Source: Clostridiales bacterium
Lineage (GTDB): Bacteria; Bacillota; Clostridia; Lachnospirales; Lachnospiraceae
Direction: 5' to 3'
NCBI GenBank assembly: GCA_020860715.1
Contig: JAJBTU010000024.1
Location: forward strand, 47,824-111,823
Length of the DNA: 64,000 bases
The position numbers and the translations under genes are program-made. The number at the start of each line of letters is the position of its first letter. Within the stretch, counting starts at the first letter, position 1. Shown here piece after piece: positions 1 through 64,000 of this stretch. A model generated the notes under the pieces. The model was given only the letters and a program-made list of their open reading frames with translations. It did no database searches and was not told the origin of the DNA.

Positions 1-1617
1 TTCTTTCAATACTTCAATCGCATCGCCTCCGAGTCCGGAGCAGGAATCCTCATCTTCACCATACATAAGGTAATAGTCAAAATCGATATTGTATCCTTCT
101 CTATAATCATCCGGAATCTCATTACTGACTGTGAATGTGATACTTCCATCATCATTGACTTTGTAAGTAACATAGCTGGAGACTTCATCCGGAATATACA
201 CATTCCACCCGATCGATGTGTCCTCCGGAAATTCAGAGCCGTTCTCCATCGACACGGTAATGGTCTGTTCATGCCCGTTAAAGACATAATAATAGGTCGG
301 ATCTTCTTTCACGCCATATGTTTTCGTGAGTTTCGTCGAGATGTCATAGGAGTCGACATACACACGGGTGTCGTTCAGATAGTCCTCGTTGTCATGCCAC
401 ACCTGTACCCAGAAATTCGTATCCCAGTTAGTCTTGCGCAATACTGCACTGCTTCCATCATCTTTGATTTCCAACGCGTTCGTATCGACAGAGTCTGTCT
501 CGATCCTCAGCCAGTAGTTTTCGCCATCGATCTCTACTGTATCAGAGTAGTTCTGTCCCTCTCCATCCGTATAGTACCTTGTCAGTGTAAAGTCACCATT
601 GTCCAGCGTATAGGTATCGCCAATATGAAAATCCTCCGTCGGGATCGTTTCATCATTATAGGTCAGGACATAGTATTCTTCTGCCACCTTGACATAAAAG
701 TATTCTGTCGTGAGTTCATATTCCTCTCCATCAATGGCAGAAATGATTACCGTATCCTCTCCGCCCTGTCTTTTTCCGGTAAAGGAGATATAATACCCTC
801 CGTCTTCCGCCTCTTCAATCGAAAGATCCGTGTATCTGCCGGTAGAAGAGTAGTCGAGTGTGAAATCCGTGATCTCATCATACTCATCCCATTCTTCTTC
901 GCCATCACTATAGACCACCCTCTGCTCAACGGAAGAAATATAAAGACGAATGGTCTTCCCATTCAGAGTTGTACTGGTGCCATCAATCCAGTCATAGTTA
1001 AACCAGTACTCTACCTCCTTCACCTCCACGTCGGATTCTTCATCCTCACTCGTCAGGCTGATGTCATCCTCTTCGTCATCATCTCCACCGTCCACACTGC
1101 TGCCGTCCAGATCCAGACCGGCCAGCGAGATGCCATCATTCGCGTCTTCAATGGTCTCGGTATCCGTCTCATCCTCCGACTCTTCTTCCACATCAGAAAC
1201 AGCCCCGGTCGTCGCTTCCGTACTGTCGTCGACTGTACCCTCCGCAGTGTCCCCGGTCGACTCCGTATCTGTCGTATCATCAGACACGTCTGTCGTATCT
1301 GCCGCGTCCGTTGTATCATTAGACGTATCCGTTGTACCAGCCGCATCCGTTGCGCCATCAGACGCATCCGCCGTGTCTGCCGCATCCGCTGTATTATCAT
1401 CAGATGCGGCCGTCGTATCGGTCGTGCTCTCCACGGGGTCCGATACAGCCCCTTCTGCTGCCGTCCCGTCCGTCTTGTCAGACGCCGCGGTTATCTCCTC
1501 CGCTTCCGTCGTCAGCTCGGTCTCCTCCGCCGTGACGGGGCTTCCAATCGTGCCCACCTGTGAGCAGACCAGAACGATCGCAAGCAAAAGCGCCATGAAT
1601 CTCTTTTTGCTCTTCAT
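1..1617 (-). CDS. Secreted/surface protein with signal peptide and Asp/Thr-rich low-complexity N-terminal region (C-terminus truncated by window edge)
   Basis: Reverse complement from 1617 reads MKSKKRFMALLLAIVLVCSQVGTIGSPVTAEETELTTEAEE..., open to base 1. AAGGAGG-like RBS just upstream. Not in the ORF track because it has no stop inside the window; 271..1563(+) and 1061..1648(+) are antisense shadows. Confidence 0.85.
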   Translation of the reverse strand, partial: MKSKKRFMALLLAIVLVCSQVGTIGSPVTAEETELTTEAEEITAASDKTDGTAAEGAVSDPVESTTDTTAASDDNTADAADTADASDGATDAAGTTDTSNDTTDAADTTDVSDDTTDTESTGDTAEGTVDDSTEATTGAVSDVEEESEDETDTETIEDANDGISLAGLDLDGSSVDGGDDDEEDDISLTSEDEESDVEVKEVEYWFNYDWIDGTSTTLNGKTIRLYISSVEQRVVYSDGEEEWDEYDEITDFTLDYSSTGRYTDLSIEEAEDGGYYISFTGKRQGGEDTVIISAIDGEEYELTTEYFYVKVAEEYYVLTYNDETIPTEDFHIGDTYTLDNGDFTLTRYYTDGEGQNYSDTVEIDGENYWLRIETDSVDTNALEIKDDGSSAVLRKTNWDTNFWVQVWHDNEDYLNDTRVYVDSYDISTKLTKTYGVKEDPTYYYVFNGHEQTITVSMENGSEFPEDTSIGWNVYIPDEVSSYVTYKVNDDGSITFTVSNEIPDDYREGYNIDFDYYLMYGEDEDSCSGLGGDAIEVLKE

Positions 1618-1704
1618 AGAAAAACCTCCTTATTCATGTCATGATTGAAAACAAACAAAGTTCTGACATCTACCGCGATTCTATCACCTTTCGATTTTCC
1701 AATG

Positions 1705-1781
1705 GTGTCCTGAAAAAAGACTTCGTAGATTATTTTCGAAGTCTCCCCAAAGAAGATTTATTGTGTCCTAAAAAAAGACTT
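1705..1781. repeat. Two 19-bp direct repeats GTGTCCT(G/A)AAAAAAGACTT (1705-1723, 1763-1781) 58 bp apart; first copy continues into hairpin GACTTCG...CGAAGTC
   Basis: Seen directly in the divergent intergenic region between the surface protein and the HTH/kinase genes. Confidence 0.7.
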
Positions 1782-1895
1782 TTTTTAAGAGTTTCCAAAA
1801 GGTTTGTCAGTTTTTAGCGAACTATGATATACTTATGGAAATCAGCGAAACGACTTACGTCTTCTACTATAATTTAAACATCAGGAGGGGTTGCC

Positions 1896-2384
1896 TTGTC
1901 GAAGCAGAATAAAAAAGACATCTCAACATCCCAGCTTCTCTCAATCATCAAAAAGTCAAATGAGTTTTCTGAAGTGACCGGGACATATCACGATCAGGAG
2001 GAAGAACCTCTCTTCTGCCATTTCCTGTATGCCACGATGCAGAAGCACGACAAGGCGCCGACGGATGTGATCATGGAGAGCGGCATCGAGCGGTCCTATT
2101 TTTATCATGTATTAAGCGGGCAGAAGACACCCGGCCGCAATATTGTGCTGCGTATCAGTCTGTGTCTTTCCGCAACGCTTACCGAGACGAACCAGCTGCT
2201 GAGGCTTTCCCGGCAGGGCATATTGTATCCGAAGGTTAAAAGGGATGCGGCGATCATTTTCGCGATTGAGAAGAAATACACCATGCAGCAGGCGAATGAC
2301 CTGCTGATCCAGGAGGGCGAGCTGCCCCTGTATAAAAGAGAATCGGGGGGGGGAATGAGAGGCCATGAATCAGCGGTCGGGTGA
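1896..2384 (+). CDS. Small HTH (XRE-like) putative regulator, partner of downstream kinase
   Basis: 162 aa; VIMESGIERSYFYHVLSGQKTPGRNIVLRISLCLSATLTETNQLLRLS resembles a Cro/CI-type HTH; preceded by AGGAGG. Confidence 0.65.
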   Translation: MSKQNKKDISTSQLLSIIKKSNEFSEVTGTYHDQEEEPLFCHFLYATMQKHDKAPTDVIMESGIERSYFYHVLSGQKTPGRNIVLRISLCLSATLTETNQLLRLSRQGILYPKVKRDAAIIFAIEKKYTMQQANDLLIQEGELPLYKRESGGGMRGHESAVG

Positions 2385-4431
2385 CGTGCCGTTTTCGCTT
2401 CCTGACGATCTGGCAGCGGTCTATGAAGTAAAATCCTGTCTGAAATATTCTGTGCAGGCCGGTACCGGCACTTACCTGCTCCGCAAAAGAGAGACAGGCG
2501 GCCTCTACCTTTTAAAGACGGCTGCAGATCCTGAATATGCGGCACAGCTTATCAATGAACAGAAGGTCCTGAATGCCATCCATGCCTCGGAGGATTCCAG
2601 CTATCCGAAGCTTTTTCCGGCTGCTGTTTTTCTGGAAAAATACCCCCCCGACGGTGAGATTTTTTACATTCGTACTTATATAGAAGGGAAAACTCTGGAA
2701 GAGCTGTGCGAGACCAATTATGAAAAGCCGGGGATTCCTCTGATGCAGGCTCTCGACTATATGATCTCACTGACCGACCTTCTGCGTTTTCTGCACTCTA
2801 TGACTCCGCCTTTGATCCACCGGGACATCAAGCCGCAGAACATCATCGTGGACACAGACGGCAGATGTCACTATATTGATCTTGGCATTTCCCGTTTTTA
2901 TCAGCCGGATAAGCGCAGCGATACGCTTGTAATGGGAACACAGCTGACCGCGCCGCCGGAACAGTTTGGCTACAAGCAGAGCGATACGAGAAGCGACCTG
3001 TATTCGCTCGGACTCATGCTCCTCTATTGTCTGACCGGGGAATACTCGCCGACCGATGCTCTTCTCTCTGAACTTGATGAGCCGATTGCTGCCATCATCC
3101 GTCACGCGACAATGTTTGACCCCGATCAGCGCTACCAGAGTGCAGACGAGCTGCTTGCCGATCTGCTGGCTGTGCGCTTTCCGCAGCTCTACCCGGCCGG
3201 AGAGGTCTGTACGGCGGGGATCACCGAAACTTCAGATGCCCCGGGCCATTTTGCACCTTTGCGGATTTTGGCCGTCGTGTTTGCGGGCATCCTTATTCTT
3301 GCTACAGCCATCTGGATGAATCGGGGGACTTTCTACTCTCTTTTTAGCGAAAACGCTTCCGGCAATTCATCCGAGTCCGATGTCACATCCGAGTCCGGCA
3401 GCGATAACTCTGATTCTTCGAACGCAATTTACACGTTCACTGAGCCGCTGATCGAGGAAGCGGTGCGTTCCCAGCTTGGGATCAGTGAAGAGGAATCCAT
3501 CACAGAGAAGGATCTGGAACAGATTGTCTCTCTGCATATTTTCGGACTTCAGATTTATTCAGATGATGAGGAATTCTGGTTTCAGGGGAATTATCCATTT
3601 GTTTATGATAATGAAATGCAGGAATCAGGACTCTATGAACGGACAGGCACGATCTCGTCTCTGGAAGATATCACGCATATGCCAAACCTCCACACGCTCT
3701 GTCTTTACCGGCAGCAGATCAAAGATCTTTCCGTCCTTGCGGACTCTGATCTGACGATCACGGAGCTTGGGCTTGGCTACAATCCGCTGACGGATCTGTC
3801 GCCTCTTTCGGAAAACGCGGATATCGAGACCCTGAATCTGGCCGGACTGGGGATATCAGACGTTTCCGTAATCTCTACACTTGACAATCTGAAAAATCTC
3901 AACATCAGCTCGACCAATATCCGCTCGCTGGCCGGGCTGGAGAACTGCGCCATTGAGGAATTGAACATCTACGATCTGGATCTGGCTGATTATTCCCAAT
4001 TGTCCTCATTGGAACACCTGACCTCATTGGAGATCAACCATCTTTCAAATGCCATAATCTCCGCCGTGAGTGAGACCTCATTGACCTCACTCTTCATCCA
4101 TTCGGCAAATGGCATTCCAATCAGTCAGCTTTCTGAAATCTCTACGCTGGAAACCCTCGGTGTAATCGTGGGAAATATGGATGAGGTCTCTCTGGACGCG
4201 ATCAACCTGCCCTGCCTTTGGAATCTTGACATCAAGAATGCGACCATCTCGGATTTTTCCGGTCTGTCCTCTCTGGAGTCCCTGACCACGCTGACAATCT
4301 ACGCAAGCACCTGCTTAAGCTACGACGGGCTCTCCGACATTCCAAACCTGCACATCATCAACTGCACCGAAGAGCAGGCCGAGACCATTCGTGCGCAGTA
4401 TCCGGATGCGGATTACTATTATGCGTATTGA
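2365..4431 (+). CDS. Membrane Ser/Thr protein kinase with extracytoplasmic leucine-rich repeats
   Basis: HRDIKPQNIIVD catalytic loop, DLGISRF, SDLYSLGLMLLYCLTG; TM segment LRILAVVFAGILILATAIW; C-terminal LRRs (NLHTLCLYRQQIKDLSVLADSDLTITELGLGYNPLTDLSPL...). Confidence 0.9.
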   Translation: MNQRSGDVPFSLPDDLAAVYEVKSCLKYSVQAGTGTYLLRKRETGGLYLLKTAADPEYAAQLINEQKVLNAIHASEDSSYPKLFPAAVFLEKYPPDGEIFYIRTYIEGKTLEELCETNYEKPGIPLMQALDYMISLTDLLRFLHSMTPPLIHRDIKPQNIIVDTDGRCHYIDLGISRFYQPDKRSDTLVMGTQLTAPPEQFGYKQSDTRSDLYSLGLMLLYCLTGEYSPTDALLSELDEPIAAIIRHATMFDPDQRYQSADELLADLLAVRFPQLYPAGEVCTAGITETSDAPGHFAPLRILAVVFAGILILATAIWMNRGTFYSLFSENASGNSSESDVTSESGSDNSDSSNAIYTFTEPLIEEAVRSQLGISEEESITEKDLEQIVSLHIFGLQIYSDDEEFWFQGNYPFVYDNEMQESGLYERTGTISSLEDITHMPNLHTLCLYRQQIKDLSVLADSDLTITELGLGYNPLTDLSPLSENADIETLNLAGLGISDVSVISTLDNLKNLNISSTNIRSLAGLENCAIEELNIYDLDLADYSQLSSLEHLTSLEINHLSNAIISAVSETSLTSLFIHSANGIPISQLSEISTLETLGVIVGNMDEVSLDAINLPCLWNLDIKNATISDFSGLSSLESLTTLTIYASTCLSYDGLSDIPNLHIINCTEEQAETIRAQYPDADYYYAY

Positions 4432-4520
4432 TTTATGCCGTTTCTTCTTGGGATGAACGCTGTACAATCTGTAGTTCACAGCCAAGTGCATTAACGATGT
4501 TCAGCAAAAACTTTAACGTA

Positions 4521-4558
4521 CAGCCGGAGCATTTCGCGCTCCGGCTGTTTTTATTTTA
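4521..4558 (+). terminator. Rho-independent terminator
   Basis: CAGCCGGAGC...GCTCCGGCTG followed by TTTTTATTTT, downstream of the kinase gene. Confidence 0.85.
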
Positions 4559-5683
4559 CTTTATATTCACGATCTCGTACTCTGCGCTGCCCAGTCCGAT
4601 CTTTACCGCATGCTCAATGGAAGACTTCCAGTTGGTGTCCGGCGATACGCGGCCGAAATGGTCACGGTCCTCGTGCGTGTGCTGCTCCACGGAATCTCCG
4701 AGCATACTGTTGCGAAGCGGCGGCTGTGCGTTGACCGCGTCAACACAGGCCATGTCGAGCGCGACCGGATCGAAGGATGCGAACATGCCGACATCCGGCA
4801 CGATCGCGGCGTCGTTCTCCGCATGGCAGTCGCAGAATGGCGAAACATCAATGACCAGACTGATGTGGAAGCAGGGGCGGTCCTGACAGACTGCCATCGA
4901 GTATTCCGCAATCTTGCAGTTCAGGATATCGTTTGCCTCATCGCTTGCAGGCTGTACCGCGTCCTTCGGACAGACGCCGATGCAGCGGCCGCAGCCGACA
5001 CATTTTGCATGATCTATAGAGGCTTTTTTTATCTCTTCATTTACTGCCGCCGCGCCGTGCGCACAGATTCTTGTACACTTTCCGCAGCCAACACAGAGGT
5101 CCTGATCGACATGCGGCTTCCCGGCGCTGTGCATCTCCATCTTTCCGGCGCGGGAACCGCAGCCCATGCCGATGTTTTTCAGCGTGCCGCCAAAGCCGGT
5201 CGCCTCGTGGCCTTTAAAATGGGTCAGGGAAATAAAAACATCCGCATCCATGACCGCACGTCCGATCTTTGCTTCTTTTACGTATTCTCCGTTTTTCACC
5301 GGAACCAGTTCTTCATCGGTCCCTTTTAATCCGTCCGCGATCAGCACGTGGCAGCCGGTCGCATAGGGCACAAAACCGTTGCCGTAGGCGGAGTCAATGT
5401 GGTCAAGCGCATTTTTGCGGCCGCCGACATAAAGGGTGTTGCAGTCGGTCAGAAATGGTCTGCCGCCGAGTTCCTTTACTACGTCCGCCACCGCTTTCGC
5501 GTAATTCGGGCGAAGGAACGCGAGGTTGCCCGGTTCACCAAAATGCATTTTGATCGCAACATACTGATCCGTGAAATCAATCTTACCAATCCCGGCTTTC
5601 CGGATCAGACGCTGCAGTTTGCCCGGAAGCGTGTCGCCGTCATGGACACGCAGGTCTGTAAAATATACTTTCGATTTTTCCAT
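4556..5683 (-). CDS. DUF362 domain-containing 4Fe-4S protein
   Basis: 375 aa; two ferredoxin motifs (CVGCGKCTRICAHG, CVGCGRCIGVCPKDA). Confidence 0.9.
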   Translation of the reverse strand: MEKSKVYFTDLRVHDGDTLPGKLQRLIRKAGIGKIDFTDQYVAIKMHFGEPGNLAFLRPNYAKAVADVVKELGGRPFLTDCNTLYVGGRKNALDHIDSAYGNGFVPYATGCHVLIADGLKGTDEELVPVKNGEYVKEAKIGRAVMDADVFISLTHFKGHEATGFGGTLKNIGMGCGSRAGKMEMHSAGKPHVDQDLCVGCGKCTRICAHGAAAVNEEIKKASIDHAKCVGCGRCIGVCPKDAVQPASDEANDILNCKIAEYSMAVCQDRPCFHISLVIDVSPFCDCHAENDAAIVPDVGMFASFDPVALDMACVDAVNAQPPLRNSMLGDSVEQHTHEDRDHFGRVSPDTNWKSSIEHAVKIGLGSAEYEIVNIK

Positions 5684-5702
5684 ATCCTGTTATTCCTCCC
5701 GA

Positions 5703-7112
5703 CTACGCTTCCATCAGGAACGCGCAGTATCCCTTCTTTGCCTCATAGACGTCAGCCTTACTGGTGACTTCCATCGGCGCGTGCATATTCAGCACCGCCA
5801 CACCGCTGTCTATTACTTCCATGCCATAAAGCGCGGATATGTAGGCGATCGTCCCGCCGCCGCCGATATCTACCTTGCCCAGCTCCGCGGTCTGATATGC
5901 CACCTTGTGCCGATCCAGCAGGGCGCGGATTGCCGCGATGTATTCCGCGTTCGCGTCGTTGCTGCCGCTCTTCCCGCGGGAACCAGTAAATTTGTTGAAC
6001 ACCAGTCCTTTTCCAAAGTAAGCGCTGTTCTTCTTTTCAAAAACACTTCCATACAGCGGATCGTAGGCCGCGCTCACATCAGAAGAAAGCATCCGGCTGT
6101 TCTTAAGCGCACGGCGCAGCGCGAGTTCGCTGTATTGTCCGGCGCAGTCCATCAGCTCCGCAACGGTATTTTCAAAGAAGCGGGACTGCATGCCGGTCGC
6201 TCCGACACTCCCGATCTCTTCCTTATCTACCAGCAGGCAGCAGCAGGTGTATTCCTGCGCCGGCACGCTAAGAAGTGCCTCCAGCGAGGTGTACGCGCAG
6301 ACACGGTCATCCTGTCCGTAGGCCATGATCATGCTGCGGTCCAGCCCGCAGTCCCTGGCTTTTTCTGCCGGTACAATCTCCAGTTCGGCGGAAAGGAAGT
6401 CTTCCTCTTCCATATTATATGTATTTTTGAGGATTGCGAGGATGTTCTGTTTTACCGTTTCTTTTTCCGCTTCGTCCTGTTCATCGGCGCTTCCCGCTTT
6501 CGGCTGCGGACGGCTCCCGATCAGAATATCCAGCTTTTCACCTTCTATCACAACGCGGGCTTTTTTCTCCATCTGCTCTCCCGACAAATGAACCAGCAGA
6601 TCCGATACAAAGACTACCGGGTCGTCTTCTTTCTCCCCGATGCACACCTGCACCTTCGTGCCGTCCTTCTTTGCCACTACGCCATGGATCGCGAGCGGAA
6701 CCGTCACCCACTGGTATTTTTTGATCCCGCCGTAATAATGCGTATCCAGATAAGCCAGCTCGGTATCCTCATACAGCGGATCCTGCTTCACATCGAGACG
6801 CGGTGAATCGATATGCGCGCCCAGAATCCGCATTCCTTTTTCCAGCGGCTGTTCTCCGATCACGAACAGCGCGATCGTTTTCTCCATGCCGACTGCGTAC
6901 ACTTTATCTCCTGCCTGCAGGCGACTGCCGGACGCACGTACCTCATCCAGGCTGCGGTAGCCCTGCGCGCGCACAATGCGCACCGTCTCCGTCACACACT
7001 CGCGCTCGGTTTTCCCGGCGTCCAGAAATGCCCTGTAGCGTTTTGCCAAAGCCTCCAGTTCTTCAAGCTGTTCTTCCGTGTAAGTATTCCATGCGTTGTC
7101 TTTCTGTATCAA
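5703..7112 (-). CDS. M18 family aminopeptidase
   Basis: 469 aa; GAHIDSPRLDVKQDPLYE, DKEEIGSVGATGMQSRFFE, DIGGGGTIA motifs. Confidence 0.92.
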   Translation of the reverse strand: MIQKDNAWNTYTEEQLEELEALAKRYRAFLDAGKTERECVTETVRIVRAQGYRSLDEVRASGSRLQAGDKVYAVGMEKTIALFVIGEQPLEKGMRILGAHIDSPRLDVKQDPLYEDTELAYLDTHYYGGIKKYQWVTVPLAIHGVVAKKDGTKVQVCIGEKEDDPVVFVSDLLVHLSGEQMEKKARVVIEGEKLDILIGSRPQPKAGSADEQDEAEKETVKQNILAILKNTYNMEEEDFLSAELEIVPAEKARDCGLDRSMIMAYGQDDRVCAYTSLEALLSVPAQEYTCCCLLVDKEEIGSVGATGMQSRFFENTVAELMDCAGQYSELALRRALKNSRMLSSDVSAAYDPLYGSVFEKKNSAYFGKGLVFNKFTGSRGKSGSNDANAEYIAAIRALLDRHKVAYQTAELGKVDIGGGGTIAYISALYGMEVIDSGVAVLNMHAPMEVTSKADVYEAKKGYCAFLMEA

Positions 7113-7145
7113 TGATTCTTCCTTCTTTCGTTTTTACTGTAATTT

Positions 7146-7583
7146 TTACTGGCACAGCTCGGCTACGACCTGATTGATCACCTTGCCGTCCGCTTTGCCC
7201 TTCAGCTCGGCCATTACCGCTTTCATGATCTGACCTTTGTTCTTCGTCGCCAGCACATCTGCGAATTTGTCCTGCAGGATCGCCTTTACTTCCTCCGCAG
7301 TCAGCAGCTTCGGCGCATACTCGGAGATCACATCATAGCGGAACTGATATTCCGCCTTCAGATCCGCGCGCGAATCCGGGCAGGTGTCGATCTGTTCTTT
7401 CACCGTCTTCATCTCCTTTAAGATGACGCGGTTCACCATCTCCTCTGGAATGTCGTCGCGGCAGCCCTCATCGATTGCCACCTTCTTTACCGCGGAAATC
7501 AGGGACGAGATGGCCTCCTTGCGCGGCTTGTCTTTCGCCTTCATAGCTGCTACCATGTCTTTTCTTAGTAATTCGATGTCCAT
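7146..7583 (-). CDS. GatB/YqeY domain-containing protein
   Basis: Start re-assigned to MDIELLRKDMVAAMKAKDKPRKEAISSLISAVKK (145 aa) with a GAGGAG RBS; the ORF-track 5' extension is unlikely. Confidence 0.88.
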   Translation of the reverse strand: MDIELLRKDMVAAMKAKDKPRKEAISSLISAVKKVAIDEGCRDDIPEEMVNRVILKEMKTVKEQIDTCPDSRADLKAEYQFRYDVISEYAPKLLTAEEVKAILQDKFADVLATKNKGQIMKAVMAELKGKADGKVINQVVAELCQ

Positions 7584-7680
7584 AAATTTGCTCCTCTCTA
7601 CATAAAATAGGTGAGCCGCCGCATACAAAATCGCCCTGCGGGCGATGCGGCAGCCTTCGTCACAGATTCGCTGCGCGAAT

Positions 7681-9051
7681 CTATGACATGACATGCCCGG
7701 CCCCGAATGTCCGGATGTTCATCGGGTACACGTTTTCTTTGCCCACAAACTGTGCAATATAATTCACATAATCCGCGGTTTCTTCTTTCGGGAGTACGCA
7801 TGCGATTACGCCCGCAAATCCGCCGCCATGCACACGGCACACACCCCGGCCGGTGCGGTTCAGGAACAACCTCGTGAGCGCGAGAGTCAGCGTCACCTTC
7901 TGCTCCTTCGGACTGCGGATGCAGTAGCAGTTCTGCAGCCACTCCCAGGAGGAGCGCCCGGACTCGTCAATCGCCTTTAAAAGCGCCGCCTCGTCGCGGT
8001 CCAACGCCGCCTGATAGGCAGCGTCCACGCGCCTGTTTTCTTCAAAAAAGTGCAGGGCGCGTAAGACGGCGCGGTCATTATGAATCTTCGCATTGGAAGC
8101 AGAAGCCGCCCCTTCGTCTTTTGTATCAGCTGCCAGCTTTGCAAGCAGCGCCTCCTCGTCCGTCTCGCACAACAGCTTCACGCCGAGGGATTTTGCAGCG
8201 TCTTTCATCTCCAGAGGCACGCTGGAATATTCGTCGCTCAAGTCCGCGTGACCCTTGCCGGTATTGACGATCACGAGGTCGTAGCCCAGCTGCGAGAAAG
8301 AAAAATCTACCTGTTTGCAGATATCCTCGTCTGTGATGGCGTTCTGCGCCGAATCCGCTGCCCCGGTATTTTCATCTGATGCGCCCGGCTGCGGCGCTGT
8401 CGCAATCTTTGAAAAATCCAGCAGGATCGTGCCGCCGACCGCGCAGGCCATCTGATCCATCAGCCCCGACGCCTTGTCCCAGAAATGGTTCTCCGCGTAC
8501 TGGCCGATGCGCGCGTAATCAATATAGCGCATCTTTCCATCATTGAAAAAGTAGTTGATGATCGCGCACACGAGCATCTCAAACGATGCCGACGAACTCA
8601 CGCCCGCCGCCGAGATCACCTCGGTCGACACATAGGCGTTGAACCCGGACACCGTAAATCCCATCTTCCGCGCAGCCATCGCCATGCCCGCCACCAGAGA
8701 AAATGTGCCCTTATTCTTCGGCACCCGCTCCAGCCGGGTCAGATCCACGATGATCTTGTCGCGGTAGCCCTCGCTCACGATCGTGATCACATCCGTTCCG
8801 TTCGGATACGCCGCGCCGATCGTGTCCAGGCTGATGCTGCCCGCCAGGATCTTTCCGCCGTTGTGATCCGTATGGTTCCCGACAATCTCCGTCCGCCCCG
8901 GAGATGTGAAGAATGACATCTCACAATCAGAAGTTTCCTTATCGGGAGCAAAATATCTTTTGTAATTCTCCGCCAACGACTGATAGCGCGCCATACTGCG
9001 CTCCGTCTCGCCGTAAATGCGTTCCAGTGTCTGAAGCTCCGGTAATTTCAT
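7681..9051 (-). CDS. galK: Galactokinase (GHMP kinase)
   Basis: GRTEIVGNHTDHNGGKILAGSI; GVSSSASFEMLVCAI; GRGVCRVHGGGFAGVIACVLP. Confidence 0.9.
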   Translation of the reverse strand: MKLPELQTLERIYGETERSMARYQSLAENYKRYFAPDKETSDCEMSFFTSPGRTEIVGNHTDHNGGKILAGSISLDTIGAAYPNGTDVITIVSEGYRDKIIVDLTRLERVPKNKGTFSLVAGMAMAARKMGFTVSGFNAYVSTEVISAAGVSSSASFEMLVCAIINYFFNDGKMRYIDYARIGQYAENHFWDKASGLMDQMACAVGGTILLDFSKIATAPQPGASDENTGAADSAQNAITDEDICKQVDFSFSQLGYDLVIVNTGKGHADLSDEYSSVPLEMKDAAKSLGVKLLCETDEEALLAKLAADTKDEGAASASNAKIHNDRAVLRALHFFEENRRVDAAYQAALDRDEAALLKAIDESGRSSWEWLQNCYCIRSPKEQKVTLTLALTRLFLNRTGRGVCRVHGGGFAGVIACVLPKEETADYVNYIAQFVGKENVYPMNIRTFGAGHVMS

Positions 9052-9109
9052 CCTGTTCCTCCTTCTATATATAATGATACACAGATTGCCGGCATGACAA
9101 TTTGTGGTT

Positions 9110-9568
9110 TTACACCCTTTTATTGTTTACGCTAACCCATCGTCTAAAGCCAATGGGATTGCGGTCGACCTGTTTCAATTCCTCGTACATTTCTATTGCT
9201 TCCATTATCTCATCTCGCATTGCAACCGGGTCTTCCCCATATCTGCTATTGGCTTCCCAACCGGTAATGTCATTAGAAGCAAGGATCAATCGTTCCGGTA
9301 CAGTGAAGCCACAATTTTCCTGCACAAGATCAATCAATGTCGGAATACTATGTGTTCGGTAGGTTCTGGATGTTTCGTCCAAACCTCCAATAGAAAACAA
9401 TGCATATTTTAAAGCCTTTTCGATTCCCTGCTGCACATGATAAGCAGCAATATCATCAATAAGCTCATCGTTATCAGGGTTCCCTGTCGGACTGATCAAC
9501 AATCTGGCATTGTAGACATCCCTGTCCGCTCTATCGAGCAACATAGACCTCAACCCCCTTTGTATCAA
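9110..9568 (-). CDS. HEPN domain protein (HEPN/MNT pair)
   Basis: DRDVYNARLLIS...AAYHVQQGIEKALKYALFSIGGLDETSRTYRTHSIPTLIDL; overlaps the upstream MNT gene. Confidence 0.85.
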   Translation of the reverse strand: MIQRGLRSMLLDRADRDVYNARLLISPTGNPDNDELIDDIAAYHVQQGIEKALKYALFSIGGLDETSRTYRTHSIPTLIDLVQENCGFTVPERLILASNDITGWEANSRYGEDPVAMRDEIMEAIEMYEELKQVDRNPIGFRRWVSVNNKRV

Positions 9569-9848
9569 TTTCCTTTTTCAGCTTTTCACCCAGCCTGTGA
9601 TAAAACAGGACATCACAATTATAATTGCATGCTTTATTAAAATCACATACCGGACGGAATAAGCGTTTATCACGTGTACTGCACGAAACATCCAGACAGA
9701 TGTCAACATCGCTCTCCTCGCAACAGTCATCTGTGACCGCACTGCCAAATATGATTAGCCGTCTGATTACATCGGACATCCGCGCAATCTGAATTGTTTT
9801 TTCTACTTCTGAACGTTTCACGGTGTTGATTCTGGCAAGATTATCCAT
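9531..9848 (-). CDS. Minimal nucleotidyltransferase (MNT) of HEPN/MNT pair
   Basis: IIFGSAVTDDCCEESDVDICLDV = GSX10DXD. Confidence 0.88.
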   Translation of the reverse strand: MDNLARINTVKRSEVEKTIQIARMSDVIRRLIIFGSAVTDDCCEESDVDICLDVSCSTRDKRLFRPVCDFNKACNYNCDVLFYHRLGEKLKKEIDTKGVEVYVAR

Positions 9849-10058
9849 GCAGTCCCCTCCTCCCGAAATAATAAATGACTTATCGGTTCAGCATACGCAA
9901 GCGCACTTTTTTTCTGATAGGTCACATTATAGCATACAGCATGCTTCATTCGCAACCAGTGAATCCTTTTCTGGTCAGGCATTTTTGTAACACATTTTTG
10001 TAACAAGAATGGCTAAATTATTGGAAGCTGATCAGGCTGCCCGGGCCGCTTCCTTTTT

Positions 10059-11531
10059 TTATCCCAAAACAGACACTGCCATCAGCGCCGCACACCCCAG
10101 CACAAACACGATCATGCCGGCATTCCCATAGGCAGTCCGGAATTTTGCACCTTTCGGCAGCTCCAGCTCTGCCTGCGCGAAGGACACGCGCCGCCAGCTG
10201 CGGCAGAGCAACACCAGCCCCACGATTGCGGATACCACAAGAACGATTACATAGCCGCCATACAATGCCAGCTGCATCAGCAACGGTTCGATGGCTTCAA
10301 ACGAAAGCGTTTCCAGATTTTCAAGGTTTTCCAGTGCAGACAAATCCAGCATGTTAAGCAGCGCAGAAGGCACGATGCTTCCCAGAAAATTGATACCCAT
10401 GTGCAGTCCCGCCGAATAACGCAGCTTTCCAGTCTTCAGATAGATGTACCCAAACAGCAGCCCCAGCGCGAACGCATAGAAGAACTGCGTAAAGTTCCCG
10501 TGAAAAAGCCCGAACATCAGAGCCGAGGTGACGACTGCCAACTTTTCCCCGTAACAGCTCATCCGGTCGATCAGCTGCCTGCGGAACACATATTCCTCAA
10601 TCAGCGGCGCCAGAATCACCATAAAGAGAATTTTCAGCACCAACGAATCCGCCAGCGCGTAAGTCGTGATGGCCGCTTCCGCCGATGTGCTGGTCAGCGC
10701 GCTGAGCGCAGCGGCGACAAGGTTGCCAAGGATGTTGCCCGCGTACATCAGGAAAATGGCAATAAACGCGGCGCGCACAAGTTGACCTGGGTTCATGGTA
10801 TGTTTTTCCCTGTTGCTCCCGCCTGGTTTTTTATAGCTTTCTGTGTCGTTGCTTTCATCTGCAGCGACATTCTCATTTGCAAGGATGTTTTCATCGTTAA
10901 TATCATCAGAGCAGGCAGGCACGCGGCGGAAGATCAGCAGCCCCACCGGCACCGCGGCCACATACAGGGGTGCAAAGGTATAAACCCACAATCCCCACGA
11001 GGTTGAGACGCCTTCCGGAAAGAGCATCGCAGCGGCAATCTGCAGGACAGCCGCGATCACCAGTATCGCGAAGCAGCCGAAACCGAGGGTGGAAAATGTT
11101 TTGCGGGCACGGCAACGGATTTCTTCCGAAACAGCATCCGCGCGCGTCCCATCGCGGTCATTCCTCAACCGCGCGGGTTGATCCCGAGGATCTACAAACA
11201 GCGGCGTCAGCGCCAGAAAGACCGCGCCAAGTCCGATATTGACCACCGCCGCAGCCACCGCGGCTGTGACAACATGATCAAAGACAACTCCCACCGCAAT
11301 GATTGCCACATCCGGCAGCAGCCCGAAATAAATGAACATGACCTGAACAACCTGTTTTACCAGCTTCCCGGCGGATACCGGCACGGACAGGTTAATAAAC
11401 GCGCCCGTAGTCGTTCCGTAAAAATCAATCGAGAGAACAAACGGAATCCACGCCAGTATGTAAAGCGGATTGACCCGGAAAACCGCCTCCGTGAGGATCA
11501 GCGCCGGAATCAGATCAAGCAGGCAGTTCAC
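10059..11531 (-). CDS. C-terminal part of an ABC-exporter-like membrane protein fused in one ORF to a CPBP intramembrane metalloprotease
   Basis: Begins only at GTG (NCLLDLIPALILTEAVFRVNP...) in continuity with 11515..12915 after a +1 shift. The CPBP domain is at the C-terminus (EEYVFRRQLIDR, LMFGLFHGNFTQFFYAFALGLLFGYIY). Confidence 0.7.
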   Translation of the reverse strand: MNCLLDLIPALILTEAVFRVNPLYILAWIPFVLSIDFYGTTTGAFINLSVPVSAGKLVKQVVQVMFIYFGLLPDVAIIAVGVVFDHVVTAAVAAAVVNIGLGAVFLALTPLFVDPRDQPARLRNDRDGTRADAVSEEIRCRARKTFSTLGFGCFAILVIAAVLQIAAAMLFPEGVSTSWGLWVYTFAPLYVAAVPVGLLIFRRVPACSDDINDENILANENVAADESNDTESYKKPGGSNREKHTMNPGQLVRAAFIAIFLMYAGNILGNLVAAALSALTSTSAEAAITTYALADSLVLKILFMVILAPLIEEYVFRRQLIDRMSCYGEKLAVVTSALMFGLFHGNFTQFFYAFALGLLFGYIYLKTGKLRYSAGLHMGINFLGSIVPSALLNMLDLSALENLENLETLSFEAIEPLLMQLALYGGYVIVLVVSAIVGLVLLCRSWRRVSFAQAELELPKGAKFRTAYGNAGMIVFVLGCAALMAVSVLG

Positions 11532-12915
11532 CGTTCCTCCCAGAACTGACCAGAGCAGCTTTTTTCTCCGTGCTCTCCGGTATCATCCGGAAGAAATCTT
11601 TGGAGGTGTCCTCCTCCAGCGGATTCCCCAGTGTGCGCCAGAACGCGAGCGCGGACAGCGTGAGAACGACCGGCAGAAACCGGAATCCATCCGTCTCCGT
11701 GCCGTCCTGCAGATACCTGCACAGCGCCGTCACGCCTGCCGCCGCAGCCAGGTAAAAGTCTGCGGTCTTTGTAAAAATCCCCAGATGCGCGAACCGGAAG
11801 CGGTTGTACAGGCTGCGGAAGAAAAAGACATTCGCCCCGCTTCCATAGCGCATGCCGTCCCGGCGAATCTTTTCGCTCCGGTCCTTTTTGCGCTTTACAA
11901 ATCCGGTGCTTTTCTCCGCCTGCCGCACTTCCAGCAGCTCGGCAGTCTCTTCGGATTTCGCCATCGCGTCCTCGTAAAAGTCCGCTTTGATACTCCATAT
12001 CGCGAAAATAAGCGCCGCACTTCCAATCAGGAGTGCAGCCAGACACAGCAGCGCGCCCTGCGTTTCCCCGGCAATCGCAAACATACAGAGTCCCTTCAGC
12101 CATCCCCAGAATGGAATCCAGCGTGTCCATTTATGATTAAAAAATGCCGCTGCCGCGGAAAAATGCTCAGAGCCATACGGTCTGCTGCTTAAGAAAAACG
12201 CGGCCGCCACCACGAGCACCAGAGCGCAGACCCCTTTCCGCAAATACGGCTTCCTGCCGGTATGCGTCGCCGCCAGCGTATAAAACAGTACCTGGATCAG
12301 TTTGCCGATCACCAGCGTAAAAATCCAGACCAGAAGGATCGCGGCCGCGCCCCGGATGCCAAGCCCGAGGTTCAGCATCAGATTTGGGAGCTGAAGCATC
12401 ACATAAATACTGGAAATCACAAGCGCGCCAATCTGTGTCATCAGCCGGAAGAGCAGCACGGACTGCGGCTTCATCGGCGACGCAAACAGCAGGTTCACGT
12501 CCGCGGGCAGAAAAATGCTGCTGCCGGTTTTATCCGCGCAGATCATCTCAAACAGGAATACCGCCAGAATGATGCCGCCAACGATCAGTTCAATCAGGTC
12601 AGAAGTCGCGTCTTTTCCGTTTACTTCAAAGACAAAAACCTCATCTTCATTTTCCACAGACATATCTCCCGTATCTGAGTCTGCAGAACCCGCGCCGATG
12701 CTATATTCATCGGATTCTGCCGTCATTTCCGCTGTAATCTCTGCTATTTCCTCTGTCTCATCTTCCGCAACCTCACTTAAAATGCCCGCGCCAAGCCCGA
12801 TCAGCCCGCCAAGCAGTGCGCAGACAAGGAGAAAAATCAGCACCCAGGTCTTAAGCAGCTTGCGGATCTGGTTCACAAAGGAGTGCAGCGCATAATAGCC
12901 ATAAAGTCTCATCAC
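11515..12915 (-). CDS. ABC-exporter-like multi-TM protein, N-terminal part (frame-disrupted at A6)
   Basis: MMRLYGYYALHSFVNQIRKLLKTW..., many TM segments; overlaps the ATPase gene 12912..13631 by 4 nt. The C-terminus switches frame at the A6 tract 11560-11565. Confidence 0.75.
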   Translation of the reverse strand: MMRLYGYYALHSFVNQIRKLLKTWVLIFLLVCALLGGLIGLGAGILSEVAEDETEEIAEITAEMTAESDEYSIGAGSADSDTGDMSVENEDEVFVFEVNGKDATSDLIELIVGGIILAVFLFEMICADKTGSSIFLPADVNLLFASPMKPQSVLLFRLMTQIGALVISSIYVMLQLPNLMLNLGLGIRGAAAILLVWIFTLVIGKLIQVLFYTLAATHTGRKPYLRKGVCALVLVVAAAFFLSSRPYGSEHFSAAAAFFNHKWTRWIPFWGWLKGLCMFAIAGETQGALLCLAALLIGSAALIFAIWSIKADFYEDAMAKSEETAELLEVRQAEKSTGFVKRKKDRSEKIRRDGMRYGSGANVFFFRSLYNRFRFAHLGIFTKTADFYLAAAAGVTALCRYLQDGTETDGFRFLPVVLTLSALAFWRTLGNPLEEDTSKDFFRMIPESTEKKAALVSSGRNGELPA

Positions 12916-13631
12916 GCATTGTCCTCCGTCCTATCAAAAAACAGCTGCTCCAGACTTCTTCCGTCCGCTGCCAGTTCATCTCTTGTCAGATTCGCCTGAA
13001 TCCTTCCCTCCTTCATAATAATGGTCCGGTCCCAGAGCATGTCCACGCTGTCAATCATATGCGTGCTGACCAGGATCGTCTTCCCTTCCTGCCGCATCTC
13101 CTCAATCAAACTCTTTAATTCCTTGATCGCGTGCGGATCCAGTCCGATCATCGGCTCGTCCAGCAGCAGCACCTGCGGTTCCGGCAGAAGGCCCAGGCAG
13201 ATATTCAGTTTCTGCTGCATTCCCTTCGAGAGCTCGTCGCCAAACTTTTTTCGCTTGTCGGTCAGTTCAAACCGTTCAAACAGTTCTTCGATCCTCGACT
13301 GATAAGCGTCACGCCCCACGCTGCCGCCAAGTTTATACGCCCGCGCGATAAATTCCATATGTTCAGACACTGTCAGGTTCGGATACAGCGAGGGCATCTC
13401 CGGTATGTAGCCGAGCAGGCGGCGTGCATCCGGCGTTTTGTTGGAAAAATCCCTTACCGTTATCTCGCCCTCGTATTTCAGGAAACCGATCATGGCCTTG
13501 ATGATCGTACTTTTCCCGGCGCCGTTCGGCCCGAGCAAAACGGTCACCGTCCCCGGATCCAGATGAAAGTTCAGATCATCGCAGGCCAGCACCTTGCCGT
13601 ATTTCTTTGTCACATGTGATACGTTCAACAT
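12912..13631 (-). CDS. ABC transporter ATP-binding protein
   Basis: GPNGAGKSTIIKAM; GDELSKGMQQKLNICLGLLPEPQVLLLDEPMIGLDP. Confidence 0.93.
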   Translation of the reverse strand: MLNVSHVTKKYGKVLACDDLNFHLDPGTVTVLLGPNGAGKSTIIKAMIGFLKYEGEITVRDFSNKTPDARRLLGYIPEMPSLYPNLTVSEHMEFIARAYKLGGSVGRDAYQSRIEELFERFELTDKRKKFGDELSKGMQQKLNICLGLLPEPQVLLLDEPMIGLDPHAIKELKSLIEEMRQEGKTILVSTHMIDSVDMLWDRTIIMKEGRIQANLTRDELAADGRSLEQLFFDRTEDNA

Positions 13632-13676
13632 TTTTCTCTTCTCCTTTATTTTTATCCCCGTCTGGCAATTTTCTTT

Positions 13677-14402
13677 TTAATTCACCTGCTGCGTCCGCAT
13701 CAATCTCCAGGCTCCTCCGAGCGCCAGAAGAAACGCCAGCACTCCCACGACCGGCCACATGCCGGAAGGAACCGCCATAATTCCTTTCGCGATTCCCTGA
13801 AATACCGCCTGCCCCTCCGTTTCCGACTCCAATATGGCATCTGTCACCCGTGGCAATCCAAGCCAGAACATCATCCAGAGGATGATAAATACAACCCTCA
13901 CTGTCTGCCCGAACCGGTTGCACAGCGCTCCAAAAAGTGCGGCCGCCGCAGGCAGACCCAGCACAGCCGCGATCCCGTACCGTAACAGAATCGGAAAGAT
14001 GGCAAATTCCGGTTCCTCCATCGGATACAGCCGGACATTCAGTGCGTCCTCCGCAGCGCCCAGCACCAGCAAAATCACCATTCCGAATGCACTCAAAACC
14101 AGATGCTTTAAAAGCACGGACACAAAAAATTCCTTTCTTGTACAGCCCATGGATATTTGCGTGTGAAACTGCGACGTATAATCCTCCCCGAAATTCGCAA
14201 ACAAAAATACCGCGCCAGCAAAAGCCGCAAGGATAGTCGCAAGCGGAAACGTCCCCTCTCCTTCATCAATTGCAAACCTCATCATAATAGCGAGAAGGAG
14301 CATCCCCGCCAGAAAGAAACCCAGTTCGAGCAGCAAAACTGCCAGGCATTTGTTTTCATTGATCTGAAACTGATTTTTGATTGCTCTTTTCATCGTAATC
14401 AT
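13677..14402 (-). CDS. ABC transporter permease-like membrane protein
   Basis: Start re-assigned to MITMKRAIKNQFQINENKCLAVLLLELGFFLAGML; several TM segments; next to ABC ATPase genes. Confidence 0.7.
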   Translation of the reverse strand: MITMKRAIKNQFQINENKCLAVLLLELGFFLAGMLLLAIMMRFAIDEGEGTFPLATILAAFAGAVFLFANFGEDYTSQFHTQISMGCTRKEFFVSVLLKHLVLSAFGMVILLVLGAAEDALNVRLYPMEEPEFAIFPILLRYGIAAVLGLPAAAALFGALCNRFGQTVRVVFIILWMMFWLGLPRVTDAILESETEGQAVFQGIAKGIMAVPSGMWPVVGVLAFLLALGGAWRLMRTQQVN

Positions 14403-14422
14403 ATTGAAATCCTCTCCGTAAT

Positions 14423-14453
14423 CCCGCCCCGCGCGCAGCGCATCAAAATGGGC
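14423..14453 (-). repeat. Partial copy (R1) of the hairpin repeat family
   Basis: cccgccccgcgcgcagcgcatcaaaatgggc; matches the palindrome part of R4 at 19293-19330. Confidence 0.6.
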
Positions 14454-14455
14454 TT

Positions 14456-15208
14456 TTATCTGCGCACTTCTATTTTTCGCAGTCCTCTCAGGCTCACCGC
14501 TCCGGCAGCCGCGTACAGTACAAGCCCGATCACCGGCAGCACGGGAGAGTGTACCCATTTCAGAATGTCCCGATTAAAAATCGACGTTTCGCCCTCGAGT
14601 CCCGCCATCAGGCCGCAGAAAAAGGCAAAGCCCCCGGCAAACACGGCATTGAAAATCATTCCGAGCGTTCTGTTTCGTATGGATACCATGCCAAAAAAGA
14701 TTCCGATCAGAACCGCAAATGTCTCAGCGGCAAAGATCAGCGGCAGCCATTCCATCCAAAATGTTCCCATCCCAAACATGAAAAAAAGCCCGGCGATTCC
14801 AAACACAACCAGTATCACCGCACCCTCGCAGAGCCACATGCTCAAAGCAGTCTGCCGTCTCGTGGCGTTCATGGGAATCATCGTCGTAATGATATTGTTA
14901 AAAAGGACTGTCGGGCAAATCCATACGATTACGCCGCCCGCAAGCAGCAGGTAAGGCGGAAAATCTTCCAGCAGCGCTGCGGTCATCTTCCATGACAGCG
15001 GCCAGCCACCGCCCGTTTCTCCTCTCACAATCGGCACGAACAGATCCCAGATTACCGTGACGAGCAGCGCGTATCCAATCATCTGCAGGCAGAGTCCGCC
15101 AAAATAGCAGACTATGCGCAGTGTGCGGGACGCTCCCACTATTCCCTTTTTTGTCGTATCCTTCCTTCTGTTTCGTTGCTCCGCCCCCAAATAATTCTCT
15201 GCATTCAT
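14456..15208 (-). CDS. ABC transporter permease-like membrane protein
   Basis: 250 aa; TM-rich; in the GntR/ABC operon. Confidence 0.65.
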   Translation of the reverse strand: MNAENYLGAEQRNRRKDTTKKGIVGASRTLRIVCYFGGLCLQMIGYALLVTVIWDLFVPIVRGETGGGWPLSWKMTAALLEDFPPYLLLAGGVIVWICPTVLFNNIITTMIPMNATRRQTALSMWLCEGAVILVVFGIAGLFFMFGMGTFWMEWLPLIFAAETFAVLIGIFFGMVSIRNRTLGMIFNAVFAGGFAFFCGLMAGLEGETSIFNRDILKWVHSPVLPVIGLVLYAAAGAVSLRGLRKIEVRR

Positions 15209-15247
15209 TTGCTCTCTCCCTCACTCACACACCTGTGTTCTCCGCTC

Positions 15248-15274
15248 GTAACTGTTCAGTACCTTCACAGTTGC
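15248..15274. repeat. Short dispersed imperfect palindrome GTAACTGTTCAGTACCTTCACAGTTGC
   Basis: Near-identical copy at 17658-17684. Confidence 0.75.
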
Positions 15275-15280
15275 CTCCGC

Positions 15281-16280
15281 TCAATGCTCCTCGCCGCACA
15301 GCGCCACGAACAGCTTCTGCAGGCTCACTTTCTGAACCGTCACATCAGCATTACCCAGCCGATCCGTCTGCTCATTTTCTCCCGCATCGTTCGGCTTCGG
15401 CTCTAAAATCGTCACGCTCTTGCTGCGGCCCAGCCGTTCTGCATGGTGCTGTGTATATCCCGCGGTCGCGCGGTCCACCTCATCCTCCCGTCCGCTCACA
15501 CACCAGGCCCGCTCCAGCAGTTCCTCCAGGTTCTCTTTTAAAAGGATTTTCCCTTCATCCAGCAGGATCACTTCCTCAAAAATGTCCGCCGCCTCCTCGA
15601 TAATATGAGTCGAGATCACAAACGTCCGGCCGCTCTCGGTAAATTCCTCCAGCAGAAGCTGATAAAACTTTTCCCTCGCGACCACATCCAGTCCCGCGAC
15701 CGGCTCATCCAGAAACGTGAACTCCGCCCCGCTCGCGAGCGCCACAACGATTGTCACCATCGAAAGCATACCTTTGGACAGCTTGCTGATCTTTTTTCTT
15801 CGTATCCAGCCCAAACTCCGCTACAAGACGGTCCGCCATCTTCTGATCCCAGTGCGGAAGAAACAGCGACGCGATCTTCAGGTATTCTTTCACTTTCATC
15901 GTATTCGCGCTGTTTCCGATCATCTGATTCAGCTCACGCGAAAAACACAGATGCGAGAGCGCCTTCGGATTCTCCCAGACCGACTCACGAACAACCGCCG
16001 AATGCGGTCTCATTTTTACGATATTCGATCCGTTCCCGGCACCGCTGCTCTTTCCCTGCCGCTCATCCGGCTTCGCATCGTCAGGAGAAATCTCCACCGT
16101 CACTGTCCCCTCCGACGCCGGATTCTGCGAGCTTAAAATAGACAAAAGCGTCGTCTTCCCGGCACCATTGCGCCCGATTAGACCATAGATCTTGCCCTGC
16201 TCCAGTTCCAGATCAATACCGTGAAGCACCTCTTTCTCCCCGTATCGCTTCACGATCCCGGATGCCACAATTTTGCTCAT
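15281..16280 (-). pseudogene. ABC transporter ATP-binding protein (YtrB-like), frame-disrupted at A6
   Basis: N-terminal half (GLIGRNGAGKTTLLSIL) in 15705..16307. Second half (SKLSKGMLSMVTIVVALASGAEFTFLDEPVAGLDV) in 15281..15814. The frames join at T6/A6 15792-15797. Confidence 0.85.
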
Positions 16281-16309
16281 ATCATTTTCTCCTCCATATT
16301 CCCCCATAT

Positions 16310-16714
16310 TTATCCCGCTGCTTTATTTTCTTTCGCATAAGGATTTCCCTCGGCGCCGTCTTCCCGAATCATCGCGATCAGCTCTTCTCTGGTGATTCCG
16401 AGACTTTCCGCCTCCGCCATCAGACGTTTCACATAGTCATCATAGAAGTTTTTCTTCCGCTTCTCCACGATCTTCTTTTTCGCTCCCGACTGGACGAACA
16501 TCCCGATTCCCCTTTTTTTGTAAAGGATGCCTTCATCCACAAGCAGGTTCACACCTTTCGCCGCCGTCGCCGGATTGATGGCATACGCCTTCGCCAGTTC
16601 ATTCGTACTCGGCACCCGCTCCTCCTCCAGAAGAATGTCCCGCAGGATGTCGTTTTCTATCATTTCTTTAATCTGAATGTAAATGGATTTTTCCTGTGAA
16701 AGGATCTCATTCAT
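16310..16714 (-). CDS. GntR family transcriptional regulator (YtrA-like)
   Basis: IYIQIKEMIENDILRDILLEEERVPSTNELAKAYAINPATAAKGVNLLVDEGILYKKRGIGMFV. Confidence 0.92.
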   Translation of the reverse strand: MNEILSQEKSIYIQIKEMIENDILRDILLEEERVPSTNELAKAYAINPATAAKGVNLLVDEGILYKKRGIGMFVQSGAKKKIVEKRKKNFYDDYVKRLMAEAESLGITREELIAMIREDGAEGNPYAKENKAAG

Positions 16715-16732
16715 TTACCCACTTCCTTTCAT

Positions 16733-16772
16733 AGCCCCGCCCTGCGCGCAGCGCATTTGCATAAGCAGAGCG
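16733..16772 (-). repeat. Partial copy (R2) of the hairpin repeat family
   Basis: agccccgccctgcgcgcagcgcatttgcataagcagagcg, in the 5' UTR of the GntR gene. Confidence 0.65.
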
Positions 16773-16794
16773 TTTTCACACGCCACTGTTCGTT

Positions 16795-16844
16795 GGTTCA
16801 TTACTTGTGTAATGAACCATATCACCAAATATACTTTCTGTCAA
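16795..16844 (-). promoter_or_regulatory. Promoter TTGACA-17-TATGGT with perfect palindromic operator GGTTCATTAC-N4-GTAATGAACC overlapping/abutting -10
   Basis: -35 = revcomp of 16839-16844; -10 = revcomp of 16816-16821; operator 16795-16818. Located upstream of the GntR/ABC operon. Confidence 0.8.
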
Positions 16845-17023
16845 GAAGTTTTTACTCGTTTTCTATTGCGGTCTTGCACACTGTAATCGAGCAGGAGGCA
16901 ACTTGTTGGCTTCTGCTCGCCGCGCGGTTGCTGCGTGCCAGTGGCACGCGTTTAGCAACGACCGGAGCGGTAGCGGAGACGCGTGCAGCTTTAGCTGCTA
17001 AATTCCTTACGCGCCCCTGCGCA

Positions 17024-17061
17024 TAAAAAAACCGTCGGACCTCATTTACCATCCAACGGTT
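17024..17061 (-). terminator. Rho-independent terminator
   Basis: Revcomp AACCGTTGGA...TCCGACGGTT followed by a T tract; downstream of the toxin remnant. Confidence 0.8.
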
Positions 17062-17083
17062 TCGACAAATATAAGCAGTTCAT

Positions 17084-17261
17084 TTATCTTACAAAAATGC
17101 CATAATTCTGCTTTTCATCAATTATATATTCTATTTTGACGACCTGTTCCCTTTCAATAATCTGATATACGAACCACAAATGCGGCCAGAATCTCCATAC
17201 ACAGATCCACGTAAGTGCTGAGTATTTGTTTTGCATCTGGAGAAATATCAACTCTGTACAT
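17084..17261 (-). pseudogene. Degenerate RelE/ParE-like toxin remnant
   Basis: ATG at 17261 overlaps the antitoxin 3' end: MYRVDISPDAKQILSTYVDLCMEILAA...; the C-terminal piece HLWFVYQIIEREQVVKIEYIIDEKQNYGIFVR* is in another frame. The whole remnant is about 178 bp. Confidence 0.7.
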
Positions 17262-17541
17262 AACTCCCCGCCAAAATCCTTTCCCGAAGTTCTCTGCCTG
17301 CTTCTCTAGCATCTGAATCTGCTACACCAATTCTTCTTTTTTCTTCTATGTCTATCAGTTTTTCTCTCAGTTGTAATTGCATTTCTCTTTGGTAAAAAGC
17401 GTTAATATCCATAACGACAAGATCTCCCTCACCATTTTTCGTGAGGAAAACAGGCTCCTGCGTTTCTCTGCAAAGTCGGGATACCTCATTATAATTCTTT
17501 CTGATGGCTGCGGATGGCTTAATAATTGTTTTCATATTCAT
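17248..17541 (-). CDS. Phd/YefM-type antitoxin
   Basis: MKTIIKPSAAIRKNYNEVSRLCRETQEPVFLTKNGEGDLVVMDINAFYQRE. Confidence 0.85.
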   Translation of the reverse strand: MNMKTIIKPSAAIRKNYNEVSRLCRETQEPVFLTKNGEGDLVVMDINAFYQREMQLQLREKLIDIEEKRRIGVADSDAREAGRELRERILAGSYVQS

Positions 17542-17657
17542 TTACCTCATATTTTCATTTGTAGCATTATTTAACTCTTATTATGCACTGATTATACTAC
17601 CTCTATATCCGATAATCAGCCTAAACCAGAAATTAACCATATCCAAATGAATTCTTC

Positions 17658-17684
17658 GTAATTGTTCAGTACCTTCACAGTTAC
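17658..17684. repeat. Second copy of the short palindromic repeat GTAATTGTTCAGTACCTTCACAGTTAC
   Basis: Matches 15248-15274 with two substitutions. Confidence 0.75.
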
Positions 17685-17717
17685 AATTTCTTTTTTAACT
17701 GTTCCGTTCCCTCTTTG

Positions 17718-19703
17718 CTACAGCATCCGGTACCGAGCCAGACACGCCAGAATCTCCTGCCGTCTCACGGCTGCGGCAGCGCCCGCGCCGTAATTTTTCG
17801 GAGTGACAGAGAGGATCCCGTCTTTCTCGATTTTCTGTGCCGCTTCCTCCGCCAGGGCGGCGGCGGTCTTTTTGCCGTCTGCCATGCGGCCCAGGATATA
17901 CTGCATCAGATAAACCAGGGCAGCGGTCTGGCTCTCATCAACGACCTGTTCCAGATAACGCAGGTCGATCTCCGTCTTGTCCAGACTTAAGGTGTCCCAT
18001 CCGTGCGTGCGCGCCTTCTCGATCTGCTTTGCGCGAACCGGCTTTTTCAGCCAGGCGGTACGTTGTGCTGCTGCTTCCCGGCTCTTCGCTCTTATTTCCG
18101 GCAGAGTTTTCGTCGAATTTTCCTGTTCCTTCACGTTCGCTGTCCCCGGCATGGTTTCTTCGTCCGGCTGCCCGCCGCCATCCTGTGCCATTCCATGACG
18201 CGTACCTTCATATTGCTGCCCGCAGATTTCCTTTGCGCGCGCCGTGATGTCCTTTGCCACATAACAGTCCATCTGCAGCACGGTGTCCGCCGCCGCCAGA
18301 TAATCACCCGAACTGCCCACGACCAGAATCGTCGATACGCCAAGGTCTTCGTACAGACTGCGAATGCTGCGGATGAACGGCCTGATCGGCTCCTTTTCGT
18401 CAGAGACAAGCTGCGCCATGCGCTCATCACGCACCATAAAATTGGTTGCCGAGGTATCCTCATCGATCAACAACACGCGGCTGTCCGCGGCCAGCGCCTC
18501 AACCGTGTTCGCCGCCTGAGAGGTGCTGCCGCTTGCGTTTTCCGTAGAAAACCGGGTCGTGTCCGCATGCGTCGGAAGATTGCGAATAAACATGGAGATA
18601 TCTGTCTCATGGATGCAGCGTCCCTCTTCCGCGCGCAGCTTGAACGCGCTCTGATCCGTGATGACCAGTTCCCTGCCGTCCCCGGCAATGTGGTTGTAAA
18701 CGCCGCGTTCCAGCGCTTTCAAAAGAGTCGATTTTCCGTGAAATCCGCCGCCGGCGATCACCGTTACGCCCTTTTTGATTCCCATACCGCGCACGCATCC
18801 GCGGTGCGGCAGCTGAAGCGTCACCGCCAGACTCTCCGGACTTACAAACTTTACTGCAGCCCCGCCCTGCGCACTGCGCATTTTCATGGGCGGAGCGTCC
18901 TGCCGCCGAGCCTGGCGAGGGGGCGTTTCCATACTTTTCATCGGCCGCTGCGACACGCCGCTCTCCCGCGGCAGTACTGAGCCGTCCGCCACAAAAGCCA
19001 CCAGCCCCAGACCGTCCAGTGCATCCCGTATATACTGCTGGTCGTCCGCCAGCTCTGCAACTGCATCAAGTTCCCGTTTCATCTGCGGATTCAGATGAAA
19101 CGTTTTCTCCGCCGCCTCCGGCAGAAAGTCAAACAATATTTTTTCCAGCTCGCCCGCCGCGATCGTGCGCCCGAATGCCGGAAATCCGACTTCGATCCGC
19201 GCCTCTATTTCATTCTCAGAAATGCACATCGCAGTGCGTTCCAGAATTTCCTGTCCTGCGCGGCAGGCCGTCACGAGGCCGCTCTTACCCGAGCCCCGCC
19301 CCGCGCGCAGCGCATCTGCATGGGCGGGGCAACCTGCCGCCGAGCCTGGCGAGGGGGCGCTTCCCGAGCCCCGCCCCGCGCGACCTTTAAAGCTGTCCGC
19401 TTCCTGCCGAAATGCCGGACGTGACGACGATTCTGCACGAAGATTCCGGTGCAGACGCCGCAGCAGATAATCCTCCACGGCGATCCGGCGGTGACGGTTC
19501 TCAAAATACTGCGGCGCGATATTTCCACGGTTGTGATAAATGATCCGCACCCGCGAGGGCGTCGCGAACGGATCTCCCTGCACATGGTCAATTGCGAGGC
19601 GGTAGGCGCCGAAGTCGTATTCACCCTCCAGCACCTTGTATGCCTTATATCCTTTGTGGTCAATTTCTCTTAACTGTCTTCTCAGTTCTGCCTGTGATCG
19701 CAT
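17718..19703 (-). CDS. ABC-class P-loop ATPase (PF09818-like) carrying two in-frame repeat insertions
   Basis: MRSQAELRRQLREIDHKGYKAYK...IDHVQGDPFATPSRVRI; GIKKGVTVIAGGGFHGKSTLLKALERGVYNHIAGDGRE. Inserted segments METPPRQARRQDAPPMKMRSAQG and GSAPSPGSAAGCPAHADALRAGRG. Confidence 0.88.
   Translation of the reverse strand: MRSQAELRRQLREIDHKGYKAYKVLEGEYDFGAYRLAIDHVQGDPFATPSRVRIIYHNRGNIAPQYFENRHRRIAVEDYLLRRLHRNLRAESSSRPAFRQEADSFKGRAGRGSGSAPSPGSAAGCPAHADALRAGRGSGKSGLVTACRAGQEILERTAMCISENEIEARIEVGFPAFGRTIAAGELEKILFDFLPEAAEKTFHLNPQMKRELDAVAELADDQQYIRDALDGLGLVAFVADGSVLPRESGVSQRPMKSMETPPRQARRQDAPPMKMRSAQGGAAVKFVSPESLAVTLQLPHRGCVRGMGIKKGVTVIAGGGFHGKSTLLKALERGVYNHIAGDGRELVITDQSAFKLRAEEGRCIHETDISMFIRNLPTHADTTRFSTENASGSTSQAANTVEALAADSRVLLIDEDTSATNFMVRDERMAQLVSDEKEPIRPFIRSIRSLYEDLGVSTILVVGSSGDYLAAADTVLQMDCYVAKDITARAKEICGQQYEGTRHGMAQDGGGQPDEETMPGTANVKEQENSTKTLPEIRAKSREAAAQRTAWLKKPVRAKQIEKARTHGWDTLSLDKTEIDLRYLEQVVDESQTAALVYLMQYILGRMADGKKTAAALAEEAAQKIEKDGILSVTPKNYGAGAAAAVRRQEILACLARYRML
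18857..18930 (-). repeat. Hairpin repeat copy R3, in frame inside the ATPase gene
   Basis: agccccgccctgcgcactgcgcattttcatgggcggagcgtcctgccgccgagcctggcgagggggcgtttcc. Confidence 0.85.
19288..19382 (-). repeat. Hairpin repeat copy R4, in frame inside the ATPase gene, flanked by 20-bp direct repeats
   Basis: cccgagccccgccccgcgcg at 19288-19307 and 19363-19382 (75-bp period). Stem GCCCCGCCC/GGGCGGGGC at 19293-19301/19322-19330. Core ccgccgagcctggcgagggggcgcttcc. Confidence 0.88.
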
Positions 19704-20914
19704 TATTTTTCCCACCTGCCGCGAATCTCATCCAGCATCTCCATCACGCGGATCGTATGCGCGTGCGGCATCTCCTCACACTCCAGCTTTCCCGCCTCGA
19801 TCGCGCGCTTGCAGGCAAGGACTTCGTATTCATAGCCCGTGATCTGTTTTGGCTGCGGAATCGTCTCCACCAGCTCATACTCATTGTTGTAAATGCGGAT
19901 TTCCTCAAAGTTGTTGGTGTTTTCCACCTCTATACGGCCTTCCGTTCCAAAAATGATCCCGCGGCGGTCTGAGACCGCTTCCATAGTATTGAACAGTCCC
20001 GCGATTGTTCCGTTCGGATATACCAGATTGACAAACTCGGACTTGTCCACGCCCGTCTCGTGAAGCACCATCGAAGTCGAAAGGCTCTGAATGTCGTCGC
20101 CCAGCACCCAGGTCGCGAAATTCAGGGTATAAACCCCCAGGTCCAGCAGCGCACCGCCGGCCAGATCCGGGCGCACCATGCGCTCCTTGTCCAGAAGAGA
20201 ATAGCCCAGATTCGCGGTCAGACCAACGATTTTGCCAATGCGGCCGCCGCCCGGACGGTTCTCTCCGGCCACAACGTTTTTGTCTTCCCCACAGCTTCCC
20301 ATCGTAGCAGCGCCTGCCGATGCAGCAAAATTCAAAACGGACTGACCCGGCACAGCTGGTTCCCAGCAGCCCTGGCCCACGCGAAGCGTTTCTAAATGGC
20401 CAGGGCAATCTGCCCTCGCCGGGTGGCATCCTCGCCCTTCGGGCGGGATATCCGCCGAGCCTTGGGAGGGGGCGCTTCCCGTAAAAGCATCCTCTCCAAA
20501 CAGCAGCTCTCTTATCTTTACCGACTGCGGTGTATAGCGTGTCCACATCGCCTCCGTGATAAAGACCTTCTTCTCATGCGCCAGCTCCAGCACCTCCCGT
20601 GCTTCCGCCGCATTCTGAGTGAACGCCTTTTCACACAGCACCGGCTTTCCATGATTGATACACAGCTTCGCATGCTCGCAGTGCAGCGAGTGCGGCGTAG
20701 CGATATAGACCAGCTCTACCTGATCATCGCACAGCATTTCCTCATAGCTTCCGTAAGACGTTTCCGCCCCGTATTTTTCGGCAAACGCCTTTGCCCGCTC
20801 TCCGTCGCGGGCCGCGATCGCGTACAGGTTCACCTCATCCATCCGGGCTACCGTTTCCGCCATCGTCGTTGCGATTCTTCCGGCTCCTAAAATTGCAAGA
20901 TTCAGTTTTTTCAT
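19703..20914 (-). CDS. Gfo/Idh/MocA family oxidoreductase with a large in-frame insertion
   Basis: MKKLNLAILGAGRIATTMAETVARMDEVNLYAIAARDGERAKAFAEKYGAE; VLCEKAFTQNAAEAREVLELA; the segment GSAPSQGSADIPPEGRGCHPARADCPGHLETLRVGQG... is not expected in this fold. Confidence 0.9.
   Translation of the reverse strand: MKKLNLAILGAGRIATTMAETVARMDEVNLYAIAARDGERAKAFAEKYGAETSYGSYEEMLCDDQVELVYIATPHSLHCEHAKLCINHGKPVLCEKAFTQNAAEAREVLELAHEKKVFITEAMWTRYTPQSVKIRELLFGEDAFTGSAPSQGSADIPPEGRGCHPARADCPGHLETLRVGQGCWEPAVPGQSVLNFAASAGAATMGSCGEDKNVVAGENRPGGGRIGKIVGLTANLGYSLLDKERMVRPDLAGGALLDLGVYTLNFATWVLGDDIQSLSTSMVLHETGVDKSEFVNLVYPNGTIAGLFNTMEAVSDRRGIIFGTEGRIEVENTNNFEEIRIYNNEYELVETIPQPKQITGYEYEVLACKRAIEAGKLECEEMPHAHTIRVMEMLDEIRGRWEK
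20369..20480 (-). repeat. Hairpin repeat copy R5, in frame inside the oxidoreductase gene
   Basis: Stem GCCCTGGCC (20369-20377)/GGCCAGGGC (20398-20406), then ctgccctcgccgggtggcatcctcgcccttcgggcgggatatccgccgagccttgggagggggcgcttcc. Confidence 0.88.
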
Positions 20915-21002
20915 AGATGCATCTCCTTTTCCCTGTATAGATCTATCTGGTGCCGTCCCGTCGCGGCACTGTCATTTTCGGCAGGATGCCGCATATTCTC
21001 CG

Positions 21003-21995
21003 TCACGCAAACACAGCCGCCGCCCACAGCACAATGCGCAAAAACAGGTTTGACTCATACAGCCAGGTAAGCAGGCTGCTCTCTTCCACCATCGAAAGGA
21101 TCTGGGCTCCGACACTGGTCGTCTGCAGAACGGTCAGGATCAGGAAAAACAGCCACAGCAGAAACAGCGCTTCTACAATGCCAAGCACCGCGCCCGCCAG
21201 ACGGTTTACGAGCCCGATCACCGGGAAATGCGCGATCATATCCAGTACCATGATCAGCAGCCGCAGTATAATATGCACAAGAAGTACGGCCACAACAAAA
21301 GAAATAACATTCAGGATCATCGTTGCAATATAAGCGATGATATACCCCTGAAAGTTCGAGACGTCAAGAGCCTCATATCCGTCGTCATTGTTGTTATTGA
21401 CCAGCATATCTTTGATCACTTCCGGCAGCGGAAGACTGTCTATGATCTCATTCTGTGTACTTTTGCTGATCGACAGTGAGCCGCTCTCACTCCCGTCGTC
21501 GTCCGAACCGCTGTCTGTATCTGAACTGCTGTCTGAGAACAGCTGAGAGATATACTCGCCAAGATACTGCTCTTTGTATTCCTCCAGTTCCTCATCCGTA
21601 AGGGAATCGATCATGGAAGCATACTCTCCGTATCCATACTGCTCCAGAAGCTGTTTGGTCTCTTCCCGGGTCAAGTTTGCCAGATAATCACTCACACTTG
21701 CAGTCCCGGACGATTCGGATGTCCCGGAAGAGCCCGTCGTCCCGGAAGAACCGGTGGACGAAGCGAGGATCTGACTGACCATCACATTTTCACACTGCTC
21801 AACGATATAATCATAAACAGATGTATTGTCTTTTATAAATTCCGTCACATGGGGCAGCAGCAGCGACACAAGCGCAACCGAGAGCACCAGCGAAAGCATC
21901 GTGGCCAGCTTTTTGACAAAGCCACGGCAAAAGCCGGAAATAATAAATGCTGCCGTCACAACAATGATAACAATTTCCAGTATATTGATTTTCAT
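21003..21995 (-). CDS. CvpA-like membrane protein with Ser/Thr/Gly and Asp-rich insertions
   Basis: Start re-assigned to MKINILEIVIIVVTAAFIISGFCRGFVKKLATMLSLVLSVALVSLLLP. Confidence 0.75.
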   Translation of the reverse strand: MKINILEIVIIVVTAAFIISGFCRGFVKKLATMLSLVLSVALVSLLLPHVTEFIKDNTSVYDYIVEQCENVMVSQILASSTGSSGTTGSSGTSESSGTASVSDYLANLTREETKQLLEQYGYGEYASMIDSLTDEELEEYKEQYLGEYISQLFSDSSSDTDSGSDDDGSESGSLSISKSTQNEIIDSLPLPEVIKDMLVNNNNDDGYEALDVSNFQGYIIAYIATMILNVISFVVAVLLVHIILRLLIMVLDMIAHFPVIGLVNRLAGAVLGIVEALFLLWLFFLILTVLQTTSVGAQILSMVEESSLLTWLYESNLFLRIVLWAAAVFA

Positions 21996-22074
21996 AACTT
22001 TCTCCTTTATTTGTTCTGTGCAGACTCTGCCCCGGACGATATCCCGATCGTCCTTCTCCGATGGCCGACCGGGT

Positions 22075-23382
22075 TCAGCAGATCCGGATCCGGTCAAAAC
22101 TGTTCTTCGTGATCACCAGATACCGGCGAAATTCCCCGAAGTAAAAAACATCCTCAATCTCCTTTTCATACGCGGAAGAAAACCGCAGGATGCCGCTTTT
22201 TGTATAAGTGCTGACCGATGTGGAAGTGATCAGCAGAATCTGTCCGTTCTGTATCCTGATTTCATCAAAATCTGCGTTCACTCCCGCAGAGGTCTTCTGT
22301 TTTCCGCGGTAATTATACAGCTCCATCCGGTATTTGTACTCGCCTGATATATCTGAAAACAGAAAACCAATCGTATCATCATCGTAAAAACAGCTCACAA
22401 TCTCTTCATCGAAATCCTGCGCCGCGGTCTTTGCCATCGAGCTGCCTCCAAATACGGCAAAGCCATCATCCGCAATAGCAGCCGCGGTAGAGTTGTCCAT
22501 AAAGTACACCTGCGGCACAGCGCTGCCGGAAAAGGTTTCGCTGCTGATCTCATGGTCAGAATCGGTATCTCCGCCGGATCCGAAGTCATAAAAGACCACG
22601 GTTGACGTCATGACGCCCTCATCAATCCCCAGATAAGAAACGACCATCTTTTCCCCGTTCGGAGACAGGTCGACATCCAGCGGATAGCCGGAATCCGAGA
22701 TTGTCGTTTTGTCGTTGGCAATGTTGTTGCCCTCCGCATCGTAAAGGCGGATCCATGTCACATCATCATCCTGCAGCACGACCGCCACCACACCCTGATT
22801 GGAAACACGAACTTTCAGGATCGGCAGCAGGCAGGTAAAGTTTCCGAGCAGGCCGTCCTCATTTACCACATATACCTGTGTGCCCTGCTGCTCCGCTATC
22901 ACCATCGTTGTGCCGCAGACGTCCACGATCGGCGCCTGCATGCTATAGGTAATGCTCCATTTTACCTCGTTTTTGCGCGTCACACAGGAGACTCCGTCTG
23001 AATTATAGCGGTACAGATATTTGCCGACCGCCTCATACTGTGTGCCCGATGTTATCGAATTTTCAATGGATTTTGAGATCACATAGTCGCCAAACGTATG
23101 GGTCCGGTTGTAAAGATAAAATCCCAGCGCCACACACAGAATCAGAGCGGCAAGCACTCCCTGCAGAATCCGGCGCCGCCTGCGGTTTTGCGCCAGCCGC
23201 TCCTCCAGCGTCAGTTCCTGTTCCATTCCGCTGCCGGAAAGATCTCCCGGTTCACCGGATGCTTCCGCACCGGTATCATAACTGTCATAAAGAGCATCCA
23301 GATCCACATCATCAGAGGCGCCCGAAGCCATCAGCCACCCCTTTATTTTTTGAAATCGTTCTTTCCACTTATTTTTATCCAT
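22075..23382 (-). CDS. DUF5711-like membrane-anchored protein
   Basis: N-terminal cytoplasmic tail, single TM (ILQGVLAALILCVALGFYLYN), beta-rich domain with SPNGEKMVVSYL; adjacent to the CvpA-like gene. Confidence 0.65.
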   Translation of the reverse strand: MDKNKWKERFQKIKGWLMASGASDDVDLDALYDSYDTGAEASGEPGDLSGSGMEQELTLEERLAQNRRRRRILQGVLAALILCVALGFYLYNRTHTFGDYVISKSIENSITSGTQYEAVGKYLYRYNSDGVSCVTRKNEVKWSITYSMQAPIVDVCGTTMVIAEQQGTQVYVVNEDGLLGNFTCLLPILKVRVSNQGVVAVVLQDDDVTWIRLYDAEGNNIANDKTTISDSGYPLDVDLSPNGEKMVVSYLGIDEGVMTSTVVFYDFGSGGDTDSDHEISSETFSGSAVPQVYFMDNSTAAAIADDGFAVFGGSSMAKTAAQDFDEEIVSCFYDDDTIGFLFSDISGEYKYRMELYNYRGKQKTSAGVNADFDEIRIQNGQILLITSTSVSTYTKSGILRFSSAYEKEIEDVFYFGEFRRYLVITKNSFDRIRIC

Positions 23383-23495
23383 ATTTTTATTTATACAATC
23401 CTTTGTCCTGTCGGCGTCCTGACATGATACTTTTTTATGGACGATACCATGATTCTACCATGCAGGGTCTGAAATAACAAGATTGTTTCTGATTT

Positions 23496-24890
23496 TTACG
23501 GAAGCACGATTTTCTGTCCGGGCAGGATCAGATCCGCGTCATCGATTCCATTTGCCTCGCAGAGTTCCTCCAGACGATCCAGACTTCCGTAATATTTCGC
23601 ACAGATTTCCGCCAGCGTATCTCCCGTGCGGATGACATAGGAAGCCTGCACCTGCCGGCTCGCCGCCGTTACGACAGTTTCCGTATCAGAAGTCCCGCCT
23701 GTATCAGATGCCGATTCTGTGTCACTTCCCGCATTCGTATCAGACGCCGGCTCCGTGTCACTTCCCGCATTCGTATCAGACGCCGGCTCCGTGTCACTTC
23801 CCGCATTCGTATCAGACGCCGGCTCTGTGTCACTTCCCACATTCGTATCAGACGCCGGCTCTGCATCACTGGTTTCGCTCGTATCATCAATCGTTTCAGA
23901 GGCCGTCATTTCAGCAGTTTCATCGTCTGCCCAGAACGCATCCGACCCTGCCAGAATATCCGCGGAAGCAGCCTCCTCTGTGTTCGCACTGTCCGCCGCC
24001 TCCGATATTGTTTCTGACACAGTTCCTGCTGCAGTTTCATCTGAGGATGTTTCCTCGAAATCCGACCGGGAATCCTGCGCTTCCTCCAGAGAAGCGTTCG
24101 ACGTTCCGGCCACATCTGCCGCCTGGCGCAGATCTGACACACGATTTACCGCAATCACACCGACAAGCAGCGCTCCCACCACAAAGAAAGAGCTCGCCAG
24201 CTTCAGAAAACTCCTGCTTTTCTCTTCCGCTTTGCTCTTTACTTTCTCGCGGAAGCTGATAATTGCCTTATCCGGAGCACTCTCCTTCTCCACGCTCGAC
24301 TCGCCAAACAATTCCGAGAGATACTCCTGCATCTGCCGGTTCTGCTCGTAAAACACAAAATAGCCTCCAATGCCCTCATACCGCTCTCCATCCAGCCAGT
24401 ACAGCCGTTCCTCCTGATCCTGCAGATGATAGAGCATCTGCTTTGTTTCCGGGATCTGCTGCGCCAGCTCTTCCATCCGCGCCGTTTCACAGGTCCCAAT
24501 CACACAGGAACCCACGGCCTGATTTCCCGGAAAATACGTTTCCCGTTCTCTGTGAAGCCGTTCCCACCGGCCCTCCGGAACCTCAGGCTCATCTTTCGGC
24601 TTCTTTTTGACAGCCTCCTTTTCTTTCTCCTGTTTTATACCGGTATCTTCTCCTCCGCTTTGAACGGCTTCCGCTTCGTCAGGGATCTCCATAATCCCCC
24701 GTACGAACACATACTCCGTATCCTCCGTGTATTTGCGTTCTCCCAGCAAAATCCCAAGGAAGTTCCCGCTCCTTCTCTTTTCCATCTTCTGTATGTAAGT
24801 CACCACATAATCTTCCAGGTATATTTTTTGTCTGCCCTGTATCTCTCCGATCTGTCGTATGTTTTTAGGCAGTAAATTTTCATTCCCCAT
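23496..24890 (-). CDS. LysM domain-containing protein with single TM and 12-aa tandem repeats
   Basis: C-terminal YVIRTGDTLAEICAKYYGSLDRLEELCEANGIDDADLILPGQKIVLP; repeat SDTEPASDTNAG. Confidence 0.88.
   Translation of the reverse strand: MGNENLLPKNIRQIGEIQGRQKIYLEDYVVTYIQKMEKRRSGNFLGILLGERKYTEDTEYVFVRGIMEIPDEAEAVQSGGEDTGIKQEKEKEAVKKKPKDEPEVPEGRWERLHRERETYFPGNQAVGSCVIGTCETARMEELAQQIPETKQMLYHLQDQEERLYWLDGERYEGIGGYFVFYEQNRQMQEYLSELFGESSVEKESAPDKAIISFREKVKSKAEEKSRSFLKLASSFFVVGALLVGVIAVNRVSDLRQAADVAGTSNASLEEAQDSRSDFEETSSDETAAGTVSETISEAADSANTEEAASADILAGSDAFWADDETAEMTASETIDDTSETSDAEPASDTNVGSDTEPASDTNAGSDTEPASDTNAGSDTEPASDTNAGSDTESASDTGGTSDTETVVTAASRQVQASYVIRTGDTLAEICAKYYGSLDRLEELCEANGIDDADLILPGQKIVLP
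23708..23875 (-). repeat. 36-bp coding tandem repeat (about 4.5 copies)
   Basis: Unit cgtatcagacgccggctccgtgtcacttcccgcatt. Confidence 0.85.
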
Positions 24891-25166
24891 AATCCGCACA
24901 CTCCTTTTCCCGGGCTTCCTCCCGCCGCGCCCGCCGGCTCCCGGTGGGGCAGGGGCGCTTACGCCAAAGTCTCCGCAGAGAATTACCTTACTATATACTT
25001 TATGCAGAATTTAGCATTTTATGGTTAAAAGAAAAAAATTTGTTTTCCATTTGCTGTGCTGAATATTTTTTCTCCGGCCGGATAGACTGATACTAACAGT
25101 AATTTCAGCGGTGACGTCCGCCGCCACAGACAGACGCCTCATGACGCATCGCGGAAAGGAATCAAC

Positions 25167-25871
25167 ATGTCAGTCCCGGGGTTTATCCTGACCGGCCCGC
25201 ACAGCCGGCGGACATCGGATGCCTACGGCTCCCATCCGCTCAGTTCCGGTCAGCTTGCGCAGCTGCTGTCAGCCGCCGAGGCCTTCCGCGCAAATCCGGT
25301 CATTCTCTGCATCGGCACGGACCGCATTGTCGGAGACAGCCTGGGTCCGCTCACCGGCACCCTTCTGCAGAAACGCGCTGGAAACTCTCTTGCCGTCTAT
25401 GGCACTCTGGACTCTCCCGTGCATGCCTGCAATCTGGCAGAAACACTCGCGCAGATAAAAAAAGAGCATCCGGACAGCGCCATAATCGCTGTGGATGCTT
25501 CTCTTGGATCTCATTATAAAGTTGGCTCTGTGCTGGTTCGCCCCGGCAGTATCCGTCCCGGTCTGGGCGTCAGAAAAGACCTGCCGGCCGCGGGGGACAT
25601 CTCCATCATCGGTATTGCCGGTGTTCAGAGCCGCCGGCCATACCTTGTACTGCAGACGGTGCGTCTGTCCGTGATCATGTCGATGGCGGAACAGATCTGT
25701 GACTGTATTCTTGGCACGATTCCCGGCGGACCCGGCACCTGCTGTCAGGCTGCGCCAAAACACCGTCTCTGCTCTACAGTTCCACCCGTCCCTCCAGCGC
25801 ACGAAGAAGCGTCATCTCGTCTGTGTACTCCAGATCACCGCCGACAGGCACACCGCTCGCAATGCGGGTGA
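25167..25871 (+). CDS. Spore protease YyaC-like, with C-terminal extension overlapping recR
   Basis: [26 protein letters not shown]...[14 protein letters not shown]...[10 protein letters not shown]...[32 protein letters not shown]. Confidence 0.85.
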
Positions 25872-26370
25872 CTTTGATGCCGGTCGGCTTGATCAGCTTG
25901 CTGATATACATGGCGGTCGTCTCTCCCTCCAGGCTGGAATTTGTCGCGATGATGACCTCATTCACATCACCTTCGAGGCGCTTGATCAGCTCCTTCAGGC
26001 GAATATCGCCCGGCCCGATTCCGAGCATCGGGGAGATTGCGCCGTGCAGCACATGGTACACGCCCTCATATTTTCCGGTCTTCTCATACGCAGCCAGGTC
26101 TCTGGTCGTCTCGACCACCATGATCGTCTTTTTGTCACGCGCCGGATTGCTGCAGATCGGGCAGATTTCCTGGTCCGTCAGCGTGCAGCATTCTTTGCAG
26201 TAGCGAACATTTTCCCGTGCGTCCGTGATCGCGTCTGTCAGCTGCTTTACACGGTCTTCCGGCATATGGATCAGGTGAAAAGCCAGCCGCTGCGCGGATT
26301 TGTTCCCGATCCCCGGCAGCGCGGAGAGCTGCTCGATCAGCTTCGACATTCGTTTTCCGTAGTAATCCAT
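25774..26370 (-). CDS. recR: Recombination mediator RecR
   Basis: [54 protein letters not shown]. Confidence 0.95.
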
Positions 26371-26720
26371 CAGAATCCGAATCCTCCAAGTCCTCCCATG
26401 CCGCCTGTATACTTAGACATCATGGCAGCCGCCTCTTCCTCTACTTTGCGCAGTGCCTCATTGGTCGCCGCCACGATCAGATCCTGCAGCATCTCAATGT
26501 CGTCAGGATCCACGACTTCCTCCGCGAGCGTCACTTTCTTTACCTCTCTTTTACCGGAAATGGTCACCTCGACCGCGCCTCCTCCGGCCGTCGCTGTAAA
26601 TTCTTTCTCCTCAAGCGCCTGCTGATTCTCTTCCATCTGTCTCTGCATCTTCTGCGCCTGCTTCATCAGGTTGTTCATATTTCCGGGCATTCCGCCCTGA
26701 AAACCGCCTCGCTTTGCCAT
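26370..26720 (-). CDS. YbaB/EbfC nucleoid-associated protein
   Basis: [25 protein letters not shown]...[41 protein letters not shown]. Confidence 0.93.
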
Positions 26721-26880
26721 AATGCTCTCCTTTATCTGTTTAAAATTCAGTGCCGGAATATAAGTCCGGCCATAAAAGCCTGCCCGATTGTTACGCCCAT
26801 TCTACTACAAAAATCCATCTATTGCCACCGAAATTATCATTTTTATGCAGGGGATCCGGCCATGGCACTGCCTGTATTGT

Positions 26881-27663
26881 TCACTCCATATCCGCCGCAT
26901 ACAGCGCCGCGCCCAGCGCTCCGCAGAGCTGCGCTTTTTCACTGATGATCAGCTTCGTGCCGAGACGCTCCTCGAGTGTCTTTACCAGACCCCGGTTCTG
27001 CGCCACGCCGCCTGTCATCATATAGGCTTCCTCGCCTCCGACGCGCTTCACGAGCGACGCCGTCTTTGCCGCGACCGCCTTATTCAGGCCATGAACGATA
27101 TCGTCCGGCTTTTTGTTCTGCGCGATCAGCGAGACGACCTCCGACTCTGCGAACACCGTGCACATGCTGGAAATCGTGATGTCCTCATCGTAGGATAATC
27201 CGGCCTTTCCGATCTCGTCCAGCGACATTTCCATCGTCCGCGCCATCATCTCCAGAAAACGCCCGGTACCCGCCGCACACTTATCGTTCATGACAAAATT
27301 CTTCACGGAGCCGTCCGAATCCAGCCGGATGACCTTGCTGTCCTGCCCGCCGATGTCGACGACTGTCCGCACCGAAGGATCCAGAAAATGCGCGCCTCTC
27401 GCGTGACAGGTGATCTCCGTAATGCTCTTATCCCCGACCTGAATTGCCGTGCGCCCGTACCCTGTGGTAACTACCGCGTCGATATCCTCCCGGTCCAGAT
27501 GCGCCTGTTCCAGTGCCTGCTCCAGTGCCCGTTCTGCGCCGATTGCAGCGCCTGCCCCGGTCGGCAGGATGATGCCGGCCACGATTTCTTTTTCCTTATT
27601 TAAAATCACCACGTCCGTACTCGTCGATCCGCTGTCGATTCCCGCAAAATATCCTTTTCCCAT
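26881..27663 (-). CDS. Acyl-CoA dehydratase activase (BadF/HgdC type)
   Basis: YFAGIDSGSTSTDVVILN; DIGGQDSKVIRLDSDG; NDKCAAGTGRFLEMMA. Confidence 0.92.
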   Translation of the reverse strand: MGKGYFAGIDSGSTSTDVVILNKEKEIVAGIILPTGAGAAIGAERALEQALEQAHLDREDIDAVVTTGYGRTAIQVGDKSITEITCHARGAHFLDPSVRTVVDIGGQDSKVIRLDSDGSVKNFVMNDKCAAGTGRFLEMMARTMEMSLDEIGKAGLSYDEDITISSMCTVFAESEVVSLIAQNKKPDDIVHGLNKAVAAKTASLVKRVGGEEAYMMTGGVAQNRGLVKTLEERLGTKLIISEKAQLCGALGAALYAADME

Positions 27664-27718
27664 ATGCGCTTCCTTTCCCTGCCGTTCCGGCGTGATGCCG
27701 CCCTCACCTGCTTTTTCA

Positions 27719-28864
27719 TCATTCCCGGATCCGCCGGAATTGCCTGATATCGTACCCCCCGGAATTCAGTTCCAGACTTTCCGCGAACGCTTCCAGCCTC
27801 GTCAGCAGCTGCCCGCTGCTCTGCACGGTATAATCCGACTCGATTTTCAGAATCGGCACATCCGTGTGTGATTTGATGTCCGCGTATTCAAAGCTGTAAA
27901 AATCACAGAATTTTACAGTATGATAAATGATGCCTTTTAACGACGGATCCTGATACAGCTGTTTGCGTCCGGCCGTATCCAGCATCCGCATGCAGGGAAG
28001 CTGCCCTAAGAGTTCGCCCGCGTACCAGTCCATAAGTGCGTCGAAATCAAAATCCGTTTCGCTGTCATGTGTCTGTACCTTCTGAGAACCGGTACCCTGC
28101 CTCTCTGCTTCCGGATACGTCCATGTCACAGACCGGTTATTCACGCAGGTCTCATTTACGACCGGAAGCGGCATACTCTTTTGGGTCATCTCATACAGCT
28201 CGTCTCCCATACGCGCGCCAAGCACCGCCAGATGCGTCACCTGCGTGCGCTCTTTCGGGCAAAACGCGCTGCGAAAGGCGCTGTAATCAAACTTGCGCCC
28301 TTTGTATTCGCCGTATTTCTGCGCCAGATCCTTCAGCTGAGCCGCGACCCGCCCGCGGCTGCAGACAGAATCAGACAGGGATGCGTCCGCATTTCTTTCA
28401 GGAAATGCGGACCTTGTATGCAGCATATCCAGCATATACAGGAAATCCAGCTGTCCGCTGTCCTCCAACAGATCATATACGCTGCGGATCGTATCGCAGC
28501 AGTTCACCAGCACCAGTTCCTTTACCTGCCCGGCAAGCACTGCTTCCAGCACGGATTTGCCGAAGCCGCAGATATTCGGATGCGCGATCTGGTCCGCGTA
28601 ATCAAAGCCTTCCGGCATCATATTCAGATTTTCACATTCGCCGCCAAAAGCTGTCAAAAGCTCCAGCGGTGTATATTTACAGACATAATACGTTTTTTCC
28701 AAGTTCGATTCCCTTCCTGCCTTCGTTTCTCTCATTCTATGAATCGTTCTGTCTGCGGCATATTCCGCGTGCAGATCCCTGATTTTGCTCCCGGCGTTTC
28801 CGGGGTCCGAAGCAGATTCACGGCTCTGCGCTGCCTGCCTTCTTCCGGATCCGCGGAGTTTCAC
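27719..28864 (-). CDS. 2-hydroxyacyl-CoA dehydratase family protein (start uncertain; likely nearer YYVCKYTPLELL)
   Basis: YYVCKYTPLELLTAFGGECENLN; LVNCCDTIRSVYDLL; ILKIESDYTVQSSGQLLTRLEAFAESL. Confidence 0.82.
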   Translation of the reverse strand: MKLRGSGRRQAAQSRESASDPGNAGSKIRDLHAEYAADRTIHRMRETKAGRESNLEKTYYVCKYTPLELLTAFGGECENLNMMPEGFDYADQIAHPNICGFGKSVLEAVLAGQVKELVLVNCCDTIRSVYDLLEDSGQLDFLYMLDMLHTRSAFPERNADASLSDSVCSRGRVAAQLKDLAQKYGEYKGRKFDYSAFRSAFCPKERTQVTHLAVLGARMGDELYEMTQKSMPLPVVNETCVNNRSVTWTYPEAERQGTGSQKVQTHDSETDFDFDALMDWYAGELLGQLPCMRMLDTAGRKQLYQDPSLKGIIYHTVKFCDFYSFEYADIKSHTDVPILKIESDYTVQSSGQLLTRLEAFAESLELNSGGYDIRQFRRIRE

Positions 28865-30192
28865 ATCTCTGCGTCACCTGCATTCAGCATTTCCAGAAAG
28901 GCGCCCAGCCGCGTGGATGTCTGTCCCTCGCCGCCATGGCTCCGGTCGCAGCCATCGCCGTCCAGGATCAGGGTCGGGATCCCGGCCTCCTCAAATCGCT
29001 TCTTCGCCAGCTGTGAGCCGCCGAGCGTGTGCTTGCAGCCCCAGTGGTTGAACCAGATGACGCCGTCCGCCTTTGTCTCTTTCGCATGGCGGATGCCCGC
29101 GTCAATCCGCCGGCTGATGCTTCCGTTCAGCGAATTAAAAAGCAGCCGCATCGCCATGTCCTCATACGGGTCATCGGAATGCGCTTCCAGATTCGCGACC
29201 TGCGCCAGCTCACAGCCGACAATCTGTGCATTTTCATTCAGCCGGAACACATCCTTCACGGCATTTGACCAGAACGGAATGATATGCATCCAGTAAATAC
29301 GCTTTCCGCGCGCCGGGCCTGCCTTTTCCAGACTGGCCAGCAGCTTCTCCGTATAGGCCTCTTCCTCTTTCGTCCCCAGCAGAATGTTATTGGTCATGCC
29401 GTTGTACAGCGGCGTAACCAGATCAGCCGGAATGTATTTATCCACGCGTTCTTTCTGAAAACGGTCATAATTCGCAAGCGTCCTCCTGCTCCTCGCCAGG
29501 CGCTCCCGCAGGCTGTCCTCACGGATCTTTTTCCCGGTATGCTCCTCCAGAAAAGCGGCCAGCTCACGCAGCTGCCCCGCCACGTATGCCACGTTGGCAT
29601 CTTCCGGCGAAACCTGCTCCCCCGCTTCTCCCGAAGCCGGAGCCGCGGGTATCTGCCTGGTCCGGCAGGCGGGAATATCGATCGCAAAGCACGGCACTCC
29701 GTACAGTTCCGCCAGTTCCCGGAACGTCAGCAGGTTCGCGTCGCACGCAAGCGTTGTGTATACAATACAGCGCGGCGCGGGCAAAAGTCCCTTTTTAGCT
29801 GCTCCGATAAAGGTCTTATGGTAGCTGCAGAGTGTCTCCGAAATCCCGCAGTCTTCTGCCGTCTGCAAAAACGCCCGCTCCGCTTTCGACGCGGAAAGAT
29901 AACAGGAAAAACTCTCCACGTTGTATGGAGAAAGCCCCACCTCCTGCATCAGTTCACACGGGGTAAACACACTGACCAGAACACTCTGGTCCGGGTTTTT
30001 CAGCGGCCGCAGCATCGTATCCATCATCAGCCGTGCCAGATACTGATCTGCCGGAAGAAGTTCCTTATCCGGCGCAGCCCGGAACTTCAGATTCTGAGCC
30101 TGCCAGCCTGTCCTTAAAAGGACCCGTGCTTTCGCCGGGTCTGTATCACTTAATTTTTCCACATAATGACCAAATGTCTCTATAACCTGCAA
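28861..30192 (-). CDS. 2-hydroxyacyl-CoA dehydratase family protein
   Basis: SVFTPCELMQEVGLSPYNVESFSCYLSA; WFNHWGCKHTLGGSQLAKKRFEEAGIPTLILDGDGCDRSHGGEGQTSTRLGAFLEML. Confidence 0.85.
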   Translation of the reverse strand: MQVIETFGHYVEKLSDTDPAKARVLLRTGWQAQNLKFRAAPDKELLPADQYLARLMMDTMLRPLKNPDQSVLVSVFTPCELMQEVGLSPYNVESFSCYLSASKAERAFLQTAEDCGISETLCSYHKTFIGAAKKGLLPAPRCIVYTTLACDANLLTFRELAELYGVPCFAIDIPACRTRQIPAAPASGEAGEQVSPEDANVAYVAGQLRELAAFLEEHTGKKIREDSLRERLARSRRTLANYDRFQKERVDKYIPADLVTPLYNGMTNNILLGTKEEEAYTEKLLASLEKAGPARGKRIYWMHIIPFWSNAVKDVFRLNENAQIVGCELAQVANLEAHSDDPYEDMAMRLLFNSLNGSISRRIDAGIRHAKETKADGVIWFNHWGCKHTLGGSQLAKKRFEEAGIPTLILDGDGCDRSHGGEGQTSTRLGAFLEMLNAGDAEM

Positions 30193-30260
30193 ATTTTTCT
30201 TCCTTCCGTCACAATCTCAGAATGTCCCTCCGCTATACAGGAGCTCCGGAACAACCCCTG

Positions 30261-30686
30261 TCAAATCACATATGAATCCGCTTTTGCCATCTGCCATTCC
30301 AGCAGATCTTCCAGGGTCACATTGTCTACAACATTGTTGATCGCACTGTTCAGGCGATCCCAGAGGATAGAAGTCGCACTGTCTGCCTCGCCGTCAGAGC
30401 CGTCCTCGGCGTACTCCACCGGGGACAGACTGCCCTCCGTGAGCCGCAGAATCATGCCGGCGGTATATTCGGATGGACGGTTCGCCAGCACATAACCGCC
30501 CTGCGGGCCGCGGATGCTGCGGACATAGCCGGCCTTGTTCAGAATGGCTATGATCTGCTCCAGATATTTTTCCGAAATGTTCTGCCTGCGGGCCGCATCT
30601 TTTAAACGAATCGGTTCGCCCGAATCGTTGATTGCCAGATCCAGCATCAGGCGAAGCGCATACCTTCCTTTTGTTGAAATCCTCAT
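30261..30686 (-). CDS. Rrf2 family transcriptional regulator
   Basis: MRISTKGRYALRLMLDLAINDSGEPIRLKDAARRQNISEKYLEQIIAILNKAGYVRSIRGPQGGYVLA. Confidence 0.93.
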   Translation of the reverse strand: MRISTKGRYALRLMLDLAINDSGEPIRLKDAARRQNISEKYLEQIIAILNKAGYVRSIRGPQGGYVLANRPSEYTAGMILRLTEGSLSPVEYAEDGSDGEADSATSILWDRLNSAINNVVDNVTLEDLLEWQMAKADSYVI

Positions 30687-30737
30687 GTTTCCCCTTCTTT
30701 TCTCTGCCGTCATCCTGCCATCACAATCGCCGGCGCC

Positions 30738-31676
30738 TTATTTCCCGGCATACAGCGGTGTCGAGTAATAGCGGTCCCCGCTGTCCGGCAAAAATACTAC
30801 GATGGTCCTGCCCTGATTTTCCGGACGTTTTGCCAGCAGTACCGCCGCCTGCAGCGCTGCCCCGGAGGAAATGCCGGTCAGGATCCCTTCTGATTTTCCG
30901 AGTGCCTTTGCCATCTCAAACGCGTCTTCGTTGTCAATCGGGATTATCTCGTCATAAATATCCGTATTCAAAGTCCCGGGAACAAATCCCGCTCCAATCC
31001 CCTGAATCTTGTGCGCGCCGGGCCTTCCGCCGGAAAGCACAGCGGAAGTCGCGGGCTCCACCGCCACAATCTTTACTTCCGGCTTCCGGGATTTCAGATA
31101 TTCTCCGACACCGGTGATCGTACCTCCGGTACCGACGCCTGCCACAAAAATATCCACCTGGCCGTCCGTGTCCTGCCAGATCTCCGGGCCGGTCGAACGC
31201 AGATGCTCCGCCGGGTTCGCCGGATTTTCAAACTGTCCCGGTATAAAGCTGCCCTCAATCTCCTGTGCAAGCTGCGCCGCCTTCTCAATCGCGCCCTTCA
31301 TACCTTTCAGGCCATCCGTCAGCACCACCTCAGCTCCGTATGCTTTTAAGATGTTCCGGCGCTCCACACTCATGGTCTCCGGCATGGTAAGGATCACCCG
31401 ATAGCCTTTCGACGCCGCGATCGCAGCAAGACCGATCCCGGTGTTCCCGGACGTCGGTTCGATAATCGTACTTCCCTCCCGAAGCAGGCCCTTCTGCTCC
31501 GCATCTTCAATCATGGATTTCGCAATCCGGTCTTTTGCGCTGCCCGCCGGATTCAAATACTCCAGCTTCGCCAGCAATGTGACGTCCAGCTCATTTTCTT
31601 TTGTAAAACGCTTCAGGTTCAAAAGCGGCGTACCGCCGATCAAATCCGTAATACTGTCATAAATTTTACTCATCAT
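30738..31676 (-). CDS. cysK: Cysteine synthase A
   Basis: [73 protein letters not shown]. Confidence 0.95.
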
Positions 31677-31763
31677 TTCATTCCCCACTTATTCACTAGG
31701 ATAACCAGTCTATTGATAGACTACATCGCAGACCCGTATTTGTCAACCACTTTTTGCGCAAAG

Positions 31764-31790
31764 CAAAAACCCGGGCCAAAGTCCCGGGCT
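31764..31790 (-). terminator. Rho-independent terminator of the efflux operon
   Basis: Revcomp AGCCCGGGACTTTGGCCCGGGTTTTTGC. Confidence 0.75.
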
Positions 31791-31864
31791 GCCTGTTTTA
31801 AGGCATATTTTTAGCCATAAGGTATCCTCCGACGGCGGCGGCAATCCTTATGGCATATTTAGCA

Positions 31865-32536
31865 TTACTCATGCAGTTCGCCGTCAATAATCCGCACAAT
31901 GCGCTTTGCGTTCTCCGCGACGCCTAAGTCATGCGTGATCATCACAATAGTGTTGCCCATCTCGTTCAGGCGGCGGAACAGCTTCAGCACTTCTTTTCCG
32001 CTGGCCTGGTCAAGAGCGCCGGTCGGCTCATCAGCCAGCAGAATGGCCGGTTCCCCGACCAGTGCGCGCGCAATCGCCACACGCTGCTGCTGTCCGCCGG
32101 AAAGTTCGCGCGGTTTGTGGTGCACACGATCCTGCAGGCCCAGCATGTTAATAATATCCTCGCTCTCTTCCTCCGCCTCGTCCAGCGTCATGCCGCGCAT
32201 CAAAAGAGGCATGACGATATTCTGTACTACGTTGTAGGTCGGGATCAGATGGTATTTCTGAAAAATAAATCCGATCTTTTCATTCCGGATCTGCGTCAGC
32301 TGTTTTTCCTTCGCATTGTGTACCTCAATCCCATCAAGAATGTATGTGCCGCCGTCCGCGCGGTCCATGCAGCCGATGATGTTCATCAATGTACTTTTCC
32401 CGGAGCCGGACGGTCCCAGGATCGCCAGAAATTCTCCCGCCTCCACATTCAGGGAAATCCCTTTCAACGCCTGCAGCTGGGAACTGCCAATCTGATAAAA
32501 TTTATCAATATCCCGCATTTCTATAATATGATCCAT
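31865..32536 (-). CDS. MacB/LolD-type ABC transporter ATP-binding protein
   Basis: [67 protein letters not shown]. Confidence 0.95.
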   Translation of the reverse strand: MDHIIEMRDIDKFYQIGSSQLQALKGISLNVEAGEFLAILGPSGSGKSTLMNIIGCMDRADGGTYILDGIEVHNAKEKQLTQIRNEKIGFIFQKYHLIPTYNVVQNIVMPLLMRGMTLDEAEEESEDIINMLGLQDRVHHKPRELSGGQQQRVAIARALVGEPAILLADEPTGALDQASGKEVLKLFRRLNEMGNTIVMITHDLGVAENAKRIVRIIDGELHE

Positions 32537-32673
32537 GGTTCTGCCTCGCAGTCTCCCTGTTTTACGATTTCTTTCTTCTTCGTTCCGCCGGCGGCGTCAT
32601 CCGGCTGTTCTGCCCCCTGCGGATGCCAAATACGCCAAACCCCCGCGTTCCTGCTAAATTCAGATGATTATGA

Positions 32674-33843
32674 TTACTCCGTGCTTACGATCCAGATCGT
32701 TGTGATCACTTCATTTCCGTCCGCATCCGTCTCAAACAGCACTTCCAGCTCATCCCCCGCCTCAAGAATGGAGAACGTTTTCTCCTTTCCGGTGGAAGTA
32801 TAGACCGTCACCCCTACCGGAAGATACACGGTCGTCGTCTCCTGCGTGGTTTCCCCGACAAGTTCGGAAAGATCTGTATCGCCGCTCACAACATCCGCAA
32901 TGTCGCTCATGTCCACATCGCCGTCTGCAAACGCCTCCGCCACACTGCTCATATCCACATCGCCGCTGCCAAATGCTTCCGCAATGCTGTCCACGTCTAT
33001 GTCGCTGTCTGCAAACGCTTCCGCCACATCGCTCATATCAAAGTCGCCCATATCCATGCCGCCCATCCGGCCGCCGCCCGACATCCCGCCGCGCCCGGAA
33101 GACGCTTCCGCAGAAGACGCCGTATTGTCTGCTGATTCCGTGGAATTTTCCGTTTCCGATTCTTCTTCATTTTCCGCACTGTCGGATGCCGTCTCAGAGT
33201 CGCCCATATCCGGCATGTTTCCGGAATCAAAATCTCCCATGTCCGGCATATTTTCAGAATCAAGATCACCCATGTCCGGCATATTTTCAGAATCAGAGTC
33301 TCCCATGTCCGGCATATTTCCGGAGCCAAAATTGCCGTCCGGCTGCGCATCCGGCTCAGACGAGGGTTCCGTCTCACTCTCCATCCCCGCATCCGGCTCA
33401 GACGAAGGCTCCATCTCGCTCTCCGCACCGGCTTCCGCTTCTGTACCGGTCTCCTCCTCCGTTTCTTCTCCGGATTCCGGTTCCGACTCCGTTTCCGCTT
33501 CCGTCACAGCCTCTTCTGACACAGCAGAACCGCTCTCCGGCTCTGCATCCGGCTCAGACGAGAATTCGGATTCCGGCTCTTCTTCTGCTTCCTCCTCAGT
33601 CTCCTCAATATAGGTCAGTTCATTGCCCGTGATTGAAACGACCTGGATCGTCGCCTTCCGCTGTCCCTCGGCCAGCTCCGTCTCGGTCTCCTCACTCGTA
33701 AACCCCAGCTTTTCACTCACAGTTCCCACCGCGCTGCCGACCGCCTCCTGTGCGGATCCGGCTACCTCGCTCACGCTTTCGCAGCCTGTCAGTGAAAGGG
33801 TTAATGCCGCTGTCAGCAAAAGATACATCGATTTTCTTTTCAT
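32674..33843 (-). CDS. Lipoprotein with Met/Asp-rich tandem repeats, efflux-operon associated
   Basis: MKRKSMYLLLTAALTLSLTGCESVSEV lipobox; repeats NMPDMGDxDSE and DVDMSSVAEAFADG. Confidence 0.8.
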   Translation of the reverse strand: MKRKSMYLLLTAALTLSLTGCESVSEVAGSAQEAVGSAVGTVSEKLGFTSEETETELAEGQRKATIQVVSITGNELTYIEETEEEAEEEPESEFSSEPDAEPESGSAVSEEAVTEAETESEPESGEETEEETGTEAEAGAESEMEPSSEPDAGMESETEPSSEPDAQPDGNFGSGNMPDMGDSDSENMPDMGDLDSENMPDMGDFDSGNMPDMGDSETASDSAENEEESETENSTESADNTASSAEASSGRGGMSGGGRMGGMDMGDFDMSDVAEAFADSDIDVDSIAEAFGSGDVDMSSVAEAFADGDVDMSDIADVVSGDTDLSELVGETTQETTTVYLPVGVTVYTSTGKEKTFSILEAGDELEVLFETDADGNEVITTIWIVSTE

Positions 33844-33863
33844 AGTTTTCCTCTTTTCCCCGC

Positions 33864-35657
33864 TTAATCCGCGTTCAACGCCTCCACAGGTACCAGCTTG
33901 GAAGCCTTCCATGCCGGATAAAATCCGAAAATCGTACCGGTCAGAACGGAAAATGCCAGTGCCGACGCCCATGCGGTAATATTCGCCTCCACGCGGATTC
34001 CGTTGTATTCCACGAGCGGCGTTATCAGGAAACTGACACCAACTCCGAGGATTCCGCCAATCAGGCTGATCGCGGCCGATTCAAACAAAAACTCAAACAA
34101 TATATTGCTCCTTGACGCGCCAAGCGATTTCAGAATGCCGATCTCGCCGGTCCGCTCTTTGACCGAGACAAACAGAACATTCATGATGCCGATTCCGCCA
34201 ACGATAAAAACGATCACTGCCATCGCTGAAAGCAGAAGGGTCAGAATTTCATTCGAAGATTCCGCCGCTTCCAGCTTGCTGCTCGCATCCGAAAAGGTAA
34301 ATTCCGCCGTACTGTAGTTTTCCTCCAGAACCGTCTCCACATTCGCCTTTACCGTGTCGACCAGGTCAACGTCATTGCAGATCACGGTGATCACCGGACT
34401 GATATCCTCTCCCGTGATGTATTTGATGCCGGTCTCATACGGAACAAAAATCGCCTCATCCGGCGTAATATTGCCTGATACCGTGGACGAAGAAGAAAGC
34501 ACGCCGACAATTTCATATGCGCGGTCGTCCAGATAAAGCGTCTCTCCATAGGCTTCCGCCGCACTGCCGAACAGTTCCTTTGCCACACTGCTTCCAAGTA
34601 CGCAGACCCGGGAGCAGCTGTCGCTCTCATCATCCGTAAGGAACTCGCCTTCCGCCATGGACAGATTGCTGACCGTATAATAGCTGTAATACACCCCGGC
34701 CACCGTATAAGTCTCCGCTTCCGTCAAATCTCCGCCCTCGACCGAGGATCGGGTCGTATAGGAAATCGTCGCATCGTCCACACCGCTCACAAAGGTCTCA
34801 ATGTCTTCCACATCATCCATCGTAAGAATAATATTTTCCTGATTCAGACGATCGTCTGTCAGGTCCGTCTCTGACTCCGCCTCCTCATCCTCCGCGGCGG
34901 CTGTTCCGGCCGCCTCTGTCTCTTCTTCCGCAGAACCGCTTTCCCCCTCATCGGAGGCGCCTTCCGTTCCGCCGTCCAAAGCGGCCTCGCCGGAATCATC
35001 TCCCCCGGCCTCCATGCCGTCATCGGAAGCGTCCTCGCCGTCCTCGCCGCCCGCTTCTCCGGAAAACATCTCCTCCAGATCGCTCATATCCATCTCGCCG
35101 TTTGCGAACGCTTCGGCCATATCGCTCATGTCGCTGTCTGAAAAATCAGAAAAGCCTCCCCTCGCGCCCCTGCCGGATTCCTCTCCCGACGCATCGCCAT
35201 CCGCAGAATCACCGGAGGAAAAATCTCCTCCCATCATACCGCCGCCCATGGCCATATCCTGACCGCCTCCTGCGAAGCCGCCGGACGATGCATCACCAGA
35301 GGAAGCATCGCCGGAAGAATTCATCGTTCCCCGGCCGCCGCCGTTTCCTCCATCTGTTCCTCCGCCAAAAAAACTACTGATATTGTTCATGATTGAGCTG
35401 CTGAAATCAGAAAACGAAAAGCTGCTGTCTCCTCCCGCTGACGTCTCCTCACCCGCATAATCATAGGTAATATCAATCGATCCTGCATTCAGGCTGGCAA
35501 ACTGCTCCGCAACATCCATTTGTCCTCCACGGCCGATGGCGATCACCATCACGATTGTGGCCGCTCCTACAATAATTCCGATAGATGTCATCACAGTTTT
35601 AAACCGATTCTGATTGATATTCAGCCAGACAAGCCTTAAAAGCTCTGAGATCCTCAT
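33864..35657 (-). CDS. MacB-like ABC permease with expanded low-complexity extracytoplasmic region
   Basis: MRISELLRLVWLNINQNRFKTVMTSIGIIVGAATIVMVIAIGRGGQ; C-terminal FtsX TM block GGIGIMNVLFVSVKERTGEIGILKSLGASRSNILFEFLFESAAISLIGGILG. Confidence 0.93.
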   Translation of the reverse strand: MRISELLRLVWLNINQNRFKTVMTSIGIIVGAATIVMVIAIGRGGQMDVAEQFASLNAGSIDITYDYAGEETSAGGDSSFSFSDFSSSIMNNISSFFGGGTDGGNGGGRGTMNSSGDASSGDASSGGFAGGGQDMAMGGGMMGGDFSSGDSADGDASGEESGRGARGGFSDFSDSDMSDMAEAFANGEMDMSDLEEMFSGEAGGEDGEDASDDGMEAGGDDSGEAALDGGTEGASDEGESGSAEEETEAAGTAAAEDEEAESETDLTDDRLNQENIILTMDDVEDIETFVSGVDDATISYTTRSSVEGGDLTEAETYTVAGVYYSYYTVSNLSMAEGEFLTDDESDSCSRVCVLGSSVAKELFGSAAEAYGETLYLDDRAYEIVGVLSSSSTVSGNITPDEAIFVPYETGIKYITGEDISPVITVICNDVDLVDTVKANVETVLEENYSTAEFTFSDASSKLEAAESSNEILTLLLSAMAVIVFIVGGIGIMNVLFVSVKERTGEIGILKSLGASRSNILFEFLFESAAISLIGGILGVGVSFLITPLVEYNGIRVEANITAWASALAFSVLTGTIFGFYPAWKASKLVPVEALNAD

Positions 35658-37180
35658 TCCGTCACCTGGCTTTCTATCAGAACCGTCTGTCCCTCCTCAA
35701 GTCCGGAGGTCACCGCGACTGTCGTGCCGTTGGAATAGCCGGTCGTGATCGTCACTTCCTCAATTGTCCCGTCGTCGTTCCGTACCTTCACATAGGAGGT
35801 CGCTCCGTCCGAATACACCGCACGGTTAGAGACATAGAGCGTATCCGCCTCCTCCTTTGTGATAAAGGTCACCTCGCCGGTCATATCGGCGTACACCTTG
35901 CTGATATCGCCGGTAAACGTCACCGTCACTTCATAGTTTACCGTCGAAGAGCCGGTCGTCGCAGAAGTGGAAATCGACGTCACCTCGCCTTCAAAAGTTT
36001 CATCATCATAAGCAGTCAGGGTAATTGACACGGTATCTCCCGTGGAAATGTCCGAGATATCGCTCTGGGAAACCGCCACGGTCATCGTCACCGCATCTGC
36101 ATCTGAAAACGTCACCACCGTTGAATCACTGGAAAGCGTATCCCCCGCGCTGTAGGAAATGGACATCACCGTTCCGGAATATTCCGAATAAATCACTCCG
36201 TCACCAATCTGCTCTTCAAACTCCGCCAGAGCCTCTTCCGCTTCCTCCAGCGTTTCCTGCGCATCCTCCAGATCGTCCGTCAGGCCGTCCGTATCAATCT
36301 CATAAAGCTGATCTGCATATTCATAATTGGTCATGGCATTTTCATACGTCTGCTTTGCCTCGATGGACTGTGTCGTCAGATTGTTCTTCGCAATCTCCAG
36401 ATTCGCCTCAATCGTATCATAATTCAGCTGGGCATCCTCCAGATCATCCTCCACATCCTCACCATCGTCGTACTCGGACTGCAGTTCCTCCAGTTCTTCC
36501 GCGGCCTCCTCCAGATCTTCCTCGAGCTCCGTCACCTCATTTTCCAGACTCGTGATCGTCGCGTTGTAGGTCGCTTCGGCGGTCTCGCCCTCCGCTATGT
36601 AAGTGGCATATGTGTAATCCGCCTCCGCCTGTTTCGTCTCGACGTTAATCTCTTCCTGTTTTACTGTCAGTTCCGCGCTTGTCACCGCCGCCTCCAGTTC
36701 TTCCCGGTAGGCTTCAATACTCTCGTCCGTGATCTTCATCAGCGCGTCGCCCTCGGAAACCACCTGGCCTACCGCCACATAGACTTCCTCAATCTCCAGA
36801 GAAGTCGAAGACGAAGAAGAAGACGTGCTGGCGGTCGTGGCCGCGGAAGCCATACTTGTCACGCTGCTCATATCCATGTCAGAGCTGCCAGATGAACTGC
36901 CGGAGATGGATGTACTGGAACTTGAAGACGAAACCACCTCCGCCACTTCAAACTCCTGATCCGCTGTCCCATAGGTCACCGACCCGCTCTCCGTGATCCC
37001 GGTAATGACAGATCCGTATTTTACCGTCTCCTCCTTATAGGATACCGTCGCTTCCGTCTGGGTCGTCTGCTGATTCTGATATACCGTAAAAGCGCCGACT
37101 CCCACTGCCACAACCGCGATTATAAGAAAAAGATTTCTAAAATAATGATGCTTTTTTTTACGCTTTTTACTGCTGCTCAT
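35654..37180 (-). CDS. HlyD/MacA-like efflux periplasmic adaptor
   Basis: LEIEEVYVAVGQVVSEGDALMKI; coiled-coil; YSEYSGTVMSISYSAGDTLSSDSTVVTFSD. Confidence 0.9.
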   Translation of the reverse strand: MSSSKKRKKKHHYFRNLFLIIAVVAVGVGAFTVYQNQQTTQTEATVSYKEETVKYGSVITGITESGSVTYGTADQEFEVAEVVSSSSSSTSISGSSSGSSDMDMSSVTSMASAATTASTSSSSSSTSLEIEEVYVAVGQVVSEGDALMKITDESIEAYREELEAAVTSAELTVKQEEINVETKQAEADYTYATYIAEGETAEATYNATITSLENEVTELEEDLEEAAEELEELQSEYDDGEDVEDDLEDAQLNYDTIEANLEIAKNNLTTQSIEAKQTYENAMTNYEYADQLYEIDTDGLTDDLEDAQETLEEAEEALAEFEEQIGDGVIYSEYSGTVMSISYSAGDTLSSDSTVVTFSDADAVTMTVAVSQSDISDISTGDTVSITLTAYDDETFEGEVTSISTSATTGSSTVNYEVTVTFTGDISKVYADMTGEVTFITKEEADTLYVSNRAVYSDGATSYVKVRNDDGTIEEVTITTGYSNGTTVAVTSGLEEGQTVLIESQVTE

Positions 37181-37195
37181 GGCCGCTCGCCCCCC

Positions 37196-40048
37196 TTATT
37201 CTGTCATTCCATTCTCTGCTGTCGCCGCAGTGTCTTCTGCCTCAGACGTGGTACCCGTCTCTGCAGCATCTTCTGTCTCAGACGCAGCATCCGCAGCATC
37301 GTCCGGCGTCACTGTAACCGTCGCCCCAATGCCCGCACTCAGCCAGCCGCGGCTGTTGTCAATCGAGACGACCACCTGATAATTTACCGTCGTCCGGGAT
37401 GTGCCGTCCTCCGCACTCGTACTCTTTTCCGTAATGGTCCCGTCGTAAGTGCCGTACCCGGAGAGCACCACACTCACGGTATCTCCCACCGCCATCTTCG
37501 CGATCTCATACTGGGAAACTTCAATCGTGACTGTCACTACATCCGTATCATAAATGCTGTAAAGTGCCGTTGCGGAATCCAGCGTGTCATCCGCTTCATA
37601 ATTGACCGCCGAAAGACTGCCGGCGGCCTCCGCCGTCACCGTACCGTCCTCCAGGCTTTCCAGTTCCTCCAGCGCCTCCTCCAGCTCAGTCACCGCGTCC
37701 TCATAGGACTGCAGTTCCTCCTCCAGAGACTCTACCGTCTGCTGATACGTGATTTCCGCCAGTTCAGCAGCGAGAATCGTCGTGTCATAGGTATATTGAA
37801 TATCCAGTTCTGTCGTCGTCTTTATCCGCATCAGCTCCTCATACTGAAGCTGAACATCCTCCTGTACCTCATAAAGCTGCTCCAGCACCTCTTCCGCCTC
37901 ATCGGAATCCGTCGCCGTCAGTTCCAGCGCCGCCTCCGCCGACGACAAATCATACGTGTTTCCAAACAGGCTGTCGCTGCTGCCGCTTCCGGAGGAACCT
38001 CCTGCCGCGGACGCCAGCGCAGATGAAACATCCGTCCCGGTCGAGGCCGCTGCCGAAGAAGTATCCGTCCCTGTACTTGCCGATGCCAGAGCAGAAGCCA
38101 CATCCGAAGAAGACGTCAAAGAAGAATCTGTACTGCCGGATGATGCCAGAGAAGAAGCCCCTGAACTGCCCGAAGCCTGCGCCATTGCCGACGCGAGAGC
38201 AGAGGACCAGTCAGACGTACCCGAAGAAGATCTCCCGGCAGAGGAATCCGTTGTGCCTGCCGTGCCCGTGGTGCCGGCCGTATCGGTTGTATCGGTCGTG
38301 CCCGTTGTGCCGGTCGTGCCCGTGGTACCGGCCGTATCAGTTGTGCCGGTCGTGCCCGTGGTACCGGCCGTATCAGTTGTATCGGTCGTGCCCGTGGTAC
38401 CGGCCGTGTCCGTGGTATCCGTTGTATCCGTGGTATCGGCTGTGTCCGCAGAACCGCCGGAATCTGCGGTGCCTGCAGAATCCGCAGCGGATGACAAGGC
38501 AGCGGATGTACTGCTGTCCGTGCCTGATACAGCGCCCAAAGAAGCAGCCGAAGACGTACCTGACGCCGTCCCGCTGCTCAGTGCGGACAGCTGCTGCTCA
38601 ACTGCGGCGATCTGCTCCGCGACATCCTCCTCCGAATGAATCACATCATAATATTTCAGGTAAAGCTGCTGCCTGACCGATTCCAATGCGTACAACTCGG
38701 CAAGCAGCGACTCAAGGGTGTCCGCCTCTGTCTCCGATTCCTCTGCTGCCTCAGAATCCGTTTCCGTATCGGTCTCCTCCGGAGTCGCCGTGGCAGTGTC
38801 CTCTGAACCGGTTACATCTTCTACACCTTCAATCGTAATTATAACATCCGCTTCTGTATCCGTCTCTGCGGAATCCGCCGTGCTCTCTGTCGCGGCTTCC
38901 GTCTCTGCGGCTTCCGTTGTCGCTTCTGCCGCCTCCGCCGCCGTGCTTTCCGTCGCTCCCTCTTCCGATGCCTGGGATGTTTCCGTGTCCTCCGATACTG
39001 CCGAAACCTGAGCCTCGCTGTCCGCCAGAGTTTCCTGCGGCAGATCCTCGGAGGAACCGGTCATCGGAAATGACAGCCCCTCCAGGCTTGCGGTTGCGGT
39101 CGTCTCTTCTTCCTCCGTATCCAACACTAGATGTCCCGCTCCGGCCAATACCGATGTGTCATATTCTTCCAGCGCGTACATCTTCTCCAGTATTTCGTTG
39201 TACTCCTCATTTTTTTCTTTTAACTCTGATTCGAGTTCTGACTCGGATTCCGCGAGAAGTTCCGATTCCGCCTGCAGTGCCAGAAGTTCCAGCTGCAGGC
39301 TTGCTGCCGCGTCCTCGGTCTCAGACTCCGTCTCTGCTTCCGTCTGCACCGAGGAAGACGCCTGCGTCTCGCTCTCCGACTCCGATTCTTCCGACACACT
39401 TGATGAGGACGCGGAAGAACCCGATGAACTGCTGCCTGAAGAGGAGTCATCGTCATCATATTCCCCGTTTTCCAGATCCTCAATCCGCTCCTCCAGTTCC
39501 GTGAGCATTTCCTCATGCTCCTCGATGGTATCCTCCAGCTCCGCTTCCGACTGGCTGCGGACAAATTCCGCCTGCTCCGCCTCCGCCTGCGCCAGCTCCA
39601 GCGTGTACTCCGCCGACTGCATTCCCTGTTCATACGAAAGCTGTGCGTTCGTCAGATTGTTCTCCGCATTGATGATCGCGGCATTATAATAAGAAATCGC
39701 GCTCTGGTAGCTGTCGTCCGTAATTTTCAGAATACTGGCGCCTTCCTGCACATAAGACCCGGAGGAAACATAGACCTCCTCAACAATCAGTTCCGCCGCC
39801 GTTGTATCAAACCCGGCGTAATAATCCGTCGAGGCAATCTGCGTCGTTCCCTCATACTCCAGAGTGTTCGATTCCGCAAAAGCCGTCATGCATCCGGCCG
39901 TCTGTGTAAATAAAACAGCCAGCGATAAAAAGCCGCTCAACGCCGCTTTTTTCCCTGACCTCCAATGTCTGTCGCCCATCCGCTTCGGATACGGCGTTCT
40001 CTGATCGTATTTTTTATTCCCTGTAAATCTCATCCGGTAATTGCCCAT
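37196..40048 (-). CDS. Second, very long adaptor-like protein with T/G/D repeats (HlyD-like ends flanking a low-complexity core)
   Basis: ELIVEEVYVSSGSYVQEGASILKITDDSYQSA...; C-terminal VTVTIEVSQYEIAKMAVGDTVSVVLSGYGTYDGTITEKSTSAEDGTSRTTVNYQVVVSIDN. Confidence 0.82.
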   Translation of the reverse strand: MGNYRMRFTGNKKYDQRTPYPKRMGDRHWRSGKKAALSGFLSLAVLFTQTAGCMTAFAESNTLEYEGTTQIASTDYYAGFDTTAAELIVEEVYVSSGSYVQEGASILKITDDSYQSAISYYNAAIINAENNLTNAQLSYEQGMQSAEYTLELAQAEAEQAEFVRSQSEAELEDTIEEHEEMLTELEERIEDLENGEYDDDDSSSGSSSSGSSASSSSVSEESESESETQASSSVQTEAETESETEDAAASLQLELLALQAESELLAESESELESELKEKNEEYNEILEKMYALEEYDTSVLAGAGHLVLDTEEEETTATASLEGLSFPMTGSSEDLPQETLADSEAQVSAVSEDTETSQASEEGATESTAAEAAEATTEAAETEAATESTADSAETDTEADVIITIEGVEDVTGSEDTATATPEETDTETDSEAAEESETEADTLESLLAELYALESVRQQLYLKYYDVIHSEEDVAEQIAAVEQQLSALSSGTASGTSSAASLGAVSGTDSSTSAALSSAADSAGTADSGGSADTADTTDTTDTTDTAGTTGTTDTTDTAGTTGTTGTTDTAGTTGTTGTTGTTDTTDTAGTTGTAGTTDSSAGRSSSGTSDWSSALASAMAQASGSSGASSLASSGSTDSSLTSSSDVASALASASTGTDTSSAAASTGTDVSSALASAAGGSSGSGSSDSLFGNTYDLSSAEAALELTATDSDEAEEVLEQLYEVQEDVQLQYEELMRIKTTTELDIQYTYDTTILAAELAEITYQQTVESLEEELQSYEDAVTELEEALEELESLEDGTVTAEAAGSLSAVNYEADDTLDSATALYSIYDTDVVTVTIEVSQYEIAKMAVGDTVSVVLSGYGTYDGTITEKSTSAEDGTSRTTVNYQVVVSIDNSRGWLSAGIGATVTVTPDDAADAASETEDAAETGTTSEAEDTAATAENGMTE
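38240..38450 (-). repeat. 9-bp based coding microsatellite (TTD/TAG/TTG codons)
   Basis: ADTTDTTDTTDTAGTTGTTDTTDTAGTTGTTGTTDTAGTTG... Confidence 0.85.
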
Positions 40049-40184
40049 ACGCTGCCTCCCACTCTGATCAATCCGTGAATCTTCTTTCTGTGCGCTCCCG
40101 CACAGCCGGTGCAGCTGTCCTGACTCCCGCAGCTGCATAGGAAAGGATCAATTTCTCATGAGAATACAGGCATTGTGTGTTTAT

Positions 40185-40892
40185 TTATAGGGAAAAGTTT
40201 GAAAAAAGTGTGAACGTTTCCAGCCGTTCTTCAAACTGCGCATAAAAATCGCGCCCCAAGTCGTACGGCTGCAGAAAGAATTGCTTTAATATGTAAAGAT
40301 TGATCGTTTTGAGCTCTTCGTCACTGGTATTGCCGCCTGCAAACGCCTGCGCGCGTTCCAGAAAATTGTGCCACTGCAGAATATATTCCTCATATCGGGC
40401 AATATCCGGCTGTTCCAGCCATTTCTCCACGCGCACTTTTGTCTTATTCGGCGCAGGGCACTCATGCACCTGCAAAAAATAAGAAAACGAAGCCGCGCCG
40501 CCCGGCTGCTGAAGCGTCTCCTGAGATGTCTCCCTATAATATCTTCCCAGCGGAAACAGACGGCAAACGCCCGGCCGATACGGATGAACACTGCAGCGCC
40601 CTTCGGCATCCAGAAAACCGCACGCCTCTTCTTCTCCGCCCATACGCAGATTCGGAAGAATGATGCCGTCCACTACATTCAGCTCCAGCTTATCAGCCAG
40701 CAGCAGTTCCGCAGACAGCCCGGTCCCCTGTGAAAGACGGCACACATCCAGCGGATCCAGGATCGCGGATACACCCATTCCATGGCAGCAGGCGGAACAC
40801 CCGCGGCAGCCGCCGCAGCCGGCCCGCACCATGTCATGACGGCTGTAAAGCCGTCCATCCGATATTTCGTCAAGACTGCCCTGTCGTTTCAT
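40185..40892 (-). CDS. YkgJ family cysteine cluster protein
   Basis: GCGGCRGCSACCHGMGVSAILDPLDVCRL; CGFLDAEGRCSVHPYRPGVCRLFPLGR. Confidence 0.9.
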   Translation of the reverse strand: MKRQGSLDEISDGRLYSRHDMVRAGCGGCRGCSACCHGMGVSAILDPLDVCRLSQGTGLSAELLLADKLELNVVDGIILPNLRMGGEEEACGFLDAEGRCSVHPYRPGVCRLFPLGRYYRETSQETLQQPGGAASFSYFLQVHECPAPNKTKVRVEKWLEQPDIARYEEYILQWHNFLERAQAFAGGNTSDEELKTINLYILKQFFLQPYDLGRDFYAQFEERLETFTLFSNFSL

Positions 40893-41008
40893 GAATTCCT
40901 CATTTCTGCATTTTCCTGTCACAGATTGCCGGCATCGTCACGCTTCCGCATTGCTTCTGGTGATCAAATTTCTGCAGCCGCCTGTACATTGCCGCAGTAT
41001 TTTTCATA

Positions 41009-41953
41009 TCAGTTGAAATACACTGTATCCTCTTCCGGCTCGCCGGTCAGTTCATAACTCGTCGCGTACAGCACCGGCCCTTCCTCACGGTATTCTTTCT
41101 GATATTCATAGCGAATCTCAGCCGTCAGCCAGACCCACTGCCGCGGCTTTAAAAGGTCGGCAAAATCCGCCTTGCACAGATACCCGACAAAGCGGATATC
41201 CTCGGCGCAGCAGGTCATGACGTTGCGCCCCGGAATAAACATATTCGACGGCAGCCGCCGGGACTTCATAATCTTTGCGCGGAAACGGACCTTTTTGCCG
41301 TTGTAACGATCCTTCGACTCATATGCGTCAAGATACCAGAGCCCATAATCCATATCGCTCACCTGTATCACGTCCGCGTTAAAATCAAACGGCGGCACAT
41401 CTCTGCCGGGATCGATGGGATTGCCGTCCGCATCCTCAAAATAGACCATCGCGCGCGGGTTCAGTCCCCGCACCGTGCGGCGGAATGACAGCAGATCCAT
41501 GTCCGTGGTACAGCGGTTGAAAATCGCCATCTCGGTAAACTGGAACAGATTGCTCAAAATGCTCCGCATGTTGTTCAGATAAACGGGAAATGTGCTTCCG
41601 TCCACGATCGTAATGACCTGCGCGATCGCCATATCAACCGGAAGCTGGTTTCCGTACAGCCATTTGCAGTCCCACATCCCGTTCATCTCGATGAAGATCC
41701 GCTTCGGGCGGTAATGCTTCACGCAGTCACGCAGGAAACTCACATTGAAATCCTCCTGCTCCTCCACTGTGATCACGGAAATATTCATTCCGGCGAGCGC
41801 CTTTTCATCGTACTCGGTCTCGCCTTCCTCACAGAGGATCAAAAGCCCTCTCTGGCCGTCCGCAAAGTCGCCGCCGTCCAGCACCTCCTGCAAAAACGAG
41901 GTCTTTCCTGCTTCCAAAAATCCTGTTATCATATAAATCGGTATCTGCCGCAT
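41009..41953 (-). CDS. G3E/CobW-type GTPase lacking CxCC, with YcgQ/DUF1980-like C-terminus
   Basis: IPIYMITGFLEAGKTSFLQEVL; C-terminal FRAKIMKSRRLPSNMFIPGRNVMTCCAEDIRFVGYLCKAD. Confidence 0.78.
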   Translation of the reverse strand: MRQIPIYMITGFLEAGKTSFLQEVLDGGDFADGQRGLLILCEEGETEYDEKALAGMNISVITVEEQEDFNVSFLRDCVKHYRPKRIFIEMNGMWDCKWLYGNQLPVDMAIAQVITIVDGSTFPVYLNNMRSILSNLFQFTEMAIFNRCTTDMDLLSFRRTVRGLNPRAMVYFEDADGNPIDPGRDVPPFDFNADVIQVSDMDYGLWYLDAYESKDRYNGKKVRFRAKIMKSRRLPSNMFIPGRNVMTCCAEDIRFVGYLCKADFADLLKPRQWVWLTAEIRYEYQKEYREEGPVLYATSYELTGEPEEDTVYFN

Positions 41954-42060
41954 ATCCTGTCACTCTTTTCTTCTTAACTCATATCCGTTCCCACAGCTGT
42001 CCCCGTCATTCACAACAGCTGCTTCCTGTTGCCCGGCACAGGATCGGATTCTCTGATCCA

Positions 42061-43224
42061 TCACGCAAGGCGGAACAGTTCCTCCAGCTTCGCCTCGTTC
42101 AGCTTCGCCCCGATCACACAGAAACGGCCGGTGTAATCTGCGGCGCCTGTGCGGATCTCATACTCCTCCGGTACAAAGTCGAAATGAATCCAGGTGCCGT
42201 CCGCCGCCGGAAGCATTCCCTTCGCCCGAAGCACAGTTCCGTAAGTCTCCTCATCGCTGAGCGCCCTGAGGATCTCCTCCACCTCTTCTTTTGTATACTT
42301 GCGCGGCGTCTCCTTCCCCCAGGAAGTAAAGACATCATCCGCGTGATGATGGTGATGATGATGACCGTCATGGTGATCGTGGTCATGGCAGCAGCATTCG
42401 TCCTCATCGCCGTGATGATGATGCTCATGCCCCTCGTGATCATGGTCATGATGATGCTCTTCATGGTCGTGATCATGATGATGTTCTTCTTCATGATCGT
42501 GGTCATGATGATGATGTTCTTCATGGTCGTGGTCATGGTCATGGCAGCAGCACTCATCCTCATCGTCGTGATGATGGTGCTCATGCTCTTTCGTCTCCTC
42601 AAGCAGCATCTGCGCGAGCACATCCGTCTCTTCCATCGCGCCGAGGATCTGTGCTCCGGTCAGCTCGTCCCACGGAGTTGTGATGATCGTGGCATTCGGA
42701 TTCTTCTCACGGATCATCGCGGCCGCCGCAAGCTGTTTTTCCTCTGTCAGCTTCTGCGTACGGCTCAGTATCACCGTCGCCGCGCTCTCGATCTGGTTGT
42801 TGTAAAACTCGCCGAAGTTCTTCATATACATTTTGATCTTAGTGGCATCCGCTACCGTTGTCAGCGCGTTCAGCTGAAGGCCCGCTTCCTCCGCGCAATC
42901 CTCCACCGCCTTGCGAACATCTGACAGCTTGCCGACACCTGACGGCTCGATGATGATGCGGTCCGGGGAAAACTTCTCCGCAACCTCTTTCAGAGCCTTG
43001 CCGAAATCCCCTACCAGCGAACAGCAGATGCAGCCGGAATTCATCTCTGTGATATTGATTCCTGCATCCTTCAAAAATCCTCCGTCAATGCCGATCTCGC
43101 CGAACTCATTCTCGATCAGCACGATCTTCTTGCCCGCAAACACCTCCGCAATCAGCTTCTTGATCAGCGTCGTCTTGCCCGCGCCGAGAAACCCGGAAAT
43201 AATGTCTACTTTAATCATATCCAT
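42061..43224 (-). CDS. CobW/G3E GTPase with extreme His/Asp/Cys-rich metal-binding insert
   Basis: VDIISGFLGAGKTTLIKKLI; MNSGCICCSLVGDF; HEHHHHDDEDECCCHDHDHDHEEHHHH... C-terminal CobW_C-like domain. Confidence 0.93.
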   Translation of the reverse strand: MDMIKVDIISGFLGAGKTTLIKKLIAEVFAGKKIVLIENEFGEIGIDGGFLKDAGINITEMNSGCICCSLVGDFGKALKEVAEKFSPDRIIIEPSGVGKLSDVRKAVEDCAEEAGLQLNALTTVADATKIKMYMKNFGEFYNNQIESAATVILSRTQKLTEEKQLAAAAMIREKNPNATIITTPWDELTGAQILGAMEETDVLAQMLLEETKEHEHHHHDDEDECCCHDHDHDHEEHHHHDHDHEEEHHHDHDHEEHHHDHDHEGHEHHHHGDEDECCCHDHDHHDGHHHHHHHADDVFTSWGKETPRKYTKEEVEEILRALSDEETYGTVLRAKGMLPAADGTWIHFDFVPEEYEIRTGAADYTGRFCVIGAKLNEAKLEELFRLA

Positions 43225-43225
43225 C

Positions 43226-43261
43226 CTTCTTTCTTAACTTCTTTCTTAACTTCTTTCTTAA
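43226..43261 (-). repeat. 12-bp x 3 tandem repeat in the 5' UTR/RBS region
   Basis: Revcomp TTAAGAAAGAAG x3 immediately before GATGGATATG. Confidence 0.85.
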
Positions 43262-43448
43262 CTGATTTCTTCATTGAACTGCCATAACCGTTCCGGACTG
43301 ACCCGCACGGGATACGAAGGCTCCGGACAGCTGCGATACGCCTGCTTACACGGTTTTTCCTATGACAAAAGGCAGCGGCTGTTCGCGCTGCCCAGTTATA
43401 CTACACCAAAATAAAATGCTTTGCAAGCCCCCGTCCGCGGTTTTTCCG

Positions 43449-44207
43449 CTAGCGCCCAAACTTTCCAAGAAATTCACGGATGCGGGTATGGTCGGCATCA
43501 AACACTTCGTCCGGCTTTCCCTCGAGGGCCACAACCCCTTTATCCATGAAGATCACACGATCGGAAATTTCGCGGGCAAAAGACATTTCATGCGTGACGA
43601 TCACCATCGTCATTTTCAGATCGGCCAGCGACCGGATGACTTTCAGCACTTCACCGGTCAGCTCCGGATCAAGAGCGGAGGTCGGCTCATCGAAAAAGAG
43701 AATCTTCGGGTTCAGCGCAAGGGCGCGGGCAATCGCAACGCGCTGGCACTGCCCTCCGGAGAGCTGACAGGGATAGGCATCTGCCTTATCCGAGAGCCCC
43801 ATCTTCTGCAAAAGGTCTTCCGCCTGTTTATACACCTCGTCCTTCGGACGCTTCTGGATGGTGATCGGTGCGTCCGTAATATTCTTCATCACGGAAAAAT
43901 GCGGAAAAAGGTTGAAATTCTGAAATACCAGCCCAAAATAGGAATGGATCTGTTTCAGTCTGGCGCCTTTCGGGAAATTCTGTCTGCCGTCCGCTTCCAC
44001 CCAGGCCGCCTTTTCTCCCATATAGAGAATCTCGCCCCCGTCAATCTGCTCCAGCATGGTCGCACAGCGCAGGAGGGTGGATTTGCCTGATCCGGAAGGT
44101 CCTATGATGGATAAAATCTCCCCCTCATTCACAGAAAGAGAAATATCATGGATAACCTCCAGACCGTCAAACTGTTTTTTGATATGGTTCATTTCCAGCA
44201 GCTTCAT
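43449..44207 (-). CDS. Amino acid ABC transporter ATP-binding protein
   Basis: [63 protein letters not shown]. Confidence 0.95.
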
Positions 44208-44217
44208 GTCCGCTCCT

Positions 44218-44868
44218 TTACTGATAATAATTCAGGCACTTTTCGATCCGTTCCATCACAACCGCCACAACCAGGTTGAATACATAATAGAAAACGGCCG
44301 CCACAACAAACGGCATGAACGTCGTCTGCGACGCCGCGATCTGTTTGGCAATGGTAAACATCTCCGCATAGGCCAGCGAAAAACTCAGCGAAGTATCCTT
44401 GACAAGTGTAATCACCTCATTCGTCACGGACGGCAGAATCCGTTTTACCACCTGCGGAAAAATAATCCGGAAGAAGCACTGCACCCTGCCATACCCCAGC
44501 ACCTGCGCCGCCTCATATTGGCCTGCCGGCATGGATTCAATGCCGGAGCGGTATATCTCGGCAAAATACGCCGCATAGTTCAGCGCAAATCCGATGATGA
44601 TCGCCGTAAAGCGGTATCCTCCGCCGATCTTCATGCCAAACAGATAGTAAGGCCCGAAATAAACCACCAGAAGCTGCAGCATCAGCGGCGTCCCGCGCAT
44701 TACGGAGATATAGACTTTTGTGATCGTGCGGAGAATGGTGTTTTTAGACATTCTTCCAAACGCGATCAGCAGGCCGAGCGGCAAAGAAAAGATCAGGGTG
44801 AGCGCAAAAATCCCCATGGATTTCAGCATACCGCTGCTCAGTTGTTCTAACATGACTGAAAATTTCAT
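44218..44868 (-). CDS. Amino acid ABC transporter permease
   Basis: [34 protein letters not shown]...[15 protein letters not shown]...[19 protein letters not shown]. Confidence 0.93.
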
Positions 44869-44929
44869 AATGATGTACCTGCGCGTACCGCGGCGCAGTT
44901 CCTTTCTGTGCTTTCCTGTTGAACGGGAA

Positions 44930-44957
44930 AGGGCATCCCGTCTTCGCAAGATGCCCT
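44930..44957 (-). terminator. Hairpin (attenuator/terminator-like) between binding-protein and permease genes
   Basis: AGGGCATC...GATGCCCT. Confidence 0.5.
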
Positions 44958-45007
44958 CATCTTCTGGTGTTCTGTGTTCGGATTACAGAGAACCCGCCGC
45001 AGAGATA

Positions 45008-45859
45008 TTACTCCGCCGCCGCTTCCGTAACAGCCTCGGTCTCCGCCTCAGTCTCAGCCTCATCCAGAATGCCGTCGCCTAAGCATACCATATCGCCAAG
45101 GTCATACTTTTCCGCCAGCTCAGCCACGGTACCGTCCTCGACCAGCGCCAGCAGCGCCTCGTTTACGGTGTCGCGAAGTTCTTCGTCGTCCATCCGGAAG
45201 CCAATGCCGTACTGCTCAGAATTCAGTTCTTCATCCAGAATGATATAGCCTTCTTTTTCTTTGATCTGATACTGTGCCACTCCAATGTCCATCGCAACCG
45301 CATCAATGCTGCCGGCCTGCAGTTCTACAAATGCCGTGTTGTAATCCGCGAACTCCTGCAGAGTACCAAAGGTCGCCGCAAGATCTTCCTGATCTCCGCC
45401 TTCGCTCAGCAGCTCCAGTGCAGCGGATGCAGCCTGTACGCCTACGATCTTGCCCTCAAGATCCGCAAGGCCCGTGATACCGGACTCTTCCGATACTACA
45501 ATCACCTGGCTGTTGTCCACATACGGATAGGACCACAGATAATCATCCTCACGGCCGTTGATTGTAAAACCGCTCCAGATACAGTCGATAGAGCCGGACT
45601 CAAGTTCCAGGTCCTTGGAATCCCAGTCGATCGGGGTCTTGACAAGTTCCCAGCCTTCCAGGTCGCAGACAGCCTGTGCCAGTTCCAGGTCAAATCCGGT
45701 ATACTCTCCGTCGTCATCCATGTAACCATACGGCGGATACTCCGCATCAAATCCGACGATAAAGGTTGTCCTTTCTTCCTCCGCCATGCCAATCGTTCCC
45801 ATTGCCATGGAAAGAGCAAGAGCCGCGGCCATTCCGGATGCCATCAGTTTTCTTTTCAT
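45008..45859 (-). CDS. Amino acid ABC transporter substrate-binding protein
   Basis: TFIVGFDAEYPPYGYMDDDGEYTGFDLELAQAVCDLEGWELVKTPIDWDSKDLELESGSIDCIWSGFTI. Confidence 0.95.
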   Translation of the reverse strand: MKRKLMASGMAAALALSMAMGTIGMAEEERTTFIVGFDAEYPPYGYMDDDGEYTGFDLELAQAVCDLEGWELVKTPIDWDSKDLELESGSIDCIWSGFTINGREDDYLWSYPYVDNSQVIVVSEESGITGLADLEGKIVGVQAASAALELLSEGGDQEDLAATFGTLQEFADYNTAFVELQAGSIDAVAMDIGVAQYQIKEKEGYIILDEELNSEQYGIGFRMDDEELRDTVNEALLALVEDGTVAELAEKYDLGDMVCLGDGILDEAETEAETEAVTEAAAE

Positions 45860-45956
45860 AATCGTTCTCCTCCATTTGTTTATACCCGCGCCATGCGAAG
45901 ATGGACGCGGTGCCGTTTCCCGCTGAAAACGGAAAACAATTATTAAGTTACCTTCT

Positions 45957-47684
45957 TTATTTGTTGTACTCTCTGAGCGTACTTCTGTATTTCAGAATCC
46001 AGACGCCAAAGAGGATCATCCAGCCAAGCTGGCCGATTCCGGTGAGGATTCCGGTAATTTCAAGATTCACAATACCGGAAAGGATGCTGACAATGGCGGT
46101 CAGGGCAATCACCATCTTCACCGCCGCAACATAAACCGATGCGTTTCCGTACCGTTCCCCGTTCACCGCGTTTTTCTGAATCGTCTTTATCGTCGCCAGC
46201 CAGCAGAAGAAATACATGATAACCGCCAGCGTCAGAATGATTGCCACTGCCAGCGTCACGACCGCAATCGTGATCAGGCTCGTGGTCCCGGCATTCCAGG
46301 CCGCAATCACAAAAATCACGCACACTACCAGAACCAGCAAAAGAACCAGACAGGAAGCCACCATGTTCAGAATAGCCGTTATCTTCATAAACAGAAAACC
46401 GGTCCCCGGCATTTTTTCATCCGCATTGCGTGCGGTAATCCAAAGAGTCCACAGCGAAACACACAGCAAAAGATCCGGTACGCGAATCACAAGATTCAGA
46501 ACAGGCGCGCCGCTGTCAAGCTGCGCCATCGCTGCCTGGAACATCGTAACATACCCGCTGATCTGTGACGGAAACGGCAGCAGCGTCAGAAGTTTCGCGA
46601 ACTGCTCGTAGTTCAGCTGCCGCATGAAAACCGCCGCAGCTGCGCTCACAAAATATACGGTCTGCAGAAGGGCAATCACAAGCAAAAGCGGAGAGGAAAG
46701 CGCATCCTGCGCGGCCAGCATGATACGGTGTGCCGTACCGGAATGTTTGCTTCCCTGGTGTCCGGAACCCGAATATCCCTGCGGGGACTGCTGATACGGC
46801 GGCACATTCATCCGCTGCACCTGCGGTGCCGGTCTTGATCCATTCCCCTGCATGCTCTGCGCATTCGCCGGGACATCCTGTGCCGCTGCCGGAATGTCTG
46901 ACGGTACCTCTGCAGAGGTATCCTGCACGGTGATATCGCTTTCTGCAGGAACCGATGCCGGACGCCTTGGCGGCCGGGACGCCGACCTGCCGGACTCTCC
47001 TCCGATCTGCTCTTTGTCTGTCACATGTCCGCCCTGCACATCTCTGCGGATGACCCCCTGCGCGCCGCTGTACTGCGCCATGGAATCCTGTCCATATATC
47101 TGCGGGCCGCTCTTTGTCCTGCGCGTACGGGAACGTGCTGCCCGCTGTGCACTCTGCTGTGTACTCTGTTCCGCCTCCTGCGGGTTTTCCTCCCCGGATA
47201 TCTGTCCCTTTGCCTCATCCGCTTTCTGCGGTTCCGGCTCCGGTGATTTGTCTTCCCTCAAATCCGGCTTTGCAGGATTCTCAGAAGGAGCAGATGCCCC
47301 GGCTGCCGCTGTCTGAGCCGGTTCCCCGGCATGGTCATCCCCTTCTGCGGTCTTTTCTTCTGCAGTCTTCTCCGCTGCCGCTTTCATCAGGGTTTCCACT
47401 TCCACCGGTTTATGTGATTCTGCTTCCGTCTCTTCTTCCTGCGCCGCAGTATCTTCTGAGATCACTGTCAGTTCAGGTTCCGCAGCCTGTTTCCGCGAAG
47501 AGGACACTTCCTCCTCCCGCACCTTTGCCCACATCTCTTTGAGCTGCTCTTCCATCTTTTCAACAGAATCTTCCTGTGTGCCGCTTTCCGGGCCATCGTC
47601 CATTTCTACATACAGATTCCCACACTCACTGCAGATTGTACTGTCATCGCTCCCTATATTGCCACATACAATACAGCGTTTCAT
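45957..47684 (-). CDS. Zinc-ribbon, low-complexity linker, multi-TM membrane protein
   Basis: MKRCIVCGNIGSDDSTICSECGNLYVEMDDG; C-terminal TM helices. Confidence 0.75.
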   Translation of the reverse strand: MKRCIVCGNIGSDDSTICSECGNLYVEMDDGPESGTQEDSVEKMEEQLKEMWAKVREEEVSSSRKQAAEPELTVISEDTAAQEEETEAESHKPVEVETLMKAAAEKTAEEKTAEGDDHAGEPAQTAAAGASAPSENPAKPDLREDKSPEPEPQKADEAKGQISGEENPQEAEQSTQQSAQRAARSRTRRTKSGPQIYGQDSMAQYSGAQGVIRRDVQGGHVTDKEQIGGESGRSASRPPRRPASVPAESDITVQDTSAEVPSDIPAAAQDVPANAQSMQGNGSRPAPQVQRMNVPPYQQSPQGYSGSGHQGSKHSGTAHRIMLAAQDALSSPLLLVIALLQTVYFVSAAAAVFMRQLNYEQFAKLLTLLPFPSQISGYVTMFQAAMAQLDSGAPVLNLVIRVPDLLLCVSLWTLWITARNADEKMPGTGFLFMKITAILNMVASCLVLLLVLVVCVIFVIAAWNAGTTSLITIAVVTLAVAIILTLAVIMYFFCWLATIKTIQKNAVNGERYGNASVYVAAVKMVIALTAIVSILSGIVNLEITGILTGIGQLGWMILFGVWILKYRSTLREYNK

Positions 47685-47941
47685 CCCTGTTCCGTTCCTC
47701 CTGTTCTGACTGTCCCCGAACCCCCGCAGCTTCCGGGGTCCCTCCTGGCTTTCCGTTCGCAGGCCATTCATCCGGGTTCAGCCGGCTTTCTCACGTCCCC
47801 GGCATACCAGGGCACAACTCATTTGTGATTATAACCTATTCTTGCGGTCATAGCAAGAAAAAAATGGTAACGGTCAATAATCCGGAGCGTTCTGTGGGAT
47901 TCTGCGTCTTCCCCTGCAGGAGAGTGCTGATCCGGGAGAGA

Positions 47942-49231
47942 TCACGCTTTCTCCGCCAGCATTTTATCCAGGCTGACCAGCTTCACACTGAGCACGAAAA
48001 TCTCTGTTGCCAGCGCCAGCTCTTCTTCCGTCGGGAAGGAAGGCGCAATGCGGATATTGCAGTCCTTTGGATCTTTTCCGTACGGAAACGTTGCCCCGGC
48101 GCCGGTCATTGTCACTCCCGCCTCCTTCGCCTTCGCCACGATCTTTTTTGCGCAGCCATCCAGCGAATCAAACGAGATAAAATAACCTCCCTTCGGCTTC
48201 GTCCAGGTGCCGATCTCCAGACCGCCGAGTTCACGCTCAAGGCCCTGTTCTACCGCCTCAAACTTTGGCCGCAGGATCGCCGCATGTTTTCTCATATGTT
48301 CATGAACGCCATCCATATCTTTAAAAAAGCGCACATGACGCAGCTGATTCAGCTTGTCATGACCGATCGTCTGATAAAACAGCGCGCGCCGCGCATCCGC
48401 AAGGTTCGCCTCTGATGCGGCGAACGCCGCAATTCCGGAACCCGGAAAAGATACCTTTGAGGTCGAAATGAATTTATAAACAAGGTCTTCATTGCCGGCT
48501 TTCGTTGCTTCTGTCAGAAGTTCCAGAATCACATCCCGATCGTCATCATAAAGATGATGAATGGAATAGGCATTGTCCCAGAAAATACGGAAATCTTTTG
48601 CCGCCGGTTTCAGGTTCGCGAAGCGGAGCACGGTCTCATCCGAATACGATATGCCGGTCGGATTCGAATACTTCGGCACACACCAGATCCCCTTGATCAG
48701 CGGATCGTTCGCTGCCAGCCGCTCCACCAGATCCATATCCGGTCCGGTCGGCAGCAGCGGAACATTGATCATCTCAATTCCAAAAAACTCCGTAATACCA
48801 AAATGCCGATCATACCCGGGTACCGGACAGAGGAACTTCACTTTTTCCAGCTGTCCCCACGGCGTATGCCCGCAGACGCCCATGGACATCGCCCGGGCTA
48901 CTGTATCAAACATCACATTCAGACTGGAATTCCCGTAGATCAGAATATTCTTTTCCGGCACTTCAGACATGTCCGCCAGCAGCTTTCTCGCCTCCGGTAT
49001 TCCATCCATCACACCGTAATTTCTGCAGTCCACACCGGAAGAACAGGTCAGATCCGCTGAACTGCTCAAAACATCCATCATGCCATTGGAAAGATCCAGC
49101 TGCGCTTTCGAAGGCTTTCCTCTCGACATATCCAGCTTCAGATCCTTCGCTTTCATCTCATTGTATCTTGTCTCCACAACTGCACGCTCTGCCAGAAGCT
49201 GCTCACGGTTCATACTCTTATACGGTTTCAT
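47942..49231 (-). CDS. PLP-dependent aminotransferase (class I/II)
   Basis: MSRGKPSKAQLDLSNGMMDVL; CPVPGYDRHF; CVPKYSNPTGISYSDETV; STSKVSFPGSGIAAFAAS. Confidence 0.9.
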   Translation of the reverse strand: MKPYKSMNREQLLAERAVVETRYNEMKAKDLKLDMSRGKPSKAQLDLSNGMMDVLSSSADLTCSSGVDCRNYGVMDGIPEARKLLADMSEVPEKNILIYGNSSLNVMFDTVARAMSMGVCGHTPWGQLEKVKFLCPVPGYDRHFGITEFFGIEMINVPLLPTGPDMDLVERLAANDPLIKGIWCVPKYSNPTGISYSDETVLRFANLKPAAKDFRIFWDNAYSIHHLYDDDRDVILELLTEATKAGNEDLVYKFISTSKVSFPGSGIAAFAASEANLADARRALFYQTIGHDKLNQLRHVRFFKDMDGVHEHMRKHAAILRPKFEAVEQGLERELGGLEIGTWTKPKGGYFISFDSLDGCAKKIVAKAKEAGVTMTGAGATFPYGKDPKDCNIRIAPSFPTEEELALATEIFVLSVKLVSLDKMLAEKA

Positions 49232-49454
49232 AATGTCTCCTCCAGTTTGTTCTTGGTGTCTTTGTGCAGCGCACAAATGTCCGTCCAAATTTTGCCTTAC
49301 CTATTCTATCCCCATCAGAACCATCCGTCAAGTAGTTATCGAAACAACCCCAAACCACCCGACGGGCACAGAAAATCCCCGTGCCGGTACGCGGAATGCA
49401 AAATGCCCGCTCCTTTACGAGGATTTCTCCGTTCATCTTCTATGCTTATTTCTG

Positions 49455-51575
49455 TTATGAATTCTGCACGCCATCGCCCGGCTGCGCTTCCGCGGTTTCC
49501 TGCGTTTCCGCCTGCGGCTGCCCGTCTGCGGTCTCTTCCGCCTTCGCCTGCGGCTGCGCTTCCACTGTTTCCTGTGTTTCCGCCTGCGGCTGCGTTTCTG
49601 CGATCTCTTCCGCCTTCGCCTGCGGCTGCGCTTCCTCCGTTCGTTCGGTGATTCGGGAGGTGATCTTCTTCTCCTTCTTCTCCCCCTCGCACTGACGGAA
49701 AATCTCCATAAACTCCTTGCCCGTAATAGTCTCTTTCTCGATCAGGAATTCCGCGATCTTATCCATCGTCCTGCGGTGCTCAGTGAGCAGACGTTTCGCC
49801 TCGTCGTAGGAGTCTTTTAAGATCTGCATGACTTCCTTATCGACCTCAGCCGCGGTCGCGTCGGAGCAGTTCATCACCGGACGGTTGTCCAGATACTGGG
49901 ACGCCGTCACTTCCAGGCCGATCAGGCCGAACTTCTTCGACATACCGTACTGGGTCACCATCGCGCGCGCGACCCGCGTCGCCTGCTCGATATCATTCGC
50001 CGCGCCGGTCGTGACCGTATCGAAGACGATCTCCTCCGCCGCACGTCCCGCCACGTACTCTACCAGCCTCGCACGGATCTCCTTTTCGGTATTAAGGTAT
50101 TTCTCCTCCTCCGGCACATTCATGACATAACCGAGAGCGCCCATCGTACGCGGCACAATCGTGATCTTCTGGACCGGCTCGGAATCCTTCTGCAATGCGC
50201 TCACCAGCGCATGACCTACCTCATGATAAGAGACAATGCGGCGTTCTTCCTTGCTGAGAACGCGGTTCTTTTTCTCCTGGCCGACCAGTACGACTTCCAC
50301 CGCCTCAAACAGATCCTGCTGTGAAACCGCCTTGCGGCCCTTTTTCACCGCGAGGATCGCGGCTTCATTGATCATATTCGCCAGATCGGAGCCCACCGCT
50401 CCGGACGTCGCCAGCGCGATGGCATCCAGATCGACGGTCTCATCCATGCTGACATCTTTCGAGTGTACCTTCAGCGTCTCAACACGGCCCTTCAGGTCCG
50501 GCTTGTCCACTATGACACGGCGGTCAAAACGTCCCGGCCGCAGCAGCGCCTGATCCAGCACCTCCGGACGGTTCGTCGCCGCCAGTACAATCAGGCCCTT
50601 GGACGGCTCAAAACCATCCATCTCGGCAAGCAGCTGGTTCAGTGTCTGCTCACGCTCATCATTCCCGCCGCCATAACGGGTATCACGGCTCTTCGCCACC
50701 GCGTCAATCTCATCGATAAATATAATGCACGGCGCGTTCTTCTTTGCTTCCTCGAACAGATCCCGCACGCGGGACGCGCCGACGCCAACAAACATCTCGA
50801 CAAAATCAGATCCCGAAAGGGAGAAGAACGGGCACTTCGCCTCGCCGGCAATCGCCCTCGCCAGCAGCGTCTTGCCGGTACCCGGAGGGCCGACCAAAAG
50901 AGCGCCCTTCGGCAGCTTCGCGCCAATCTCTGTATATTTCTGCGGATTTTCCAGAAAATCCACTACCTCCTGCAAAGACTCTTTTGCCTCATCCTGCCCG
51001 GCCACATCCTTGAATGTCACGCCAGTCTCTTTCTGAATATAGACCTTCGCCTTGCTTTTGCCGACACCCATGACGCCGCCGCTGCCGTTGGTCATTCTGC
51101 GCATCGCAAAGGCAAAAATCACCCATATAATGATCAGCGGAGCAAAACTCAGAATCAGACTCCAGATATAACTGGAAGTCGTATCCGGTATATTCTGTGT
51201 AAACGTCACTCCCGCCTGATCCAGACGGGCTACCAGATTCGGGTCATCCGGATTTCCTGTATAATAAGTCACCGATCCCGACACAGAGCTGAGATATTCG
51301 GAAGACGTATCGCTTTTCAGCGTAATCTCTATCTCATCCGAATAAACTGTGACAGAATCTACCCGCCCTTCTTCAAGCAGTTCGAGAAACTCATCATACG
51401 TAATTTCCACGGAGGACGAGCCGCTTCCAAAGCTGCTGTTCACCAGCGCCATGATAAGCAGTGTGACCAGTGTTACCGCCAGAAAGATAATAAATGTATT
51501 ATTATTCCTGCCGGGACGGTTATTCGGCCCCTGATCCCGGTCATTTCGGCGATTATCATTTTGATTATTGTCCAT
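49455..51575 (-). CDS. ftsH: ATP-dependent zinc metalloprotease FtsH, with repetitive Q/A/E-rich C-terminal tail
   Basis: [78 protein letters not shown]. Confidence 0.96.
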
Positions 51576-51624
51576 TCGGTTGCCTCCTGCTCTCTCTGTA
51601 ACCTGGAAACCGACTGCTGTTCAA

Positions 51625-51824
51625 AAACCTGCACCGTCTGTCTTTTCATTTCGATGCTGTTCTATTGTTCAAAACAGCAGGCCACAGACCGTCTGCTTCG
51701 CAGACATATGCCGCTTACGCGTCATATGTCTGAGGCTGATGGGCGTTCCGCCCATCCCGAAATGAAAATACAGCCTTTAGCAGGTAAACCTGCACCGTCT
51801 GTCTTTTCATTTCGATGCTGTTCT
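51625..51824. repeat. 39-bp direct repeats (51625-51663, 51786-51824) flanking three hairpins
   Basis: aaacctgcaccgtctgtcttttcatttcgatgctgttct twice. Between them: GTCTGCttcGCAGAC, AGACATATG..CATATGTCT, GATGGGCGttcCGCCCATC. Confidence 0.88.
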
Positions 51825-51983
51825 GAATTGTTGTTACAAAATGCAATTTCCAGTTCCCCTCATTATAGTTTGCTCCCGAATAGAAATCAATACCGGAATT
51901 CTAAACGTTTTGTGAAAAAATATCCGGTGTGCCGCCCGGACAGCCCGCGTTTCTGAAAAAACACGGGTACCGTCACGGCCGTT

Positions 51984-52748
51984 TTATCTGTACCGCGCCG
52001 CGATCTCCGTAATCACCTGCGCGTCATAAGGCCCGAATGCTTTCAGTTTTTTGCTGCCCGCCGCAACCGCCACCTGTGCCGCGATATCCAGCGCGTCCAA
52101 AACAGAAAAATCCGGGAAACAATCCACCCCAAGCACAGAAAGCTCCGTGCAGGCCAGTAAAAAGACTGGCTGCGGCGCCTTTTCAGCCGCTGCCGTCCGC
52201 TCCATCACGCCCGCAAGCCGCGCAGCGAAATCATCGCTGCTGTCATGAATCCCCGTTTTGATGTCGTAAATAAGCGCGTGAACCTCCTCACAGCACGCTT
52301 CATCCGGATAGCAGATCTCCAGCGGAAAATGATTGTACCGTTCATACACTCTCGTCTGCACGGTTCCCAGCGTGCCCAGAATACAGACCCGCGCTCCCGG
52401 CCGGATCCTGTAAATATATTCCAGCGAAGATTCCAGCATATTGATCACCGGAAAATCAGATACCGCCTGAATATCCTCATAAAATGCATGCGCGGTATTA
52501 CACGGCAGAGCGATCCTGCCGACCGGAAGCAGATTCAGCTCCCGGATCCCCTCCTGCAGAGCAGGAAGCGGGTTTTCTTCACTTTTCCCAAGCAGGTACG
52601 CGCTTCGATCCGGGATACCGGACTTATTTAAAATGACGATCTCCGGAAAATCCTGGTCCTTCTGTGTCTCCGTGCAGCTTAAAATCCTGTGGAACAGGGT
52701 CTCCGTCGCTTCACTTCCCATACCACCTAAAATGCCCAGATCATACAT
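51984..52748 (-). CDS. Aspartate/glutamate racemase family protein
   Basis: LGILGGMGSEATETLFHRIL; LPCNTAHAFYEDIQ; FLLACTELSVL. Confidence 0.9.
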   Translation of the reverse strand: MYDLGILGGMGSEATETLFHRILSCTETQKDQDFPEIVILNKSGIPDRSAYLLGKSEENPLPALQEGIRELNLLPVGRIALPCNTAHAFYEDIQAVSDFPVINMLESSLEYIYRIRPGARVCILGTLGTVQTRVYERYNHFPLEICYPDEACCEEVHALIYDIKTGIHDSSDDFAARLAGVMERTAAAEKAPQPVFLLACTELSVLGVDCFPDFSVLDALDIAAQVAVAAGSKKLKAFGPYDAQVITEIAARYR

Positions 52749-52864
52749 AATTATCCGCCTCCTTATCCATACTGTCTCCTGTTGCTGTTACATCGCGCGC
52801 ATCCCCGCGTCAGACACGGCCGCTTCAGCGACATCATTCTCCGCGAAATCCGTTTATCGGACTG

Positions 52865-53467
52865 TCACTCCGTCTCTGCCGCGATCGTCACCGTCGAGAC
52901 GGAATCTCCGGAAATGCCGAATGTAATCGAAGTGTCTCCCTTTTCATAAATCAGGGAAGCCGTCTTTTCCTCGTCCGGATCGCCGTAGGCTTCCAGCACC
53001 TCCTCCTTCGAACTGCCGATCGTGATGCCCTCATCCGTCTCGATCGTATCGTCACGGAAAACAATGGACAAAACATAATCCACATCGTCAACCGGATAGG
53101 TGTTCAGCTTAAAATGAGCATACGTATAGACCTTGTCAAGCCCGTCAAACGCGCAGCTCTCCGACTCAAAATAATCATAATCGCCGCCCAGCGCTTCCAC
53201 GATCGGGGCTGCCTCCGCTCCCATCTCAACCACAGTGCCATCACAGGTAAAAGTAAACCCGTCCGCAGCCGCGGAAGAGGTGCCGGATGCAGCCGTGCTT
53301 CCCGACGAAGCAGAATCCTCATTCACTGAACCGGCCGATGCGTCAGACGAGGACGAACCATTCCCCGAGCCGCAGGCTGTAAGCGTCCATGCCATCACGG
53401 CAGTCATTCCCAGCACCGCACAGCTGCGCACCGTTCTGTTCATCATCTTTCTTAAGTGCATTTGCAT
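52865..53467 (-). CDS. Hypothetical lipoprotein (start uncertain)
   Basis: Lipobox LTACGSGNG; Ser/Ala linker; small C-terminal domain. Confidence 0.75.
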   Translation of the reverse strand: MQMHLRKMMNRTVRSCAVLGMTAVMAWTLTACGSGNGSSSSDASAGSVNEDSASSGSTAASGTSSAAADGFTFTCDGTVVEMGAEAAPIVEALGGDYDYFESESCAFDGLDKVYTYAHFKLNTYPVDDVDYVLSIVFRDDTIETDEGITIGSSKEEVLEAYGDPDEEKTASLIYEKGDTSITFGISGDSVSTVTIAAETE

Positions 53468-53549
53468 TCCCTCCTTATTTTGTGTTTCCCTTATCTGGTA
53501 TCTTATTCCTTATGATCTCTTCCGTGCTTCCACAGTCACAATCATAGCT

Positions 53550-54623
53550 TTAATAACTTACGATCTCCCCATATTCCTCCAGTTCCTGATACTGCGCGGC
53601 TTCCATTTCCTCATAAAACGCGATCTTTTCCGCATACACCGCGCTGTACTCCTCATCCTCTCGGTAATCCGTCAAATCGAACGTTTCCGACAGCCAGGCC
53701 CCGAAATAATCCGACAGCTTTTCCGCTCCCGAAAGATTCAGGTGCAGCCCGGCGTCATAAGTGTCCGCAGAGTAATCGATGCCGACTTCATCCGCCAGGT
53801 CTATGTAATTAAAATAGTACAGCCCATGTTCCTCCGCGTATTCCACGATCTGCTCATCCCACTCATCATACCAGTACGGATACAGGCTCGGAGATTTGAC
53901 CAGCACCAGTTCGATGTCATTTTCTTCACAAAGGACGCGCATCCGGTCCAGATAACTCATCGCGTTGCTGCCCAGCGTATAGTCCGCCAGCACATCCGGC
54001 TCCGGAAAGCTGTCCACAGGCCGGACGTCCACCCGCATATAATAACCGTTGTGCGACACTTTATCCCGGGAAAAGAGGTATTTTATATCTTCGCCGCTTA
54101 CGTCCGACCAGCGGGAATGATACCGCAGGATCGGAAACAGATAATCAAGAAAACTCTCATCCTCCGTCATGGAAGCGCGAATCGCGCCGATCTTCGCCGG
54201 CGACCACTTCATCCCGTCGAGCGTCATCCGGTTATACGCCTCACTCTGCGGTTCATCGTATTTGAGCGCCAGCACGTTAAATACGACCACTTCCGGCGTC
54301 TCATACCGCAGCGTGTCCTCCAGAAGGTAATACGACTGCCATGCCAGCTGCTGCGCGGATCCGCGGATATAGCTTGTGATCCCGTAATTCTCATAGAGCG
54401 TGATCGGTGAAAAATTCTCATAAACCTCACAGTCCCCGACAAAGATCACCTCATGATCCGTCGTCTCCCCGTAATATTCCGCAACCATCGCGCCTTCCGG
54501 AATGTCCGACATATATTTTGGCAAAAATAAAAGCTGCAGGAAAAAAAGGATGGCCAGCACAGCCGCCGCCGTCAGGAACGCGGGAAGCAGCCAGCGGGGA
54601 AATTTTTTTGTGTTCTTATTCAT
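53550..54623 (-). CDS. Membrane-anchored SGNH-like/DltD-like protein with GDC instead of GDS
   Basis: VIFVGDCEVYENFSPITLYENYGITSYIRGSAQQ; DAGLHLNLSGAEKLSDYFG. Confidence 0.7.
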   Translation of the reverse strand: MNKNTKKFPRWLLPAFLTAAAVLAILFFLQLLFLPKYMSDIPEGAMVAEYYGETTDHEVIFVGDCEVYENFSPITLYENYGITSYIRGSAQQLAWQSYYLLEDTLRYETPEVVVFNVLALKYDEPQSEAYNRMTLDGMKWSPAKIGAIRASMTEDESFLDYLFPILRYHSRWSDVSGEDIKYLFSRDKVSHNGYYMRVDVRPVDSFPEPDVLADYTLGSNAMSYLDRMRVLCEENDIELVLVKSPSLYPYWYDEWDEQIVEYAEEHGLYYFNYIDLADEVGIDYSADTYDAGLHLNLSGAEKLSDYFGAWLSETFDLTDYREDEEYSAVYAEKIAFYEEMEAAQYQELEEYGEIVSY

Positions 54624-54721
54624 ACAGAAATCTCCAATCGTTCCGGACTGCAGGCCACAGACCTTTGCGGATAAATCCGCTCGGTCTTTGCTATCATTTT
54701 GCTGCTGTTCGGAACTGGTGT

Positions 54722-56545
54722 TCAAAACTGATTATATATGAACTGCGTCTGGTCGTACCCGATGCCGTACGCGCCGAATACCACCACCACAATCACCAGA
54801 GCAGCAAACAGGATATATTTCCAGGCTGCAGCGCCTGCGAAACGCGAAGCGTTTTCAGCATCGCAGGCGCGAGCTGCCCTCGCCGGGTGGCATCCTCGCC
54901 CTTCGGGCTGGATATCCGCCGAAGCGCAGCGAGGGGGCGTTTCCACAGCGCCTGCGAAGATCCGGTCGCGGACGCCCCGCACAACACCTTTTTCAGCCGC
55001 GGGCATTTTTTCCTGCACAGCGCTGTTTTTTTCGGTCTCCGCCGCATTTACGGCAGTATTCCCGGACGCGGCGGATTTTGCCGCCGCTTCGATCCTCTCC
55101 TGCGCAATGCTCACGGAAAGCACGATAAGCAGGCTCACAAAGAGCAGCGCGTAATCCGCCGCACTAAGACCCAGCCCCAGAAAAGCCTCCGCAGTCAGAT
55201 CGCTGAGCCTGAACTGTGTGAACATGTTCGCAAACATCCGGAACGTCAGCGGCACATCCCGATAACAGTCAAACAGGCGGATGCAGCTCATCAGCAGGAT
55301 CGTGCGGATGATTTCAAATACACCGTACCCGCGCTTTTCATTCAGATGGAAGCGCGCGTGAAAGCGGCTGTACAGAGGCTGCAGTTCCTGTGAAACCATG
55401 ATCACAACATAGTTCGTCAATCCCCAGGCGATGAAGTTCCAGCTTGCGCCGTGCCAGACGCCGGTGGCAAGCCAGACCGCGAACGCCGACAGATAAACCG
55501 GCACCCGTTTGCCAATCGCATCCCCAAAGTGTTTCCGGGAGAATGTAGACAGCTTCAGCATCGGCTTGCACACGGAGATCGGGTAAAAGATATAGTCCGT
55601 GAACCAGGTGCCCATCGAAATATGCCAGCGGTTCCAGTATTCCTTGATATTTTTTGAAAAATACGGCCGGATAAAATTCTCTTTTACGGTAATCCCCATC
55701 GTCTGCGCAATGCCGATCGTGATATCGATGCCGCCGGTAAAATCCGCATACAGCTCAAAAGCGTAAAACAGCATCCCCACCAGAACAAAAGCCCCCTGAT
55801 AGACTTCCGGATTCTGAATGATCGTATTCACCGCGGCCAGGATCCGGTCCGCGATCACCAGCTTTTTGAAATATCCCCAGAGGATCCGGTAAAGTCCGTA
55901 CGATACCGTCCTCGCATCAAACCGGTGCGGCGTATAAAGCGAAGCGGCCAGATCCGAATAACGGCTGATCGGTCCCTGCACCAGCTGCGGAAAAAACGAC
56001 ACGAACAGCGCCAGACGAAACAGATTTTTCTCCGCATGACAGGTTCCCCGGTATACGTCGATCAGGTAGCCCAGCGCCTGAAACGTATAAAAAGAAATCC
56101 CCATCGGCAGCACCAGATTTACAAACGAAAGCTGCTTCGTGCTTCCGATCATGGAGAGAAAGCCGTTGAAATTGGCAATCGCAAAATTCGTATATTTCAG
56201 CACAGCCAGAATGCCGAGGTTGACAAGCAGACCCAGAAGCAGCCACTTCCACTTCTGCTTTTTTATCTGCGACTTAAAGGCTTTCTTTTCCTCACGGCTG
56301 ATCTGTCCCTTTTTTTCCTTTAAAAAGGTTTCCTGCCGGACGCGCAGCGTTTCCATCTTCCGGCCCAGCAGCCAGACTGTGACCGTCGTCGTTCCGATAA
56401 AAAGCAGGTAGGACGGGCTTGCCAGAAAATAAAACACATAGCTGGCAGCCAGCAGAAAACACCACTGGTATTTTTTCGGAAACAGATAATAAATGATAAA
56501 GACGGCAGTGATAAAGCCGATAAAACTATAGGATGTAAAGAGCAT
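54722..56545 (-). CDS. MBOAT family O-acyltransferase (DltB/AlgI-like) carrying an in-frame repeat insertion
   Basis: LVLPMGISFYTFQALGYLIDVYRG; SFFPQLVQGPISRY; FWNRWH-type motif KEYWNRWHISMGTWF; GVWHGASWNFIAWG. Confidence 0.93.
   Translation of the reverse strand: MLFTSYSFIGFITAVFIIYYLFPKKYQWCFLLAASYVFYFLASPSYLLFIGTTTVTVWLLGRKMETLRVRQETFLKEKKGQISREEKKAFKSQIKKQKWKWLLLGLLVNLGILAVLKYTNFAIANFNGFLSMIGSTKQLSFVNLVLPMGISFYTFQALGYLIDVYRGTCHAEKNLFRLALFVSFFPQLVQGPISRYSDLAASLYTPHRFDARTVSYGLYRILWGYFKKLVIADRILAAVNTIIQNPEVYQGAFVLVGMLFYAFELYADFTGGIDITIGIAQTMGITVKENFIRPYFSKNIKEYWNRWHISMGTWFTDYIFYPISVCKPMLKLSTFSRKHFGDAIGKRVPVYLSAFAVWLATGVWHGASWNFIAWGLTNYVVIMVSQELQPLYSRFHARFHLNEKRGYGVFEIIRTILLMSCIRLFDCYRDVPLTFRMFANMFTQFRLSDLTAEAFLGLGLSAADYALLFVSLLIVLSVSIAQERIEAAAKSAASGNTAVNAAETEKNSAVQEKMPAAEKGVVRGVRDRIFAGAVETPPRCASADIQPEGRGCHPARAARACDAENASRFAGAAAWKYILFAALVIVVVVFGAYGIGYDQTQFIYNQF
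54829..54958 (-). repeat. Hairpin repeat copy R6, in frame in the MBOAT gene, flanked by 13-bp direct repeats
   Basis: cagcgcctgcgaa at 54829-54841 and 54946-54958 (117-bp period). Stem GCGCCTGCGA (54831-54840)/TCGCAGGCGC (54861-54870). Confidence 0.9.
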
Positions 56546-56563
56546 CGCGAAGCTGTCCTCTCA

Positions 56564-56794
56564 TTAATCTTCATCTTCCAGCCGCAGGATCAGGTCATAC
56601 AGCGCCTTTGCGGAATTGAAGTTTTCCGGGACGATCTCCTCCGCCGGGATCACCACGTCATATTCCTCGTTGATCTCCGCAATGATCGTCACAATGTCAA
56701 ACGAGTCGATGATCTTCTCATCCACCAGTGTCGTGCAGGTCTCAAAATCCACCTCCGGATGCAGATCCTCCAGAATCTCAAGCAATGCTTCCAT
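56564..56794 (-). CDS. Acyl/peptidyl carrier protein (DltC-like)
   Basis: 76 aa; LVDEKIIDSFDIVTIIAEINEEYDVVIPAEEIVPENFNSAKALYDLI. Confidence 0.9.
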   Translation of the reverse strand: MEALLEILEDLHPEVDFETCTTLVDEKIIDSFDIVTIIAEINEEYDVVIPAEEIVPENFNSAKALYDLILRLEDED

Positions 56795-56811
56795 ATGTCA
56801 TTTCCTCCTTT

Positions 56812-58380
56812 TCACAGTTTTGTTTCTGCCGTCCGCTGTTCCTGTCTGCGTCCCCGGCGCTGCGCAGCCAGCTCCGCCGCCATCTGTTTTAAACGCTGCC
56901 GGTCCGTCTTTCCGTTTGCCGTCAGCGGCAGTGCATCCAGCGCATGCACCTGATTCGGAACCATATACCGCGGAAGTGTGCCGCGCAGCCGCACTACAAG
57001 GTCTTTCCCCTCACAGCTTCCGACATAGAAAAGAATGATTTTTCCCTTTTCCTGATCGTAAACGCAGCAGGCGCTCCGTATGCCTTCTATGCGGTTTACC
57101 TGCGCCTCAATCTCACCGAGTTCAATGCGATGCCCCATGTGCTTGATCTGGTTGTCCTTCCGCGAGAGGAAGATCAGATCGCCGTCCGCATTGTATTTTC
57201 CGATGTCCCCGGTACGGTAGATCAAATCACGGTAATGCGGATTCTGCGGATTCTGCACAAAGACTTCCGCCGTCTTTTCTGCATTATCATAATATCCGAG
57301 CGTCAGCGGCGTCCCGCGGATACAGATCTCACCCGGTTCGCCGGGATCAGGCTTCTGATTCTGCTCATTCAGAAGCAGGATCCCCGTATTCGGAAACGGC
57401 TTCCCGATCGGAATGACCTCATCCTCCGCAAATTCATGATCCGCCTCATAATAGCAGCTCATGCCGGTCGCCTCGGTCGGCCCGTACAGATTCAGAAACC
57501 GGGCATCCGGAAGCGTGCGTCTCCAGAGGTTGAACTGCCGGATGGGAAACACCTCGCTGCCAAAGGCAACCGTATGCAGATATTCCGGAACAATCTTATC
57601 AAATGTCCCCGTCGAGGAGATCATGGTCAGCGCCGAGACAACCCAGCAGACCGTATTGATCTGATACGTATTCAGAAATTCCACCAGCCGGATGGGGAAC
57701 AGAAACAGCTCCTTCGGCACCAGATACGTGGTCGCGCCGCATTTTAAGCTGCCGAACAGTTCCTTTAGACAGGCGTCAAAATACAGCGGCGTCTGGTTGC
57801 CAAAGACCGTATTTTCCGTCACATGAAGGACCTCTGTCAGCTGGTCCGCATAATCGATCACCGCGCGATGACAGCCGACGACCCCTTTCGGCACGCCCGT
57901 CGAACCGGACGTAAACACAATATAGACCGGATCCGTGTCGATCGCGCCGCGGCGGATCTCTTCCAGAAGACTCCTCTCCACGGGCGTCCGGCAGACCGCA
58001 TCGTACAGCAGGATCTCCCCGCCAAAACCTTCCAGAGCACGCGCCTGTTCACAGGTGTTTTCATCACAGATCACTGCACGCGGCTTCAGGTTTTCAAAGA
58101 TCAGCTTTACACGAAACAGCGGCATTTCTTCATCCATCGGCACGTAATAGCAGCCGCCATAGACGACGCCCCAGAACGCCGCGATCATATGCGGATGCCG
58201 ATGCATCCAGACGACCACCGGCTCCTTCGCATAGCCGTTTCCCGCCAGATAAGAGCCAATACTCTGCGAGACTGCCTGCACCTCTTCAAAGCTGATCTCC
58301 ATGGTTTCATTGGCAAACGCAGTCTTTTTCGGAAAACGCTGTGCTGTCTGTTCCAGATATTCCAGTATATTTCGCTGCAT
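56812..58380 (-). CDS. Amino acid adenylation enzyme (DltA-like)
   Basis: DPVYIVFTSGSTGVPKGVVGCHRAVIDY; NLYGPTEATGMSCYY; YRTGDIGKYNADGDLIFLSRKDNQIKHMGHRIELGEIE; LTANGKTDR. Confidence 0.9.
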   Translation of the reverse strand: MQRNILEYLEQTAQRFPKKTAFANETMEISFEEVQAVSQSIGSYLAGNGYAKEPVVVWMHRHPHMIAAFWGVVYGGCYYVPMDEEMPLFRVKLIFENLKPRAVICDENTCEQARALEGFGGEILLYDAVCRTPVERSLLEEIRRGAIDTDPVYIVFTSGSTGVPKGVVGCHRAVIDYADQLTEVLHVTENTVFGNQTPLYFDACLKELFGSLKCGATTYLVPKELFLFPIRLVEFLNTYQINTVCWVVSALTMISSTGTFDKIVPEYLHTVAFGSEVFPIRQFNLWRRTLPDARFLNLYGPTEATGMSCYYEADHEFAEDEVIPIGKPFPNTGILLLNEQNQKPDPGEPGEICIRGTPLTLGYYDNAEKTAEVFVQNPQNPHYRDLIYRTGDIGKYNADGDLIFLSRKDNQIKHMGHRIELGEIEAQVNRIEGIRSACCVYDQEKGKIILFYVGSCEGKDLVVRLRGTLPRYMVPNQVHALDALPLTANGKTDRQRLKQMAAELAAQRRGRRQEQRTAETKL

Positions 58381-58390
58381 ATAAAACTCC

Positions 58391-60102
58391 TTACTCAATC
58401 GTCGACGACGTCGTCGGCGTGGACGGATACAGGCTCGTATCAAACGCATTGTAGGTGCCGTATTTTTCAAAATAGGCAATCATTTCCGCGTCCGTAAGAA
58501 GGAAAAAAGTCGCGCCGCTCTGTCTCGGCGTCGTGTCCAGATGATACCAGCCGTCGCCCACGTTGACCAGGCTCCAGTAGTGATGCGAACGGGTCGTATT
58601 CGATTTTTCCACATCAATATTCGGAATCCCGGCCTGCGTCAGCAGCGCCTTCGTTGTGGCAAAATAAATGTAGCAGTCGCCCATGCCGGTCGTGAAACCG
58701 ATATGCGCACCGTTTGTCCAGCTTTCCTTATAAGAAGATTCCGCATAAGAAAGATTTGCCCTTACCCAGTTATAGATCGCTTTCGCTTTCTGCTTCAGCG
58801 TCATATCGTCCGTCACGATCTCATCGAGCACCTCCTGCGCTTCCTCCAGCACCACAGATTCCTCGATATAGTCGTCCGGTTTTTCAGAAAAGGTGATCGT
58901 CGTAGACGCGGATGTCGTATGTCCCGCCCAGTCCGTTGCCGTGTAAGTGATATCGTACGTCCCCGGCTCATCCGGATTCACATTATCCGTATCCACGGTG
59001 AGTTCCGCATCCGGATCGCAGTCGTCCGTCACAAGAATATTAGATTTATAAGAAACAGGTACGTCAATATAGGCTTCCAGAGCCACCACACCGTCAATGA
59101 CCGGCGCTTCCTCGTCCTCCAGAACCTCCACCTCACCGATGATCTCTGTCGTGTTGCCGCCCTCGTCAGTCACAACCACCACCGGATGAACCGTACCTTC
59201 ACTCGAATAATCCGGCTCCTCTTTGTACGCGCAGGTCACATCCGTCGCGTCGCTGATATCACCAACCAGTTCCTCTGCTTCCAGCGTGCCGCCTACATTC
59301 AGGGACGTACTCACCGCTGCGGCTGTCGGCGTCTCCGTATCCTGAATCTCCAGCGTTGACTTCCACTGCCTGCCCTTCGCCTCAAGAACAACCTCATATG
59401 TACCAATATGATGAAAAGAAATGTCCGCTATGTCCGTCACAAAGTCCACGTCCATACCGGCTGCGTTCTCCGTCAGAAAATCCTCCGCCGAAACTACCCC
59501 CCTGCTTCCACCAGCATATTCTTCACAACAGGAGAACGAAAATACACAATAAGTCCGCAGACGGCACCCAGCAGGACACAGCCGCCGCAGACGCTTCCGA
59601 TCGAGATCCATATATGCTTCTTTCTTCTGCGTGCTTCCTCCTGCTTCCAGCGCTCATGCCTCTGCTTTTGTTCCCTTAAAAATTCCTGGCCGTCGAGCTG
59701 CTCCTCGCTCTCCACACGCTCCATCTCCGCCAGATAATCCGGACGCTTCTCCGCTTTTGGTTCCTCTGCCTTCGGTTCGACCGCTTCCGGTTCGGCCGCT
59801 TTCGGTTCAGCCGCTTCCGGTTCGGTTGCTTCTGGTTCGGCCGCTTTCACTTCGGCCGCTTCCGGTTCGGCCGCCTTCGGTTCGGCCGCCTTCGGTTCGG
59901 CCGCTTCCAGTTCGGCCGCCTTCGGTTCGGCCGCTTTCGGTTCGACCGCTTCCAGTTCCTTCGCTTCCGGTTCGGCCGCCTTCGGTTCGGCCGCTTTCGG
60001 TTCAGCCGCTTTCGGTTCAGCCGCCTTCGGTTCGGCTGCTTCTGCCCCGGCTTCGCCCATATTCCCCTCTCCGATTGTCTCTTCCGTACCTTTTTCTCCC
60101 AT
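58391..60102 (-). pseudogene. Membrane-anchored transglutaminase-like protein with EPKAA repeat N-terminus, frame-disrupted at G6
   Basis: N-part in 59494..60156 (EPKAA repeats, TM, FRSPVVKNMLVEAGG*). C-part in 58391..59611 (VVSAEDFLTENAAG...; transglutaminase core GDCYIYFATTKALL, SHHYWSLVNVGDGWYHLDTTPR). Frames meet at C6/G6 59497-59502. Confidence 0.82.
59755..60050 (-). repeat. 15-bp coding repeat (EPKAA/EPEAA units)
   Basis: Repeated ttcggttcggccgcc units. Confidence 0.9.
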
Positions 60103-60355
60103 TTTATTTTCCTTCGTATCTAATAATAAGCCACATCGGTCATGTATTTTACACAACGGCCCTGTGGCTTTCTTTCATAATTTGTAATTATAAGCGATAT
60201 AATTGATGTTATCAAGACAAAAATTTTGTTGCTTTTTCCATGATAAATTTCTTTTTTGATTTTTGAAAAAAGAATAGCTTTTCACTTGTACTGGTTGTAT
60301 AATGTGGTATGTTATTTTGAATTGTTTCTCAAAGTTTTATACCCAGGAGGAGATC

Positions 60356-61996
60356 ATGGCAGTAAAATATGTTTTCGTCACCGGCGGCGTTGTTTCCGGG
60401 CTCGGAAAGGGCATTACCGCAGCGTCACTCGGTCGGCTTTTGAAGGCCAGAGGCTACAAAGTCACCATGCAGAAGTTAGATCCCTACATCAATATCGACC
60501 CCGGCACGATGAACCCGATCCAGCACGGCGAAGTATTTGTCACAGACGACGGAGCAGAGACGGATCTCGATCTGGGACATTATGAGCGTTTTATCGATGA
60601 AAACCTGAACAAAAATTCCAACGTCACCACCGGCAAGATCTACTGGACGGTTCTTCAGAAAGAACGCCGCGGAGATTACGGCGGCGGCACGGTTCAGGTC
60701 ATCCCGCATATTACAAATGAGATCAAAAGCCGCTTTTTCCGTGACTACACGACCGATGAGACGCAGATCGCCATTATCGAGGTCGGCGGCACAGTCGGAG
60801 ATATCGAGAGCCAGCCGTTCCTGGAAGCGATCCGCCAGTTTCAGCATGAGGTAGGACATGAGAATGCCATCCTGATTCATGTGACACTGGTTCCGTATTT
60901 ACGTGCTTCAGGCGAGATGAAGACCAAGCCGACCCAGGCCAGCGTCAAGCAGCTGCAGGGCATGGGCATCTGGCCGGACATCATCGTCTGCCGTTCCGAA
61001 CATCCCATGAGCAAGCAGATCAAGGATAAGATCGCCCTCTTCTGCAACGTACCGAGTTCGCATGTCCTCCAGAATCTGGATGTGGAATACCTGTATGAAG
61101 CGCCGCTCGCGATGGAAGAGGAACAGCTGGCGCAGGTGGCCTGTGAATGTCTGCATCTGAACTGCTCCGAGCCGGACCTCACTGACTGGAAAGAGATGGT
61201 AAACGCCCTGCGCACACCCACACATGAGGTGGAGATCGCGCTGGTCGGCAAATACATTCAGCTTCACGACGCGTACATCAGCGTAGTCGAAGCGCTCAAG
61301 CACGGCGGCATCGCCACACACGCCACGGTCAATATCCGCTGGATCAACTCCGAGGACGTCACCCGTGAAAACGCAGGCGAACTGCTTGCCGGTGTGGACG
61401 GTATCCTCGTACCGGGCGGATTCGGAGACCGCGGCATCGAGGGTAAGATCGAAGCCATCCGCTATGCCCGCATCAACAGGATCCCGTACCTTGGGCTGTG
61501 CCTCGGCCTGCAGCTGGCGATCGTCGAATATGCACGCAACGTCATCGGTCTTGACGGCGCGCACAGCATTGAGCTCGATCCGCAGACCAAGTATCCGGTC
61601 ATCGCACTGATGCCGGATCAGAACGGCGTGGAAGACATCGGCGGCACACTCCGCCTCGGCTCCTATCCCTGCGTACTGGACAAAACGACTAAAGCCTACG
61701 AGCTCTATGGCGCCGAAGAGATCCATGAGCGCCACCGCCACCGCTACGAGGTGAACAACGACTTCCGTCAGATCCTCGAGCAAAACGGCATGACCCTCTC
61801 CGGACTTTCACCGGACCGCCGCATCGTCGAGATGATCGAGCTGAAAGATCACCCGTTCTTCCTCGCGACCCAGGCGCATCCGGAGCTCAAATCCCGGCCG
61901 AACCGCCCGCATCCGCTGTTCCGCGGATTCATTGAGGCGGCAGGTGAGCAGCATAAAAAAACAAAAATAACGAATAATGCGCAGATTTACTATTAA
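60356..61996 (+). CDS. pyrG: CTP synthase
   Basis: [88 protein letters not shown]. Confidence 0.97.
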
Positions 61997-62012
61997 AATG
62001 ATTTGCCCATGA

Positions 62013-62047
62013 AAATCCCCCACGCCCTGACCGGCAGTGGGGGATTT
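62013..62047 (+). terminator. Hairpin terminator after pyrG
   Basis: AAATCCCCCA...TGGGGGATTT. Confidence 0.75.
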
Positions 62048-62060
62048 CGAGTTTCCGGAA

Positions 62061-62717
62061 TCAATAGCTGCCCTCTCCATCGCATATACTACAGATGCCG
62101 GTACCGCCGCAATTCGGACACGTGCTTGTAATTCCGTAAAAGGTAACTGTGCCAATCCCGCTGCAGCCGTCACAGATACCGCTTCCATGACAGCCGATAC
62201 ATATCATCTCTCCATTTGCAACCCCGGAAGGTCCGCTACCCAGCGTAAATTCCATTCCCGTCGGAACCGCCAGAATTAAAGTCCAGGTCGTATCCGCGCC
62301 TGCCGCGATCTCCTCAGTACTCTCCGTGCCGCCTAAATAAACCTGAAGTTCCACATGATAATCGCCCTTTTCGAATGCCTGACATTTTACCATGCCGGTC
62401 GGCCGCTCCAGAGCAATCACTTCATAATCGAGGTCTTTTAGCGCTTCCCCATATATCACGATCCCCTTCGACATATCTTCAATGGAACCCACAAATTCAT
62501 AAATATACAAATCATATTCTACCTCATCCGTACCGGTCACCGTGTCATAATATTCCCCCTCCGTATCGAACGCGGAGCAGATATCCGGAAGCCATTCGCT
62601 GCTTTCCTTTGTCGCCGCCGAAGCCGTGATCGCTGCTCCCGCAAAATCCACTGTATTCCATACCATAGCCGTCATGCACACTGCCATCATCGCTGCCATC
62701 GCTTTGTTCTTCTTCAT
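62061..62717 (-). CDS. Secreted protein with DnaJ-type CxxCxGxG zinc-finger-like C-terminus
   Basis: Signal peptide; CIGCHGSGICDGCSGIGTVTFYGITSTCPNCGGTGICSICDGEGSY. Confidence 0.75.
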   Translation of the reverse strand: MKKNKAMAAMMAVCMTAMVWNTVDFAGAAITASAATKESSEWLPDICSAFDTEGEYYDTVTGTDEVEYDLYIYEFVGSIEDMSKGIVIYGEALKDLDYEVIALERPTGMVKCQAFEKGDYHVELQVYLGGTESTEEIAAGADTTWTLILAVPTGMEFTLGSGPSGVANGEMICIGCHGSGICDGCSGIGTVTFYGITSTCPNCGGTGICSICDGEGSY

Positions 62718-62892
62718 AAGTCAAATCCTCCTGATCTTCATTTTTATTTTGGGGAGCTCTTTTTCTCCCTCCTGATGATGACAGTATACCGCAAAAAACA
62801 CCGCCGCCGTCTACTCGCGGTGTACAAGTAAACGTTCCGTTTTAAATTTCCATATTCATGTTGTCTCGAACAAAATAACGTGCACATAACAG

Positions 62893-62930
62893 AAACGGGA
62901 TGACGCATTCACATACGCCATCCCGTTTCT
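62893..62930 (-). terminator. Hairpin downstream of surface-protein gene
   Basis: aacgggatgacgcattcacatacgccatcccgttt. Confidence 0.6.
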
Positions 62931-63008
62931 CGTCTTCCATTATAACTGCAGGCTGCTTTCGCGCCTGGCAGCGGATGTGTTTCCACATCCGCTTACTGAT
63001 TTGTTTCT

Positions 63009-64000
63009 TTATCGGTTGATCCGTTTCTTCCTGTAGATGCCCTCGGCCAGCATCACGGCTGCCGCCATCAGCATCAGGCTGAAGTAGAATGCCAGCGGCG
63101 ATTCATCGCCCGTCTTCACTGCTTCCGATTCCGTCTCGGTTTCGGTCTCTTCCTCTTCCGAGCTTTCCTCTTCCTCCGAAGTCTCACTGATCTCCTGGTT
63201 CGTGATCGTCACGCTTGCGGTGAGGTTCTCCCCGCTTAACGTCACTTCCGTCGTATCCTGGCTCCACGTATACTGGAAGCCTTCCACATTCGCTACCGGA
63301 ACCGGATTGCCGTTCTCATCCAGCTGAACCTCGGTCACATACAGGGTCACCGTTTCGCCGTCCTCAAGGGACACACTCACTTCCGCGCTCACTTCCGAGC
63401 CGCCGGCCAGTGCCAGAGTCACAATATTCTGGTCAACGTTCGTCGCCAGCGTCGTGTACGACGCATCCGCGTAAATTCCCGCATAGAATACCGCGTCACT
63501 GCTCGTCAGGGCCGCGCCATCCGCGCCAAGCAGCTTCTTCGTGATGGTCAGGACGGCCTCCTTATAGAATCCATCCGGTACCGAATAGAATACGTTCGTA
63601 AACGTCACCGTCTTCTGGCTTTCGTCTTCCGCCGTCACCGACGCCGTCATCGACCCGTCGCTGAAATTCGGCATATACTTTGTGCCGTCCGCCAGCAATG
63701 CGTAGCCCGATGTCAGAGCCACTCCGTCCTCGTCGCACTCTGCAATGTAATAGGTCCTTCCAACCTCCAGTCCTGTAAAGTTCACGGTCGAAGACGATAC
63801 GCCCTTAAATGCAATCGCCTCCATGTCAAACAGGTTCGTGCACGCCGCATCCACATACAGGCCAACATAGAAGGTCTGATCCTTCGCAATCAGCGAGTCG
63901 CCGTTGTCAAGCTGGAGTTTCTTCGTCACCGAAATCTCCGCCGTCTCACTGGTGATCATCTGATCCTCCACCAGCAGCACACCCTCATCACTGATCGTGG
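63009..64000 (-). CDS. Cna-B-like repeat surface protein with C-terminal sorting-like signal (N-terminus beyond window)
   Basis: Frame is open to base 64000 (TISDEGVLLVEDQMITSETAEISVTKKLQ...). Repeated ISVTKKL/LTITKKL domains; C-terminal EAVKTGDESPLAFYFSLMLMAAAVMLAEGIYRKKRINR. Confidence 0.82.
   Translation of the reverse strand, partial: TISDEGVLLVEDQMITSETAEISVTKKLQLDNGDSLIAKDQTFYVGLYVDAACTNLFDMEAIAFKGVSSSTVNFTGLEVGRTYYIAECDEDGVALTSGYALLADGTKYMPNFSDGSMTASVTAEDESQKTVTFTNVFYSVPDGFYKEAVLTITKKLLGADGAALTSSDAVFYAGIYADASYTTLATNVDQNIVTLALAGGSEVSAEVSVSLEDGETVTLYVTEVQLDENGNPVPVANVEGFQYTWSQDTTEVTLSGENLTASVTITNQEISETSEEEESSEEEETETETESEAVKTGDESPLAFYFSLMLMAAAVMLAEGIYRKKRINR

Follow-up and report, generated by a model that had tools for sequence, protein, structure and literature searches.

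An in-frame 117-bp insertion in an MBOAT gene of a gut Lachnospiraceae bacterium is very probably a copy of a mobile palindromic element matching the Rfam GA-cis RNA

The window (the whole 64,000-nucleotide stretch analyzed) carries a gene for an MBOAT-family membrane O-acyltransferase (Pfam match, E=1.5e-15). Its open reading frame of 607 amino acids includes an insert, R6, that has no stop codon. The initial annotation had described R6 as a 117-bp in-frame insertion bounded by 13-bp direct repeats. Both copies of the repeat, cagcgcctgcgaa, were confirmed, with their starts 117 bp apart. Removing one period leaves VRDRIFAGAAAWKYILF, and relatives give the same net length, bearing out the in-frame insertion. 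The boundary slides within the repeat, and 54842-54958 is an equally valid placement of the unit. In 17 of 2000 first-order Markov resamples of the 801-bp stretch examined, an exact 13-bp direct repeat arose somewhere; the one observed falls exactly on the insertion boundary defined by the relatives. R6 consists of a GA-cis-type unit of 78 bp in which a 39-bp hairpin is nested, and its inner arm is, as had been claimed, the exact reverse complement of GCGCCTGCGA. With AlphaFold, using 25 MBOAT sequences, the insert is modeled as a disordered loop, a low-confidence and mostly unstructured stretch that separates two long helices (pLDDT below 50 at 533-556).

Three sister copies in the window lie in two other genes, both on the minus strand: an ABC-class ATPase gene (open frame 17721-19727) with two copies and a Gfo/Idh oxidoreductase gene (open frame 19706-20971) with a composite copy. 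The window also contains 15-bp tandem repeats at 59706-60099 and 36-bp tandem repeats at 49479-49658, the latter encoding the FtsH C-terminal tail. Upstream of ftsH is an exact 39-bp repeat (51625-51663 and 51786-51824, 161 bp apart).

Table 1. Features of the MBOAT locus and sister copies in the window.
Feature	Position	Strand	Basis or remarks
MBOAT-family membrane O-acyltransferase gene (R6 host)	54722..56545	-	ORF, Pfam PF03062, alignment with 24 relatives
R6 inserted unit, 117 bp	54829..54945	-	Empty sites in relatives, dispersed copies
R6 direct-repeat copy 1	54829..54841	+	Outer arm of variable-arm hairpin; right end of element in coding orientation
R6 small terminal hairpin AACGCGAAGCGTT in loop	54841..54853		Family-conserved, core CGC..GCG
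R6 inner arm TCGCAGGCGC	54861..54870		Complementary to 54831-54840
R6 nested 39-bp (13-codon) hairpin repeat	54877..54915		Same position in about 28 sister copies; also occurs as separate repeats
R6 conserved core hairpin, second half (CCGCCGAAGCGCAGCGAGGGGGCGTTTCCA)	54916..54945		
R6 direct-repeat copy 2, MBOAT 5' side	54946..54958		At native codons FAGA (FAAP in G001)
Sister copy in ABC-class ATPase gene	18855..18934	+	In frame; GA-cis 36.3 bits; host PF09818
Second sister copy, same ABC-class ATPase gene	19289..19368	+	GA-cis 35.6 bits; 18-bp left repeat
Sister composite copy in Gfo/Idh oxidoreductase gene	20365..20483	+	In frame; 26.7 bits; Pfam PF01408

The MBOAT site is empty in about 20 Lachnospiraceae relatives, which read VRD-x-I-F-A-A-P-A-A-W-K-Y or close variants. 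Their flanks are identical, and the net gain in the MBOAT gene is exactly 117 bp. The nearest empty-site relatives are G001 (same protein as JAJQHZ010000085), G026 (JAJQFO010000090), and G027 (JAJBVF010000506), and the loci with the empty site include L056/L086, L057/L085, and L058/L087. At the DNA level G001 has GATCTTCGCCGCACCGGCAGCCTGG, while the window minus one period has GATCTTCGCAGGCGCTGCAGCCTGG. The initial annotation had expected a close relative to read IFAGA directly followed by AWKY, and held that insert-free relatives also lacking FAGA would speak against it. An insert-free site does exist, but in G001 it reads FAAP rather than FAGA, so the objection applies in part. The left 13-bp copy occupies native MBOAT positions and differs from G001 at several bases within the repeat (TTCGCCGCACCGG in this nearest empty-site relative, TTCGCAGGCGCTG in the window).

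The dispersed repeat to which R6 belongs has about 36 copies in this genome. By sequence, the family corresponds to the Rfam GA-cis RNA (RF02987); in the literature searched we found no paper describing GA-cis. The Rfam model finds 35 copies in this genome, 27 of them above the gathering score. Within the genus, copies are present in 24 of 47 genomes, several of which have 40-60 and the richest about 60. Across the Lachnospiraceae they occur in 21 of 299 sampled genomes, and searches outside the family covered 14 control genomes. The unit is about 75-78 bp long, or 114-117 bp with the nested hairpin, and in coding orientation reads TGGAAACGCCCCCTCGC..GCTCGGCGGCAGRTCG-arm-NATNNAAAACGCTTCGCGTTTG-arm'-GCT. 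It combines a core hairpin of conserved sequence (GGAAACGCCCCCTCGC..GCTCGGCGGCAG) with a second hairpin whose arms vary but always pair. R6 folds into two hairpins with paired arms as in the GA-cis model, and the arm covariation of GA-cis is found as well.

R6 itself is absent from the Rfam model matches because the nested 39-bp hairpin interrupts the core; its membership in the family therefore rests on DNA similarity to sister copies. The R6 unit is 83% identical to the composite copy in the Gfo/Idh gene (L002), which at 26.7 bits is below the GA-cis cut-off of 34.7 and which has the same nested 39-bp hairpin but different arms. About 28 composite copies carry this hairpin at one and the same position. 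A second dispersed palindromic repeat (ATATCCCGYCC..GGRCGGGATGCCACCCGGCGAGGGC) is found mostly outside GA-cis units, at L006, L007, L009, L013, L014, L017, and L019-L022, and is probably the family from which the nested hairpin came.

Other arrangements of the unit were also seen. At 14423-14453 and 16736-16766 of the window the variable-arm hairpin stands alone, without the core; these partial copies are possibly scars of core deletion, like an apparent single-repeat scar in the ComF gene of G001 (L381). Two genomes (G068 and G069, L254-L265) have a constant-arm GA-cis unit inside a larger repeat with flanks GACGCCCTGCACGGGCTTGCAATGTCAGGGCC and GCTCGCGCTTAATCGGGCACGCAGC, several copies per genome. 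L028 (C10:1267-1345) and L053 (C31:175046-175175) have matching arms (CCAGGGTGCCCC) and adjoin TnpV C-terminal coding sequence, and one of the two carries a further nested hairpin. They possibly represent a copy carried by a TnpV transposon. In other Lachnospiraceae genera (L389-L408), the copies that by eye directly precede a start codon, about half of 20 sampled, have an outer arm resembling AGGAGGAAC and an inner arm resembling GTTCCTCC, an anti-Shine-Dalgarno sequence, and the gene's own AGGAGG follows the unit at once. This layout suggests a putative decoy or anti-Shine-Dalgarno arrangement controlling translation.

About 23 of the 36 copies in this genome are in frame in genes identified by Pfam or otherwise recognizable (YbaK and some other gene names were assigned by recognition). 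The hosts encode MBOAT, Gfo/Idh, PurL, a histidine kinase, IleRS, HflX, radical SAM, NAD synthase (NadE), AAA_14/DUF4143, ComF, arylsulfotransferase (two copies), ArgJ, RibF, a sugar ABC ATPase, LacZ, LeuRS, the ABC-class ATPase (two copies), an Orn/Lys/Arg decarboxylase, an acetylornithine-type aminotransferase, TnpV, and YbaK. Relatives have clean in-frame empty sites for inserts of 78 bp in LeuRS, HflX, and arylsulfotransferase, 72 bp in the AAA_14 ATPase, 87 bp in the Orn/Lys/Arg decarboxylase, and 114 bp in PurL. The LeuRS insert is absent in three relatives, and Thermus LeuRS, of known structure, shows the same 26-residue gap. Some genic insertions are in variable linkers, where the alignment is loose. 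Genic copies occur in both orientations relative to the host gene. Most in-frame copies are read in one stop-free main frame, (V/M)ETPPR..SAADR..ENASR; occasional copies use the sense strand or one of two other antisense frames. Because the unit's length is a multiple of three and its main frame has no stops, the host protein stays open, and the copies inside host genes are best read as putatively protein-coding. By hand count, one copy, in a RhuM gene (L048), appears to shift the frame, so the in-frame retention may be survivorship.

The arms are diverse, with 93 distinct among 109. Arms of the same copy pair at 6.75 of 7 positions, compared with 3.65 for arms taken from different copies; the comparison was made copy by copy, as a single MAFFT alignment mixes two arm registers. 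Composite copies have 87% core identity versus 47% arm identity, and among the 28 sharing the nested hairpin 21 of 25 arms are distinct. As an arm source, copying from elsewhere in the local flank was rejected: it accounts for 8% of copies versus 3% in the control, and partly reflects tandem or neighboring copies. The inserts in LeuRS, HflX, arylsulfotransferase, and PurL include the outer arm, which the empty sites lack, so this arm belongs to the unit. The LeuRS and HflX inserts contain both stem arms, and the right-hand repeat of R6 is accordingly best taken for the outer arm of the element itself. The earlier proposal that flank and element together make the stem is thus better recast: the last 13 bp of the element are its own outer arm, of which the left flank holds a copy.

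How the left copy of the R6 repeat arose is a separate matter, and the two main possibilities concern the origin of the repeat alone, within the preferred reading of R6 as a mobile element. Among 113 copies, 23 (about 20%; score at least 13) have a left flank that repeats the right end of the unit in register, against 3% of mispaired controls. These repeats always end beside the unit start. Their lengths are 13 bp in R6 and YbaK, 15-54 bp elsewhere, and up to full tandem units of more than 78 bp; tandem arrays are common. In the radical-SAM gene, the first unit is truncated in this genome, whereas G001 has two complete units at that place. Such continuous lengths would fit a left copy that is what remains of an upstream tandem unit after truncation or that was carried in with the element, an origin to which we give not quite even credence. 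The R6 arm CGCGCCTGCGAT recurs elsewhere, in the composite copies L411 and L424, as that origin would allow. It must also accommodate a net gain of exactly one unit, with 13 native bp lost to balance the 13 gained. The same net gain agrees with classical transposition, in which the native TTCGCAGGCGCTG was duplicated as a 13-bp target-site duplication and targets complementary to the inner arm were chosen, a possible but more doubtful course. The left copy aligns with native codons (FA is conserved), the ComF repeat in G032 extends into host codons (CDQIRP), and the published YPAL family has 3-26 bp duplications beside dyad symmetry (PMC2229807). An empty MBOAT site of the same species should then read GCAGGCGCTG. 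Against duplication, the native sequence of G001 differs within the 13 bases, about 80% of the 113 copies have no such repeat, and the empty LeuRS and HflX sites lack the outer arm. The target-site duplication suggested in the initial annotation is thus not established, with G001 differing and the outer arm belonging to the element in sister copies. Given the continuous repeat lengths, the radical-SAM truncation, and the ComF patterns, we see the left copy of R6 as coming either from a target that matched or was duplicated or from a leftover of the element.

Three-way agreement between target, inner arm, and outer arm is seen in R6 and in ComF of both this genome and G008. In ComF the two genomes carry different arms, each agreeing at three places; G032 has a third arm sequence whose inner arm agrees with the right repeat (two places), and G001 has only the apparent scar. 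It is conceivable, though quite improbable, that the inner arm is a guide to the target or a product of it, the unit inserting beside a complement of its arm or writing an inverted copy of the target. If so, this arm-guided or target-copying insertion would be a mechanism unlike that of known MITEs.

Taken as a whole, R6 is very probably one copy of a mobile palindromic element that is dispersed in Lachnospiraceae and that Rfam names the GA-cis RNA. The units are discrete insertions that sit in frame in coding genes, at sites that are empty in relatives, and the element is probably both non-autonomous and mobile. It remains unlikely that GA-cis is instead a selected structured RNA acting in cis, immobile and with regulatory genic copies. 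The strong arm covariation and the Rfam listing as a structured RNA favor such a role, and by eye about half of 20 copies in other genera are just 5' of a start codon with a Shine-Dalgarno-like arm. Dozens of lineage-specific copies in unrelated core genes, in both orientations and with empty sites in sister species, argue against it. Ordinary low-complexity loop expansion of the MBOAT linker is hardly credible: other sequence does lengthen the adjacent linker in G001 and G026, but copies in unrelated genes match the R6 insert at 83% identity over about 100 bp.

As a mobile element, the unit would move as DNA or RNA with an enzyme driving the process. Its arms may stay paired because a folded intermediate is under selection, because a polymerase switches templates between the inverted arms, or for both reasons; template switching can create and maintain RNA hairpins, as a published account describes (PMC8794818). 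The outer arm of R6, its right-hand repeat, would have arrived with the element, and the left copy would derive from a target that already matched, from a duplicated target, or from an upstream unit cut short. Candidate mobilizers were rejected. PF01797, for a RAYT/Y1 transposase, is absent from the whole genome. RVT_1, for a reverse transcriptase, is absent here and in the copy-rich G020 and G010, and did not track copy number across the genus. Phage or plasmid carriage gave no match.

Among known systems, the Rickettsia palindromic element (RPE) is functionally the closest case, while by sequence it is the GA-cis RNA. RPEs are short (about 100-150 bp) palindromic repeats found in intergenic regions and in frame in many conserved protein genes (PMC2229807; PMC10969869). 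With RPE and its Wolbachia counterparts the R6 family shares in-frame palindromic insertions in protein genes and empty sites in relatives. It differs from RPE in its phylum, its fixed core hairpin plus variable-arm hairpin, its tandem arrays and partial repeats, and its match to an Rfam RNA. Compared on behavior alone, the family is best read as working like RPE; we do not call it RPE, as its architecture differs. With RF02987 it shares the two-hairpin model, matched above the gathering score as given earlier, but Rfam lists an sRNA whereas most copies here are inside ORFs and behave as dispersed insertions, and R6 has the extra nested hairpin that the model misses. YPAL/RU-2 of Yersinia is about 168 bp long, with internal inverted repeats, variable 3-26 bp duplications, and recent mobility shown by empty and filled sites (PMC2229807); it is reported as intergenic, from another phylum, and not in frame in core genes. 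Like REP/BIME with RAYT, the family has dispersed palindromic units, sometimes in arrays, though the genome has no Y1 (HUH) transposase (PF01797). REPs are extragenic and RAYT-associated. The terminal inverted repeats of MITEs were not found: the ends are GGAAACG... and ...GCT, and the inverted repeats are internal hairpins. As for the constant target-site duplication of MITEs, the repeat here is present in about 20% of copies, at lengths ranging from 13 bp to over 78 bp.

Rickettsia and Wolbachia are the best-known settings in which 'selfish' palindromes occupy core genes in frame. The same behavior in many gut Lachnospiraceae species would make it a recurrent route for proteins to gain segments. 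Our results suggest that one of the orphan RNA families in Rfam is at least partly a mobile element. This bears on how RNA motifs are called by covariation, as RNA function need not be the sole force that keeps arms paired; insertion or template switching may do so too.
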